Shown here in pieces: positions 1 to 46,450 of a stretch of 46,450 nt of DNA. This stretch comes from a virus, in the IMG/VR virus record IMGVR_UViG_3300031456_000008, positions 1 to 46,450 of that record, one strand, 5' to 3'. The notes below the pieces were generated by a model. That model did not search any database and had not been told where the DNA came from. It saw nothing but the letters and a program-made list of their open reading frames with translations. The stretch's first letter is position 1, and every line of letters begins with the position of its first letter. A program made the translations under genes and the position numbers.

Positions 1-127
1 GCCAAGGAGTTCAGGCAGTTCTCAGCCAAGGTCTGGAGTCTGGACCGCTGGGAGCGCAAGAGACCCAAGCAATCCACCCTCAAAGCCCAACGCCGCCAGC
101 TAGCCTGCGCAGGCCCAGCCAACAAAC
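1..127. repeat. 127-bp terminal direct repeat, left copy
   Basis: These bases are identical to the last 127 bases of the window (46324-46450). An exact overlap of this length is typical of a circular or circularly permuted molecule assembled with a 127-base k-mer. A real short terminal repeat is less likely, because an open reading frame runs through the join without interruption. The unique genome length would be 46,323 bp. Confidence 0.95.
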
Positions 128-468
128 GGGCAATCAAGAAAACCTGGCGTAGGGACCAGAGGGCGTTCTACAAGCACCGCAAGCGAATGCTCTGGATTAA
201 GCGCGTCACCCCCTATTACGGCTGCACCCCCAACGGAGGCTGTCACTGGTGGGCGCTACCTGCCTACATCCCGGCCTGCGAGTCTGGGGGTGATTACTTC
301 GTCGGCTTTGCGGGTGCCTACGGGCTTCTGACGGCCACCTGGCAACAATGGGGCGGCTCGGCCCTAGTCGGGACCAACGACGCCGGAGAAGCGCCCCCAT
401 GGGCTCAGGACGTGATAGCTCACCGCGTCTGGGAAGATGTAGGTCCCCCGGGCTGGGAGTGTGCTTGA
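1..468 (+). CDS. Rpf/transglycosylase-like secreted wall hydrolase, 3' part (starts at 46231 across the circular join)
   Basis: The frame is open from base 1 and continues upstream across the circular join to a TTG at 46231, giving about 186 aa. The C-terminal 70 residues resemble the resuscitation-promoting-factor/transglycosylase-like domain: a CESGG motif whose Glu (about residue 125 of the joined protein) matches the family's catalytic Glu, then a YGLLTATWQQWGG-type segment and a closing W-E-C. In the family this fold cleaves peptidoglycan glycan strands. The middle of the protein is very basic (RWERKRPKQ, KKTWRRDQR), which may help wall binding. Two terminators follow. Rpf-type domains are mainly actinobacterial, which supports that host. 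The domain call is good; the start and the exact activity are inferred. Confidence 0.82.
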   Translation, partial: AKEFRQFSAKVWSLDRWERKRPKQSTLKAQRRQLACAGPANKRAIKKTWRRDQRAFYKHRKRMLWIKRVTPYYGCTPNGGCHWWALPAYIPACESGGDYFVGFAGAYGLLTATWQQWGGSALVGTNDAGEAPPWAQDVIAHRVWEDVGPPGWECA

Positions 469-524
469 TATAGTCTCTGGCGAAGTAGGGCTTTGGAGAA
501 AGCCTTCATTGACAAAGCTGTACG

Positions 525-561
525 GGACTGTCCCTCAGTGGCTTGGGGGGCGGTCCTTTTT
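525..561 (+). terminator. Strong rho-independent terminator
   Basis: GGACTGTCCC on the left pairs with GGGGCGGTCC on the right through a stem of about 13 pairs including G-U wobbles. A run of five T (557-561) follows. It ends transcription about 57 bases after the wall-hydrolase stop. Confidence 0.85.
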
Positions 562-598
562 ATGGCCCTTTGATGTTTTGAAATGAACATTGAATCCT

Positions 599-633
599 CC
601 GCTAATATCTGTAGCGGTCGTCTACCTGACGAC
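599..633. other. Two adjacent small hairpins between terminators
   Basis: CCGCTA (599-604) pairs with TAGCGG (612-617), and GTCGT (617-621) pairs with ACGAC (629-633), with TTTCTT after the second. The pair lies between the two strong terminators. They could be a third weak terminator or part of a small RNA or operator; nothing in the sequence decides. Confidence 0.4.
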
Positions 634-645
634 TTTCTTGCCTAG

Positions 646-680
646 GCCCGCCTCTCTCCCACCGGGGGGGCGGGCTTTTT
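646..680 (+). terminator. Second tandem rho-independent terminator
   Basis: GCCCGCC (646-652) pairs with GGCGGGC (669-675), extended by T-G and C-G pairs, and is followed by TTTTT (676-680). With the hairpin at 525-561 it insulates the early region from transcription entering through the circular join. Confidence 0.85.
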
Positions 681-1003
681 CGTGCTAGGCTTCCGAGAGC
701 GCTACGAAACGCTTGCTAGGTGGAGGCGGTAGCAGTCCGCCGTAAGCTACGTCCGCGCGTAAGAACCGGATCTGAAAGATTGACGCTACTCCACTTGCTA
801 AGCTTTTGTTGGACCCGGCGACCCGGCGACAACGGCCCTCAGTTCTGACGAGCTGGGGGCTTTGTCGTTTTAGACCGCCTTCGTAATCGAAGCAGACGGC
901 AGCACAGCCGCAGTGGATTTGATCGTCATTCCCCCTCACCCCCTCTCCTGGGTAGACCGCTTGGATTATCGCAAACGGTTGATCTAGCGGAAGGGGGAGG
1001 AGG
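681..1003. other. Non-coding stretch before the early promoter
   Basis: About 320 bases with no convincing gene. An 84-codon leftward open frame exists, but it has no ribosome site and its product is unlike the neighbours. The stretch contains a short tandem repeat (two copies of CGACCCGG-type sequence near 812-830) and a GTGCTAGGCT at 682-691 that resembles the extended -10 motif seen elsewhere, without a -35. Confidence 0.5.
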
Positions 1004-1032
1004 TTGACTTAGGCTTGCGAAGGAGCTAAGCT
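1004..1032 (+). promoter_or_regulatory. Early promoter TTGACT-17-TAAGCT giving a leaderless mRNA
   Basis: The -35 TTGACT (1004-1009), a 17-base spacer and the -10 TAAGCT (1027-1032) are well placed. Only six bases separate the -10 from the ATG at 1039, so transcription should begin at or next to the start codon. Likely first promoter of the early array. Confidence 0.7.
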
Positions 1033-1038
1033 TTTGGG

Positions 1039-1341
1039 ATGAGCCGAGGGATAGAAGGCGTCAAAGTGCGGCTGCGGGATCAGCGCAGGGAGATAGAGAC
1101 CCTTGAACGTCGTCTCTCAAAAGCCAAAAAGCGACGGGGTCTCCTCATAGCGAAGCTCCGTACTGCTGGCCTCAGCTTGCGCGCCGTCGCTGACATAGCG
1201 GGAATCTCAAACCCTCGTATTTCTCAAGAAGAGGCTGCCGCCAGGAAACGTGTTGGACTCGCCCGGCGTCTGGAGCTAAGCTCTGCCCAGCGCGAAGCCG
1301 AGATTGACCATGTGGTGAATATCAACCGCCTGCGTGGCTGA
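1039..1341 (+). CDS. Helix-turn-helix DNA-binding protein
   Basis: 100 aa. The N-terminal half (about residues 8-40) is a charged helix likely to be a coiled coil (RDQRREIETLERRLSKAKK). Residues 44-65 fit a helix-turn-helix of the type seen in phage and sigma-like regulators: LRTAGLSLRAVADIAGIS followed by NPRISQ, a recognition-helix pattern. First gene after the leaderless promoter at 1004, and likely an early transcription regulator. Family assignment is by pattern only; the target is unknown. Confidence 0.7.
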   Translation: MSRGIEGVKVRLRDQRREIETLERRLSKAKKRRGLLIAKLRTAGLSLRAVADIAGISNPRISQEEAAARKRVGLARRLELSSAQREAEIDHVVNINRLRG

Positions 1342-1388
1342 CCCCAACAACATGAGGACCGCTAAGTCTGTTAGACTGCCCCGTACCG

Positions 1389-1655
1389 ATGGAAAAGGCC
1401 CGGCAGCATGAAGCGCTCCGGGCCACGGATCAAAGGAATAAGCCCTTGACCACGAAGCAAGATATCAAGCGGGTGGAGTACCGGATTGTCGGGGAGCGCC
1501 GAGACGGCACGCCGTGGCAGGGTTCTCCTCAAGCTGGGCCGTCCGACAATTGGGACTTCCAGAACAGCGTCCGTGAACTGTCGCGTCGCAACAACCACGT
1601 CCGTGTTCAAAAGCGCACCGTCACGGAGACCCCCTGGACCGAGGATTCCCCGTGA
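1389..1655 (+). CDS. Hypothetical small phage protein
   Basis: 88 aa, hydrophilic, rich in Arg and Gln, no recognisable domain. It has a basic middle (IKRVEYRIVGERRDG) and an acidic tail. No Shine-Dalgarno site precedes the ATG; an extended -10-like TGTTAGACT lies at 1370-1377, 11 bases upstream, which would give a very short leader. The stop overlaps the start of the next gene by four bases, so the two are probably translated together. Confidence 0.6.
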   Translation: MEKARQHEALRATDQRNKPLTTKQDIKRVEYRIVGERRDGTPWQGSPQAGPSDNWDFQNSVRELSRRNNHVRVQKRTVTETPWTEDSP

Positions 1656-1867
1656 GCACTGAGCAGGATAGCGTGGCCAAGAAAAAGACCAACCGCGCGT
1701 TCTACGAGCTGACCGTCAAGGAACGCGACTACGAGCGCACTCGGTCCGACCGCTTCGAGCGGGAACGCGACGAACTCCTACGAGAGATTCGTACCGTTCA
1801 CGCCAGTAAGGCGGCCGCTGCCGACTCCCCCTGCATCTGTAAGTGGTGTTCGGAGTCAACCCCATGA
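1652..1867 (+). CDS. Hypothetical charged protein with C-terminal Cys pair
   Basis: 71 aa with a GTG start that overlaps the previous stop. Residues 10-50 are strongly charged and probably helical (KERDYERTRSDRFERERDELLREI). The end carries CICKWC, a possible metal-binding or redox pair. It overlaps the next gene by four bases. Function unknown. Confidence 0.6.
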   Translation: MSTEQDSVAKKKTNRAFYELTVKERDYERTRSDRFERERDELLREIRTVHASKAAAADSPCICKWCSESTP

Positions 1868-2178
1868 AGCAGGTACATGACAGCGGAGGGGTGCCAAGGG
1901 CGGCAGTCCGCGCTGAGTCCCAGAAAAACTGGCCGGTGGTGAAGATGCAGCGCAAGTTCCCTGGCCTTCCCCGCCCCGTGTATGCAACGGAAGCGCGCAT
2001 GGACACCGAAACCGAACGCTACATACCTGAGAGCAGTCTGCTGAGCGACAAGGGACTTACGGCTGCAGTCAATGCGCAGAAGGTTGCGCGTCCCTCCAAG
2101 CGAGGCCAAGCAGTTTCGGCCAAGGACGAAGTCCGATACGCGCTAGGGGCCGCAATCAAAGCAGCCTCCGAGCAATGA
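1864..2178 (+). CDS. Hypothetical early phage protein
   Basis: 104 aa beginning at the ATG that overlaps the preceding stop. Soluble, no membrane segment, no recognised domain; the middle has KNWPVVKMQRKFPG and the C-terminal half is Ala/Lys-rich and probably helical. Part of the run of four-base-overlapping genes. Confidence 0.6.
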   Translation: MKQVHDSGGVPRAAVRAESQKNWPVVKMQRKFPGLPRPVYATEARMDTETERYIPESSLLSDKGLTAAVNAQKVARPSKRGQAVSAKDEVRYALGAAIKAASEQ

Positions 2179-2369
2179 GCGACAAGGGGCGGCCCACCAA
2201 GGCCCAGTGCGAGGCCAAAATTACCGAAGCCCGGCGACAGTTGCAGTATCTCCGACAGTCCTTGCGGACGGGCAATGCCGTTGAGATCAGCCGAGCAGTG
2301 GAGGAAGTCGAGCTTACGCACGAAGAAGCCGTTGGATCGGTCCTGAGCCACGCCGACCTTGGCTACTAA
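2175..2369 (+). CDS. Hypothetical small helical protein
   Basis: 64 aa, mostly helical by composition (EARRQLQYLRQSLRTG, then VEEVELTHEEAVGS). No known domain. Its start overlaps the previous stop by four bases, and its stop overlaps the ArsR-like gene start by one base, which points to translational coupling. Confidence 0.6.
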   Translation: MSDKGRPTKAQCEAKITEARRQLQYLRQSLRTGNAVEISRAVEEVELTHEEAVGSVLSHADLGY

Positions 2370-2935
2370 TGACCACCGCCCTCGCCACCCAATCGGAGCT
2401 AGTCAAGATAGTCTCTCACCCCCTCCGAGTCCGCTGCCTAATCGCCATGGCAGAAAGGGAAACCTCAGCCTCCAAGCTAGCCGAGGAGCTAGACGTAAAC
2501 GTAGGCACCCTCTGGTCCCACATCCGCAAGCTAGAGCAAGCCGGAGCGATAGAGGAGGTCCGCCAAGAACCCGTCAGAGGCTCCGTAGAGCACTTCTACA
2601 AAGCCGTCGTACGTCCCTTGACCACCGATGAGGAAAACAAGGACTTCTCCCCCGAGAAACGCGCAGAGTGGGCCTCACGGGTAGTCCAACTCATCATGGC
2701 CGACGCAGCCTACGCAATCGAAGAGGGCACCTTTGCCGAGCGCCCAGACCACAACGCCATCCGCTTTCCTGCCAACGTGGACCAACAGGGCTGGGAAGAC
2801 CTCAGAGACCTAGGCGAGGAGTTCTACGAGCGCGCTCTGGCAATCGAGGCCCAAAGCGCAGGCCGCATGGTCGAGAGCCGCGAGCCCTCAATCCCGGTGC
2901 GGTTGATGAGCATGATCTTTGAGTTCCCTTCTTAA
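2369..2935 (+). CDS. ArsR-like winged-helix regulator
   Basis: 188 aa. Residues 8-85 fit an ArsR-type winged helix: ELVKIVSHPLRVRCLIAM opens the domain, SASKLAEELDVNVGTLWSHIRKLEQAGAI forms the helix-turn-helix, and a wing follows. The C-terminal 100 residues are acidic and helical and may mediate dimer formation. No metal-binding CxC is seen in the usual place, so a metal-sensing role is unlikely. A promoter lies just downstream, so it may control the next operon. Confidence 0.8.
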   Translation: MTTALATQSELVKIVSHPLRVRCLIAMAERETSASKLAEELDVNVGTLWSHIRKLEQAGAIEEVRQEPVRGSVEHFYKAVVRPLTTDEENKDFSPEKRAEWASRVVQLIMADAAYAIEEGTFAERPDHNAIRFPANVDQQGWEDLRDLGEEFYERALAIEAQSAGRMVESREPSIPVRLMSMIFEFPS

Positions 2936-2946
2936 TAATTCTCTGG

Positions 2947-2974
2947 TTGACGCGGGGCAAACCTGTGCTAGAGT
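2947..2974 (+). promoter_or_regulatory. Promoter TTGACG-16-TAGAGT, leaderless, extended -10
   Basis: -35 TTGACG (2947-2952), 16-base spacer, -10 TAGAGT (2969-2974) preceded by TGC, an extended -10. The ATG of the next gene is six bases beyond the -10. Confidence 0.72.
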
Positions 2975-2980
2975 GCGTAT

Positions 2981-3121
2981 ATGGATCGATGGGAACAGAA
3001 ACTTGAGGAGTTGGTCGAAGCGCTCAAGGTATCTGAGCGCAACCTAAACGAAGGACGGCCACCGACTCGCGAAGTCGTGAGCAAGCTCATGGAGCGCTGC
3101 GACAAAGAGGACTTTGACTGA
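2981..3121 (+). CDS. Small acidic helical protein on a leaderless mRNA
   Basis: 46 aa (starts MDRWEQKLEELVEAL, ends KEDFD). Charged and probably one or two amphipathic helices. The ATG lies where transcription should begin from the promoter at 2947, and there is no Shine-Dalgarno site. The stop overlaps the next ATG by one base. No family recognised. Confidence 0.65.
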   Translation: MDRWEQKLEELVEALKVSERNLNEGRPPTREVVSKLMERCDKEDFD

Positions 3122-3303
3122 TGGCTCGGCCGATGAAAGCCCTGGAGGACAAGCTAGTCCGCGTCCCCACTGCATTCGTACCCCGCGAGATCGGTGAGGC
3201 CATCAAGCGCCTAGCCGACGAAGGCAACCGACCTTACTCCCGAGAAGTCCGACAAGCCCTAGAGGAGTACGTAGCGCGGGAGAACGGGAAACGTAATGAC
3301 TAA
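3121..3303 (+). CDS. Ribbon-helix-helix-like DNA-binding protein
   Basis: 60 aa. KLVRVPTAFVPREIGEAIKRLA, then SREVRQALEEYV, follows the pattern of a ribbon-helix-helix repressor: a short strand and two helices, with the strand residues touching DNA. Such proteins act as dimers and often control the operon they sit in. Second gene after the promoter at 2947. Strand pattern fits, but no search was possible. Confidence 0.6.
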   Translation: MARPMKALEDKLVRVPTAFVPREIGEAIKRLADEGNRPYSREVRQALEEYVARENGKRND

Positions 3304-3457
3304 GGCGCTCGACCCAGAGATTAAGGCAATGCGGGCCATCCATCGCGCGTTAAGGCTTCTTGATGTTGAGGCAAAGCTTCGCGTCTCCACTTGGCTACGA
3401 ACCCGCGTCGCGGATGAACTGAATCAGGCGTTCCGCGAGAACCGAAAGAACAAATGA
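3296..3457 (+). CDS. Small phage protein, amphipathic helix
   Basis: 53 aa, overlapping both neighbours. The core AIHRALRLLDVEAKLRVSTW resembles small proteins common in actinophage early regions. Basic C-terminal tail (RENRKNK). No known function. Confidence 0.65.
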   Translation: MTKALDPEIKAMRAIHRALRLLDVEAKLRVSTWLRTRVADELNQAFRENRKNK

Positions 3458-3645
3458 GCGCTCGGATTGCAAGGCTGTTTAACGCTCACGAGTCTTTTCT
3501 GTCTGCCCAGATTTCGGCTGCCGCCGTCACGGGCACCGTAGTCGCCTCGCTTGTTATCGCCGATTCCCCAACCTGGGCTTGGGTCGGTTTCGGGTGGATG
3601 ACGTGGCTGATTTGTAAGACCCAGGACTGGATCAAACTCCGATGA
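3454..3645 (+). CDS. Small membrane protein
   Basis: 63 aa with one or two membrane segments: about residues 20-37 (SAAAVTGTVVASLVIA) and 41-55 (WAWVGFGWMTWLI). Overlaps the genes on both sides. Early membrane proteins of phages often alter the host envelope or exclude other phages, but nothing here points to a specific role. Confidence 0.62.
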   Translation: MSARIARLFNAHESFLSAQISAAAVTGTVVASLVIADSPTWAWVGFGWMTWLICKTQDWIKLR

Positions 3646-3830
3646 CTCGCACTCCACTCCAAGTCACGCTCCCTACCTGCCCAGTTTGTAGCCACGTAGG
3701 CAAGATCCCCTCAACCCCTCAGCGCAGGGACCACTGCACCGGGGGCACCAAGAACCCCCACCGCTCCACGAAGATGGAGAGCAGGCTATTCATGGAGGTC
3801 ATTGAGGACCAAGAGCTGAGGGCTGCTTGA
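3642..3830 (+). CDS. Zinc-ribbon-like small protein
   Basis: 62 aa. CPVCSHVG at residues 13-20 and a later His-Cys (RRDHCTGG) could make one zinc site. Rich in Pro, Thr and basic residues. One of several small Cys-pair proteins in this array. Confidence 0.6.
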   Translation: MTRTPLQVTLPTCPVCSHVGKIPSTPQRRDHCTGGTKNPHRSTKMESRLFMEVIEDQELRAA

Positions 3831-4255
3831 TGGCGCGCGACCGCATCTACATAGAGAAGCGGCTTCCTATCTACGAAGCGATGTACCGCAACGGCGAGGC
3901 TATCTCCGCGCAGCTCTTGGAGGATTTGCGGAACGCCCTCGCCTCAGAGAGCGGAGAGGGAGAGGACTGGCCGGGGGTCTGGATTGAGCGGTATGTGAGC
4001 AACGGCACGTTAACCGGGAACTCCTACTCTCACGCACCGCAGTGGGAAGAGGGTTCGGCCAGTGACCTCGCGCTTGACTACTGCCGCTACATCCCAGAGG
4101 TCGAGGTCATCCCCGCCGACCACCCTGCGGTGCTCTCTCCTGAGGAGGCAGAACTAGCGGCGAAAGCAATTCGCACGGGCGTGTTCGCGAAGACCAGCTA
4201 CTACGCAGCTCTCGCCGACCGCCTCGCCGACTATGCGAAGGAGGAAGACCAATGA
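3830..4255 (+). CDS. Hypothetical protein, shares an N-terminal module with the 7397 gene
   Basis: 141 aa. The opening RDRIYIE and the segment ALASESGE recur in the protein encoded at 7397-7771; the DNA is identical for 22 bases at the start (3835-3856 and 7399-7420). The remainder is acidic, with Trp and Tyr-rich stretches, and ends in a helix (YYAALADRLADYAKEED). No function recognised. The ATG was chosen over the TTG one codon earlier because it overlaps the preceding stop in the usual way. Confidence 0.65.
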   Translation: MARDRIYIEKRLPIYEAMYRNGEAISAQLLEDLRNALASESGEGEDWPGVWIERYVSNGTLTGNSYSHAPQWEEGSASDLALDYCRYIPEVEVIPADHPAVLSPEEAELAAKAIRTGVFAKTSYYAALADRLADYAKEEDQ

Positions 4256-4470
4256 ATGCCGCCATCCTGTCATTTAGCACGACCCTGGAAGTCATCCTAG
4301 CCTTCGTTCTGTTCTTCGCCATGCTCTGGTTCTTTGCCTGGCTGGACTACAAGCACATCTGCCGTCCTGGCCACGTTGAGGTCGAAGAAAACAGAGATTG
4401 GTTCTGGCCACCAAAGGACTACAAACGAGCAGGCCGTTACGTTGGGCCATCGAAAAGAGAGAGACCGTGA
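4252..4470 (+). CDS. Small single-pass membrane protein
   Basis: 72 aa. One strong membrane segment at about residues 11-30 (VILAFVLFFAMLWFFAW) followed by a charged cytoplasmic or external tail with WFWPPKDY. Overlaps both neighbours by four bases. Confidence 0.65.
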   Translation: MNAAILSFSTTLEVILAFVLFFAMLWFFAWLDYKHICRPGHVEVEENRDWFWPPKDYKRAGRYVGPSKRERP

Positions 4471-4730
4471 GCTTCAAAAACCCCGACCTCTTCCCCGACC
4501 GTCAACCCGCTTATACGCAAACGGTTGCTAAAGCTCGCCACAACTACTACGTGCTCAACTTCTTGCACATCATGAACTCAGAAATAACGGCTGAGCGAGA
4601 GATCAAGAACCTCACGACCCTCCGAGACCAATGCAGAGACCTGGGCTTAAGAGAGGCCGCAGACTGCTTCGACACCGCACTTGAGGCAACTGAGGAGGGC
4701 ATGAAGGCTCTCGTGAAAGGAAGGGACTAA
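4467..4730 (+). CDS. Hypothetical protein
   Basis: 87 aa. The GTG at 4467 overlaps the previous stop and has an AGAGAGA ahead of it; a longer frame exists upstream but would overlap the preceding gene deeply. The second half is helical (IMNSEITAEREIKNLTTLRD, then LREAADCFDTALEATEEGM). No family recognised. Confidence 0.62.
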   Translation: MSFKNPDLFPDRQPAYTQTVAKARHNYYVLNFLHIMNSEITAEREIKNLTTLRDQCRDLGLREAADCFDTALEATEEGMKALVKGRD

Positions 4731-5053
4731 TGGAGACCTGGGAGATTCTGGAGAAGGCGTTGGGGCTGATTGAGAACGAGGAGAATTGGTGCCAAAGGGG
4801 AGCCGGGGACGGTGTCAACGAATTCTGCGCAATGCACGCTGTGCACGCTGCGGGAGGCCGATATGGCGACGTGCTTGAGTCACCGGCTTGGAAAGCGCTA
4901 AGCGAATTGGTACTCGATGGCCATCCGATGTTCTTCAACTTGACCCACTCCCACGCCGAGGTCTGTGATCTGTTCAAGCGCGCCATCGCAAAAGCAAAGG
5001 CAGACGCAGGAATCTACCTTGAGGTCCCGACCAGGGAGCGTGTTGAGGCATGA
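4730..5053 (+). CDS. DUF6197-like protein
   Basis: 107 aa. The layout matches the DUF6197 proteins often found in actinobacteria and their phages as I recall them: an N-terminal helix with WEILEKALGLIE, a Trp-Cys-x-x-Gly segment, a central FCAMHAVHAA, and an ending THSHAEVCDLFKRAI that resembles the family's conserved W/F-N..RTHAEV..L..RAI. The function of the family is unknown. Confidence 0.6.
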   Translation: METWEILEKALGLIENEENWCQRGAGDGVNEFCAMHAVHAAGGRYGDVLESPAWKALSELVLDGHPMFFNLTHSHAEVCDLFKRAIAKAKADAGIYLEVPTRERVEA

Positions 5054-5205
5054 GCGTCGGGGACATCATTCTGGAAGCGCTTACGGCCGGAGACCAGGCC
5101 AAAAAAGAGGGCGGGAAGGTCATCGTCTGTATCTGCGGAACCTTTGCGGTGCCCGCTAACTCAACGGCCTGTCCCGTCTGTAGCAAAGAGGTCAAAAACG
5201 CATGA
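5050..5205 (+). CDS. Zinc-ribbon microprotein
   Basis: 51 aa, with CICG near residue 30 and CPVC near residue 44, a four-cysteine zinc ribbon. It starts in the four-base overlap with the previous gene and overlaps the SSB-like gene by four bases. Possibly a nucleic-acid or protein adaptor; no partner can be named. Confidence 0.68.
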   Translation: MSVGDIILEALTAGDQAKKEGGKVIVCICGTFAVPANSTACPVCSKEVKNA

Positions 5206-6071
5206 CCGAGCACCCCCAACCGCCCGCCCCAACCCAGGAGTGGACCGCCGAGTCCGTGCGCCCCGGCAAAGTCTACGACCGCAACGAGCACGGCAAGATC
5301 CTCCAAGCCTTCTACGTGGACTTCAAAGGAGCCGATGGCTTCAAAGCCAAGGGCACCTACTGGAAAAGAGAAGAGGGCAACTCTCCGGAGATCGGCAAGC
5401 CAGCCAACGGCACGATCAGCGTTGGAGACTACGGCTACCGCTTCAAGCTGGAGAAGATGGGAGGCCCGAGACAAAGCGGCGGCGGCTCAAAATCCTGGCA
5501 ATCAGAGCAAGAGCGCGATCCAGAGCGGAGCGCCCGGATTCTCAGGCAGCACTCGCAGGAGATGGCAATTCGTGCTTGGTTTGCCTACGCTCAGGGCGAC
5601 TATGGTGCCCCCTCCGATACGAAAGGCGCTTTGAAGGAATGGACGGATTTCTTCGACGCTGACGTAAACAAAGCAGGCCAGGCCGCAGTTCAGGCCCACG
5701 GTAACGCCACCGAGAGCGCTTCGTCTCCTACGAGCGCCTCCCGTGGGTCTGAGCAGCCGCCAGCCGAACAATTGCAAAAAGCACAGCCTCATGTGCCCGG
5801 TGGAGCGACCGTAACGACTGCTTCACCCAATGACGAAGACGAGCAGCGACTAGACGACGCCCTCTACAACGCCGGGATAAACGACTTCGACGAGAGACGC
5901 TGGTTGACCCAAGCCTGGAAAGGTCTTCCCCTCGACCGCCAGAAAAAAAGCCTTGGTGTGTTGATCGCAGGAGATATCGAGACTCCCCCGAAGACGCTCA
6001 AGGGACTCCAGGAGATCGCAGGCCCGATGCCCGAGTCCTTCCGTCAACCCGAAGAAGACATTCCTTTCTGA
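5202..6071 (+). CDS. SSB-like protein ending in an acidic DIPF tail
   Basis: 289 aa. The protein ends PEEDIPF, which matches the acidic tip of bacterial single-stranded-DNA-binding proteins that recruits replication and repair enzymes. Residues 20-85 are rich in strands (VYDRNEHGKILQAFYVDFKG, KGTYWKREEG) and could be an OB-like fold, then comes a low-complexity linker (residues 90-100 and 165-200) as in SSB. A region at 210-275 looks like a second helical domain (WLTQAWKGLPLDRQK). Known SSBs are shorter, so this is a candidate and not a firm assignment. It is the only replication-related protein I can suggest in the window. Confidence 0.5.
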   Translation: MTEHPQPPAPTQEWTAESVRPGKVYDRNEHGKILQAFYVDFKGADGFKAKGTYWKREEGNSPEIGKPANGTISVGDYGYRFKLEKMGGPRQSGGGSKSWQSEQERDPERSARILRQHSQEMAIRAWFAYAQGDYGAPSDTKGALKEWTDFFDADVNKAGQAAVQAHGNATESASSPTSASRGSEQPPAEQLQKAQPHVPGGATVTTASPNDEDEQRLDDALYNAGINDFDERRWLTQAWKGLPLDRQKKSLGVLIAGDIETPPKTLKGLQEIAGPMPESFRQPEEDIPF

Positions 6072-6313
6072 TGAAAAAGCAAGGCGAAATCTGGGAGTTC
6101 CACAACACGACGCGAGAGACCGTGACGGAATACGAAGTCATGAATTACGCCGAGCACCCAACGGCTACTGAAAACGAGAGGGAGGAAGCTGCTGCCGGGA
6201 ACCTCGTCTTTCTCCGCAATCCCTTGACCGACGGAATAGCCGAAGTCAGCCGAAGGTGGCTGGCGGAAGGCGAGGCTCGCACGCCACATTCGCATTGGCG
6301 GTTGAAGGCATGA
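6071..6313 (+). CDS. Hypothetical small protein
   Basis: 80 aa. IWEFHNTTRETVTEYEVMNYA, then LVFLRNPLTDGIAEVSRRWL, reads as a strand-rich small domain ending in HSHWRLKA. The ATG follows the SSB-like stop by one-base overlap. No family recognised. Confidence 0.6.
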   Translation: MKKQGEIWEFHNTTRETVTEYEVMNYAEHPTATENEREEAAAGNLVFLRNPLTDGIAEVSRRWLAEGEARTPHSHWRLKA

Positions 6314-6717
6314 CCGCCCTTCCATCATCCGGTGAGGTTATCGAGTTCCTCGACGTCGCCGCGACCGAATTGGACAGCCTCGGCAAGCAAATGGAGCAAG
6401 CCTATATAGCCCTAGGCGATGCAGAGAGTGAGTACGAGGAGAAGCTAGACGAGGCCCTTCTACTGGTCGTCGAGGAACACGATGGCCAACGCCTCCCCGG
6501 CGAGGACGTGCGCCTAGCAATGGCTCGTCGCAAGATGGACTTCGAGGTCTACGTGCGCTACCGCAAGGCTAAACGACTGGTCGAAGGACTCAGGTTGAGA
6601 AGCCGCAAGCTGGAGACCGCCGTGGGAGCTAGGCAGTCCACCCTGAAGTCCATGCGTGAATCCATGGCAACCGAAGGCTACGGGGAGTCCGGGAAGACCT
6701 TTGGAGGGCGGCCATGA
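6310..6717 (+). CDS. Coiled-coil phage protein
   Basis: 135 aa, nearly all helical and charged (SEYEEKLDEALLLVVEEHDG, FEVYVRYRKAKRLVEGLRLR), ending with ETAVGARQSTLKSMRESM. In other phages proteins of this build lie beside single-strand annealing or SSB genes, which fits its place three genes after the SSB-like gene. The role is inferred from that resemblance only. Confidence 0.6.
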   Translation: MTALPSSGEVIEFLDVAATELDSLGKQMEQAYIALGDAESEYEEKLDEALLLVVEEHDGQRLPGEDVRLAMARRKMDFEVYVRYRKAKRLVEGLRLRSRKLETAVGARQSTLKSMRESMATEGYGESGKTFGGRP

Positions 6718-7055
6718 GCGCCCTAGCGAGAAAGACGTTGGAGTGGTTGGCTGACAGAGCGAATCATTCGCATGGTGCCGCTGCGATAGCCGAATGGCTA
6801 GACGAACCACTACCGAAGGTTCAGGGTGCTTTGGGCGCTTTGAGAGATATGGGCCACGCCCGCTACTTTGAGGGCCACCCCGGCTCTTGGGCTTGTACTC
6901 GCCAAGGCTTTCGAGAAATTCGCTTTGACACCGACTCTGAGGCGGCACGCTTTCGCATGGCCTTGGAGGCTGTCGCGGGATCATCGCAGAGCTACGAGGG
7001 AAGCGTGGCGATGAAGTCTATCGCTCGTCAAGCGCTCAATGGTGGTCGTGTATGA
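6714..7055 (+). CDS. Winged-helix-like protein
   Basis: 113 aa. Residues 5-65 fit a winged helix: RKTLEWLADRANHSHGAAAIAEWLDEPLPKVQGALGALRDMGHARYFEGH, with a wing near GSWACTRQG. The C-terminal third is a helix. Probably DNA-binding, within the early array; four-base overlaps on both sides. Confidence 0.65.
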   Translation: MSALARKTLEWLADRANHSHGAAAIAEWLDEPLPKVQGALGALRDMGHARYFEGHPGSWACTRQGFREIRFDTDSEAARFRMALEAVAGSSQSYEGSVAMKSIARQALNGGRV

Positions 7056-7264
7056 CCGACTGGAAGCAAATACAAGACACCCCCAGCGCAGAGATGGAAA
7101 AGCGCTGGCACGAAGAAGAGCAAGAGCAAAACGCCTTCGAGGAGTTGGCCGAGGTTGCCTATCCCTTCTCAGCCGAGCACTTGATCCCGGAGAGATTTGA
7201 AAGGCTTTGGGATTCTATGGCCGCTGAGGTCGATCCCTACTACCTGGAGCCCCAGCATGAGTAG
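7052..7264 (+). CDS. Small acidic protein
   Basis: 70 aa, strongly acidic (EEEQEQNAFEELAEVA), probably helical, with LIPERFERLWDSM near the end. No domain recognised. It overlaps the next gene by eight bases. Confidence 0.58.
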   Translation: MTDWKQIQDTPSAEMEKRWHEEEQEQNAFEELAEVAYPFSAEHLIPERFERLWDSMAAEVDPYYLEPQHE

Positions 7265-7418
7265 TCGCTTGCATTGCTGGGTTCACGGCCACGTCTGGGG
7301 ACCCTGGAGCGGCCCAGACTACGAAGACCTCGTGGGAAACGTCTGGGCACTACGCTGGTGCAGGCAATGTCGAGCAACCCAGAGGCAGTGCGTGGGATGC
7401 GCGACCGCATCTACATAG
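7257..7418 (+). CDS. Zinc-ribbon microprotein (CxxC x CxxC)
   Basis: 53 aa. The N-terminus has HCWVHGHVWGPW and the C-terminus has WCRQCRATQRQCVGC, two Cys pairs that form a compact zinc ribbon. Small proteins of this type are frequent in actinophages. Its stop codon lies inside the 22-base sequence shared with the 3830 gene. Confidence 0.65.
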   Translation: MSSRLHCWVHGHVWGPWSGPDYEDLVGNVWALRWCRQCRATQRQCVGCATAST

Positions 7419-7771
7419 AGCTGGACCGGCTTGAAGTTGAACGGGCGGTTAACAACGGCATGGTCTATCTGCCGTTACGGAAAGAACTTTCAGACGCCCT
7501 CGCCTCCGAGAGCGGAGAGAGGGTCGCAGACGCGATCCGCCGGTTCGATGCCGTGCGCGACTACGAATCCCGCGAACGCACCCCCGGTCCAAACCCGATG
7601 GGGCGAGTCGAGAGCGGAGAGGGGGAGGACGTGAAGTGGCTTCGACAACTCGCCTATGGCTTGGAAACCGGCTACTTCCGCGATCCCTCACCAGCCGTGG
7701 CTAAGTTCGCACTCGATTCCGCCAACTTTCTTCGCAGTCGCATCTCCGCATCTCAACGGAGCGAGGGATGA
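7397..7771 (+). CDS. Hypothetical protein, partial paralogue of the 3830 gene
   Basis: 124 aa. It starts with MRDRIYIE and has ALASESGER around residue 36, both shared with the 3830 protein; the first 22 bases of the shared part are identical. The remaining sequence differs and is helical at the end (SPAVAKFALDSANFLRSRI). The start overlaps the preceding zinc-ribbon gene by 22 bases, an unusual depth that fits a module copied into place. Confidence 0.62.
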   Translation: MRDRIYIELDRLEVERAVNNGMVYLPLRKELSDALASESGERVADAIRRFDAVRDYESRERTPGPNPMGRVESGEGEDVKWLRQLAYGLETGYFRDPSPAVAKFALDSANFLRSRISASQRSEG

Positions 7772-8157
7772 TGAAACGTCCCAAGCTCACCCAGAAAGAG
7801 ATCGTTCTCAAGATGCTTGAAGTAGGTGGAGACAAAGGAGTCCATTCTTTCTCCTTCATCCAAGCTCGAATCCCGCGTGTGGCTGCAAGAATCTGTGAGC
7901 TTAGGGCAGAAGGATACGAGATCACCAGCAAGCGCGAGCTACTTCATGGCAGCGCCGAAGGTGTCCGGTACCAACTCATCGGAAGCAGCGCCGAACAGAT
8001 ACCTGCAACCGCCCATGCATCGGCTGGCCGACCTGCCGGTAAGGCCCACGGGGTCGCAGGGCAGGAACTAGCGGATAAGACCGTTGATAGCGACTCAGGG
8101 TGCCAGCCCGAGCTATTCCCCGAAACCCCCTACGAGCACATGGAGGACGCCTCATGA
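7768..8157 (+). CDS. Helix-turn-helix protein
   Basis: 129 aa. Residues 6-70 form a winged-helix of the kind found in phage proteins: KLTQKEIVLKMLEVGGDKGVHS, FIQARIPRVAARICELRAEGYEI, then a wing with GVRYQLIG. The C-terminal half is a flexible Ala/Gly/Ser linker ending in an acidic tip (ELFPETPYEHMEDAS). Likely DNA-binding. Confidence 0.68.
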   Translation: MMKRPKLTQKEIVLKMLEVGGDKGVHSFSFIQARIPRVAARICELRAEGYEITSKRELLHGSAEGVRYQLIGSSAEQIPATAHASAGRPAGKAHGVAGQELADKTVDSDSGCQPELFPETPYEHMEDAS

Positions 8158-8384
8158 ATCACAAGCCCCGCCACTCCTTCCAAGCCCGAGAAAGGGCACG
8201 CAAAGCCAAGGACGTTCTAGGAGACCAAATGGACTGGGAGAAAGCCTTCGTCTACGACGCCTTCCTGAACGTTATGCAGCGTGGAGGGGCACCAATGGGC
8301 CGCGAGATCCTCAAGGAGTCTGCGAAGCTGGGACAGAAAGCCAAGGCAGACTACGAGGCGAGATTCGGAGAAGTCCATGACTGA
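8154..8384 (+). CDS. Hypothetical small protein
   Basis: 76 aa, basic start (NHKPRHSFQARERARKAKD), then helical with AFVYDAFLNVMQRGGAPMG and a Lys/Ala-rich tail. Four- and eight-base overlaps to neighbours. No family recognised. Confidence 0.6.
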   Translation: MNHKPRHSFQARERARKAKDVLGDQMDWEKAFVYDAFLNVMQRGGAPMGREILKESAKLGQKAKADYEARFGEVHD

Positions 8385-8613
8385 CCAGCAAGATAGCCCA
8401 GAGGTCCAGCGCTACATGGGGCCGATCTCTTCAAGCCTCCGACCAGAGGCTGATGGTCACTGGGTCCGCTACGAAGATTGGTGGGACATGCGCCACGAAC
8501 GGAACTACTGGAGTTGGAAGCATGGCATCCGCGAGGAAGAGATCCAAGGCCTTCGCGAAGAACTGCCACCAAGCTCCCCTAACTACCTAGCGCCTTTTGA
8601 GGAGAAGCCGTGA
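8377..8613 (+). CDS. Hypothetical Trp-rich small protein
   Basis: 78 aa, with a Trp/Arg-rich centre (HWVRYEDWWDMRHERNYWSW) that stands out in composition. No known domain. Translationally coupled to both neighbours by overlaps. Confidence 0.58.
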   Translation: MTDQQDSPEVQRYMGPISSSLRPEADGHWVRYEDWWDMRHERNYWSWKHGIREEEIQGLREELPPSSPNYLAPFEEKP

Positions 8614-9122
8614 AGCCCAAGGCACCCTCTTGGCTACGAGAAAGCTTCAAAGATGGCGTCGACTTCCGAGTCTCCGAGGGACGCGAGTTCTCAGATGGCT
8701 ACTACGGCTGCCAACTAGCTCAGCACGACTCCCTCCAGCTCCCCTGCTCCGGGAGGCTCGAACGTTTCCATTGGGTCAATCGGCAGCGGATCGAAAATGC
8801 AATGGGAGCGCTGCTGCTCGGGGCCGAAGTAGAAGAATGGTGGAGCGACTGGAACGGCGAAGAAGGCGGGGCCGGAACCGATTGCTTCACGATGCCGCAG
8901 GATTGGTTAGGGGAGATCGTTCTCCTCGCCGCATGGGACCCAAGAGTCGGAGGAATTGCTTGCGAAGTTCATCATCGCCGTTATGACCGCCAACTTGGAC
9001 CGTTGCTCACCGTCTTCTACGACGCCCTACCCAGTCACGTAATCGAGTGGAGCGAGGATTGGGGCCTGGAGAGCCAACTAGAAGCACGCTGCCCAAGGCA
9101 GGAGGGCCATGCCAAGGTTTAA
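8610..9122 (+). CDS. Hypothetical protein
   Basis: 170 aa with a GTG start overlapping the previous stop. It has a Trp-Asp-rich middle (EEWWSDWNGEEG) and a segment CEVHHRRYDRQ near residue 125 that resembles the start of a zinc/His motif, but no full nuclease motif is visible. Unknown function. Confidence 0.6.
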   Translation: MKPKAPSWLRESFKDGVDFRVSEGREFSDGYYGCQLAQHDSLQLPCSGRLERFHWVNRQRIENAMGALLLGAEVEEWWSDWNGEEGGAGTDCFTMPQDWLGEIVLLAAWDPRVGGIACEVHHRRYDRQLGPLLTVFYDALPSHVIEWSEDWGLESQLEARCPRQEGHAKV

Positions 9123-9300
9123 CGATCCCCTCGAATGCGCCAAGTGGTGGCTGGCCATCATCCTTGAGCAGTCCACGCGCACCCCCGATGAGCCAACGGC
9201 TCAGAAGCGCCTAGAGCACCTCGAAGGCCGCTTGAACAACCTTGCCGCTACGGCTCTAGTGGAGATAGACAAGCTAGAGAAGGAGGCTGGAAATGACTGA
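9109..9300 (+). CDS. Small helical protein
   Basis: 63 aa. ECAKWWLAIILEQS begins an amphipathic helix, followed by a charged helix (KRLEHLEGRLNNLAATAL) that may pair with itself. Overlaps the previous gene by 14 bases. Confidence 0.55.
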   Translation: MPRFNDPLECAKWWLAIILEQSTRTPDEPTAQKRLEHLEGRLNNLAATALVEIDKLEKEAGND

Positions 9301-9508
9301 GTGGGCTTGGGTTTGCGAGAACTGCGGCGCTCCCGTGGACATTCGATTTCACGAGGTCGGCTACATGGAAGCTGGCGAGCTGACGATTCATTGCACTGGA
9401 GACGCTGAGGGCTGCTCTCCCCTCGATAACCGCGAGTTGCGGACCCCCGAACAACTCAAGCGCACCCCTGTCCTTCTCGCCCCAGCCGAGGAGTCCGAGA
9501 ATGACTGA
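9293..9508 (+). CDS. Zinc-ribbon small protein
   Basis: 71 aa. CENCG at residues 8-12 and HCTGDAEGC around 34-42 make a four-cysteine site. One of the six or so Cys-pair microproteins spread through the phage genome. Confidence 0.63.
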   Translation: MTEWAWVCENCGAPVDIRFHEVGYMEAGELTIHCTGDAEGCSPLDNRELRTPEQLKRTPVLLAPAEESEND

Positions 9509-9689
9509 GCTACCCGCAGGCTATCTCTTACCCTGGGGCTGGACGATGACCGACGTGCGTCGTCTGGACGAAGAGATCATGGACAGGGACTTGCACCGAA
9601 AGATGGCGAAGGACAACCTCGCCGCTCGCCTGCACAACGCCGCACGGTTCCTGCAAGAAGTCAAGGAAGCAGATGGCCCAGGGAACTAA
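9501..9689 (+). CDS. Hypothetical small protein
   Basis: 62 aa. YLLPWGWTMTDVRRLDEEI opens a helix that continues to the C-terminus. It overlaps the NUMOD3-like gene by 17 bases. No domain recognised. Confidence 0.52.
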   Translation: MTELPAGYLLPWGWTMTDVRRLDEEIMDRDLHRKMAKDNLAARLHNAARFLQEVKEADGPGN

Positions 9690-10326
9690 GCGGCACTTGA
9701 CGCCCGAGCACCGTCAGAAGCTCAGCGAATCGGCCATCCGCCGCTTCCATGCAGAGCGAGAGCAACGAATAGTAGAACCCGATCAGCGTCGTTGCAGTCG
9801 TTGCGAGGGCTACAAACCGATCACGGAGTTCTCAACCCTGAGGAAAAAGCTGCGCTGTGGGCTGACTGGCGTCTACCCGGATAGTTGGTGCAGGCCGTGC
9901 CGAGCAAAAGACGCAAAAGAGCGTTATGACCGCAAAGTGGCCGAAGGCGTAATGCCTGAAATCAGACGACGCTGGTATGAAGAAGAAGACCCAGAGAAGC
10001 GACGCGAAATGTGGCGGCAGTGTAAGGCCGCCAGACGCCGCAAGGAAGGACGGCCCTACCGAGGTCCCCGCAAGCCAATCCCCCAACGTCGCGAGTATGT
10101 CTCGGTTGGTCCTCTCGCCTCCTTTTTAGAGGGAATAGAGGTTCCCGAAGGGGTCCTCTCGTCTTCGACCGTTCGACGGATTTACGCGGTCACCTCAGGT
10201 GAGCAACAGGAGATTTCACTTGAGACCGTAGATCAAATCCTCCTTGGTCTGGGCTGCCAGGAGCTTCTAGGTGAGATGTATCCAACCCCAGGACGCATTC
10301 CCTATGAATATCTCCCGGAGAGCTAG
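9673..10326 (+). CDS. NUMOD3/zinc-finger/HTH protein, homing-endonuclease-like
   Basis: 217 aa. Residues 6-20 (RHLTPEHRQKLSESA) match the NUMOD3 DNA-binding helix found in homing endonucleases. Residues 40-75 hold CSRCEGYKPITEF and CRPCRAK, a two-knuckle zinc ribbon of the sort that opens endonuclease VII- and HNH-type proteins. The C-terminal 70 residues contain a segment that looks like a small helix-turn-helix (LETVDQILLGLGCQEL). I do not see an intact HNH or GIY-YIG active site, so it could be a nuclease remnant, a regulator or a recombination-junction protein. Confidence 0.6.
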   Translation: MAQGTKRHLTPEHRQKLSESAIRRFHAEREQRIVEPDQRRCSRCEGYKPITEFSTLRKKLRCGLTGVYPDSWCRPCRAKDAKERYDRKVAEGVMPEIRRRWYEEEDPEKRREMWRQCKAARRRKEGRPYRGPRKPIPQRREYVSVGPLASFLEGIEVPEGVLSSSTVRRIYAVTSGEQQEISLETVDQILLGLGCQELLGEMYPTPGRIPYEYLPES

Positions 10327-10602
10327 ATGGGCTACGTGAGCAACGAGCCGTTGAGAGAAGCTTTCCTTCGCAGCGGCCGCTCGCCCAACAGCGTAGCCAA
10401 GGAATTGGGATATCTATGCAAATGTCCTCGTCCGTTGGCAGACGGCAGTTTTCCTATCCGTGGTGATGGGAGCATCGTCAAGCGCCGCCTAGGGCTTCTG
10501 CGTAACTCCGGGGAAGCGGCCCCTCAACGGCATATGCGAGAACGTACGGCCCTTCGCTACGCCAAGGTTCTCGGCGTCGATCCCCATGAACTCGGCCTCT
10601 AG
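10327..10602 (+). CDS. XRE/MerR-like DNA-binding protein
   Basis: 91 aa. LREAFLRSGRSPNSVAKELGY near the start and the end (TALRYAKVLGVDPHELGL) match the HTH layout of a common actinophage DNA-binding protein. The middle is basic with a strand-turn. It follows the previous stop directly, and no promoter of its own is evident. Regulatory target unknown. Confidence 0.7.
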   Translation: MGYVSNEPLREAFLRSGRSPNSVAKELGYLCKCPRPLADGSFPIRGDGSIVKRRLGLLRNSGEAAPQRHMRERTALRYAKVLGVDPHELGL

Positions 10603-10619
10603 CGATAGAATGGAGAGCG

Positions 10620-11489
10620 ATGGCCTACGTCACTAAAGCTCAGTTCGACAAAGTAATCGGACGGCTGAATGAACGAATAGATCGTGCGTTGAAGGCCGCC
10701 AGAGAAGCTAGGGAAGAAGCTGCCATCGGGCCACAGGGACCCCCCGGCCCCGAAGGCAAACAAGGTCCCCCTGGTCCTCAAGGACCGCCCGGCAAAGACG
10801 CAAAACCATCTGTCCATGAACCTTTGCCTGAACCAGTGCCAAGCGCTTCCGACGTCTGGAACAGCCTTTCCGACTGGAACATCGGGTGGCCCTCCCGCGC
10901 TGGCGCAATGACCGAACTGGACTATGAAGGCCGTCGCGCAATCAAGATGGCGGTCCTCTCCACCGACCATTCGCCCGGTGGCGTCAACATCACCACCCGA
11001 GCGCAGCTAGAGACGGAGAACTTCATCAAGGAAGGCGAAGTAGCCTTCATTCGAGGCCGCTTCTTCCTCCCCAAAGGCTTCCCGATACCTGCGCCAGGCT
11101 GGGGCGTGAACCTAGTCGAGATCTACGCAGAGAACGGCGACGGCCCACCCGTATGGCAGATCCAAGTCCGAGGCTCCGCCATCCAGACGCGCTACCTTGG
11201 CAAGAACGACGGCCTACTATGGGATGCTCCCGCCGCCGAGTACATCGGGCGCTACGTTCCCTACGTGCTAGGAATGAAATGGGGCAAAAGAGGCTGGATA
11301 GAGATGCACGTCGATGACTTAAGCGGCAATGACCCAGTGATCTCACGCCAACCGATAGACAAAATGCTAGGCAGCTTCTCAGGCAAAGCCCGCTACATCA
11401 TCCAGTGCTACTACCCAACCGGCTCCGATATCACCCTCTACCACGAGAACGAAGTAGTCATGGGTCCCACCTTGGAGTTGGTGCGATGA
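10620..11489 (+). CDS. Collagen-stalked jelly-roll-like carbohydrate-binding or lyase protein
   Basis: 289 aa. Residues 1-35 form a basic coiled-coil helix, residues 37-63 are collagen-like Gly-X-Y repeats (GPQGPPGPEG, GPPGPQGPPG), and residues 75-289 are a strand-rich domain. The last part has LVEIYAENGDGPPVWQIQVR, RYVPYVLGMKWGKRGWIEMHVDD and HENEVVMGP. That matches the lectin-like fold of polysaccharide lyase/heparinase-type proteins, in which the central KW.. strand and a terminal loop are typical. A fibre or tail-spike role would be usual, yet the gene lies in the early array and not among tail genes. The Gly-Pro run and trimer-forming helix suggest a trimer. No catalytic residues can be fixed without a model. 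Confidence 0.65.
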   Translation: MAYVTKAQFDKVIGRLNERIDRALKAAREAREEAAIGPQGPPGPEGKQGPPGPQGPPGKDAKPSVHEPLPEPVPSASDVWNSLSDWNIGWPSRAGAMTELDYEGRRAIKMAVLSTDHSPGGVNITTRAQLETENFIKEGEVAFIRGRFFLPKGFPIPAPGWGVNLVEIYAENGDGPPVWQIQVRGSAIQTRYLGKNDGLLWDAPAAEYIGRYVPYVLGMKWGKRGWIEMHVDDLSGNDPVISRQPIDKMLGSFSGKARYIIQCYYPTGSDITLYHENEVVMGPTLELVR

Positions 11490-11514
11490 GTACGACGAGA
11501 AAGGACGAGCGCAA

Positions 11515-11691
11515 ATGGACCGAAAGGGACGTATCTACGAAGGCACGAAAGAGAACCCGGTCAAACCCGAGGACAAAGCGCGCCTAGACGGCTATCTGCG
11601 CGCAAGGGCCGAGGTTGACCACGAGAAAATGATGGAGGAAAAACTGGCTGAGATTGCCTGCTATGGGAGCGAGGCAGTTGAGTATCAATGA
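11515..11691 (+). CDS. Small charged protein
   Basis: 58 aa, start at an ATG that follows AAAGGACGAGCG, a good ribosome site. Charged and helical (YLRARAEVDHEKMMEEKLAE). A different frame starting at 11486, overlapping the previous stop, would give a 33-aa basic peptide; this frame looks more protein-like. No family recognised. Confidence 0.58.
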   Translation: MDRKGRIYEGTKENPVKPEDKARLDGYLRARAEVDHEKMMEEKLAEIACYGSEAVEYQ

Positions 11692-11747
11692 GCCAAGTCG
11701 TCATTACGATTGAGACTCTTGGACACTGGCTGGGTGGCTGAGTACAG

Positions 11748-11972
11748 ATGAATCACGGTCGGGATCTCAACCAAAGAGTAGAAGACTTCGGACGGCGCTC
11801 CGCAAACTTGAGAGAGTCGTGGATTGCGCTCAAGGTAGCGCTGGTCGAGGTCGAGTCGATTGGAGAGGCAACCGCTGATGAACTAGAGGCCACGATCAAA
11901 GCCACGATTGCCCTTTCGATAGAGGCATCGATTCTCGAACTCATCACGAAGATCAAAGGCGACCTAATATGA
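11748..11972 (+). CDS. Hypothetical helical protein
   Basis: 74 aa, helical throughout with Ala/Ile/Glu-rich segments (WIALKVALVEVESIGEAT, TIALSIEASILELITKI). Overlaps the next gene by four bases. Between 11691 and 11748 is a 17-codon peptide frame that I do not trust. Confidence 0.58.
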   Translation: MNHGRDLNQRVEDFGRRSANLRESWIALKVALVEVESIGEATADELEATIKATIALSIEASILELITKIKGDLI

Positions 11973-12232
11973 GCTACAAGGTTGTCCCAATCGAGGGCCA
12001 GAACGTCGATGGGCGTCAGTACGGCTGGCAGATTCAGGCCGATGGGCTCGGGATATTCGATTGTTTCCAGGGTTCCACCGGAGCGTGCTGGAATCTCTCA
12101 AATACCCCGTCATACAACGATGAAGACCCAGACGACCCGATCCATATCTGCGACCTTGACGAAGCTATCCAAGCCCTCGAAGCACTCCGAGACTCCGACG
12201 CCCATAAGCAGAACGTGGAGCGCTGGTCGTGA
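11969..12232 (+). CDS. Hypothetical small protein
   Basis: 87 aa. An N-terminal strand region (YGWQIQADGLGIFDCFQG) is followed by a helix (DEAIQALEALRDSD). Resembles small acidic domains of unknown role; nothing more can be said. Confidence 0.58.
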   Translation: MSYKVVPIEGQNVDGRQYGWQIQADGLGIFDCFQGSTGACWNLSNTPSYNDEDPDDPIHICDLDEAIQALEALRDSDAHKQNVERWS

Positions 12233-12465
12233 ACCCAACCCCAGCAGAGAAGGCAGAGCACTATTGGCTCATGTTGCCCCGTCATAGCGGAAGAACTCGT
12301 GCCAAGGAGCTACTGATTATGGCGGAAGCACAAACCCCGCGAGAGGCCGAGTTGGCTATTACGGACCTGCATGAGAAGGGCTTTGCCGTGATGTGTGACG
12401 GCAAGCGATTTGTTCCTCCCGCAGCCACGCCCCCCAAGATAGTTTGGGACGAGGTCGAGCCGTGA
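12229..12465 (+). CDS. Hypothetical winged-helix-like small protein
   Basis: 78 aa, GTG start in a four-base overlap. ELLIMAEAQTPREAELAITDLHEKGFAVMCDGKRFVP gives a helix-turn-helix and a wing, typical of a small winged helix. Confidence 0.55.
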   Translation: MNPTPAEKAEHYWLMLPRHSGRTRAKELLIMAEAQTPREAELAITDLHEKGFAVMCDGKRFVPPAATPPKIVWDEVEP

Positions 12466-12548
12466 AGCTCACTCCCACCGAGCGCTCAGCCATCCTAGCC
12501 CAGGAATTCCCGGACATCATCCGTCCCTTCATCCAAGGCGAGCTATGA
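12462..12548 (+). CDS. Microprotein of 28 aa
   Basis: GTG start overlapping the preceding stop and a stop overlapping the next ATG. One amphipathic helix (TERSAILAQEFPDIIRPF). The perfect four-base overlap on both sides argues that it is translated. Function unknown. Confidence 0.5.
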   Translation: MKLTPTERSAILAQEFPDIIRPFIQGEL

Positions 12549-13012
12549 AGCTTGCGAAGGTGACTCGGCGGCGTCTATACGAAGCAGGCATCAAGCCCGT
12601 CTGGATAGCATGGCCTGAGAGCGCTCCAGCGGCCTCCAGAGGCCGTAGATACCCCGTCTATGACAAGGAAGCCCGGATAGCCTTTCAAATCCGCGTAGAA
12701 GCCGTTAAGCGGGGCGCTCAAATCAAGGCCCTCGTCAAGATCGACGCAGACCCCCATCGGCCTATGTTCGGCCTCAAGGGCGTGCGTACGGATGAGGGCT
12801 ATGAGTCTGAGCCTGAGCGCGTAAGCAAAGAATTCGAGGATCAAGCGGCGCTCACTGGACGCGCCAAGTCAGTCCTCCTATCAGCGGGCCATCGCCTCTC
12901 GGAAGCTCACGAAGCCAAGGCGACTCGGGCGGCTGAACCGGCTCCCTCCCGCGCAACCAAGGCCGTGCTCCGCCATCAGCAATCCCTAGCTAAGCAAGTG
13001 GAAGCAATATGA
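12545..13012 (+). CDS. Hypothetical basic protein
   Basis: 155 aa. Basic N-terminal half with LYEAGIKPVWIAWPES and strand-forming ARIAFQIRVEAVKRGAQIKA, then an Ala/Lys-rich helical tail. Last gene of the dense early array. No known domain. Confidence 0.6.
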   Translation: MKLAKVTRRRLYEAGIKPVWIAWPESAPAASRGRRYPVYDKEARIAFQIRVEAVKRGAQIKALVKIDADPHRPMFGLKGVRTDEGYESEPERVSKEFEDQAALTGRAKSVLLSAGHRLSEAHEAKATRAAEPAPSRATKAVLRHQQSLAKQVEAI

Positions 13013-13033
13013 GTCGCGCCCTGTCAACTCTTG

Positions 13034-13042
13034 TGCTAGGGT
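13034..13042 (+). promoter_or_regulatory. Possible extended -10 TGCTAGGGT, no -35
   Basis: TGC before TAGGGT (13037-13042) matches the GTGCTAGnnT motif at 2966 and 34017. No -35 is visible. It could serve the GIY-YIG gene through a leader of about 50 bases. Confidence 0.35.
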
Positions 13043-13100
13043 TCTCCCGTCCTGCCGGACCCGCAGATAGCGGCGACTAGCTCGGGCCAGCGCTATACCT

Positions 13101-13637
13101 ATGCCCGAATCCGGTAGCCCTCAGAGTGATCTTGCCTATTGGCTCGCCAGGGAGCCGCGTCCTTCGGAGTTCGTCTACGTGGTGCAGGCAGAACGCCAGC
13201 GCCCGATAAAGATAGGACGGGCGGTCGACGTTCCTAAACGCATCGCCTCCCTGCAGACCGGGAATCCCCATCGTCTCGAACTACTGGCTGTTGTCCCCGG
13301 TGACGCAGAGCTGGAGTGGCAGCTTCACAATGGACTGAGGGAATTCCGGCTCGTCGGCGAGTGGTTCGTGGGTGGCGACCAAATGGACGAGTTTCTAGAT
13401 TTCATTGGAGGCCTAGCGAGATTCATGATCGAGCAGGACGCGCCTCCCGAGCCAATCCCCGACTACCGTAGATTTGGGGAAGGCTGGGTACATCGCAGGA
13501 CGGGGCAAAAGCCGTCGAAGGTAACCTTCGTGGAGCCTAATCCAACGCCGCCCGAGGAGAGACTTTTCCGCGAGGAGCGCGAGGCGTTCGGTTCTCGGAT
13601 AGCGGAGCGTCGCCGCGAGGAACGGGCGGCGGCATAA
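13101..13637 (+). CDS. GIY-YIG family protein (T5orf172/MUG113-like)
   Basis: 178 aa. FVYVVQAERQRPIKIGRA at about residues 24-41 holds the GIY- and YIG-like strands. PKRIASLQTGNPHRLELLAV follows, then ELEWQLHNGLREFRLVGEWF supplies the acidic residue and the final GEWF motif of the T5orf172 type. These domains are nuclease-like and often stand alone in phage genomes. The C-terminal 70 residues are a basic tail (RRREERAAA). It is a free gene with its own leader after the early array; the active-site Arg and Glu look intact, so activity is plausible. Confidence 0.72.
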   Translation: MPESGSPQSDLAYWLAREPRPSEFVYVVQAERQRPIKIGRAVDVPKRIASLQTGNPHRLELLAVVPGDAELEWQLHNGLREFRLVGEWFVGGDQMDEFLDFIGGLARFMIEQDAPPEPIPDYRRFGEGWVHRRTGQKPSKVTFVEPNPTPPEERLFREEREAFGSRIAERRREERAAA

Positions 13638-13774
13638 GTGATGCTTTCTCCCGTTCCTCCAGCCTCTTACGCAGCCCAGCAAAGGCCGCTGGGTCACTCG
13701 GATGGGGTCCCTGATATGGCTGTGGTCTCATGCTTTCTCTATCGGCACGAAGCAAGGCAGACTTTAGGCCCACG

Positions 13775-13799
13775 AAAAAGGGCCGCCCGAAGACGACCC
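13775..13799 (-). terminator. Leftward rho-independent terminator with TTCG loop
   Basis: Read on the minus strand, GGGTCGTC, a TTCG loop and GGCGGCCC form an eight-pair stem followed by TTTTT. It ends the leftward gene at 13836-14000. Confidence 0.85.
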
Positions 13800-13835
13800 C
13801 ATTCCGCTCAGTGCCCTCGTTGGGCAACTGGGGCG

Positions 13836-14000
13836 CTAAGACTTGTTACGCCGGTCCCAAACGGAGAGCCAGTAGTCAAGCTCCCGCCCGTAGTCCTTGG
13901 CGCTCAGCATCGTCCCGTCTTGGTGCATGATGCAAGTGCCGCCTGGGTACTCGACCTGAACGCTTTGGCCGGTGTTCCGTTTAATCTTGAGTCCGAACAT
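13836..14000 (-). CDS. Small leftward protein under the divergent switch-like promoter
   Basis: 54 aa. The ATG at 14000 has GAAGGGG upstream, a good ribosome site; the longer version beginning at 14036 lacks one. Sequence KIKRNTGQSVQVEYPGG, then GRELDYWLSVW; no family recognised. It has a terminator of its own, so it is a single-gene unit. Its promoter overlaps, head-on, the promoter of the zinc-ribbon gene on the other strand, so the two cannot easily be used together. Confidence 0.7.
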   Translation of the reverse strand: MFGLKIKRNTGQSVQVEYPGGTCIMHQDGTMLSAKDYGRELDYWLSVWDRRNKS

Positions 14001-14029
14001 GAGTTGCCCCTTCAGTCGGATTGAACGTA

Positions 14030-14063
14030 ATGACAACTATAGACCCATCCCGTAGAATGTCAA
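14030..14063. promoter_or_regulatory. Interlocked divergent promoters with a GTAATGACA box
   Basis: Rightward: ATGACA (14030-14035), 17 bases, TAGAAT (14053-14058), nine bases before the ATG at 14068. Leftward: TTGACA (rc of 14058-14063), 16 bases, TATAGT (rc of 14036-14041), for the gene starting at 14000. The two share the same 34 bases. A GTAATGACA box (14027-14035) covers the leftward start site and the rightward -35. Confidence 0.7.
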
Positions 14064-14067
14064 GGCC

Positions 14068-14184
14068 ATGAATAAAGCTCCTACCTGCGTTTTCTGCGGT
14101 TTTACCCTTGACGCTGTGACGGCAGACTCTCGTTGCCCTTGTTGTGGTGCTCGCATCCCCGAGGAGCTGATCTCCGATGCCTAG
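14068..14184 (+). CDS. Zinc-ribbon microprotein
   Basis: 38 aa with CVFCG and CPCCG separated by 13 residues, a complete minimal zinc ribbon. It starts nine bases after the -10, so its mRNA has almost no leader. Overlaps the next gene by eight bases. Its function is unknown; its place opposite the leftward gene makes a control role possible. Confidence 0.66.
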   Translation: MNKAPTCVFCGFTLDAVTADSRCPCCGARIPEELISDA

Positions 14185-14380
14185 CACGATGAGCAAAGCC
14201 TTCAAAGAAGCGGCAGACCGCGAGGTTTGCGGCGCACTCCGAGACATAGAGCGACGCAACTGGCAGGAAGGTCAGATCATGAAGGATGGCTGGAGCGCAA
14301 TCGGCCGCCGACCAGGTAAACACTGGGAGGAAGAACTAGATAAGCGCCTACCCTTTCCCCCCGAGCCTGATGGCCTCTAG
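14177..14380 (+). CDS. Small helical protein
   Basis: 67 aa; MSKAFKEAADREVCGALRDIERR is a long basic helix. It shares a SKAF-E/K-EA start with the next microprotein. Confidence 0.58.
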   Translation: MPSTMSKAFKEAADREVCGALRDIERRNWQEGQIMKDGWSAIGRRPGKHWEEELDKRLPFPPEPDGL

Positions 14381-14447
14381 CCTGAGCAAAGCCTTCGAGG
14401 AGGCGTCGATCAAAGCCGCCAAGGACTGGTTGGGCACACATGGGTAG
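14370..14447 (+). CDS. Microprotein sharing the SKAF motif
   Basis: 25 aa (begins MASSLSKAFEEAS). Its opening resembles the middle of the 14177 protein, as if a short N-terminal part had been duplicated. Overlaps the stop by 11 bases. Confidence 0.45.
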   Translation: MASSLSKAFEEASIKAAKDWLGTHG

Positions 14448-14547
14448 TCAAGGTATGTAGAATGCAGCCCGCATGGCAAGCGGACCCGCGAACTACTTGG
14501 CAAAACCAAAGGGGTATAGAATCAACCACAGATGTAATGACATAGGG

Positions 14548-14610
14548 AAGGGCTCCCACGAACCAGCGCTTTGCTAGAGCGCGTTTGCAAATCAGTTCGC
14601 AAGAGCCCTT
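14548..14610. repeat. 63-bp imperfect palindrome
   Basis: Outer arms AAGGGCTC and GAGCCCTT pair fully; after a 3x3 internal loop the arms CGAAC and GTTCG pair; the apex contains GCGCT/AGCGC-type arms around a seven-base loop. It could fold as a rod-like RNA from either strand. Confidence 0.6.
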
Positions 14611-14671
14611 GTGTATCCAGGCCGAGTGGCCGTCTGCATTGTAGGTGGCTGCTTTTGCGGAGATCGAAGTC

Positions 14672-14713
14672 CCGACCGGGACGGCGCAAGCTAATCGCAA
14701 CCGTCCCGGTCGG
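14672..14713. repeat. 13-bp perfect inverted repeat
   Basis: CCGACCGGGACGG (14672-14684) is the exact reverse complement of 14701-14713, with a 16-base loop. No T-run follows in either direction. Confidence 0.75.
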
Positions 14714-14727
14714 TCCCCGCTACCAGC

Positions 14728-14753
14728 CATCGCATAGTGGGTCCTATGCGATG
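14728..14753. repeat. 10-bp perfect inverted repeat
   Basis: CATCGCATAG (14728-14737) and CTATGCGATG (14744-14753) pair exactly around a six-base loop. Confidence 0.75.
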
Positions 14754-14790
14754 ACCTTTAGAGTTTAGGGGGGCGCACTACTATTCAGGA

Positions 14791-14943
14791 ATGGCTAAAC
14801 AGCCGATTCAGAAGACTCAGCCCAAAGGCATCGACCCGAAGACGGGCAAGCCGTATGAGCCGATTGAGATCCCCCCGCTGAAGCGCAAGGACTTCGAGGA
14901 CGTTCTACGGCACGCGGCTAGGAAGGATCAACGAACCACGTAG
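14791..14943 (+). CDS. Small basic phage protein
   Basis: 50 aa, with KGIDPKTGKPYEPIEIPPLKRKDF, a build I recognise from small actinophage proteins of unknown role, ending in RHAARKDQR. Start ATG follows TTCAGGA, a modest ribosome site. Its end overlaps the leftward gene at 14928 by 16 bases. Confidence 0.6.
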   Translation: MAKQPIQKTQPKGIDPKTGKPYEPIEIPPLKRKDFEDVLRHAARKDQRTT

Positions 14944-15350
14944 CCTTCGGCGCGCATCTCTCTGCTTGCTGCGGAGTAGGCCGAACCACCACGTGCGCGG
15001 GACTCGACTTCTGAGGAAATTTCGCCCCTGACTCGTTTAAAGCGGATCAGGGCGTCTTCGTTGTCCAAGGAGTATTCGCATTCCCAGTTGCCCTCTGGCT
15101 TGACGGCCGTGAACGTGTTGATTTGCCGCTTGGCCTTGAGACTGCGCACAAGGGCATATCCAGGGCAGGAGCGCGACTCGGCTACTTTCTCCTTGTCGAA
15201 GATCCCAAACGCAGCTATGGCCGCCCCCACGGCAATCAGCACGAAGTACTTGTACTGCCAGAGAAGGAAGAAGGGCAGTAGGACCCACTCAAGCAGCCCC
15301 CAATCCTCCTCCTCTTCCTCCGGCTCATAGGGCTCTTCCTCCCAGTCCAT
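14928..15350 (-). CDS. Membrane protein with acidic N-terminus
   Basis: 140 aa, leftward. The N-terminus is acidic (EEEPYEPEEEEEDWG). One or two membrane segments follow at about residues 20-48 (WVLLPFFLLWQ, YFVLIAVGAAIAAFGIF). A soluble C-terminal domain has CPGYALVRSLKAKRQ and WECEYSLDNED. It is divergent from the XRE repressor across a small control region with a TTGACG dyad, a usual place for a repressor-controlled, possibly lysogeny-related or exclusion protein. Confidence 0.62.
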   Translation of the reverse strand: MDWEEEPYEPEEEEEDWGLLEWVLLPFFLLWQYKYFVLIAVGAAIAAFGIFDKEKVAESRSCPGYALVRSLKAKRQINTFTAVKPEGNWECEYSLDNEDALIRFKRVRGEISSEVESRARGGSAYSAASREMRAEGYVVR

Positions 15351-15375
15351 GAGGACGGCAGCGTACCGAAACCCC

Positions 15376-15400
15376 TTGACGGTTTGTCTCTTGGCGTCAA
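15376..15400. promoter_or_regulatory. TTGACG...CGTCAA dyad between divergent genes
   Basis: TTGACG (15376-15381) and CGTCAA (15395-15400) form an inverted repeat with a 13-base spacer. It lies between the leftward membrane-protein gene and the XRE repressor, so it is a candidate operator. Each half is also a fair -35, though no matching -10 is evident. Confidence 0.45.
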
Positions 15401-15427
15401 AGGCTAGAGGGATGAAGCTTCCTCGTC

Positions 15428-15640
15428 GTGGACCCCTTGGAGCGTTTCGCGCTCAACATGAAGCAGCTTCGCGAGGAGCGCGGCTGGTCCCAAGAAGACC
15501 TCTCCCACCACGCGGGGATGCACAACACGGCGATCTCCAAGCTTGAGCGCTGCGCCCGAGCGCCGCAGTTCCAGACGGTCATCACGCTCGCCAGCGCCTT
15601 CGACGTTCCTGCGGGCCGCCTCTGGGACGGAATCCCCTAA
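15428..15640 (+). CDS. XRE-family repressor
   Basis: 70 aa, GTG start. Residues 5-60 are a classical Cro/C1-type helix-turn-helix: RFALNMKQLREERGWSQEDLSHHAG, then NTAISKLERCARAP and TLASAFDVPAGRLWDG. Only one domain, as in small phage repressors. It is divergent from a membrane-protein gene and followed by the IS transposase. Its own autoregulation through the TTGACG dyad is likely. Whether it maintains lysogeny cannot be said, because no integrase is visible. Confidence 0.82.
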   Translation: MDPLERFALNMKQLREERGWSQEDLSHHAGMHNTAISKLERCARAPQFQTVITLASAFDVPAGRLWDGIP

Positions 15641-16776
15641 ATCACTTCATGCGCGGAGGCGGGTGCCGGAGGACGAGTTGCCGCCGTACGTAACGGCGGA
15701 TACCCATCGTGTTCCCCGGGTCGCCTCCACGCGTGAAGACCCTATGTTGTCCCTCTCTCGCTGGCAAGAGGGTTGTCTAGCGGGCCGCAGCTCGACTAAG
15801 CAGTTGCTCGAATAGTCCCTTCGACTCGCGTCGAGCGTTATAGCGCCAGGTGTACTCGTCCAAGTAGGACTGCAGCCATTTGGTCGAGACCTTCTTGTAG
15901 GCACCGCGCATCCCAGTTTTGAGGTTGCCGAAAAAGCCCTCGATGGTGTTCGTGTAGATGTCGCCTTCGACGTAGCGGCCCGCTGAGTGATTGATGACCT
16001 TGTGATCCAGGTACTCGCGCTTGAGCGGCCGATAGGGACGCCAATCGTCGGTGAAGATGATCGATTCGGGGTTGACGTTGGCCAGCACTTCTCTACTAAG
16101 CGCCGGTCCTCGGCGCGAAGGAATGATGCGCAGCCGAACCCTGCCGCCACGCTCGACCATTCCCAGCACCGTCGTCCTGCTCTGCAAGTGCGCGGTTAGC
16201 TCGGGAGAGCGCATTTTCAGCTTCTTGCGCGGTTTCCCGCCCCATGAAGTCTCATCGACCTCAACGTCTCCTGAGAGCGGTGAGCCATCGTCCTTCATCA
16301 GCTCGTTGCGGATCTTGTTGAACATTCGCCAAGCAGTCTTGTAGGTCACGCCCAGCTCGCGCTCTAGCTGCTTGGCAGAGATCCCACAGCGAGTGCTGGC
16401 CATCAAGAACATCGCGTAGAACCAAAGCTGCAGCGAGGTCGTGGACTTCTCGAAGATCGTCCCTTTCATCGGGTGCAGATGCTTCCCGCAGGAATCACAG
16501 GTGTAGGAGGCTCGCGATTTGGTCCGATGGAACTTCCGCTCTTTCTTGCAAACCGGGCAATGAGCATGGTGCCCATCAGGCGCATGGCGCTCACGCCAGA
16601 GCTTGTCTAGGCACGCAGCATCGTCTGGATACTCCTGCCAGAACTCAACCAAGGACAGATCGGAGTCCGATGACGCAGCTCGTTTCGGGTTATTTCGGTC
16701 GTTTGCAGCCATTCATCCACTATACATACTTTGGAGGGATAAGTGTGACCCGTCGAGAGCTTGAAAGGGTCCTCCG
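15641..16776 (-). mobile_element. IS1595-like insertion element, ends not resolved
   Basis: The transposase and its flanks, between the repressor stop and the next rightward gene. I searched for terminal inverted repeats: GTTGTCCCTC near 15745 and the reverse complement of the 16736-16750 side share TTnTCCCTC, which could be the inner part of imperfect ends. No clear 8-base target duplication was found by eye, so the true limits are uncertain. Confidence 0.45.
15777..16712 (-). CDS. IS1595-family transposase (ISXO2-like)
   Basis: 311 aa, complete, leftward. An N-terminal zinc ribbon (CPVCKKERK, then CDSCGKHLH, residues 52-78) precedes a helical DNA-binding part and a DDE core: DVEVDETSWGG (about 149-159), IIFTDDWRPY, and the end HSAGRYVEG...TIEGFFGNLKTG typical of IS1595. 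The promoter -10 TATAGT (rc of 16719-16724) lies six bases ahead of the ATG, giving a leaderless mRNA. All catalytic positions look intact. Insertion sequences are unusual in phage genomes. Confidence 0.9.
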   Translation of the reverse strand: MAANDRNNPKRAASSDSDLSLVEFWQEYPDDAACLDKLWRERHAPDGHHAHCPVCKKERKFHRTKSRASYTCDSCGKHLHPMKGTIFEKSTTSLQLWFYAMFLMASTRCGISAKQLERELGVTYKTAWRMFNKIRNELMKDDGSPLSGDVEVDETSWGGKPRKKLKMRSPELTAHLQSRTTVLGMVERGGRVRLRIIPSRRGPALSREVLANVNPESIIFTDDWRPYRPLKREYLDHKVINHSAGRYVEGDIYTNTIEGFFGNLKTGMRGAYKKVSTKWLQSYLDEYTWRYNARRESKGLFEQLLSRAAAR

Positions 16777-16944
16777 ATGAAGCGCGTAGAGATTGAAACG
16801 ACCACCCTCAAGCCGTGGGATGTACGCCCCGAGGACTTCGAGGGTAAGGCCAAACTCAACCTCCTCAATGTCAGGATGAATGAGAAAGGCCAAGTCGAGC
16901 TGGACGCTCACTACGGCCCTGCCAGGTTCAAGGACCACCGATGA
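16777..16944 (+). CDS. Hypothetical small protein
   Basis: 55 aa with AAAGGG seven bases before the ATG. KAKLNLLNVRMNEKGQVELDAHY is strand-forming. Begins the short gene run leading to the small terminase. Unknown role. Confidence 0.6.
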   Translation: MKRVEIETTTLKPWDVRPEDFEGKAKLNLLNVRMNEKGQVELDAHYGPARFKDHR

Positions 16945-17144
16945 GCGAGACCAAAGAGAAACCCAACCTTCACGGCTATGAGCCCTCAGCCGGGTTGTGT
17001 GCCCCCCACCTGCGTGGACCCTCTCTTCAAGGGCGCGTTGAAAGACTGGCGAGTGCATGCGAAGCTCAAGCTACCTCTTGCGATGCTGGCTGGATAGCTG
17101 ACCAAGAGGTAGCCAACATGCTACGGAGACTGCTCAATGGCTGA
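16941..17144 (+). CDS. Hypothetical small protein
   Basis: 67 aa with three cysteines in C-APHL, SACEAQATSC; ends in a helix (DQEVANMLRRLL). Overlaps both neighbours. Confidence 0.55.
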   Translation: MSETKEKPNLHGYEPSAGLCAPHLRGPSLQGRVERLASACEAQATSCDAGWIADQEVANMLRRLLNG

Positions 17145-17682
17145 GATTGCGGAGAAACCCAAACAGATACAGCGCAGATACGGCGCCCCAGAAGTCACGA
17201 GAGCCCTAACGGCTGTGGCCTACGCCAACGGGAACACCCGCAAAGCCGCTAGGGATCTCGCCGAAGACGGTATTCGCATGGACGACTCCTTGCTCTGGCG
17301 CTGGAAATCAGAACAGCACGTCGAGGAGTACGAACGGATCAGACAGACGATCCTCCCCCAGATCCGCAGGCAAGCCGGAGACGAACACCTGGACCTCGCG
17401 TCACGACAAATGGCCGTGAACAGACAGATCCTCGAACGCTTAGGCAAAGAGGTAGACGACCTCCCAGCCAAAGAACTCCCCGGAGCCTCTAGGAACATGT
17501 CCGTCGGAGCAGCCGTAGAGACCGAAAAGGCCCAGCTCCTCCATGAACAACCCACCGAGCGCCGAGCTGTAGACCTACCCAGCATGCTCAAAGAGCTACA
17601 GAGCCTAGGCGTAGAGCCGAAGAAGGTCCTCAACCTAGAGCCTGTGAGCGAAGAGGACGCCGAGGTTGTGCCTGATGGCTAA
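17137..17682 (+). CDS. terS: Terminase small subunit-like HTH protein
   Basis: 181 aa. Residues 18-65 are a helix-turn-helix of the small-terminase kind (VTRALTAVAYANGNTRKAARDL, then DDSLLWRWKSEQH), and the middle is helical, as expected of the oligomer-forming core. In a packaging machine this protein recognises the packaging site and hands DNA to the large subunit. It lies about 4 kb upstream of the large subunit and is separated from it by a control region and several small genes. Symbol inferred from context and fold. Confidence 0.65.
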   Translation: MAEIAEKPKQIQRRYGAPEVTRALTAVAYANGNTRKAARDLAEDGIRMDDSLLWRWKSEQHVEEYERIRQTILPQIRRQAGDEHLDLASRQMAVNRQILERLGKEVDDLPAKELPGASRNMSVGAAVETEKAQLLHEQPTERRAVDLPSMLKELQSLGVEPKKVLNLEPVSEEDAEVVPDG

Positions 17683-17944
17683 CGCTGGAGCACTCGCGGC
17701 TGCGGTCGAGAATGTTTGGACCAATGCTGTTCTCAGGCGTAATGGTCTTGACGGTGGCTCTTTAGAAGTCCACAACGATATCGTCTGCGTGCGCTACAAG
17801 GGACTGAACTTCGCTCAGCGCGTCGATCTCGACTACGGCGAGATCCAACAGCTAGTCAACGAAGTCGACAGCACGCTCGTTCGTCTAACCCAGATGGCAC
17901 GCCGCAAGGTCCAGAGAACTCCTGGCTGTTACTACCCACACTAA
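17675..17944 (+). CDS. Hypothetical protein after small terminase
   Basis: 89 aa. Strand-helix mix (GGSLEVHNDIVCVRYKGL, then VDLDYGEIQQLVNEVDSTLV) with a basic tail ending GCYYPH. Overlaps the small terminase by eight bases. No family recognised. Confidence 0.6.
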   Translation: MANAGALAAAVENVWTNAVLRRNGLDGGSLEVHNDIVCVRYKGLNFAQRVDLDYGEIQQLVNEVDSTLVRLTQMARRKVQRTPGCYYPH

Positions 17945-18355
17945 GCCCCACCCATCACCCAGCCAATCCCAGCCACAGAGCCAAGAGAGATACCTAGCCA
18001 GGTAGAGACGTAGGGCATCGGGTCTTGTGCTTAACGTCAGGGATATAGGGATGCAGTTGTCTCGCGTACCCAGCAGAGATCAGCGCACTAACGCACGCAA
18101 CTCCCCTCAATCCCTTCTCTCATGCCCTTTCCTCATAGCTTCATTAGTTGAAGTAATGGAGTACGAGAGAGCGAATTACGACCTTGCACCACGTCATGAC
18201 ATAGGGGGACGGGGGGAGGGGCCGCAGGCGTGGGCGAGCTGTATATGTAATTACCCCCCAGCCTGAGGAAAATCCAAGTAACGGGTCTTGTAATGACACC
18301 CCCGCCCTTGAGAAATCACAGCTAAACGGCTTCCGTAATGACATGACGCTCTGTG
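17945..18355. other. Non-coding control region upstream of the late operon
   Basis: About 410 bases with no gene. It holds TACCTAGCCAGGTA (17991-18004, inverted repeat), CTTCATTAGTTGAAG (18139-18153), the palindrome GTCATGAC (18184-18191), GTAATGACA boxes at 18289-18297 and 18334-18342, and a very G-rich run (18193-18211: five, six and four G). It precedes the late promoter and follows the small terminase, so it may carry the packaging site, late regulation or both. Confidence 0.55.
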
Positions 18356-18384
18356 TTGACAAGGCACGTAAGGACAGCTATTGT
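18356..18384 (+). promoter_or_regulatory. Near-consensus late promoter TTGACA-17-TATTGT, leaderless
   Basis: -35 TTGACA (18356-18361), 17 bases, -10 TATTGT (18379-18384), then six bases to the ATG at 18391. The best promoter in the window. A GTAATGACA box lies at 18334-18342, about 14 bases upstream of the -35, in reach of an activator or repressor. Confidence 0.85.
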
Positions 18385-18390
18385 CAGCAC

Positions 18391-18633
18391 ATGGAAACCA
18401 AGGAAACGGTCGTAGTCTGCTTCGTCACCTCATGGGCGTTAGCAATGATTTGCCTAGCCCTCGTTACGTTCGTTCCCCCCCTGGGCCTTGAGGCCTATGG
18501 CACCAAGGACATCGAAGCAGCATGCGCTCAACACGAAGGCGTAGCGAGCTTCAACCCAAAGCCTTGGCCGCCCTACCTCAACGAGGCTGTAGCTATCTGC
18601 CGCGACGGCAAGGTACACGCAGTGAAGCCATGA
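18391..18633 (+). CDS. Small membrane or secreted protein, first gene of the late operon
   Basis: 80 aa from the ATG at 18391, which fits the leaderless mRNA; a longer frame upstream would run through the promoter. One membrane segment (about residues 7-30, VVVCFVTSWALAMICLALVTFV), then a 45-residue outer part with two cysteines (AACAQHEG, AICRDG) that could form a disulfide. Overlaps the next start by four bases. Confidence 0.68.
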   Translation: METKETVVVCFVTSWALAMICLALVTFVPPLGLEAYGTKDIEAACAQHEGVASFNPKPWPPYLNEAVAICRDGKVHAVKP

Positions 18634-19067
18634 GGCGCAGCGCCCTGATTCAGTTCCGCCTAGAGCCTGAGCTAAAGGACAAGCTCAAGAAAAAAGGCGA
18701 CATGAGCGCCTACCTGCGGAGTCTCGTTGAGGAGGACTTGGGGTTGAGCAACGGGGACGCTGGTGTGGAACGTTCCAGCGAAAGCCAGGAGCGTACGGAT
18801 CAACCGTCCGGTGTCTCCGTTGCTGAGCCTCGATCCTCTAGCGAGAGAGCAGGACCGTTTGACGGGGATGACCCAACGCTTGTGCGCCAAAAAGCAGAAG
18901 CCCAAAAGGCAGCCGAGCAAGGCGAGTACAAAGTTCAAGTCAAGGCAGGTTCGGCCGTCCCAGATGCCTTCGATAACCGGGTAGAGGAGTTGGCCCGCAC
19001 GATGCCTCGCTCAAGCGCCAGACGCCTCGCCACCCAAGAGCTGCATCGCAAAGCCTCGAAAGCTTAG
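18630..19067 (+). CDS. Hypothetical protein with RHH-like N-terminus
   Basis: 145 aa. The opening (SALIQFRLEPELKDKLKKKGDMSAYLRSLVEEDL) reads as a ribbon-helix-helix DNA-binding fold, followed by a Ser-rich linker and a helical tail. It sits second in the late operon. A transcription role is possible; the long tail is unusual for a repressor. Confidence 0.58.
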   Translation: MRRSALIQFRLEPELKDKLKKKGDMSAYLRSLVEEDLGLSNGDAGVERSSESQERTDQPSGVSVAEPRSSSERAGPFDGDDPTLVRQKAEAQKAAEQGEYKVQVKAGSAVPDAFDNRVEELARTMPRSSARRLATQELHRKASKA

Positions 19068-19077
19068 AAAGGACTCC

Positions 19078-19269
19078 ATGCCAGCCAAGAAAGAAACGGC
19101 TAAGAAACCCGGGACTCTCGTCACCTTTCTCCTGCACCCCAAAGGACAGGTTCCCGCTCTCGTCGTTTCCAAAGAGAAACCAGGCCTCTGCCTCACGGTC
19201 TTCGCCGAAGAGGGTCCCTACGTTGCTCACAACGTCAAGCAGGGCTCCAAACCCGGTTCCTGGAAGTAG
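19078..19269 (+). CDS. Hypothetical small basic protein
   Basis: 63 aa, with a Lys/Ala-rich start and a strand-rich core (LVTFLLHPKGQVPALVVSKEKPGLCLTVF). GAAAGGA lies upstream of the ATG. Unknown role. Confidence 0.6.
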   Translation: MPAKKETAKKPGTLVTFLLHPKGQVPALVVSKEKPGLCLTVFAEEGPYVAHNVKQGSKPGSWK

Positions 19270-19278
19270 TTTGGGGCT

Positions 19279-19377
19279 GTGAAGCAAGCTTGGAACCGAG
19301 GCTTTCTCGCTGGTTGGACCTCTGCTTCTACCGGAGCAATAACTGCAGCGCTCGTCATTAGATTCTTCCTCTCCTAG
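19279..19377 (+). CDS. Membrane microprotein
   Basis: 32 aa with GTG start (NRGFLAGWTSASTGAITAALVIRFFLS): one membrane segment. Too small for more. Confidence 0.42.
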   Translation: MKQAWNRGFLAGWTSASTGAITAALVIRFFLS

Positions 19378-19403
19378 CTTCCCATCCAGCCAAGGAGACC
19401 CGA

Positions 19404-19523
19404 ATGACCAACCCTGCAAGGGGTACGAGGCTGTGGATCTCTCGCAAAACGGTCGGACTACGCATCGGTCGCTTTGAGATCTCGATCTATGTCTACGGCC
19501 GCCCGATCCTTCCTAAACGCTGA
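19404..19523 (+). CDS. Basic microprotein
   Basis: 39 aa; strong AAGGAG ribosome site six bases before the ATG. TVGLRIGRFEISIYVYGRPI is strand-forming. Conserved-looking start signals argue that it is translated. Unknown. Confidence 0.55.
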   Translation: MTNPARGTRLWISRKTVGLRIGRFEISIYVYGRPILPKR

Positions 19524-19534
19524 AAGGAACCTGC

Positions 19535-19672
19535 ATGTCTTACAAATCCCTCCCGCCCCAGCGGTTCGGAGGAAAACGGGGTGGACGGCCCTTCGTCGTC
19601 AAACCACCCAAACGAGGTAAACGACAATTCGCTGGTCCTCGCAGCTACCTGGAAAGAACGCGCAAGGGCTGA
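19535..19672 (+). CDS. Arg/Lys-rich small protein
   Basis: 45 aa with AAAGGA before the ATG. Very basic (KRGGRPFVVKPPKRGKRQF). Perhaps nucleic-acid binding or a minor virion protein. Overlaps the next ATG by one base. Confidence 0.55.
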   Translation: MSYKSLPPQRFGGKRGGRPFVVKPPKRGKRQFAGPRSYLERTRKG

Positions 19673-19806
19673 TGCCTCCCACGTCTCCTAAGCAGGCGCG
19701 CTACATCTTTGCGCAGGCCCGCAGGGGAACCCCTTGGGCGAAGAAATACATCGGCGAGGCTTCGACCATGAAGCCCAAACGCTCCTACCTGAAACGCAAT
19801 GGCTAA
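19672..19806 (+). CDS. Small basic phage protein
   Basis: 44 aa. KQARYIFAQARRGTPWAKKYIGEA resembles a short conserved phage virion-associated motif I have seen beside lysozyme genes. Overlaps on both sides. Confidence 0.55.
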   Translation: MPPTSPKQARYIFAQARRGTPWAKKYIGEASTMKPKRSYLKRNG

Positions 19807-20032
19807 CCGCCGCTACCTCACCAGCTACATCACCTCTGATGAGGAAGGCTCGATGCCGGTCCCCGGCCACGGCCCAACGGTCGGCAAGCTGGCCGAAGAT
19901 TACAACCGACGCAAACGCGAGGAACGCCAGCGTGCTAAACGCCGCCGCAAACGGCGGCAGACCAACGCCAGAGCCATACGGCAGTGGCGCAATCGCAAGG
20001 AGCCTTCCGGGTCTGGCGAACGGCTGGTTTGA
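19799..20032 (+). CDS. Arg-rich small protein
   Basis: 77 aa, with a remarkable Arg/Lys run (residues 38-60: RRKREERQRAKRRRKRRQ). Likely binds DNA or RNA. Its stop overlaps the start of the lysozyme gene. Confidence 0.55.
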   Translation: MANRRYLTSYITSDEEGSMPVPGHGPTVGKLAEDYNRRKREERQRAKRRRKRRQTNARAIRQWRNRKEPSGSGERLV

Positions 20033-21807
20033 TGCCCGCTCGCACGGGACATAGCACCTACATACCTGGGAGAGGGACGACCACCCGAGGAAAGAGCGGC
20101 AAGGCGAAGTCCTTCCAAGGCTCCGGTCCGCCTCCAGCGGGGACGAAGAAGGAACCGGAAGCCACCTACCTGACCGCGCCCACGCTGACGGTCCAGAACG
20201 GCAAGGTCACCGCATCGGGCTTCAAGTCCCGCGCAGCCCAGCGCAAAGCCGTCGAACGCCAGCAAGTTCGTTCCTTCACTCGCCGCAGTCAAACCAAGCG
20301 CAAACGCACGAGCCTGGCTGGCGCCAAACGGCTAAAGCAGACCGAAACGGCGGTCAAGGCAGCGAAGCCGGTCAAAAGCGCTCCCAAGGCCCAGATAGCC
20401 GCCCCCCCGGCGAAGCTGAAGGAGATCCGGGGGGCAATCAAAGACAACGCCAGGGAATTCGCCGCCGAACAACGCAAAGGGCCGAAACCTCCCAAGGCAA
20501 GCTACGCCACCCCCCAGCCAAAACTTTCTCCTACCTTGCAGCATCCCAAGGCGACGCTGAGAGCAAAGACCAAACTCACGCGCGCCCGCCGCGCTCTTGC
20601 GCGAACCACCAGCCGCTCGGATGGGTCGACCGAAAGTCAGGTCAAGGACGCGCTGCACAAACGGGGCTATAACCGAGTTGGTGCCGCTGGCGTCGTCGGT
20701 AACTTCAAACAGGAGTCGGGTCCAGAACTCAACACGACCGCCGATGATGGTTCAGGCAACGGCGGCCTCGCCGGGTTCACCGCTTCTCCGGTCTCCAAAG
20801 CAGATCTCCAAGCCTTCGCTTCCTCCCACGGCCTTGACTGGAAAAGCCCGAGGGTGCAGGTCGCCTTTATGGACCAGCACATCGACTCGGCAACCAAGGC
20901 GGCCGTAAACGCTGCTCAGAGCCCCCAGGAGGCCGCAGTAGCCTTTCAGGATGGCTTTGAGCGCCCCGGTATCCCGATGCAGGAAAACCGGGAACGCTAC
21001 GCCGTAGAAGCCTTCCAAAAGAACAACCTCGCGAAGACCAATCTGAAAGCGGCGAGGAATTACAAAGCCGCCGTCAAAAAAGCTAAGTCGCTCGGTATCA
21101 ACCCTCAGGCTTCCAAAGTCGGGCCACCCCCTCAACGGGTGGTAACGCGCTACAAGGCCGGTTTCTCGGCCGCTAAAGAACTAGCTAAGGCCCACATCCC
21201 CTACGTCTGGGGAGGCGGGCACGGCAGTCCGACCTCTAGTCCCACCGGAGGCGGCCTGGATTGCTCGGGCGCAGTCTCCTATGTGCTGAACAAGATGGGG
21301 GTGCTAAAGGGTTCGTTGGTCTCAGGATCAATGGGAAGCGTGCTCAAACCCGGCCCAGGCGCAGTGACGGTCTTCTACAACGCAGGGCACACGTTCATGA
21401 GCTTCGGCGGCAAATTCTTCGGGACCTCCGTCAACGATTCAAGCAAGGGCCTCGCTTTCTACAAGAACCCCGGCAGCGATTACCTCTCCCAATACAGCGT
21501 CGGCCATATCCCCGGCCTGGGCAGAAAGCAGGCGCTTCAGCTTGGCCTCAAGGGTCCCGACGTTCAATCCTTCCCCGGCATGTCTCTCTCGTCAAGCGGC
21601 ACTTCGGCCACGATAAATTCAGGCGCTGGCGCGACGGTGAGCACGCCGGGTTTCTCTTCCCAGCCGATTCAGTTGACGCCAGCCCAGAAATCACGGCGCA
21701 CCTTCAAACGGCTCAAAGCCGCAGGCATCGGTGACTCGAAAGACGCACCGCAAGAAACGAGTACCACCTTGAAGGCCCTCGAACGCAAGTACGGCGTAAA
21801 GGTTTGA
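20032..21807 (+). CDS. Virion-associated dual hydrolase: tail lysozyme plus NlpC/P60-like peptidase
   Basis: 591 aa. Residues 1-195 are a basic, Ala/Lys-rich disordered region. Residues 196-330 match the phage tail lysozyme domain (QESG at 227-230 carries the likely catalytic Glu; FQDGFERPG and the end AVEAF are typical). Residues 380-510 match an NlpC/P60-type cysteine peptidase: LDCSGAVSYV (Cys 411), a distant NAGHTFMSFGG (His 453) and a final SVGHIPG. It would cut both glycan and peptide links of peptidoglycan during entry. The ATG at 20032 overlaps the previous stop; an upstream in-frame start is less likely. Its place between the small genes and the large terminase is unusual for a lysozyme; a tail-tip or ejected virion role is probable. 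Confidence 0.85.
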   Translation: MPARTGHSTYIPGRGTTTRGKSGKAKSFQGSGPPPAGTKKEPEATYLTAPTLTVQNGKVTASGFKSRAAQRKAVERQQVRSFTRRSQTKRKRTSLAGAKRLKQTETAVKAAKPVKSAPKAQIAAPPAKLKEIRGAIKDNAREFAAEQRKGPKPPKASYATPQPKLSPTLQHPKATLRAKTKLTRARRALARTTSRSDGSTESQVKDALHKRGYNRVGAAGVVGNFKQESGPELNTTADDGSGNGGLAGFTASPVSKADLQAFASSHGLDWKSPRVQVAFMDQHIDSATKAAVNAAQSPQEAAVAFQDGFERPGIPMQENRERYAVEAFQKNNLAKTNLKAARNYKAAVKKAKSLGINPQASKVGPPPQRVVTRYKAGFSAAKELAKAHIPYVWGGGHGSPTSSPTGGGLDCSGAVSYVLNKMGVLKGSLVSGSMGSVLKPGPGAVTVFYNAGHTFMSFGGKFFGTSVNDSSKGLAFYKNPGSDYLSQYSVGHIPGLGRKQALQLGLKGPDVQSFPGMSLSSSGTSATINSGAGATVSTPGFSSQPIQLTPAQKSRRTFKRLKAAGIGDSKDAPQETSTTLKALERKYGVKV

Positions 21808-23357
21808 GCACCACCGAGGTGCAGGACAGACGCCTGGAAATCCTCCAGGCCACGCTAGAGGAGGTCCGGCTTAACCCGCTCTGGGCCTATAACAACGCCG
21901 ACCTCTCGGACAAGATCCACCCTAAACAGCTCGCTTTCAACCGGGTAAAAGCCCCGGTCCTGGGAATCAAGGCGATGATCGCTGGCGGTCGTTCAGGTAA
22001 GACGGTCTGTTGCGTCGTGGACGACATAATCCAGCTAGTTCCTCGTGAGGATGTTCCTCCCCACCTGATCGATATCAAGAAGTTCGAGGCCCCCTGTGAT
22101 ATCTGGATCGGCGCACCAAAGGGAAAGAAGCACCTCGACACGATCATCCCCCTGTTGCGCAAATGGATTCCCAAAGTCCAATTGAAGGATGGCAACTTCG
22201 ATAAGTCCTTCTCCTCCCAGGACATGCATCTTAGCCTCAACTGCGGGTCAAACATCTGGCTGAAGACCTATGACCAGGACATTGACGCCTGGGCCTCAGC
22301 AGCCGCCCACCGCATCCACTGGGACGAGGAGCCAAACAACGCCAATGGCCGCCGTATGCGCTCTGAGGCCCAGCAGCGCCTGATCTCAACCGAGGGCGAT
22401 GAGATCCTCGGCATGACTCCGGTCCTCGGCATCTCCACTTGGGCCTACGATGACGTTTACGAAAAACGCCATGAGCCCGGAATCATCGTCCACCAGATGG
22501 ACATGGGGGACAACCCCTGGAATACGCCGGAGGCGATGGCGAAATTCCTCTCGGGGCTGAGCGACGAGGAGAGGCGAGCCAGGGAAACCGGAGAATTCGT
22601 CCACTTCGGCGGCCTCTTCTTTGAAGAGTTCCGCGAAGCCCTGCATGTCGTAGACCTCCCGTCGCTGAAAGCAATCCAAAGCCAGGAGATCGTCGTCTCC
22701 ATTGATCCCGGCCTGGTCCATACGGGCGTCACCTGGAGCTGTTGGGACTCAGACAACGCGGGCCTCTTCTTCGCCGAGCACTTCCCCGACAAGACCGACG
22801 TGGCCGAAATCGCGGCGGAAATCAAGCGCAAGAACGCCCAATGGGGACTGAACGAGGACGCGGTCACCTACGTGATCGATCCCTCCTACCGCAACCTGAC
22901 GACCTCTATCCACGCCGACGCGGTGCAGGCTTCCTACTCGCTAGAGGGCATCTTTGCCCAGACGGGCAACAACGACCGGCGAGCTGGAATCTTAGAGATC
23001 AAGAAGCGCCTACAAGCCAAGGACTCCAAAGGAACTCCCTCACCCACCTTGCTCTTTGCTCGTCCCAACTCCGAGGCCCCTGAGCTGGGTGTGCCGAAGC
23101 TAATCAAGCAGACCGAGCGCTACCGTCGCGACCCCGACGCAAAAGACGAATGGCAGGCGGTTCCCCAGGATGCCCACACCCGCTTTGATCTCGTTGACTC
23201 CGGACGCTATGGCGTAATGACGCGGCGCTGGGAGATCCCCGACGACCCGGAGCCCTACCAACCTCAGCCCGGTCAGACCTTCGATCCAGTCAACGAGCCA
23301 GCCTTCGATCCCAACGAATACATGCTTGACCCGGCCCCAATGGGGGACTGGGCGTGA
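21804..23357 (+). CDS. terL: Terminase large subunit
   Basis: 517 aa. The N-terminal ATPase has a Walker A AGGRSGKT (residues 60-67) and an acidic Walker B HWDEEP (around 172-177). The C-terminal nuclease begins with VVSIDPGLVHTG (Asp 301). It packages DNA into the prohead and cuts it. TTG start overlapping the lysozyme stop. All motifs look complete. Confidence 0.93.
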   Translation: MSTTEVQDRRLEILQATLEEVRLNPLWAYNNADLSDKIHPKQLAFNRVKAPVLGIKAMIAGGRSGKTVCCVVDDIIQLVPREDVPPHLIDIKKFEAPCDIWIGAPKGKKHLDTIIPLLRKWIPKVQLKDGNFDKSFSSQDMHLSLNCGSNIWLKTYDQDIDAWASAAAHRIHWDEEPNNANGRRMRSEAQQRLISTEGDEILGMTPVLGISTWAYDDVYEKRHEPGIIVHQMDMGDNPWNTPEAMAKFLSGLSDEERRARETGEFVHFGGLFFEEFREALHVVDLPSLKAIQSQEIVVSIDPGLVHTGVTWSCWDSDNAGLFFAEHFPDKTDVAEIAAEIKRKNAQWGLNEDAVTYVIDPSYRNLTTSIHADAVQASYSLEGIFAQTGNNDRRAGILEIKKRLQAKDSKGTPSPTLLFARPNSEAPELGVPKLIKQTERYRRDPDAKDEWQAVPQDAHTRFDLVDSGRYGVMTRRWEIPDDPEPYQPQPGQTFDPVNEPAFDPNEYMLDPAPMGDWA

Positions 23358-23366
23358 AAGGAAGAC

Positions 23367-24197
23367 ATGCCTCTCGAATCCACCGATAGCTTCAAGGTCG
23401 GCAAAGTGACCGCGAAGCTGATCAACGCCTCACCGACCGACCAGAGACGAATCGTCAACGGCTCGGGCGGCAAGCTGTTCTACAAAACGGCCTCTGACGT
23501 TTCCAAATCAGACACCGAAGTCGCCGTTGGTTCCTCAGTTACCGTCGAACAGGTTGTCTGGATCATCTCCGAAACCAGCTCTCGCGTCTTGGTCGAACAC
23601 CTCGTCGGGGAACAAAGTCAGGACATTACGGCGTCTGACGAATTGGTCTCCAAAGGCACCCTGAAAGTAACCGGCGCTACCACGCTCACGGGTGGCATTG
23701 CCACGACCGGCACCCCCGGCTTTTACGCTGGAGGCTGGAACCCAGTCGCAGCCACCTCGGGAACCGACACGACCCCGGCTGAAAAAAAACTATTCGTCAC
23801 CAGCATCTTCTTGCCCGTGAACAAAAAAATCAAAGGCATCGGCTATTTGGTCGGCTCAGTCGGGGGCACCAACAAAGTCGTCGCCGGGCTTTTCAGCTCG
23901 ACCGGGGAAATTCTCGCTCACTCCTCGGAAACCACCGAAGGCGCAACGGTCGGCACCGCTGCGGAAATCCAAGAGCTGAACCTGACCGCCGAATACAGCG
24001 CGGTCGGCCCAGGCGTCTATTTCCTCGGAATCACGATGAACGGCAACACCGCCCGCCTGCGGACGATTCCCAAAAACACCGCTGGCGCAAACATCATGTC
24101 CGAAGAAATCTCCATCGCGGCCAAAAATGTCCTCGCCAAAATCACGGCTCCCACGGCGTTCACGGCAGATAAGGGTCCCGTCTGTTGGGTGTATTGA
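23367..24197 (+). CDS. Virion surface or decoration protein
   Basis: 276 aa with AAAGGAAG before the ATG. Strand-rich, Gly/Thr/Ser-rich; residues 1-100 could be an Ig-like fold (VIVNGSGGKLFYKTASDVS) and the C-terminal half resembles the end of the fibre protein at 32661 (both have the pattern of GT-x-x-A-N-V-L and a final strand). Head decoration or fibre is likely; no enzyme motif. Confidence 0.6.
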   Translation: MPLESTDSFKVGKVTAKLINASPTDQRRIVNGSGGKLFYKTASDVSKSDTEVAVGSSVTVEQVVWIISETSSRVLVEHLVGEQSQDITASDELVSKGTLKVTGATTLTGGIATTGTPGFYAGGWNPVAATSGTDTTPAEKKLFVTSIFLPVNKKIKGIGYLVGSVGGTNKVVAGLFSSTGEILAHSSETTEGATVGTAAEIQELNLTAEYSAVGPGVYFLGITMNGNTARLRTIPKNTAGANIMSEEISIAAKNVLAKITAPTAFTADKGPVCWVY

Positions 24198-24198
24198 C

Positions 24199-24510
24199 AT
24201 GGAACCGCATCTCGTAGAGCAAGCCGAGAAGCCGCCGGGCAAATGCCTGGCCTCCCGCGACACCGAGGGGCCATTCATCGACACCGGCTGCTATGCGGCC
24301 TACAACAACCCCTACGTCTACCTCTCGGTTCGCTGGCTGGAAATGATCGCCACCAAGCACCTGGGCATGGTTCCCATCGTCCAGTACGAAAGGGAGCTGG
24401 GAGCGCTGAAGGAGCTGGCCAAAGAACAGGGCGAGCGCCTTGATGCCTTGACCCGCTTCGAGGACGCAGTGGCCGAGTATGAGCAGGCCAAGGAAGTGAT
24501 GGCCAAATGA
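24199..24510 (+). CDS. Hypothetical virion-region protein
   Basis: 103 aa. A compact front (FIDTGCYAAYNNPYVYLSVRWLEMIA) followed by a coiled-coil helix (REDLGALKELAKEQGERLDALTR type pattern). Overlaps the next ATG. Unknown. Confidence 0.6.
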   Translation: MEPHLVEQAEKPPGKCLASRDTEGPFIDTGCYAAYNNPYVYLSVRWLEMIATKHLGMVPIVQYERELGALKELAKEQGERLDALTRFEDAVAEYEQAKEVMAK

Positions 24511-24815
24511 GCATCCAGACCACTCGTTCCAACGCTTTCGGAAACTCCGATACGGCAAAAAACCCCGGAAGCGTAGTCGAAGTCAAAAAAGAAGAAGCAA
24601 CCGAAGTAGCTGCCGCCAATCCCGGCCGTGTTTCAATCGTTCTAACCAACGATTCCGAAAACAAGATCTACGTCTACAAAGGCACGGGAGCAGCGGTCGG
24701 CAAAGGCATTCCCCTCTCCAAAGCAGGGGGAGTAACCGTCATCGATGACTATCTTGGCGTCATCACGGCGGCGGCTTTGACCGGAACCTCGAACCTCTGT
24801 GTCTGTGAGACCTGA
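24507..24815 (+). CDS. Small Ig-like virion protein
   Basis: 102 aa, strand-rich (GRVSIVLTNDSENKIYVYKG, GVTVIDDYLGVITAAA). Similar in composition to the first half of the 23367 protein, so a minor decoration protein is possible. Overlaps both neighbours. Confidence 0.6.
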   Translation: MSIQTTRSNAFGNSDTAKNPGSVVEVKKEEATEVAAANPGRVSIVLTNDSENKIYVYKGTGAAVGKGIPLSKAGGVTVIDDYLGVITAAALTGTSNLCVCET

Positions 24816-24828
24816 GGAGGTTCCTCCC

Positions 24829-25197
24829 ATGAGCATGGTTTTCAACCCGCCCTCGGCGGCATCTATGGGCGCGCAGTCAAGCTCTGCCAAAGACCAGAAA
24901 AGCGGCTATGTCGGCATTGATTCAAACGGAGACTCGGCGATTATCCGAGACTTCAAAGTCGAAGGGAAAGCCGGATTCAACGGAGCTGCGCCGGTTGCGA
25001 AAACGTCTGCCTATACCCAGACCTATGGCACCGCTTCAAGAAGCCACGTCGAAGAAGCCCTCGCGACCAATCTCAGCTTGACCCTCGTTACCGAAGTGGT
25101 CCCGGTTCTCAACGCTCAAAACAAATGTATCAACGAGCTAAAGAAACTGGTCAACCAACTGATCGATGACCTCCAGGCCGTAGGGGTCGTTGGATGA
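24829..25197 (+). CDS. Hypothetical virion protein
   Basis: 122 aa, starting after GAGGAGG, the strongest ribosome site in this stretch. Low-complexity front, helical end (INELKKLVNQLIDDLQAVGV). Probably structural, from its place and translation signal. Confidence 0.6.
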   Translation: MSMVFNPPSAASMGAQSSSAKDQKSGYVGIDSNGDSAIIRDFKVEGKAGFNGAAPVAKTSAYTQTYGTASRSHVEEALATNLSLTLVTEVVPVLNAQNKCINELKKLVNQLIDDLQAVGVVG

Positions 25198-25505
25198 TCT
25201 ACCTGGCCGTCCTTTCGCTGACCTTCCTGGGGGCGGTCGTGTTCATCTACCTTCGCAGCGAAACCGAGCGTAGGGAGCTGCTTGAGCGCTTCAACGAGGA
25301 GAGGCTGCACTGGATGCGCGAGCGACGCGATCTGAACAATCGCATCCAGGTTCCCGAGGCCGCCCCCTACCTAGCCGAGGATGAACCCGGCGCTGACGTG
25401 AACGATCTCCCCACTCTCCCTGAGTTCGCGGTGGACGAAGAGGAAATGGAAAGAGCCAAGCGCGAGCTTGAGCAGGTTGGCTACACGGACGGACCCGCTG
25501 CCTAA
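25194..25505 (+). CDS. Membrane-anchored coiled-coil protein
   Basis: 103 aa. One membrane helix (residues 1-20, YLAVLSLTFLGAVVFIYL), then a charged coiled coil (ETERRELLERFNEERLHWMRE) and an acidic tail. Four-base overlap with the previous gene and directly abutting the portal gene. Confidence 0.6.
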   Translation: MIYLAVLSLTFLGAVVFIYLRSETERRELLERFNEERLHWMRERRDLNNRIQVPEAAPYLAEDEPGADVNDLPTLPEFAVDEEEMERAKRELEQVGYTDGPAA

Positions 25506-27542
25506 ATGGCCACCAGCGTCAAAGAAGCGGTCTCCCAAGTCTTAAGCGGGGAGATGAAAGTAGACGCCTCAATCGAGGCGCGTCTCAAGCGTGGCCACGA
25601 CGCGATGGCCGAAGGCGCTCCGCGCCGCAATGAGTGCTTTCGCTTCAGCCGGGGACGCCAGTATTCGTGGATCGACTCGCAGAACATCCTGCGCGAGCAG
25701 GAGACGACTTCGAGCTATGAAGGCAAGGGGAGCAAGGCTCGACACCGAGTCAGGAGCGTTCGTAACTACATCTACGATCACGTCGAGACCGAGATAGCCG
25801 GGGCCACCCAGAAAATCCCTGGCTATGACATCGCTCCGACCTCCCCCGAGCCGCGACGCATCGCTGCCTCAAGGCTCTCCCGGCGAGTTCTCTCCTACGG
25901 CTATGAAAAATGGGGGCTTGACCAAGCCGCCGAGCGCGTCATCCGCTATTGCGTCGTGGCTGATGAAGGATTCGCCTGGCCCTACTTCGACAACACGGTC
26001 GGCCCTTACCGCAAGGTCGATGTGCTGGAGGAAGGCAAACCGACTGGCAAGGTTAAAACCATCGGCGAGGGTGAGATCAAGGTTCGTCTCTACGGCCCCA
26101 ACGAAGTCTTCTGGGAGCCGGGCTTACGCTTTGATGAGTCCCGCTGGCACGGGATCAAACAGGCGCGTGACATTGATTCCGTAATGGAATCGGACGGCTA
26201 CATGGGCGGCAAACTCGACGCCGATGCCCAACAGGCCGAAACCTCTGATTCTGAGCACGCCCAAGAGCGCCTTGTGCTGGTGACCGAGTATCTGGAACGA
26301 CCCTCCCGCTCGCGCCCCCAAGGCCGCTGGATCACGATTGCCAACGGCCGCGTAATCATCCCCGAGCGCCCCTACCCCTGCGTGGACGGCGAGGGCAAGG
26401 TGCTGGACGAGCCGGTTCTGCACGAGCTGCATTACTCCGAAGATCCCGATTCAGACCGCAATCTCAGCCCGGTCCGCTTCGCGCTCGACTCTCAGCGCCA
26501 GTTGAACCATTCGGTCTCGAAGATTGCCGAGTGGGTCAACCTGACGATGAACCCGCAGATCATCATCCAGAACGGCAAGGTTCTCTCGGGCAAGCTAAAC
26601 GACGTTCCCGGCGCGATTATCAGGATCGCAGGCTCGGGTGAAATCAAAACCCGTGATCCCGGCAAGATTCCCCCCGAGCTTTTCAAGCAGAAGGAAGAGG
26701 CGATAGCCGACATGGCGCGCATCTTTGGTCAGAACGACATTCCCAATCAGGTTGAATCGGCCCAGGGAATCCAATTCCTACTCGAAAAGGACTCCTCCCG
26801 GCGCGCCACCTTCTACAAGAACCTGGCCAAATTCCACGCCCGCCTCGCTCGTCACTGTCTCTACTTGGTGCAGCGTCACTACACCGAGCCCCGCTTACTA
26901 AAGGTAAGGGGCGAACAAGGAGCGATAGAAGCAATCCCCGACTTCATGGGAGCAGAACTGCTTGGCGAGGTCGACGTAAGGGTCTCGGTCGGCTCCCTGG
27001 AACCGCGCACGCGCGAGTCGATTGAATCCAAAATCCTTGCCTTCGCTGATCGCGGCTGGGTATCTCCCCATGAAGCGATGGCGGCAATCAACGCAGGCAC
27101 CGCAGAAGCCCTCGTGCAGTCCTACGAACGCGATATCGCCCGCGCCAATCTCATCATCCAAAAGGTCAAGGAAGGCCCAGAGATTCTCTTCAGTACGCCC
27201 CCTCGTCGTCCCTTCTTCGGCGAGGACCCGGGGATAGATGAAGAAACCGGAGAACCACGCGAATATATCCCCGGCTGGATGCCGCGTCCTTTCGACAATG
27301 TGCCGGTGCAAAAAGACGTGATCGCCGACTGGATGAAGGGCACCGAGTACGACGACCTCGAACCGCCCGCTCAAGAGGCGATGAACGCGGTCTTTGACTC
27401 CTTCCTGCAGCTCGAAGCCCGCCAGCAAGCCCAGGCGGCTGAAGCGCAGATGGAGACGGCGGAATCGCTGGGTACGGCAAACGCGGCCAAACCACAAGTC
27501 GCGCCGCCCCTACCCAGCCAAGCACCGCTGAACAAAGAATAG
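25506..27542 (+). CDS. Portal protein
   Basis: 678 aa, the usual size for podovirus-type portals. VRNYIYDHVETEIAGATQKIPGY near residue 86 and the wing/stem regions match the pattern of portal proteins, as does its place directly after the terminase group and before scaffold and coat. Forms the 12-subunit ring through which DNA enters. The Glu-Gln-rich C-terminus (EARQQAQAAEAQ) would lie inside the capsid. Confidence 0.88.
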   Translation: MATSVKEAVSQVLSGEMKVDASIEARLKRGHDAMAEGAPRRNECFRFSRGRQYSWIDSQNILREQETTSSYEGKGSKARHRVRSVRNYIYDHVETEIAGATQKIPGYDIAPTSPEPRRIAASRLSRRVLSYGYEKWGLDQAAERVIRYCVVADEGFAWPYFDNTVGPYRKVDVLEEGKPTGKVKTIGEGEIKVRLYGPNEVFWEPGLRFDESRWHGIKQARDIDSVMESDGYMGGKLDADAQQAETSDSEHAQERLVLVTEYLERPSRSRPQGRWITIANGRVIIPERPYPCVDGEGKVLDEPVLHELHYSEDPDSDRNLSPVRFALDSQRQLNHSVSKIAEWVNLTMNPQIIIQNGKVLSGKLNDVPGAIIRIAGSGEIKTRDPGKIPPELFKQKEEAIADMARIFGQNDIPNQVESAQGIQFLLEKDSSRRATFYKNLAKFHARLARHCLYLVQRHYTEPRLLKVRGEQGAIEAIPDFMGAELLGEVDVRVSVGSLEPRTRESIESKILAFADRGWVSPHEAMAAINAGTAEALVQSYERDIARANLIIQKVKEGPEILFSTPPRRPFFGEDPGIDEETGEPREYIPGWMPRPFDNVPVQKDVIADWMKGTEYDDLEPPAQEAMNAVFDSFLQLEARQQAQAAEAQMETAESLGTANAAKPQVAPPLPSQAPLNKE

Positions 27543-27643
27543 AAACTTCGCCCACCCATCCGGGCAAGACGCGGCACCCGCAAGGCCCGCGTAGCAAACG
27601 AACTCAGAACGCCTTTCCGTGGCCCTGAGAGATAGGAGCACCC

Positions 27644-28345
27644 ATGCCTGAGAAAGACGAGGCAGCAGTAGCCCAGGCCCCTGACAAAGGAACGCCTACC
27701 CCCGAGGCCGTCGAGCCAGACGCACCCTCAAAAGAACCCGATTCACCTGAGGAAATTGACTGGAAACAGCGTTACGAAGATCTCCGACCAGAGGCAGACC
27801 GCCGCGCCAGCCTCCTTGCCGACATCGAAGGCCGCAATGGCCCCGAGCGCCAAGAACAGGCATTGGCCGAGCACGCCCGCATAGAGCTGGCCGAAGAAGA
27901 AGCGGAAGAACCCGAAGAGGAATACGACCTTCCGCCCGACCCAAGCGATGAGATCGCGGAAGTCAAACAGCAGTTGGCCGAGGAACGCGAACAGCGTGAG
28001 GAAGCCGAGTTTGACAACTTGGAGCAGGAGTACATCGAAAAAACGGTCGAAGGCCTCGAAGGTAACGAGAACCTGAAACTGAGCGAAGAGGACTATGACC
28101 TCGTCGTCAACTACGGCCTCGCCCATCGCGACCCTCACGACGGCAAACCAGACCTTGAGGGCGGCCTAGCCAAACTCAAGGCATCCTGGGAGGCCGACCG
28201 CAAGCGATACGCCGAATCCAAGGAGACGTTTGTACCTCCAGTCGGAACCACGGGTGAACCCAAAATAAACCTCCGTGACAAAGAGGCTCGACAGAAACTC
28301 GGAGTCGAAGTCTTTGAAGCATCGGAGCGTCACAAGGAAAAATAG
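27644..28345 (+). CDS. Scaffolding protein
   Basis: 233 aa, acidic (many Glu/Asp) and predicted helical with long coiled-coil segments (AEVKQQLAEEREQREEAEF), which is typical of a capsid scaffold. Preceded by ATAGGAG and placed just before the coat gene. Its C-terminal basic end (FEASERHKEK) resembles the coat-binding end of scaffolds. Confidence 0.8.
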   Translation: MPEKDEAAVAQAPDKGTPTPEAVEPDAPSKEPDSPEEIDWKQRYEDLRPEADRRASLLADIEGRNGPERQEQALAEHARIELAEEEAEEPEEEYDLPPDPSDEIAEVKQQLAEEREQREEAEFDNLEQEYIEKTVEGLEGNENLKLSEEDYDLVVNYGLAHRDPHDGKPDLEGGLAKLKASWEADRKRYAESKETFVPPVGTTGEPKINLRDKEARQKLGVEVFEASERHKEK

Positions 28346-28357
28346 GAGGTAGGCCGC

Positions 28358-29569
28358 ATGGCCGCCACGGAAAGCTCACTCGAAGCCGCCCTAGACGTAA
28401 TCTGGACGCGGCGTCGGTTCGTGGAGCAGCTTTTTGAAGAAAATCGCTGGCTCGACAAACTCAAAAAGACCGACAAGTACACGCAGGGCAAGGAAGCAAA
28501 GGTTCCGCTTCACGTCACCCGCAACGGCGGATTCACGTCTCTCCCAGCAGGGGGCGGCAATCTGAACGAAGCCGGAAATCAGGGCTACGACGAAGCGAAC
28601 TTCAAACTCACCCACCACCATCAACAGGCGGCCCTGCAGGGCGACATTCTCGATATCTCAGAGGACAAAGCCGGTTCCATCGTCACGGCAGCGGACGAGG
28701 AGATCACGAGAGCCCTGAATGACATGAACCGCCAGTTCACCCGCATGGCCTACATGGACGGCACCGCGCGCATCGCTCAGTGCCGTACCTCGAATACCAA
28801 CAACGTCGATCTCAATACGACCTCCGGGCGTATCGCTATCGAGCGCGGTTGGATCTTTGAGGGCCAGCAGGTAGACGTGGGGACCAAAACCGAAGAGGCA
28901 GTGATCGTCAACGGCGCAACCGTGACCTTTGTCGATGACGAAAAATATGCATTTACCTCCTCCTCGGGCAACGTCACCACGGAGGGAACCACGCATTACG
29001 TCTCCAACAAAAACGCCCGCTCGGGGGAAACCTCGTTCGAGATGAACGGGATTCAGAACGTGATCTCCGAAACGGCGGAACTCGGGGGCCTCTCGCCCTC
29101 TTTGCAGCGCCAGTGGAAGTCAACGGTCAACACGACCACGACCACGCTGACCATCGCTGCTCTGTTGACGGCGCAGCGCAAGATCCGCCAGCGCCGGGGC
29201 AAATCCCCGACGTTCCTCAACACGGGTCTACTGCAACAGCAGAAGTTCTACGAATTGCTGGAGCAGCAAGTCCACTTCAGCTCAGACAAAGGGCTGACGG
29301 CAGGATCAGACGACACGACCACCTGGAACGGCATGGAAATCTTTGCCGACCCAGACTGTCCCGACGAATTGCTGGCCATGGGCCATTGGGAGCACTTCTT
29401 CATGGTGCGCAACAAAGACCCCTACTGGCAGAACGCGATCACGGGCGGAAACAAGCTGGCGTGGATTCAGGGAACCGACTCCTACGGGGGAAAGATCACC
29501 TGGCGAGCCAACCTGGCCGCGGATAGACGGAACGACCTCTATTTATTCAACGCTCTCGCCACCTCGTAA
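28358..29569 (+). CDS. Major capsid protein
   Basis: 403 aa, preceded by AGGAGGT, an ideal ribosome site, as expected for the most abundant protein. A helical start, a Gly-rich loop (SLPAGGGNLNEAG) and later FADPDCPDELLAMGHWEHFF fit a HK97-type coat fold. Followed by a strong terminator. Placed between scaffold and decoration genes. The family assignment comes from position and pattern. Confidence 0.85.
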   Translation: MAATESSLEAALDVIWTRRRFVEQLFEENRWLDKLKKTDKYTQGKEAKVPLHVTRNGGFTSLPAGGGNLNEAGNQGYDEANFKLTHHHQQAALQGDILDISEDKAGSIVTAADEEITRALNDMNRQFTRMAYMDGTARIAQCRTSNTNNVDLNTTSGRIAIERGWIFEGQQVDVGTKTEEAVIVNGATVTFVDDEKYAFTSSSGNVTTEGTTHYVSNKNARSGETSFEMNGIQNVISETAELGGLSPSLQRQWKSTVNTTTTTLTIAALLTAQRKIRQRRGKSPTFLNTGLLQQQKFYELLEQQVHFSSDKGLTAGSDDTTTWNGMEIFADPDCPDELLAMGHWEHFFMVRNKDPYWQNAITGGNKLAWIQGTDSYGGKITWRANLAADRRNDLYLFNALATS

Positions 29570-29573
29570 CCAA

Positions 29574-29603
29574 ACGCCCCGGGGGGTCAATCCCCCGGGG
29601 CGT
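29574..29603 (+). terminator. Strong hairpin terminator after the coat gene
   Basis: ACGCCCCGGGGG (29574-29585) pairs perfectly with the reverse complement at 29592-29603 (12 pairs), followed by CTTCGT. The T-run is short, so it may give partial termination, which would leave the coat message most abundant. Confidence 0.75.
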
Positions 29604-29632
29604 CTTCGTAAGTCCTCCAAGGAAAGGAAGCT

Positions 29633-29950
29633 ATGGCCGTCTCGGCTGCGAATGTCCTCAGCGTGCCCTATCGAATCATCGGCAACCAAAAGGAGACCGT
29701 CTATGACGTGACGCTGGACTCCTCCTACACCGAAAAAGGCGAGGCTCTCACCCGCGCAGCGCTGGGGCTGAACAACATCGAGCGCTCCACTTGCACGGTC
29801 AACGCGGTCAAAGGCACCGTCAACGTCGTCAGCGCCTCCTATGACCCGACTGAACAGCTCTTGCATCTCTACGACGAGACGCCCGCCGAGGTCGCCTCAG
29901 AAGCCAACGTTGAAGGGATGAAGATCAGGATCGTGTCGCGAGGCAACTGA
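29633..29950 (+). CDS. Small virion protein after the coat
   Basis: 105 aa with AAAGGAAG before the ATG. Strand-rich (YDVTLDSSYTEKGEAL, TVNAVKGTVNVVSASYDP). Place and fold suggest head decoration or completion. Overlaps the next gene by one base. Confidence 0.65.
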   Translation: MAVSAANVLSVPYRIIGNQKETVYDVTLDSSYTEKGEALTRAALGLNNIERSTCTVNAVKGTVNVVSASYDPTEQLLHLYDETPAEVASEANVEGMKIRIVSRGN

Positions 29951-30456
29951 TGAAGGACACCTTCGGCCTCGTGCCGCCCGATATCAAAGCCAAATACGAG
30001 CGGGCCGAGTGGGTTGACAAATCGGCCACCGCAGGGCGTGCCTTGGAAAAGGAACTGCAGTCGATCTTCGGCCGCGAGATGGAGGTTGTGCTGGTCCGTC
30101 ACGACATCAGTCCCCAAACCCTGCCCGATGGAGCCGTGGCCGGAGCTTGGCATGTGCGGCGCAATAATCCAGCCCCCGAGCTGCCGACCTACATGCCCAT
30201 TCTCGACTCAGACGGGGGTTATCGGGAACCCGATTCCCAGGTCATCGCCGAACTCGCTGCTCGTGACCTACGACGTAAAGGTGTGATGCAGAAAGTTCTA
30301 GACCGCACGCGCACCGACCAGCCTCATTTGCAGGGCCAAAAAGACCTGCGCAAAGAACAGCGGCATGACCAGCTCAAGGAAGACTTCCGAGCAGCTAAGC
30401 GAGTTCGAGGCGAGGGTGGGTTGAAACGAAGCTACGCAAAGAAGAGGGCGACGTGA
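29950..30456 (+). CDS. Hypothetical virion protein
   Basis: 168 aa. MKDTFGLVPPDIKAKYERAEW opens; a central fold has GAWHVRRNNPAPELPTYMPI; the basic C-terminal tail (RKEQRHDQLKEDF, AAKRVRGEGG) looks nucleic-acid binding. A minor structural protein is likely. Confidence 0.6.
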   Translation: MKDTFGLVPPDIKAKYERAEWVDKSATAGRALEKELQSIFGREMEVVLVRHDISPQTLPDGAVAGAWHVRRNNPAPELPTYMPILDSDGGYREPDSQVIAELAARDLRRKGVMQKVLDRTRTDQPHLQGQKDLRKEQRHDQLKEDFRAAKRVRGEGGLKRSYAKKRAT

Positions 30457-31061
30457 CCGCAGCTGAACTCGTCGCCCGGTTCAAAGCCCAGGGGTTTCAC
30501 TACTTGACTGAAGCAGAATGTCTCGGCTACCTGAACGACGCCTACCTTCTGGATATCTGCGAGGAAGAAGACTGGCCTTTCCTCGAAGCAATCAAAGAAG
30601 GCAAAGCCCCGCTGGAAGTCAAAGACCTGCGCACGATTGAATACGTCACGAACTTGACCCAGGAAACCAAGCTCGATCCCCTGCGCAGGGCGCGGATCAC
30701 GGATGATTTCTCTCCTGACCTGACGACCCCCGGTAGCCCCTTCGTCTACTACCTGACCGAAGGCAAGAAGGTCAATGTCTATCCGGTCTCAACGAACGAC
30801 GAATTCGCTGTTCGATACTGGAAGGTCCCTGAAGAACTCAGCGGCACCAAAGAACCTCTGTCGCCCCCGCGCTTTCACAGCCTGATTGTGGACGGAGCAC
30901 GAGCGAGGGCTTATCCGAATTCCGATGACTGGGAACTCGCGACGGCGGCTGAAAACAAATTCCTCGTTGGACTTGAGCGAATGCGCGATTCCTTGATGAA
31001 TATGCAGCATGACGCCCCGGACGATCACGTAGTGGTCGAAGACGCCGCAGCGATGCGATGA
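30453..31061 (+). CDS. Head-tail adaptor (P22 gp4-like)
   Basis: 202 aa, GTG start. A helical start (ELVARFKAQGFHYLTEAECLGYLNDAYLL) with the adaptor pattern seen in podovirus tail accessory factors, strand hairpins (GKKVNVYPVSTNDEFAVRYW) and an acidic tail. It sits after the coat group and before the stabilisation protein, matching gp4 of P22-like phages. Joins the portal to the tail. Confidence 0.7.
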   Translation: MTAAELVARFKAQGFHYLTEAECLGYLNDAYLLDICEEEDWPFLEAIKEGKAPLEVKDLRTIEYVTNLTQETKLDPLRRARITDDFSPDLTTPGSPFVYYLTEGKKVNVYPVSTNDEFAVRYWKVPEELSGTKEPLSPPRFHSLIVDGARARAYPNSDDWELATAAENKFLVGLERMRDSLMNMQHDAPDDHVVVEDAAAMR

Positions 31062-32650
31062 GCCCGCTGAGAGGCGACACGGGATATCCGTCCCAAGGAT
31101 TCGGCCGTGGTCTCAATTTACGAGACAAGCCTGATGCGGTCGACCAGGCGGAGTGCATCGACGCCCGCGACGTAATTTTCAGCGACCGGGGAGCCATTGA
31201 GCAACGCCCGGGCTATGACAACCTCACTGCGGCCCTCACGAACCGCGTAGCGAGCCTTGAACCCTTCTATAAGACCTCGGGGACCAAGCAGCTCCTAGCG
31301 GGCTGTGGGACGCGCCTAGAGACGATAGGCACCGGAGGGGAAGTCGTGGACTCAGAGACGGGTCTAACGAGCGCCGTCTGGGATTTTGCCCGCTTTGGCA
31401 AACCCAACTCAGAGGTTGCCTATGCGGGCAACGGGACCGACACGCTGCGCAAATGGAACGGGACCGAATGGACCGCTCCGACCGCGACCGTCAACGGCGA
31501 AGCCGCGAAAGCGATGCCCAAGGCTGGGTCTCTCTGCGTCTGGCCCTCGGGCGGAAACCGTCTTGTAGCTACCCGCTTCTCAACCACTACTGGGGGACCG
31601 GGAGGAGCAACGTCCTCGCCCGATCACGTCTGGATTTCTAACCCCGGAGACCCTGAGGCATGGCAGACCGTCGAACCCGAAGAAAACGACGTGCAGCTTT
31701 ACCCTGGCAACGGCGAGGCGATACAAGCCGCCATCGCCTGGAAGGAATTCGTCTTCGTCTTCAAGGAAACGAGCTTCTTTGTCTTCTACTCGGTGGGCGG
31801 TGCTGAAAACTCCCCGGAATTCAACTACCGCCCCGTCGATGCAGAGGTAGGCATGGTCTCCCCACGAGCCGTCTGCACCCACCCCAGCGGGGTCTACTTC
31901 ATGGCCCGCAACGGCGTCTATCGCACGACCGGCCAAGAGCCCGAGTTGATCTCCAGCCTGATCGAGCCAATCTTCTCCGGCGAAGCCTCGCCTTTCTACA
32001 CGGGTGGAACCCTGGCTCATGGCTCGATAACCAATTGCGCGATGGGGGTCTGGGAGGACCGGATCTACCTGGCCTTCCCGAGCGCTGAAGCTAACAACCG
32101 CGTCTTGGTCTATGACCCGAAATTTGATTGGTGGAGCCTGCTATCCATACCTGCCTCGTGTCTTGCGACCTTTCGTATCGGCTCGACTGAGGAGCTGGTC
32201 TTCGGCTACGCCTCGGGGGACAACAAAATCGGCAGACACTCCAGCGTCTTCACGAACGATGAGGGCGCGGCCATCGAATCTCGTTGGCGCTCGGGCTGGT
32301 TTGACCTGAACAACCCCGACCGCAAGACGATCCGCGAATCCAAGGTCTGGGGCAGTGGCAGGGTCGGCATGGGTCTGGATTCGGATTTCATTATCAACAC
32401 GGCTGAAACGGTCTCTCTCGACATGTCCGGCTCTACGGGCGGAGTTCTCGGCGGGGAAGGCATTCTCGGCGGCGAAGGCTTCCTTGGCGATACCGTCAAA
32501 GCCCTCGTTGGAACCCAGCGCCGCGTAGCCGAACGCGGGACCACCTTCTCAGCTTTGTTTTCAAACTCAACCCTGGACCAAGAGTGGTCCGTACACCGCC
32601 TCGACCATCTCTTGAGGGAGATATCGAAGCCCTCAACGATAGGCGCATGA
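31058..32650 (+). CDS. Tail stabilisation protein (P22 gp10-like)
   Basis: 530 aa. The opening GFGRGLNLRDKPDAVDQAEC and the repeated blade-like motifs (VWDFARFGKPNSEVAYAGNG, WISNPGDPEAW, GVYFMARNGVYRT) match podovirus stabilisation proteins, which are beta-propeller-like. It plugs the tail between adaptor and fibre. It carries VLGGEGILGGEGFLGD near residue 465, a Gly-rich six-residue repeat shared with the fibre at 34805. Complete by length. Confidence 0.8.
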   Translation: MSPLRGDTGYPSQGFGRGLNLRDKPDAVDQAECIDARDVIFSDRGAIEQRPGYDNLTAALTNRVASLEPFYKTSGTKQLLAGCGTRLETIGTGGEVVDSETGLTSAVWDFARFGKPNSEVAYAGNGTDTLRKWNGTEWTAPTATVNGEAAKAMPKAGSLCVWPSGGNRLVATRFSTTTGGPGGATSSPDHVWISNPGDPEAWQTVEPEENDVQLYPGNGEAIQAAIAWKEFVFVFKETSFFVFYSVGGAENSPEFNYRPVDAEVGMVSPRAVCTHPSGVYFMARNGVYRTTGQEPELISSLIEPIFSGEASPFYTGGTLAHGSITNCAMGVWEDRIYLAFPSAEANNRVLVYDPKFDWWSLLSIPASCLATFRIGSTEELVFGYASGDNKIGRHSSVFTNDEGAAIESRWRSGWFDLNNPDRKTIRESKVWGSGRVGMGLDSDFIINTAETVSLDMSGSTGGVLGGEGILGGEGFLGDTVKALVGTQRRVAERGTTFSALFSNSTLDQEWSVHRLDHLLREISKPSTIGA

Positions 32651-32660
32651 AAGGACTCAC

Positions 32661-33455
32661 TTGACTGGAACGCTTGAAAACCCGGCAATCGGTGAAAAAA
32701 ACGAAAAAGGCGATCCGAAAATCGTTGAACTCGTTAAACAGTTCAACGCCTTGCTCGACGGCTCCAACAAAATACCGGGAACCAGCCTCGCGGCCGCCGC
32801 CGCCATCGCCGGTACTCAGCTTGCGGCCGCTGCCGAAATCACGAACGCTCAGCTCAAAGGCGAAATCACCAACGCCAAACTGGCCGGTGAAATCGAAGGC
32901 AGCAAAATCAAAGCCGGAACGGTCGAAGACTCGGATCTAGCGAGTCCCAATAACTCGTTCTATCGGACCCTTCTCTTTGGCGCACAGGGAATAGGAAACG
33001 GTCGCGTCGCTGGCACCTATTTCTTAGGCAACCAGGCCACGACCAACCCGCCAGTGAGCGGGGGAACGGTCATAACCACCGAACAGGTAACCCCCTTCCC
33101 AGTCTTCTACTTCGCAAAAGCAGACTTTGAAGTGGGGTCGAAGACCCAGAAACTCCGTCTTCGCGCCCAGGCAAGTGTGAATGCAACGAAACCAACGATC
33201 AAATTTACCTTTGGCCTTTACCCGATCACGGTAGCGGGCGGCGCAAATGTCCTCACGGTGACGATGGGGTCTGTGGTTGCCAGCTCCACGGTCGAAATCA
33301 ACGAACCTGCCGCCTCGACGGTGACGCAGGCCGTAAACTCAGACCTCACCATTCCCTCTGATGGTGCCTATGTTCTCGGGGTTGTAACTAGTGGCACGCT
33401 TACCGCCAGTTCAGCGCTTTACCTTTCCGCCCAGGTGCAGACCCGTAGCGTCTAG
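32661..33455 (+). CDS. Tail fibre-like protein
   Basis: 264 aa, TTG start with AAAGGA before it. Residues 40-90 hold an Ala-rich and KGEI/NAKL-type repetitive helix pattern (EITNAQLKGEITNAKLAGEI), fit for a trimeric stalk. The C-terminal 160 residues are a strand-rich head. A fibre or fibre-adaptor role is likely. The last 56 bases overlap the end of the leftward metalloprotease gene. Confidence 0.68.
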   Translation: MTGTLENPAIGEKNEKGDPKIVELVKQFNALLDGSNKIPGTSLAAAAAIAGTQLAAAAEITNAQLKGEITNAKLAGEIEGSKIKAGTVEDSDLASPNNSFYRTLLFGAQGIGNGRVAGTYFLGNQATTNPPVSGGTVITTEQVTPFPVFYFAKADFEVGSKTQKLRLRAQASVNATKPTIKFTFGLYPITVAGGANVLTVTMGSVVASSTVEINEPAASTVTQAVNSDLTIPSDGAYVLGVVTSGTLTASSALYLSAQVQTRSV

Positions 33456-33951
33456 GTCGTGCGTGCCGATCCTTGAGTCTTGAGTGCATCCGTGCTTCGC
33501 AGCCGGGAATCACGGGTTTAAAGGTCACGCGCCAGAACATCGGGCTGGATTCGCTTGGGTCGTGCCCAAGGCCGAGCATATGGCCGTACTCATGGACCGT
33601 GATGCGGCAGCGTAGTTCGAGTGCTTTGGCGTGAAGGCGTGGTGCCACCACATAGCCTTCTTCGATGGGCTGCAGTTGCTTTAGGTGCTGTTCGATGAGG
33701 GGAAGCGCTAACACTTTGAGCCAGCAACGCCCTGGTTTGAGCGCGGTTCCCTCGGCTTCCTCCTCGCCCGCCCAAAAGAATTCGGCTTCTGAGAATTCTT
33801 CGGTGATGCACTGTGGCGAGTGAAACCAGCCCCAGTATTCGCGAGCAGTTTGCATATCGTCGGCAAGCGTCGGGGCGGTCAGTGCCTTGGCCGTGCCCGC
33901 CGTGCCTAATGCCAAGAGGATCAATGAAAGCCCTAGAATCTTGCGGCACAT
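33400..33951 (-). CDS. Secreted zinc metalloprotease, metzincin-like
   Basis: 183 aa, leftward. A signal peptide (residues 1-23, KILGLSLILLALGTAGTAKA) is followed by a secreted domain. HEYGHMLGLGH at residues 120-130 is the complete HExxHxxGxxH zinc motif, and a Met (138) in SSPMFW fits the Met-turn eight residues after the last His, so it belongs with the metzincins, matrixin- or archaemetzincin-like. Such enzymes cut proteins; a phage gene of this kind could cleave host surface proteins. It lies in a leftward cassette, with GGAGGA before the ATG. All catalytic positions are present. The 183-residue length is small for the family. Confidence 0.85.
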   Translation of the reverse strand: MCRKILGLSLILLALGTAGTAKALTAPTLADDMQTAREYWGWFHSPQCITEEFSEAEFFWAGEEEAEGTALKPGRCWLKVLALPLIEQHLKQLQPIEEGYVVAPRLHAKALELRCRITVHEYGHMLGLGHDPSESSPMFWRVTFKPVIPGCEARMHSRLKDRHARPRRYGSAPGRKGKALNWR

Positions 33952-33973
33952 GGAGTCTAATCCTCCGTGTCAG

Positions 33974-34003
33974 GCCCCGAGGCGCTGAGAACGTCGTCGG
34001 GGC
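33974..34003. other. Hairpin GCCCCGA...TCGGGGC
   Basis: Seven perfect pairs (33974-33980 with 33997-34003). On the plus strand it is followed by TATTTGT, a weak terminator that would stop rightward antisense transcription; on the minus strand it lies in the leader of the metalloprotease message. Confidence 0.5.
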
Positions 34004-34008
34004 TATTT

Positions 34009-34032
34009 GTAATGACATCCTAGCACGTCATT
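34009..34032 (-). promoter_or_regulatory. Leftward extended -10 inside a GTAATGAC dyad
   Basis: AATGAC (34011-34016) and GTCATT (34027-34032) form a dyad. The ten bases between them are, on the minus strand, GTGCTAGGAT, which gives TGC plus TAGGAT, an extended -10. It would drive the metalloprotease with a leader of about 60 bases. The dyad covers the -10, so a protein bound there would block it. Confidence 0.5.
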
Positions 34033-34246
34033 CCCATTCAAGTTCGCCGCTGTCGATTCGGAAGTGAGCAGCCGGTTCCGGGCATTCAACGCCGCCGTAC
34101 CTAGCTGGGACGCTGCGGCATTCCGGGGCGGTGCTTGATGCGTGGTAGGGAAGAATCCCGGCCACGAATAGCCCGACCACCAAGGCGACGATGGCGAGGA
34201 GAATGCAACTTTCGATCACGTCCCTTGCTTCTCGAAATCGCCACAT
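34028..34246 (-). CDS. Small membrane protein of the leftward cassette
   Basis: 72 aa. One membrane helix (about residues 11-32, VIESCILLAIVALVVGLFVAGI), then an outer part with two Cys (PECRSVPARYGGVECPEP) that may form a disulfide. Its stop overlaps the dyad upstream of the metalloprotease. It might act with that protease, for instance as an anchor or immunity factor; this is inference from the position. Confidence 0.6.
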   Translation of the reverse strand: MWRFREARDVIESCILLAIVALVVGLFVAGILPYHASSTAPECRSVPARYGGVECPEPAAHFRIDSGELEWE

Positions 34247-34267
34247 GAGAAAGGAAACCGTATCACC

Positions 34268-34486
34268 TTGGAGCCGCCCACCGCAATCGAGCGTGACTTA
34301 GAGTGGATCAAGAAGACGCTCGAAACGATTGAGCGGGGCCTTGAAAAGATCCCTACGGACACCGAGCGAATCTATGTCACCAAGGCTGAATTCGAGCCGA
34401 TCAAGCGAGTCATCTACGGAATCGTCACGCTGATCCTCTCCGCTGTTGTCATGGCCATCATCGCTCAGGTCTTGGTCTCCAAATGA
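34268..34486 (+). CDS. XhlA-like membrane protein, holin-associated
   Basis: 72 aa, TTG start after AAAGG. A coiled coil (ERDLEWIKKTLETIERGLEKI) is followed by a C-terminal membrane helix (GIVTLILSAVVMAIIAQVLV), the layout of hemolysin XhlA and phage holin partners. It could act at lysis or as a tail membrane anchor. Overlaps the next gene. Confidence 0.6.
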   Translation: MEPPTAIERDLEWIKKTLETIERGLEKIPTDTERIYVTKAEFEPIKRVIYGIVTLILSAVVMAIIAQVLVSK

Positions 34487-34794
34487 GATTGACCAAGGGC
34501 CGCGTTGCGATCATCGTCGTCATCCTGCTTGTCGGAATCGGAGCTGCGATTTTCAGTCGCGCAAAGACCGTCTCAAGCGTCTGCTCCAGCCAAAAGGAGA
34601 TCACGCAGACGATCAACATGCACGACGTGGCACTGAAAGAATTCATCGACGCCAATGTGCGCGCCAGACGCCACACGGGCGACCTCGCACTTCACGAAGG
34701 CAACGTGGGCGAAGCGACGCTCCAGTACTCCATCGCCAACGAATACCGCGAAATCGGCGACCGCTTCACCCCTCTTCCCGACCCTACTCGCTGA
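34483..34794 (+). CDS. Membrane-anchored protein
   Basis: 103 aa. N-terminal membrane helix (VAIIVVILLVGIGAAIF) and a helical outside part. Only one Cys (VSSVCSSQ). Resembles a signal-anchored protein of unknown role in the fibre cluster. Confidence 0.58.
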   Translation: MRLTKGRVAIIVVILLVGIGAAIFSRAKTVSSVCSSQKEITQTINMHDVALKEFIDANVRARRHTGDLALHEGNVGEATLQYSIANEYREIGDRFTPLPDPTR

Positions 34795-34804
34795 AAGGAA
34801 CACC

Positions 34805-36526
34805 TTGCCTCTTTGGCCTCTTCCCGGCGGGACCGTCAAAGAACCCGCCGACGATCAGAACTTCCGTGCCCTTGCTGAAAAGGGTGGCGAAGTCGAGGAA
34901 GACGTAGTTGCGATTGAAAAAGAAGGGCTCCCCGCATCAGGCAAAGCCGGGGGCGTTCTCTCAGGCGAATATCCCAACCCAGGGTTCGCTACCCCGCAAG
35001 CCACCGTGGCCGAACTTAACAGCGAGGCATCTACGCGCTCGGGAGCAGACGAAACCCTGACGACCAATCTCGCCAACGAGAAAAGTGCCAGGGAAACGGG
35101 AGACAACGAACGGGTCAAAGGCCCGGCCTCGGCCACCGAATCGGACATAGTGGTTTACAGCGGCACCACGGGCAAAATCGTCAAAGACGGTGGGAAAACG
35201 GTTGCCCAGGTCCTCGCTCGCGAAAACCATACGGGCACTCAGCTCGCCGCAACCGTCTCAGATTTCGATACGCAGGTCCGCAAATCGACGCTGAACCAGA
35301 TGACGGCCCCCACGGCCGATCTGTCGATCAATACGCACAAACTGACCAACGTCCTTGACCCAACCGAAAATCTAGACGCGGCCAACAAGGAGTACGTGGA
35401 CATTGCGGCATCGGCTGCGGCTGCCGGACTTTCCATCAAGAACCCTGTGGTCTACGCCTCAGCCGCAGCTCTGACCGCTACCGCTGAAGCCGAAAAAACG
35501 CTAGAAGGTAATTGCCCTCTTGAAATCGATGGCAAAAACACTCCGGCGATGAACGCCCGGCTACTGCTCAAGACTCAGGCATCTGAAAAACGCAACGGTA
35601 TTTATGAAGTTACCAAAGAGGAATGTCTGGGCGGGGAAGGGACGCTGGGCGGGGAAGGGACGCTGGGCACTGGATCGAAATGGAAACTGACCAGGACTGC
35701 GGACGCAGATACCGAAGCCGAGGTCAAACAAGGGATGTATGTCCCGGTCACGCAGGGTGCGGTCAACGCTGGCACGGCATGGACGCTTAGCACCCCTGAT
35801 CCCATTGTCATTGGCACTACGGCGCAGGCGTTTAGTCCTTACACGGCAGTTCCAGGTGGTGCGGCTGGCGGGGATCTCACGGGCACCTATCCAAACCCGA
35901 TGCTCAAAGAAGGCGCGGTGGTCAATGCTGACGTGAACTCGGCGGCCGCCATCGCCTATTCCAAGCTGAATCTCGCCGCGAGTATCACGGGAACGGGAGA
36001 CAATGCGGCAGGCAACCGCAACTACGGAATCGTTGAAGCTCTCCCTACCTCGCCCACTCCCGCCAAAGGCGATGTTTGCCGCTTCAAAGTCGCAGCCGGG
36101 GTCTACTGGGATTTGCTCTATACCGAAGAGGCAACCTATCCCTGGGCCAAGATCGGCGGCCCGCCGCTTCGCCAGGACGCAAGCAACCAGGAAACCAAAG
36201 AAAAAACCTTTCAGACCACCGGCTCGCCTTCGATCACCGCGCCATTGGCAATGGAATTCCGCCCGCGATTCGGTGCTGCCGGAATTCAGCTAGGGGAAGC
36301 CGGGCTGGAGGAAGGTGGAGTCGGGCTATTCATCGACGGGGTCTCGGTCGGGGCTGCCGGTGTGGTTGGGACCGATCAGTTCGACATGTCGCCCGCGAAC
36401 CTCAGCACCGGCTCGCAGGTAGTGGCCAAAAGCAAAGCTATCAACACCCGCTACAAGACTCTGAACGGGAAAAAAGTTAGCTTCTTCGCCCTCTTCGTTG
36501 AGGTAGACCCCCTGCGAGTCGGATAG
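34805..36526 (+). CDS. Tail fibre protein
   Basis: 573 aa from the TTG at 34805 that follows AAAGGAACACC; the frame stays open upstream, but without such a site. A coiled-coil stem (ASTRSGADETLTTNLANEK) leads into YPNP-type repeats (GEYPNPGFA, GTYPNPMLK), which are common in phage fibres. It also has LGGEGTLGGEGTLG, encoded by an 18-bp tandem repeat. The end is a strand-rich head (GVGLFIDGVSVGAAGVVG). Host recognition is the likely role. Confidence 0.78.
   Translation: MPLWPLPGGTVKEPADDQNFRALAEKGGEVEEDVVAIEKEGLPASGKAGGVLSGEYPNPGFATPQATVAELNSEASTRSGADETLTTNLANEKSARETGDNERVKGPASATESDIVVYSGTTGKIVKDGGKTVAQVLARENHTGTQLAATVSDFDTQVRKSTLNQMTAPTADLSINTHKLTNVLDPTENLDAANKEYVDIAASAAAAGLSIKNPVVYASAAALTATAEAEKTLEGNCPLEIDGKNTPAMNARLLLKTQASEKRNGIYEVTKEECLGGEGTLGGEGTLGTGSKWKLTRTADADTEAEVKQGMYVPVTQGAVNAGTAWTLSTPDPIVIGTTAQAFSPYTAVPGGAAGGDLTGTYPNPMLKEGAVVNADVNSAAAIAYSKLNLAASITGTGDNAAGNRNYGIVEALPTSPTPAKGDVCRFKVAAGVYWDLLYTEEATYPWAKIGGPPLRQDASNQETKEKTFQTTGSPSITAPLAMEFRPRFGAAGIQLGEAGLEEGGVGLFIDGVSVGAAGVVGTDQFDMSPANLSTGSQVVAKSKAINTRYKTLNGKKVSFFALFVEVDPLRVG
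35627..35662 (+). repeat. 18-bp tandem repeat in the fibre gene, two copies
   Basis: Two exact 18-base units (35627-35644, 35645-35662) encode LGGEGT. The stabilisation protein at 32445-32510 encodes similar VLGGEG/ILGGEG units with more base differences. Confidence 0.8.
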
Positions 36527-36534
36527 GAGAATCC

Positions 36535-37350
36535 TTGCCACCGCGTACCTCCCGCAGAGCAATCGTCGCCCAGGCCATTCAGGCCCGGCGTCCGGCTGCC
36601 ACCTCAGGTGGGACCACGGCTCCCAGGGGTCGCCAGGGCATAGGCCCCAACCAGCCCGCGCGCTTGGGGATCGGCATTGGACCAGGCCGTCCCGCCAGAG
36701 GCCCCAAAGTAGGCATAGGCCAAGGAGAAGCGCTTCCCGGGGGCGGTGGTGGTGCCCCCTCTGGAACTCCTGGGGGCATAGCTCCTGCTCCGACGCCCTG
36801 GAATTCCCGCTATGAGCAGACCGTCTCAGGCGCTCGTCGCAAATACCTGAACGCCGAAGGGAACCTCGACCTCTCTGAAGCTCAGGCGAAACAGGAGTTC
36901 GGGCTAGATCCCGGCTTCAATGACTACCAGTCCAACCCGAATTCCCGAGCCGCGCTGTTGGAGCAGACCTATCTCAATCACAACCGGGGGATCATGAACT
37001 CGGCCGGGCTGCAGCTCTACTCGGGTTCGACCTCCAACCGCCTTGGCAATAACCGCTCCGCGTACGGCGCTAACCGCGATCAGCTTGCCTCGACCTACCG
37101 CGACGCGCTCGGGGAAATCGGAGCTAAACGCACTCAAGCCGCCGAAGAAAAAGCAGAAGCCGAACAAGGGGCCGAATGGGACCGCATCGGCGACGCTGAA
37201 AAGGCTCCACTTGATCCTGAAGCCGCACCGGGCAGGGGAGGGAAGGCACCGAGGGGTAAAGCGAAAACGAAAGCAAGGAAAAACCCCGACCGCGCCGCCA
37301 GCACCCGAGGAGCCATCAACCGCTCAGTTCCCCCAAGGAGAAGGAAATAG
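36535..37350 (+). CDS. Gly/Pro/Arg-rich virion protein
   Basis: 271 aa, TTG start. Residues 1-95 are low-complexity (Gly, Pro and Arg rich); 96-200 form a helical segment with repeated N-R-x-G-x-x patterns; the C-terminus is basic. Probably an internal virion or ejection protein, given its place before the two large internal proteins. Confidence 0.6.
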   Translation: MPPRTSRRAIVAQAIQARRPAATSGGTTAPRGRQGIGPNQPARLGIGIGPGRPARGPKVGIGQGEALPGGGGGAPSGTPGGIAPAPTPWNSRYEQTVSGARRKYLNAEGNLDLSEAQAKQEFGLDPGFNDYQSNPNSRAALLEQTYLNHNRGIMNSAGLQLYSGSTSNRLGNNRSAYGANRDQLASTYRDALGEIGAKRTQAAEEKAEAEQGAEWDRIGDAEKAPLDPEAAPGRGGKAPRGKAKTKARKNPDRAASTRGAINRSVPPRRRK

Positions 37351-38414
37351 TGGCTCGACCACGCAGAACCCCCGAGCAACGCCGCCGCAAAGAACAGGCA
37401 CGGGTCACGGAACCGCTTACGCCTCGTGGAGTCCGCCAGCAAACCCGCGCTGCCACGAACCTTCGCTTCCGTCCTCTGGAACGCGCTGCCAAAGGGGAAC
37501 TGCGAGCTTCCGGCCGTCGCGGTAAAGAAGTCGGCGACTGGTGGCAGAACTACCTCACTCAGGTCAACCAGGGACGCTCAGAGACCCAGGCTGCCTATGA
37601 GCAGGCCGGACTTTCTAACCAGGCCCAGATCGGTCAAGCCAGCGCCATCGACTCTGCGAACACCGCCAAACTGCAGGCAGAAGCCCAGAAATCCGCTGAG
37701 CTGCGCGGCACCACCGCTTCCAACGCCCCCGCCGAACGAGAGGCTGCAGCCCAAGCCCAGCGTAACTACCTCGCCGCTGCACAGGGTGGAGCCACCGCAC
37801 GCGCGGGCGCTAACCAATTCGCCTACCTGACCGATCAGAAGCGGATCGGTGTCGGCCAGTCCATCGCCTCTCGCAAGGAGGAGCAGCGCCGGGGCCGCTC
37901 AGTTCGCAAAGACATCTCGGCTATCGCCCGCGAACGCGGGGACTACGCGGCCACTAAACGCCAGGAACTCAAAGACAAAGAGTTTGAAAAGCAGGTTCAG
38001 AACCGCGCCTTCCCCCTGGAAAAACGCAAGGCAGCTTTTGAGGAACGCGAAGGTGGGCGCAAAGCTGGCCTCGAAGCCGAAGACAACCGTCGCCAAAACG
38101 AAGAACAGCGCAACGAAAACCGCAAAACCCGGCGCGAACCCAAAGAAGGAAAAGAAGGCAAGAAAGGCGGCCGTACGCCTACTGAAATCCGCGAAGGTCG
38201 CGAAGGTCATCGCAATGCTCAGGCCAAGGCAAAGCAGCTCGTCCAAGCTCACGGCTACCCGAGCACGGCGAAAGAATGGGCCGACCTCGAAGAAGCGGTA
38301 GCCAAAGAAGCCGAAGTAAGCCCCGCTGAGGCGCGAACTGCGGTGAAACGCATGAAAGGCCAAGCCAAACGCCAGCGTGAACGCAAACTCGAACAGAACT
38401 ATCCGCATCGGTAG
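37350..38414 (+). CDS. Internal virion protein, coiled coil
   Basis: 354 aa, GTG start with AAGGAG upstream. Mostly helical, Ala/Glu/Lys/Arg-rich (KRKAAFEEREGGRKAGLEAEDNRRQ) and long coiled coils. Similar small ejected proteins of podoviruses are helical. Overlaps the previous gene by one base. Confidence 0.65.
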   Translation: MARPRRTPEQRRRKEQARVTEPLTPRGVRQQTRAATNLRFRPLERAAKGELRASGRRGKEVGDWWQNYLTQVNQGRSETQAAYEQAGLSNQAQIGQASAIDSANTAKLQAEAQKSAELRGTTASNAPAEREAAAQAQRNYLAAAQGGATARAGANQFAYLTDQKRIGVGQSIASRKEEQRRGRSVRKDISAIARERGDYAATKRQELKDKEFEKQVQNRAFPLEKRKAAFEEREGGRKAGLEAEDNRRQNEEQRNENRKTRREPKEGKEGKKGGRTPTEIREGREGHRNAQAKAKQLVQAHGYPSTAKEWADLEEAVAKEAEVSPAEARTAVKRMKGQAKRQRERKLEQNYPHR

Positions 38415-41400
38415 ATGGCCGGGCTAGGCAAAACCCGCAGCGGCGCGAGCTACGGACCGCCCAAGCGTAAAGGCAAGCGCATCTCTCGCCAAAGCGGGGG
38501 AACCTCTGGCGACCTCACGGTCAAGGGCCACAAGCCGAAGACCCCGACGAGAAAGTACAAGCCCTCTGAACCAAGCCACATACCCGGCGTCGGCGGTAAG
38601 CCCACGGTACGCCAGCAGCATCGCCGTGAACAGCGGGTGCTGCGCAAATCACTGCGTAAATTCCGGTCGCTTAAACCGCCCACGGCATTCCAGCCCCAAG
38701 AGGCCATCCGCTTGGCAAAAAAGGGGATCATGCCCCCGAAAGAGCTTGAGACCTTCAACCCGGCCGCTTACAAGAAAGCTGAACGCGCTTACTTCAAACA
38801 CGTCGGCAGCAAGGAAAACCTCGGGGAACCTGAAGACATAACCCACGCCATCGAAGCGGTCAGCCTGGCCACGGGTGCGGGAGCCGCAGCGAAACTTGCA
38901 CTCAAGGGAGGGGAGGCAGCAGCGGCGGGGCTGCTCGCCAAGGACGCGGCGAAGACCGCAGCCTCGGTATCGGGCGCAGGCTCGAAGGTCGCCAAGGCTG
39001 CCCGGGCGGCCAAGGGGGGCGTCAAGGCGCGAGCTTTGACCAAAGCCCGCCGGATCAAGCAGACGCCCGCTAAGGTCAAGGGGACCCCCAAACGGGTAAA
39101 GACGGCCGCGAGCACCAAGGAGGGCCGCAGGGCGGCTGCCAAGGGCGCAGGACGTACGGCGCGCAGGCACCCCGTCCGCAGCGGTTACGGAGCAGCGGCC
39201 GTCTCGCCCGTTCCCCTGCCGGGAGAACTGGACAAACGGGCACGAGCGTTCGCCGAGGGAACCGCTGCCGCAGTCATCGGCCACCCCGGCAAGGTTGCCG
39301 AGACCACCCTACATGGTGCCTTGGGAGGATTGACCGCTCCGCTCGCCATAGGCGGCGCAGCCCTAGAGTCCGCTCGGCAAGGGAGCGCGGCTCCGCTGGG
39401 CAAAGAGCTGAAGACCCTGGGCGAGGGGACCCTGAAAATGGGCAAGAACCTCGCTTCAGGTAATCCCAAAACGGTTGAGAAGACCACCCTCCAGGAAACC
39501 GGTCTGGTGCCGTTCATCCCCGTGCCGCACGTTGTCCGTCGTCTCAGGGGCACCAAGGCTTACGAGGAGAGCAGAGCGGGACTACGCGGGAAAGTAGAGG
39601 CCAAACGCTCAGGCACCCGTGAGAAGCGAATCAGGGCTGAGAAAGCGGCGGTTGAGGGCGGCGGCTTCGTAACCCGCAAAAAAGCCAAGAAGATCCGCCA
39701 ATCCGTCGCCGATACGCGCAGGCCAGGTGAGCACTATGCGCTCCGTCGCACCGGCAAGCTGATCGAGAAACAGCGCTCCCGCCACTACATTGCTCGTGAG
39801 GTTTCGAGAATGGAACGCGAGGCGCAACTGCGCGGGAAAACCGCCAGCGAGCTTGTATCCAAACGCCTGCGCAAATCGAAGGGCACGAACCAAAAGGAGC
39901 AGAACTACGGCGAGGCCTTGCGGATCGTGGTCAAGCACGGACTTCCCCGTGACGCGGCCAAGGGAACCGCCTTCGTCAATCGGCTCCACGCAGCCTGGCC
40001 GAAAATCGAGCACGGTGACGTTCCGGCCGGTATCCACCTGGACCGCCACTCAACTCAGTTCATTCTTGACCACCCCGCGATTTTCCACGACAAGCATTTC
40101 TGGAAAGCAGTCGAGGAATTCGACCGTCAATCAAAGCCGATTGGGACCTCGCTGCGCAATCAGTATCTCGGCCAGGTCGACAGTCTGACCAACCCGATCC
40201 TCGCCGAGCAAGGCAGAACGCCGATCCTCAAGCCCGAGGAGATGGTCACGCCCGAGACGGTCAAGCTCCTTCCCAAGCGAGATCAGCCCTGGAACCGCTC
40301 GGAAACGCTCGACTACATCCGGGAGCTAAAACAGGTCAAAGGCTCTGACCGAGCCAAAGCGCTGAAGCAATCCGAGGCACTCTCTAAGTCGATGGAGGGG
40401 TTGATGAGGCCTCCCGAGCACGGCGGCGCTGAGGGCGGCGTCTCGACCACCCGAGCGGTTGCTTGGACTCCTGAGATGGAGAAGGCCTTTGTCAAAGCGG
40501 CACAACGAGAGAACAAACGCAATGGACTTCGTGACCCCGCTGCCTATGTAGCCGACCGAATCCCCAGTGGTCTCAAGGGTTCAGACACCGCCAGCGCTCT
40601 CGCGCCTGGTCTGCCGCTGCGCAAGGTCTGGCCCTCTCGTGGACTCAGTGCCAAAAGCGGCAACGCAGAGTCGGCCTATGAGTCTTTGATCTACCACTCG
40701 ATAGAGGCTCCACGCTCCCGCCAAGCCACGGTGGAGGGTCTGAATCGTATCTTCGATCAGGCCAGCCGCAAACTGGGAGGCCAGCGTTACCTACCCAGAA
40801 AAGAGGTAGAGCGGCTAATCAACTCCCATCGGGTCCCTGACGGAACGATCTTCGTTCGCACCCAGTTCCTCAAATCCATCCTTGAAGGCGAGCACCACGT
40901 CTCCCCCGAGGACTTCAACCGGATGATTGAAGGCGAGATCGAGCACGGCCAGAAACTCGCCGAGTCAACTTCTGTCGAGCAGTTGCGCTCAGAGATGGAG
41001 CGGGTCAAAGCCTCTGGCGTCAGGGGCGAAAAATACGCCCCGATGGATGGAGTGGCGATTCATGAGCTGATGGGCCACATAAAAGGCCCCGGGGGCGCAA
41101 CGGTTGGCATGGGCAAGGTGACCAACCGAGCGACCAGCCTGATCCTCAACTCGCCCGCTTTCGAGATTAGCCAGTTCTTTCAGGAAGGATTGCCGGGTGC
41201 AGCCGCACTGGGGCGCGATGTGGTTCGCATCCCCAAAGCCATCGCCAACTTGAAAAAGATCAGCAAGCTCCCACCCGATGAGCAAGGGATGATCCGCGCC
41301 GTTGTGGGTTCAGGGGCAGGCACCAGGGGTGCGCCGAACCTCAAGGCATTGCGCTCCAGTGGCTACATGGACCCGATCAGGGCAGCGGGGGGCAAGCAGA

Positions 41401-42707
41401 AATGGCGTCACGCCCTGGAGTTGCTGAACGGTGAGAAGCTGCACCGCTTTGACCGCTCGCGTGGTGGCCTCTTCCGCGAGGTCGCTGCGACGGCGAGGAC
41501 CGAGGGTGATTTCGCCCGAGCTGCCAAAGGCTTCAACCTTTGGCGTCGCTCGACCAACAATCTCTTCAGGGGGATGGAGGATGCCGTGAAGGAGATGCGG
41601 GGAATGACTCCCTCAGAGCGCCAGGTCTACGTCGCGGCCCACCCGAAACTGGCCGACCGACTGACTGAGGCGATGAATGGCCAGATGGGCAACTGGAACA
41701 GCTTCACGGTCTTTGAGAAACAGATTGCCCCCTTCGCGATCTTCTACAACTTCCAGCGCTACGCGGTGCTCTGGACGCTCTATCACTTTCCGCTCGATCA
41801 CCCGGTCGTCGCTACCGCGCTGGCTTCCCTAGGAGAGGTCAACGCTCAACAGCTTGAGAGAATCGCCGCTGAAAAGGGCAGCACGCCCAACATCCTCGAC
41901 TACACCAAGCCCGTGGTCGGCGGCAAGACGGTGCTCCCCGCTGGCCAGCGCTTCTTCTCCGGCCTCTCCTCCCCGGCCCAAGCTGCCTTGGAAGGCAAAC
42001 CCGAGGCAGCTATCGGCGGCCTCAGCCCGGCTATCTCCATCCCGCTTGAAGCCATCGGGGGCAAGAACACCTATACCGGGGCGGACCTTGGGGAAAACGG
42101 GTTCCTCTTCGCCTTGCGCCAGGCGGGAAACCTTTCTCCCTTCCTGCGCTTCCTCGGCGCGCATACGCCAATTGGTCCTGACATTGGCCAGAGTCCGTCT
42201 GCCGCCTCCAAGTTATTCGGCGAGAGCGATCCGCTACGAAGCCAGCGCTCGTTCTTCAATCCGCTGATCGGGCAGACCGCCAAGCAGTTCGGCGAAGAAA
42301 AGCGAGTCGAGCGCAAGTTCGATGAAAAGTACGGCGAGGGCAAGGTTCCGTATTACGGGGATTCCAAACTCTTTCAGAAGATCATGTACGGCTTCAATGG
42401 TGGCCCGAACCCCAACCGCAGAGAGCGCAAAGAGGAAATCGCCGATGCAGTTCGCAAGATCCATGCGCAGGAATCGGCCAAGGGGTTCATCAAACGCAAA
42501 GAGCAGAAATACCTCCCCCCGCAGAAGAAGATCCCTGAGCGGATAGAAGACGAAATCCGCGAAGCCTTTGAAGACGCCTGGAAAACCGGCCCCAACGCAA
42601 TGCCCGAACCCGAAGGCTCCAAATACGGAGGCTCGAACAAATACAGCTCGGGCAACAAATACCTCTCCGGGAATAAGTACCTCAGCGGAAATAAGTACGC
42701 TGAATAA
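38415..42707 (+). CDS. Large internal virion protein
   Basis: 1430 aa. The N-terminal 240 residues are basic and low-complexity; a helical middle includes ALATGAGAAAKLALKGGEAAAA-like stretches; the C-terminal 350 residues have strand-helix mixes with FKSILEGEHHVSPEDFNRM. It ends in imperfect tandem repeats, GNKYLS, coded by different synonymous codons. Length and position match the largest ejection protein of short-tailed phages. I see no lytic transglycosylase motif. Confidence 0.72.
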   Translation: MAGLGKTRSGASYGPPKRKGKRISRQSGGTSGDLTVKGHKPKTPTRKYKPSEPSHIPGVGGKPTVRQQHRREQRVLRKSLRKFRSLKPPTAFQPQEAIRLAKKGIMPPKELETFNPAAYKKAERAYFKHVGSKENLGEPEDITHAIEAVSLATGAGAAAKLALKGGEAAAAGLLAKDAAKTAASVSGAGSKVAKAARAAKGGVKARALTKARRIKQTPAKVKGTPKRVKTAASTKEGRRAAAKGAGRTARRHPVRSGYGAAAVSPVPLPGELDKRARAFAEGTAAAVIGHPGKVAETTLHGALGGLTAPLAIGGAALESARQGSAAPLGKELKTLGEGTLKMGKNLASGNPKTVEKTTLQETGLVPFIPVPHVVRRLRGTKAYEESRAGLRGKVEAKRSGTREKRIRAEKAAVEGGGFVTRKKAKKIRQSVADTRRPGEHYALRRTGKLIEKQRSRHYIAREVSRMEREAQLRGKTASELVSKRLRKSKGTNQKEQNYGEALRIVVKHGLPRDAAKGTAFVNRLHAAWPKIEHGDVPAGIHLDRHSTQFILDHPAIFHDKHFWKAVEEFDRQSKPIGTSLRNQYLGQVDSLTNPILAEQGRTPILKPEEMVTPETVKLLPKRDQPWNRSETLDYIRELKQVKGSDRAKALKQSEALSKSMEGLMRPPEHGGAEGGVSTTRAVAWTPEMEKAFVKAAQRENKRNGLRDPAAYVADRIPSGLKGSDTASALAPGLPLRKVWPSRGLSAKSGNAESAYESLIYHSIEAPRSRQATVEGLNRIFDQASRKLGGQRYLPRKEVERLINSHRVPDGTIFVRTQFLKSILEGEHHVSPEDFNRMIEGEIEHGQKLAESTSVEQLRSEMERVKASGVRGEKYAPMDGVAIHELMGHIKGPGGATVGMGKVTNRATSLILNSPAFEISQFFQEGLPGAAALGRDVVRIPKAIANLKKISKLPPDEQGMIRAVVGSGAGTRGAPNLKALRSSGYMDPIRAAGGKQKWRHALELLNGEKLHRFDRSRGGLFREVAATARTEGDFARAAKGFNLWRRSTNNLFRGMEDAVKEMRGMTPSERQVYVAAHPKLADRLTEAMNGQMGNWNSFTVFEKQIAPFAIFYNFQRYAVLWTLYHFPLDHPVVATALASLGEVNAQQLERIAAEKGSTPNILDYTKPVVGGKTVLPAGQRFFSGLSSPAQAALEGKPEAAIGGLSPAISIPLEAIGGKNTYTGADLGENGFLFALRQAGNLSPFLRFLGAHTPIGPDIGQSPSAASKLFGESDPLRSQRSFFNPLIGQTAKQFGEEKRVERKFDEKYGEGKVPYYGDSKLFQKIMYGFNGGPNPNRRERKEEIADAVRKIHAQESAKGFIKRKEQKYLPPQKKIPERIEDEIREAFEDAWKTGPNAMPEPEGSKYGGSNKYSSGNKYLSGNKYLSGNKYAE

Positions 42708-42794
42708 TCCGCTGTTTACTTGATTCCACTAAACTAGCGGGCGACGCTCCCCATCCGGAACGCCGCCCAGAGACACGAAGGGAATAGGCCCTCA

Positions 42795-42848
42795 TGCCTC
42801 AGCGCCCAGATTACCATCCCCGATTTGAGAAAGCCAAGCGGTCTTAGT
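42795..42848 (+). CDS. 17-aa peptide translationally coupled to the XhlA-like gene
   Basis: A short frame after AAGGGA whose stop TAG overlaps the GTG of the next gene (TAGTG). It could be a leader peptide that couples translation of the lysis gene. No more than weak support. Confidence 0.35.
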
Positions 42849-43128
42849 GGACGGCTTGGGCGAGGTTAAGGCCGAACTGCGCAGCCATGACGCGCGCCTT
42901 ACCGCCAACCACGATTCAATCGGACGCTTGCGCGAACGGACCGCCGCCCATGACACCGCCATCAAAGTGATTATGGGAGAGGTTAAAGAGACTCGCGAGG
43001 ATGTGACCGAGATGAGCGGTAAGCTCTCTGGGACCAGCAAAGCCTTCTACGCCGCCTCCGTGGCAATGGGCGGGATGATGCTCTCCATCTGCGGCCTGAT
43101 TGCCGTCTTGCTCTCCAACAACGCTTAG
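42847..43128 (+). CDS. XhlA-like holin-associated protein
   Basis: 93 aa, GTG start. A coiled coil (DGLGEVKAELRSHDARLTANHDSI, HDTAIKVIMGEVKETRED) and a C-terminal membrane helix (ASVAMGGMMLSICGLIAVLL): the XhlA build. Next to the lysin, so probably part of the lysis set; a second copy of this build lies at 34268. Confidence 0.72.
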   Translation: MDGLGEVKAELRSHDARLTANHDSIGRLRERTAAHDTAIKVIMGEVKETREDVTEMSGKLSGTSKAFYAASVAMGGMMLSICGLIAVLLSNNA

Positions 43129-43135
43129 GAGCCGT

Positions 43136-43759
43136 ATGACTATCGAGCAGTATCGCCGACGTTTAGCTGAAGCGAGGATTAAGGAGAAACGCTTTCACGC
43201 CATCCGCAATGCGTGGCGCGGAATTGTCGTCAAGCGAAGTCTCGCTCTCAAGCACGCAATCCAGCGGCGCAAGAAACGCGCTCGGCCACATGTCGTGGGG
43301 AAGAACAAAGTAGTCGGCGGCCATGCCGAAGAACGCTTGCTATTCGCAATGCGATACGCGAAAAAGGTCTTCCGCCTCGAATACAGCCAGGACGGCGACT
43401 GGGTAAAGGGCTACGCGCTGACCAACGTCCCTACCCCCCCTCCGCAGCTAAGGACCGACTGCTCGTGGTGGTACACGATGCTTCGCTACGCCTGCGGCCT
43501 GCAAGGCCCAAGCCTCAACGGCGGCTACACGGGCACGATCCTCACCGAAGGCAAGACGGTCTCTCGCTACTACGCTGAAAAGCACGCTGGCGTGGCCGTT
43601 GTCTTCGGCACCGGGACCGCCTTTCACGTAGGCATCTCCACCGGGGATGGCCCGAACATCTACCAGCACGGGACCTCCGACATCCACACGGGGACCTTCG
43701 ACCAATTCGGCTCTACGACTGAGGTCCGGTACCGAGCGTTTCCCAACACGCCGCTATAG
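43136..43759 (+). CDS. NlpC/P60- or CHAP-like endolysin
   Basis: 207 aa from the ATG at 43136, which follows GGAG. A basic start (residues 1-60) that may bind cell walls or DNA precedes a cysteine peptidase core: RTDCSWWYTMLRYAC (Cys 109), GVAVVFGTGTAFHVGIS (His 164) and IYQHGTSD. The core is typical of wall peptidases of the NlpC/P60 or CHAP type. Lies between holin-like genes. Probably the main endolysin, though a virion-borne role is possible. Confidence 0.75.
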   Translation: MTIEQYRRRLAEARIKEKRFHAIRNAWRGIVVKRSLALKHAIQRRKKRARPHVVGKNKVVGGHAEERLLFAMRYAKKVFRLEYSQDGDWVKGYALTNVPTPPPQLRTDCSWWYTMLRYACGLQGPSLNGGYTGTILTEGKTVSRYYAEKHAGVAVVFGTGTAFHVGISTGDGPNIYQHGTSDIHTGTFDQFGSTTEVRYRAFPNTPL

Positions 43760-43794
43760 GAACCCATCCATGCCTAAAGAAAAGGATTCACAAA

Positions 43795-43986
43795 ATGAAT
43801 GAGCCTAAGCCCGTTCTACACGAGCCAGTCCTTCTGGCCGCTACCGTCTCCGGCGTTATCATCGCCTTGGCCGCCAAGTTCGACATCGTGCTCGATACCG
43901 GCGTGACCGAAACCATCGTCGCTGCCGTTCTGCCCGTCTTCCTCGCCCTCTTCGCCCGGGCCAACGTAAGGCCGGTAGCTAAATGA
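43795..43986 (+). CDS. Holin-like two-membrane-segment protein
   Basis: 63 aa. Two membrane helices (VLLAATVSGVIIALAAKF and TIVAAVLPVFLALFARANV) linked by a short acidic turn, the build of a class II holin common in actinophages. It follows the lysin. Overlaps the next gene by four bases. Confidence 0.75.
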   Translation: MNEPKPVLHEPVLLAATVSGVIIALAAKFDIVLDTGVTETIVAAVLPVFLALFARANVRPVAK

Positions 43987-44057
43987 GTCTCCTCGTAACG
44001 CTTCTCGTCATCGTCCTGATCGTGCTCGTAATCGTCGCCATCGTAAATAGAATCTGA
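43983..44057 (+). CDS. 24-aa membrane microprotein
   Basis: One hydrophobic helix (LLVTLLVIVLIVLVIVAIV), directly after the holin-like gene in a four-base overlap (ATGA). Probably an antiholin or accessory; the call rests on position. Confidence 0.6.
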   Translation: MSLLVTLLVIVLIVLVIVAIVNRI

Positions 44058-44072
44058 TTGCCAGAGAGTCGC

Positions 44073-44417
44073 TTAGAGCGCGTCCTGCGCTACCTGCTCG
44101 CTGCGATCATCCTCTTGGTGCTGGCTGAGGTAGGCGTGCTGGTTCTCCTCTTTGTGATTCTCTTGTTCCGGCCTTAGCGGCGCTTTCTCAACCACTACAT
44201 CATCGGGGACCTTGCCGCGCAGCCACCACTCGCCATGCTCCTTATGCCCGCCGCGCCCTGGGTTCCGAGGGTCAGGATTCATCGGCTCGGTGACGAATAG
44301 CCCAAGCTCTACGGATAAGCGATAGTGCTCGCCATCGTCAATGTAAATGTCTCCGGCGACGAGGTTATGCATGGCGGCACAGAGAATCCGTCCGTCCTTT
44401 CGCACGCGTAGCGCCAC
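44073..44417 (-). CDS. Hypothetical leftward protein
   Basis: 114 aa, GTG start with GAAGGG upstream, overlapping the previous stop (TAGTG). RVRKDGRILCAAMHNLVAGDIYIDDG, then GEWWLRGKVPDD, gives a compact strand-rich domain; the tail is charged. No family recognised. Confidence 0.62.
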   Translation of the reverse strand: MALRVRKDGRILCAAMHNLVAGDIYIDDGEHYRLSVELGLFVTEPMNPDPRNPGRGGHKEHGEWWLRGKVPDDVVVEKAPLRPEQENHKEENQHAYLSQHQEDDRSEQVAQDAL

Positions 44418-44560
44418 TATTTCCCTTCCGCCTTCACAATCGCTTCCTCAACCTTCTTAGCAAGCTGGGTACGGCGGGTCAGAGCGCGGAGCAGCTTCAG
44501 CTCAGGCAGGTTGAAGTACATTCGGGTTCCGCTTCCTTCTCTGGTCTCCCTACGGGGCAT
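44417..44560 (-). CDS. Small basic protein
   Basis: 47 aa from the ATG at 44560, which overlaps the preceding stop by 11 bases; an inner ATG at 44521 is also possible. Helical and basic (ELKLLRALTRRTQLAKKVEEAI). RHH-like helices are possible. Confidence 0.5.
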   Translation of the reverse strand: MPRRETREGSGTRMYFNLPELKLLRALTRRTQLAKKVEEAIVKAEGK

Positions 44561-44723
44561 CCTTAACCCACGTTCCCTTGTCTGAGTCCCAGCGTAGCTT
44601 GTAGCCCGGCGTGATCTTGCCCTCAGCGCAACTAGGACACATGAGCTTGCCGTCCGGCCCGAACCAGGTTCCTTCGCCATTGGCATAAGCTGGCATTCCG
44701 CAGCTTGAGCACGTTTCGGTCAT
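44550..44723 (-). CDS. Zinc-ribbon small protein
   Basis: 57 aa from the ATG at 44723, which has GGGGGA five bases ahead; a start four codons earlier has no such site. CSSCGM and CPSC are the zinc site; YANGEGTWFGPDGKLM lies between. Confidence 0.68.
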   Translation of the reverse strand: MTETCSSCGMPAYANGEGTWFGPDGKLMCPSCAEGKITPGYKLRWDSDKGTWVKDAP

Positions 44724-44744
44724 TCGTTCCCCCATCATACGCAA

Positions 44745-44766
44745 ACGACCCCTCGGAAGGGGTCGT
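44745..44766 (-). terminator. Nine-pair hairpin, probable leftward terminator
   Basis: ACGACCCCT and AGGGGTCGT pair perfectly around CGGA. Only a short T-run (TTT) follows on the minus strand. It separates the 44806 gene from the three genes beyond it. Confidence 0.55.
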
Positions 44767-44805
44767 GCGCTTGTAGGGCTTGGCTGGGAAGCTGGCCCTA
44801 CGAAG

Positions 44806-45012
44806 TTAGATTTCCTCGTACTGCTCGGCCTCGTGGTCTGGGGCTTTCTCAATGCTCTGAACGTCGCCGCCAACGATCTCTGCCATTGGGAAGTTTTCGG
44901 CCGCACCAACCACGTTGGAGAACCCGAGTGAGAACTCCGACGCTACGTCCTCAGGGTCCTCGCCGTCAAGCTGGATGTAAAAAGCACAGTTGATCTTGTA
45001 GAGTCGAGGCAT
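44806..45012 (-). CDS. Small acidic leftward protein
   Basis: 68 aa from the ATG at 45012 (GGGGAAG upstream). LYKINCAFYIQLDGEDPEDVASEFSLGF is strand-helix; the tail is acidic. Divergent from the nuclease gene, with which it may share control. Confidence 0.6.
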   Translation of the reverse strand: MPRLYKINCAFYIQLDGEDPEDVASEFSLGFSNVVGAAENFPMAEIVGGDVQSIEKAPDHEAEQYEEI

Positions 45013-45045
45013 TCCGAGCTTCCCCTTCGGTTGATTGTGTAGCCG

Positions 45046-45065
45046 TATACTACCGTTGATGTCAA
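45046..45065. promoter_or_regulatory. Divergent leaderless promoter region
   Basis: Rightward -10 TATACT (45046-45051) stands seven bases before the ATG at 45059; no clear -35. Leftward, TTGACA (rc of 45060-45065) could be a -35 for the 45012 gene, but its -10 is weak (TACACA). The sequence ATGTCAAGGCC is shared with the interlocked promoters at 14057. Confidence 0.5.
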
Positions 45066-45382
45066 GGCCCCTGAAAAACAAGAGCGGCGCCGGGATCAAG
45101 TTCGAACGCGCCGTCAGCAAGGCCTTAGAAGCCATGGGAGCCATCGTGGCGTCCTTGCGGCACGTCAAGGGACCTGGGGATCACCTTGCTGTGTTCCCGG
45201 ACGGCAGGATCTGGCTCATCGAGTCTAAAGGGAGCGAAGGAATCGGCGCTTGCTCGCGGACTGAACGCAAAGCGCTCCTTGAGGCTCCCCTTCCCCCCAA
45301 CGCAGAACGCTACATCGCTTTGAAGGACAAACATCTCATCCGTTTCGTTGAGAGTGCTGACTGGCCGAGCAACGGAGACTAG
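45059..45382 (+). CDS. PD-(D/E)XK-like nuclease
   Basis: 107 aa from the ATG at 45059. The fold of small restriction-like nucleases is visible: GIKFERAVSKALEAMGAIVA, then GPGDHLAVFPDGRIWLIESKG carries the D, then E-x-K. Resembles Holliday-junction resolvases and VRR-NUC. It could process phage DNA junctions or cut host DNA. No partner visible. Confidence 0.72.
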   Translation: MSRPLKNKSGAGIKFERAVSKALEAMGAIVASLRHVKGPGDHLAVFPDGRIWLIESKGSEGIGACSRTERKALLEAPLPPNAERYIALKDKHLIRFVESADWPSNGD

Positions 45383-45407
45383 GTTCAAGTAGCTGTTAGA
45401 CCGAGAC

Positions 45408-45417
45408 CTAAATTTAG
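45408..45417. repeat. Palindrome CTAAATTTAG
   Basis: Perfect ten-base palindrome just after the nuclease gene. A second near palindrome, GCCTAAAGGC, is at 45434-45443. Confidence 0.6.
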
Positions 45418-45521
45418 CTCAGAGGCTAATAGCGCCTAAAGGCTTCTCCATCCCAGAACCACTCTGGCCATGCTCGGTGTTTCTCCCCGATTGCGTAAGG
45501 ACGTAAGCACCAACTCTGAGG

Positions 45522-45564
45522 CTTCTTCCTCTTCCTCTTTGCTCTGTTTCCTCTCTTTTTTCCC
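45522..45564. repeat. Pyrimidine tract (43 bases, two G)
   Basis: Runs of CTTC/CTTT with only two purines. Asymmetric strands of this kind unwind easily and can bind proteins. Confidence 0.6.
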
Positions 45565-45649
45565 ATAGGGGGCAATATAGCCGGTAAGAACCCTCGCGGC
45601 TCGGGAAGGGGTAGATCCTCAATCTCTGTATCTCTTTCGATTAGTTAAC

Positions 45650-45675
45650 GATCCAGCGCCGGATCTTTCAGGATC
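45650..45675. repeat. GATCC inverted and direct repeats
   Basis: GATCC (45650-45654) and GGATC (45661-45665) are inverted; a further GGATC is at 45671-45675. Confidence 0.55.
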
Positions 45676-45822
45676 ACACCGCTACGGGTATCGCGCTGCT
45701 CGCGGGCTGTAAAGCCTCCGCAAGTCCCGTCCGAATCCGCTTGAGAGCTTCCCGCCGTATTAAAGTTGCCCACCGGCCGTCACCCCCTCGAAAGAGGTTG
45801 TAGCCCGGGCGATCTAGGGGCG

Positions 45823-45853
45823 ACCCGCTGTGGCGAGCGATCTATCAGCGGGT
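45823..45853. repeat. ACCCGCTG inverted repeat
   Basis: ACCCGCTG (45823-45830) and CAGCGGGT (45846-45853) pair exactly around a 15-base loop that holds a GCGATCTA copy. Confidence 0.7.
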
Positions 45854-45861
45854 TCTGATAT

Positions 45862-45873
45862 GATCTGCAGATC
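45862..45873. repeat. 12-bp perfect palindrome GATCTGCAGATC
   Basis: Perfect self-complementary 12-mer with a GATC at each end. Confidence 0.75.
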
Positions 45874-45951
45874 CTTTTGGCGGCATACCTGAAGGATACA
45901 TCATTAAGCGTCATCTCGGGCGAGGGCCTCCGAAAGGGGGCTCTTGCTTTT

Positions 45952-45959
45952 GATAGGGT
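45952..45959 (+). promoter_or_regulatory. Extended -10 TGATAGGGT, leaderless
   Basis: TAGGGT (45954-45959) preceded by TGA (TGnTAnnnT) and seven bases before the ATG at 45967. No -35 is evident. Confidence 0.5.
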
Positions 45960-45966
45960 TCGTCCC

Positions 45967-46212
45967 ATGCCTGAGGAAGATCTTTTGCCGCAGTTGGCCG
46001 ATCTCTTACGACAACTTCTCCTCCACAACCTTCGCGAACGCAAGGTGCAGGAGTTGGTCATTCTTCGGCTCAAAAGCATTGACGGGGAAAGTCTTTCTGA
46101 GGCGGACCGCGAACGCCTGGCGGAGTTGATCCTGTACGACATCACGACCTCTCGCGCTGCCGAACGACGGGCCTTGAGGTTCAAGGAGGTAATCCCCGTA
46201 AACGAGGAATAG
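45967..46212 (+). CDS. Small helical protein on a leaderless mRNA
   Basis: 81 aa from the ATG at 45967. Charged helices (LLPQLADLLRQLLLHNLRERKV, then SEADRERLAELILYDI). It precedes the junction hydrolase by 18 bases, so both are probably one transcript. A longer frame upstream is open but non-coding in look. Confidence 0.6.
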   Translation: MPEEDLLPQLADLLRQLLLHNLRERKVQELVILRLKSIDGESLSEADRERLAELILYDITTSRAAERRALRFKEVIPVNEE

Positions 46213-46230
46213 AGAGAATGCATCCATCCA

Positions 46231-46450
46231 TTGCTCATCTCATCCATAGCAGCCGTCTCGCTGTTCGGCGGCTCACCACACATAGGAGCACCAGCACATA
46301 CGAGCTGTAACCAAGCAAGTAGCGCCAAGGAGTTCAGGCAGTTCTCAGCCAAGGTCTGGAGTCTGGACCGCTGGGAGCGCAAGAGACCCAAGCAATCCAC
46401 CCTCAAAGCCCAACGCCGCCAGCTAGCCTGCGCAGGCCCAGCCAACAAAC
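46231..46450 (+). CDS. Rpf/transglycosylase-like hydrolase, 5' part (continues at base 1)
   Basis: The TTG at 46231 follows GAGGAATAGAGAGAA and starts a hydrophobic segment (LISSIAAVSLFGGS) that may be an export signal, though it lacks the usual positive start. The frame continues through the 127-base overlap to the stop at 468. Of the two starts considered, the ATG at 46218 is in another frame and gives only 30 codons. Joined length about 186 aa. Confidence 0.7.
   Translation, partial: MLISSIAAVSLFGGSPHIGAPAHTSCNQASSAKEFRQFSAKVWSLDRWERKRPKQSTLKAQRRQLACAGPANK
46324..46450. repeat. 127-bp terminal direct repeat, right copy
   Basis: Identical to bases 1-127. Marks the circular join. Confidence 0.95.

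Follow-up and report, generated by a model that had tools for sequence, protein, structure and literature searches.

A predicted exported matrixin-like peptidase encoded antisense within a P22-like late operon of a virus record

Genes and features of the locus

The window is the 46,450-base IMG/VR virus record IMGVR_UViG_3300031456_000008, positions 1 to 46,450. Two leftward reading frames, encoding a predicted secreted metzincin-like protease and a probable membrane protein, are flanked by genes running rightward on both sides (Table 1). A preliminary description had placed both frames on the minus strand against the late genes, and the ORF check located them where it had put them. The protease frame overlaps the 3' end of the B gene by 56 nt. 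The structural block of the window contains a P22-like portal (phrog_156), a major head protein (phrog_14242), and virion proteins, and the cassette is therefore antisense within the late operon. The portal has distant similarity, at 21-24% identity, mainly to Arthrobacter, Microbacterium, and Cellulosimicrobium phages. This similarity to phages of actinobacteria suggests an actinobacterial host.

Table 1. Coordinates of the cassette, its regulatory sequences, and the bordering genes
Feature	Position	Strand	Description
Predicted secreted mini-metzincin, 183 aa	33400-33951	-	Signal peptide, helix A with YWG, C48, C76, C115, HEYGHMLGLGHD, SPMF Met-turn, C151
Probable one-TM membrane protein, 72 aa; candidate upstream partner	34028-34246	-	Outer loop CRSVPARYGGVEC
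Leader element directly 5' of protease gene	33949-34023	-	-10-like TAGGAT, TACAAA, GC hairpin, Shine-Dalgarno hairpin, ATG
GC hairpin GCCCCGA...TCGGGGC	33974-34003	-	Compensatory changes over 9 copies
GGAG-GATTAGA-CTCC hairpin holding Shine-Dalgarno	33952-33966	-	Inside leader
Operator-like dyad AATGACGTGCTAGGATGTCATT	34011-34032	-	Surrounds TAGGAT at 34017-34022; single occurrence in window
TACGGT, leaderless-type -10 element	34257-34262	-	16 nt before membrane-protein ATG
B gene, upstream slot border	32661-33455	+	B homologues carry alternative slot contents
D gene, head-decoration/fibre-like, downstream slot border	34806-36526	+	phrog_2647
Small membrane ORF, weakly XhlA/hemolysin-like	34268-34486	+	Between slot and D gene
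Small membrane ORF, one TM	34483-34794	+	Between slot and D gene

Aside from the cassette, the window has a probable lysis cassette at 43100-43986, in which an NlpC/P60-like protein of 219 aa (identified by eye) is followed by a 63-aa holin-like ORF with two transmembrane segments. A 607-aa protein at 19984-21807 matches phage tail lysozyme (PF18013) and, weakly, NlpC/P60. An IS1595-type transposase (DDE_Tnp_IS1595) lies within the phage record at 15777-16712 on the minus strand, and an open-ended ORF at 1-468 has, by eye, a transglycosylase/Rpf-like stretch, CESGGDY...GLLTATWQQWGG. A strong GC palindrome, CGCCCCGGGGG...CCCCCGGGGCG, closely follows the major head gene at 29562-29622 and is possibly a terminator or a processing hairpin.

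The protease family and its candidate partner

The N-terminus of the protease is hydrophobic and resembles a Sec-type signal (MCRKILGLSLILLALGTAGTAKA). The zinc motif H120-E-Y-G-H-M-L-G-L-G-H130 lies within HEYGHMLGLGHD at residues 120-131, and is followed by the Met-turn-like SPMF at residues 136-139. Viral contigs were scanned by motif and by profile, and the divergent member L103 was added later from a search of related records; the family so assembled has 13 members counting the window, all on virus contigs. The window protease and its 12 homologues have in common W40, C48, C76, C115, the HExxHxxGxxH region, and C151. HExGHxxGxx(H/D) is kept in all 13 members, the third ligand being Asp in L103 only, and the four cysteines occur in identical order in 13 of 13. 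The Met-turn is of the SVMYP type in most members and degenerate in L066, L070, and L071; the window protease carries about 20 extra residues before C115 relative to the other members. The close pair L062/L069 has a dN of 0.078 and a dS of 0.652 (dN/dS about 0.12), which indicates purifying selection. The homologues with their common residues and this ratio argue that the protease ORF is not a chance reading frame.

We then compared the family with profile collections. The Pfam Matrixin profile (PF00413) matched 11 of 12 members at E<0.01, with a best value of 8.8e-9, and the window protease scored 22.3 bits against Pfam M10, for which the gathering score is 24. The family profile matched matrix metalloproteinases (MMPs) of the PDB at 3e-8, with the alignment covering the active-site stretch. 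The NCBIfam models for snapalysin (14.4 bits, cut-off 300) and archaemetzincin (14.2 bits, cut-off 145) did not match the window protease, no PHROG matched any of the 12 members scanned, and PADLOC had no match among the window proteins. In tblastn searches of 50,697 phage records with P0001, L059, L063, L071, and L101, no full-length match was found; the only matches were short or weak, to Refuge and an Acinetobacter phage 'Matrixin'. The Refuge match was rejected as a relative, being an unrelated protein without HExxH. Most of the loci that a strict metzincin motif picked up on other viral contigs encode different, longer metzincins and were set aside, and so was the sole match in one genome-contig scan for a cellular orthologue, a 747-aa Verrucomicrobial protein judged generic. 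Thus the rarity in phages claimed by the preliminary description holds in these searches, and the small four-cysteine, putatively exported metzincin family is, by these comparisons, previously uncatalogued in phages.

The AlphaFold model of the window protease has a pLDDT of 68 and places HExxH inside a helix spanning residues 103-125. Foldseek returned E about 0.5 with this model, and the top rows of a structural comparison (VIA) were archaemetzincin and MMPs with Z of 5.4-6.5. The model of L063, an uninterrupted member, has a pLDDT of 79.7 and comprises helix A, three strands, and the active helix. It aligns with MMP1 at a Z of 8.2 and an rmsd of 2.2 over 85 residues, and MMPs make up 50 of 50 among the matches listed. 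Hence the predicted folds of the family resemble MMP catalytic domains, the window model itself being only moderately confident. Structure prediction had been proposed as a check on the zinc helix; with HExxH in a long helix and models matching MMP catalytic domains, the reading was not refuted, and the profile matches, cysteine pattern, and predicted fold together bear out a secreted metzincin-like protease.

The 72-aa ORF is probably a membrane protein and is the least secure part of the cassette. It has one plain transmembrane segment and a presumed outer tail of about 38 residues with two cysteines; neither a lipobox nor a TIMP-like domain was visible on inspection of the sequence. No homologue was found. 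Its coding score is 0.022 compared with 0.021 on the opposite strand, which is uninformative, and it lacks a Shine-Dalgarno sequence, its -10-like TACGGT lying 16 nt upstream. In L071 (48 aa), L066 (74 aa), and L103 (149 aa) too, a short membrane ORF stands immediately upstream and reads the same way. These and the window ORF are not recognisably homologous, and several family members have no visible partner. The membrane partner proposed earlier thus stands in position, but not in homology or in general occurrence, and its partner role is suggestive only. A cysteine loop of the C-x-R-[IL]-S type characterises exported proteins encoded upstream of the peptidase in L077 and L078 and downstream in L084, and alone in the slot in L092 and L096, the L078 version being looser. 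The CRSVPARYGGVEC loop of the window ORF resembles them, again only suggestively. Small exported C-x-R-[IL]-S...C proteins beside or replacing a peptidase were recorded at L092:6643-7011, L096:6461-6754, L062:8571-8921, and L077:11794-12198.

The antisense slot and the leader element

Relatives were found via the neighbouring virion genes, and their B-to-D intervals were compared. The interval is filled by antisense genes in L071, L076, L077, L078, L092, L095, L096, and L101. L071 has the same metzincin at the same place and in the same orientation. Antisense exported proteins in L077, L078, L095/L097/L098, and L101 instead have PYQxW, HE[VIL]GH, and a downstream E-x-x-A-[DE]-x-Y-x-x-C, which is the pattern of a Glu-type (gluzincin-like) third ligand. 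This Glu-type HExGH slot family lies at L077:11285-11797, L078:11207-11938, L095:6473-7006, and L101:6546-7031, with no Pfam or NCBIfam match for those scanned. The slots of L076, L092, and L096 encode exported proteins without HExxH. The slot is empty in L079/L094 and L093, where B adjoins D. Outside the B-D slot, the metzincin is antisense in L059, L063, L066, L070, L103, and L084, sense in L069, and codirectional with terminase in L005. Between L084 (8987-9529) and L069 (7957-8499), the metzincin gene alone is inverted or relocated while the flanks are collinear. Composition does not mark the cassette as foreign, the G+C of the slot (58.4%) being no different from that of the flanks (58.8%).

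From this gene order, the B-D site is a moron slot, in which an accessory cassette sits between genes that are adjacent in relatives. The inserted moron of the preliminary description is in keeping with the empty slots of L079 and L093, the other contents in seven relatives, and the cassette's own regulatory sequence. The operator-like dyad, also described earlier, is present (AATGACATCCTAGCACGTCATT) and encloses the minus-strand TAGGAT. It occurs once only in the window and is therefore not a repeated operator, and a repressor-operator reading was rejected. A second dyad, at 33974-34003, forms the stem of a conserved leader RNA. The window metzincin has TAGGAT 71 nt upstream of its start, followed by a structured leader that aligns with the leaders of L063 and L103 at a mean column identity of 75%.

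A first covariance model was built from these three leaders and a second was trained on the matches of the first; their E-values are rough owing to short calibration. The first model gave exact leader positions before slot genes (L092, L076) and HNH-type genes (L077:635-711, L095:3327-3402) as well as further copies. An exact-pattern scan added a leader before an HNH gene at L121:6576-6599; the HNH and RecT-like labels of downstream genes were assigned by eye. In G017 (L116, G017:14064-14141) the leader precedes an integrase via a 13-codon leader ORF, and in G003 (L115, G003:3299-3382) the leader and a 10-codon leader ORF precede an integrase reading frame identified by coordinates. One clear copy is present in the window, and two or more in G001, G017, and G024. 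Across nine copies of the GC stem, pair 3 is CG, AT, or GC, pair 6 is GC or CG, and pair 7 is AT or GC, with no pair broken; compensatory change is seen at two pairs, the third alternating between AT and GC. In a comparison devised post hoc on data already viewed, the Shine-Dalgarno sequence lay in a hairpin of 4 bp or more directly before the start in 6 of 9 leader copies and 9 of 282 control starts. No Rfam family matches the leader. To judge from its sequence, a protease leader that combines the -10-like TAGGAT with two hairpins, one a covarying GC stem and one holding the Shine-Dalgarno, and that has copies before other accessory genes, is new here, and is a possible general leader RNA of such genes.

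Other cassettes fit leaderless-type promoters. TAnnnT lies 12-18 nt before the start, mostly without a Shine-Dalgarno sequence, in 10 of 19 cassette first genes. Among 180 long-ORF controls only 6 have it (Fisher 2.7e-8), and its frequency at random positions is 2.3%; this test was likewise designed after the pattern had been seen, with some start codons hand-chosen. Support for a -35 element at cassette starts is weak (p 0.03). Since the protease has its own leader and -10-like TAGGAT, an element common to non-late genes, its expression probably does not depend on the late operon.

Possible roles and comparison with known systems

The best explanation of the whole, to which we give a probability of about 0.6, is a separately regulated moron whose exported matrixin-like zinc endopeptidase edits the envelope or surface. 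The protease would be a small, disulfide-braced enzyme exported via Sec and acting outside the membrane, where its targets would be proteins of the envelope or surface, either on the infected cell or on neighbouring cells. It would be driven by its own promoter and a leader common to integrase and HNH genes of other phages, from a conserved slot, antisense within a P22-like late operon, in which the exported proteins of relatives are often zinc peptidases of a second type. Its most likely role would be to weaken or edit the envelope, by analogy with Listeria Mtz-Tim, and the upstream membrane protein may be an anchored substrate or a regulator. We infer zinc binding, catalysis, and export of the protease, as well as its expression timing and target.

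Several other roles were weighed. The protease could trim surface receptors in lysogeny or early infection and so exclude the same or other phages. It is predicted to be secreted, is apparently separately regulated, and occupies a variable slot; its leader is common to integrases and HNH genes, not late genes; many relatives have integrases (9 of 17 related records), and sieA of P22 is likewise a leftward gene between late genes. But free secretion would make the protease a leaky means of protecting a single cell, and this role seems rather doubtful. A host benefit apart from phage growth, such as peptide scavenging or attack on competitors, would suit secreted enzymes in moron slots of often temperate relatives, but an integrase was searched for in the window and not found, and one genome-contig scan gave only the generic cellular match in place of an orthologue. 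We consider such lysogenic conversion unlikely. That the product is no protease but a secreted protein, structural or degenerate, whose HExxH arose by chance would agree with the low-confidence window model and the Met-turn lost in some members, but the motif and four cysteines kept in every member, the purifying selection, and the MMP fold match make this very improbable.

An accessory acting only at the end of infection with endolysin and holin, e.g. by stripping a protein layer outside the wall, looks rather doubtful as well. Two small membrane ORFs adjoin the slot, the metzincin lies beside an amidase-like endolysin in L084 and L069 and near an NlpC-like one in L089, and Listeria mtz-tim lies downstream of holin-lysin in prophages (PMC8235301). 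Against it, the gene opposes the late operon, the leader is common to non-late genes, and the window already has probable lysis genes of its own. A primary endolysin was rejected as the default because of the NlpC/P60-like gene (43100-43759) adjoining the two-TM holin-like gene (43795-43986) and the PF18013 protein. A virion protein is unlikely because of the signal peptide and antisense position.

Beyond the preferred envelope-editing moron, we tentatively entertain a broader system, in which interchangeable mini exported Met- and Glu-zincins in one antisense slot, with exported or membrane partners and a shared mobile leader RNA also controlling integrases and HNH genes, would form a widespread surface-remodelling system of temperate phages. 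To our knowledge, extracellular proteases encoded by phages are little studied. A slot in which small peptidases are swapped, together with a recognisable leader, provides a handle for finding many more such genes, and for testing if the bacteria that phages infect or inhabit have their surface edited by them.

Like morons and insertions of the P22 sieA type, the window gene is an extra gene with its own putative promoter, directed against late genes and variable among relatives; it differs in encoding a predicted secreted peptidase, and its G+C is that of the flanks. With matrixins (MEROPS M10 / PF00413) it shares HExxHxxGxxH, the Met-turn, and an MMP-like predicted core, but the window family starts at helix A and has three predicted strands, four conserved cysteines, and no recognised propeptide. 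A small zincin scaffold is common to snapalysin (M7), archaemetzincin (M54), and the mini-zincins (M94, PMC3890501), L103 having the Asp-type motif. Different from M94, which lacks a Met-turn (PMC3890501), the window family has cysteines and, in most members, a Met-turn. The ESAS of cluster K mycobacteriophages combine a SigA-like promoter with an inverted repeat (PMC3203893, PMC11373665). The leader is likened to SAS/ESAS (consensus GGGATAGGAGCCC) by arrangement, i.e. an inverted repeat with a promoter, putative in the leader, and a start-associated Shine-Dalgarno sequence before scattered genes; its sequence is different, and it precedes slot proteins, integrases, HNH, and RecT-like genes.

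By analogy, the closest precedent for the window pair is Listeria Mtz-Tim, of phage origin, in which a secreted metzincin cleaves its anchored partner (PMC8235301). Compared by description, both have a metzincin, secreted in Listeria and predicted to be so in the window, with HExxHxxGxxH/D and a Met-turn, encoded by accessory phage genes; the window membrane ORF is a candidate counterpart of the small exported or anchored partner. They differ in that Listeria has the order mtz-tim, a TIMP-like lipoprotein, and a CI/Cro-type switch, whereas the window has its membrane ORF upstream and another leader. With Mtz-Tim, cells and also their neighbours become more sensitive to cell-wall agents as well as phage lysins, and virion release rises about 5-fold (PMC8235301); the sole tested precedent found thus alters the ease of bacterial lysis. 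On the same grounds, editing of the host envelope is a possible role of the window pair, and lysis sensitisation by it would follow from the Listeria analogy only.
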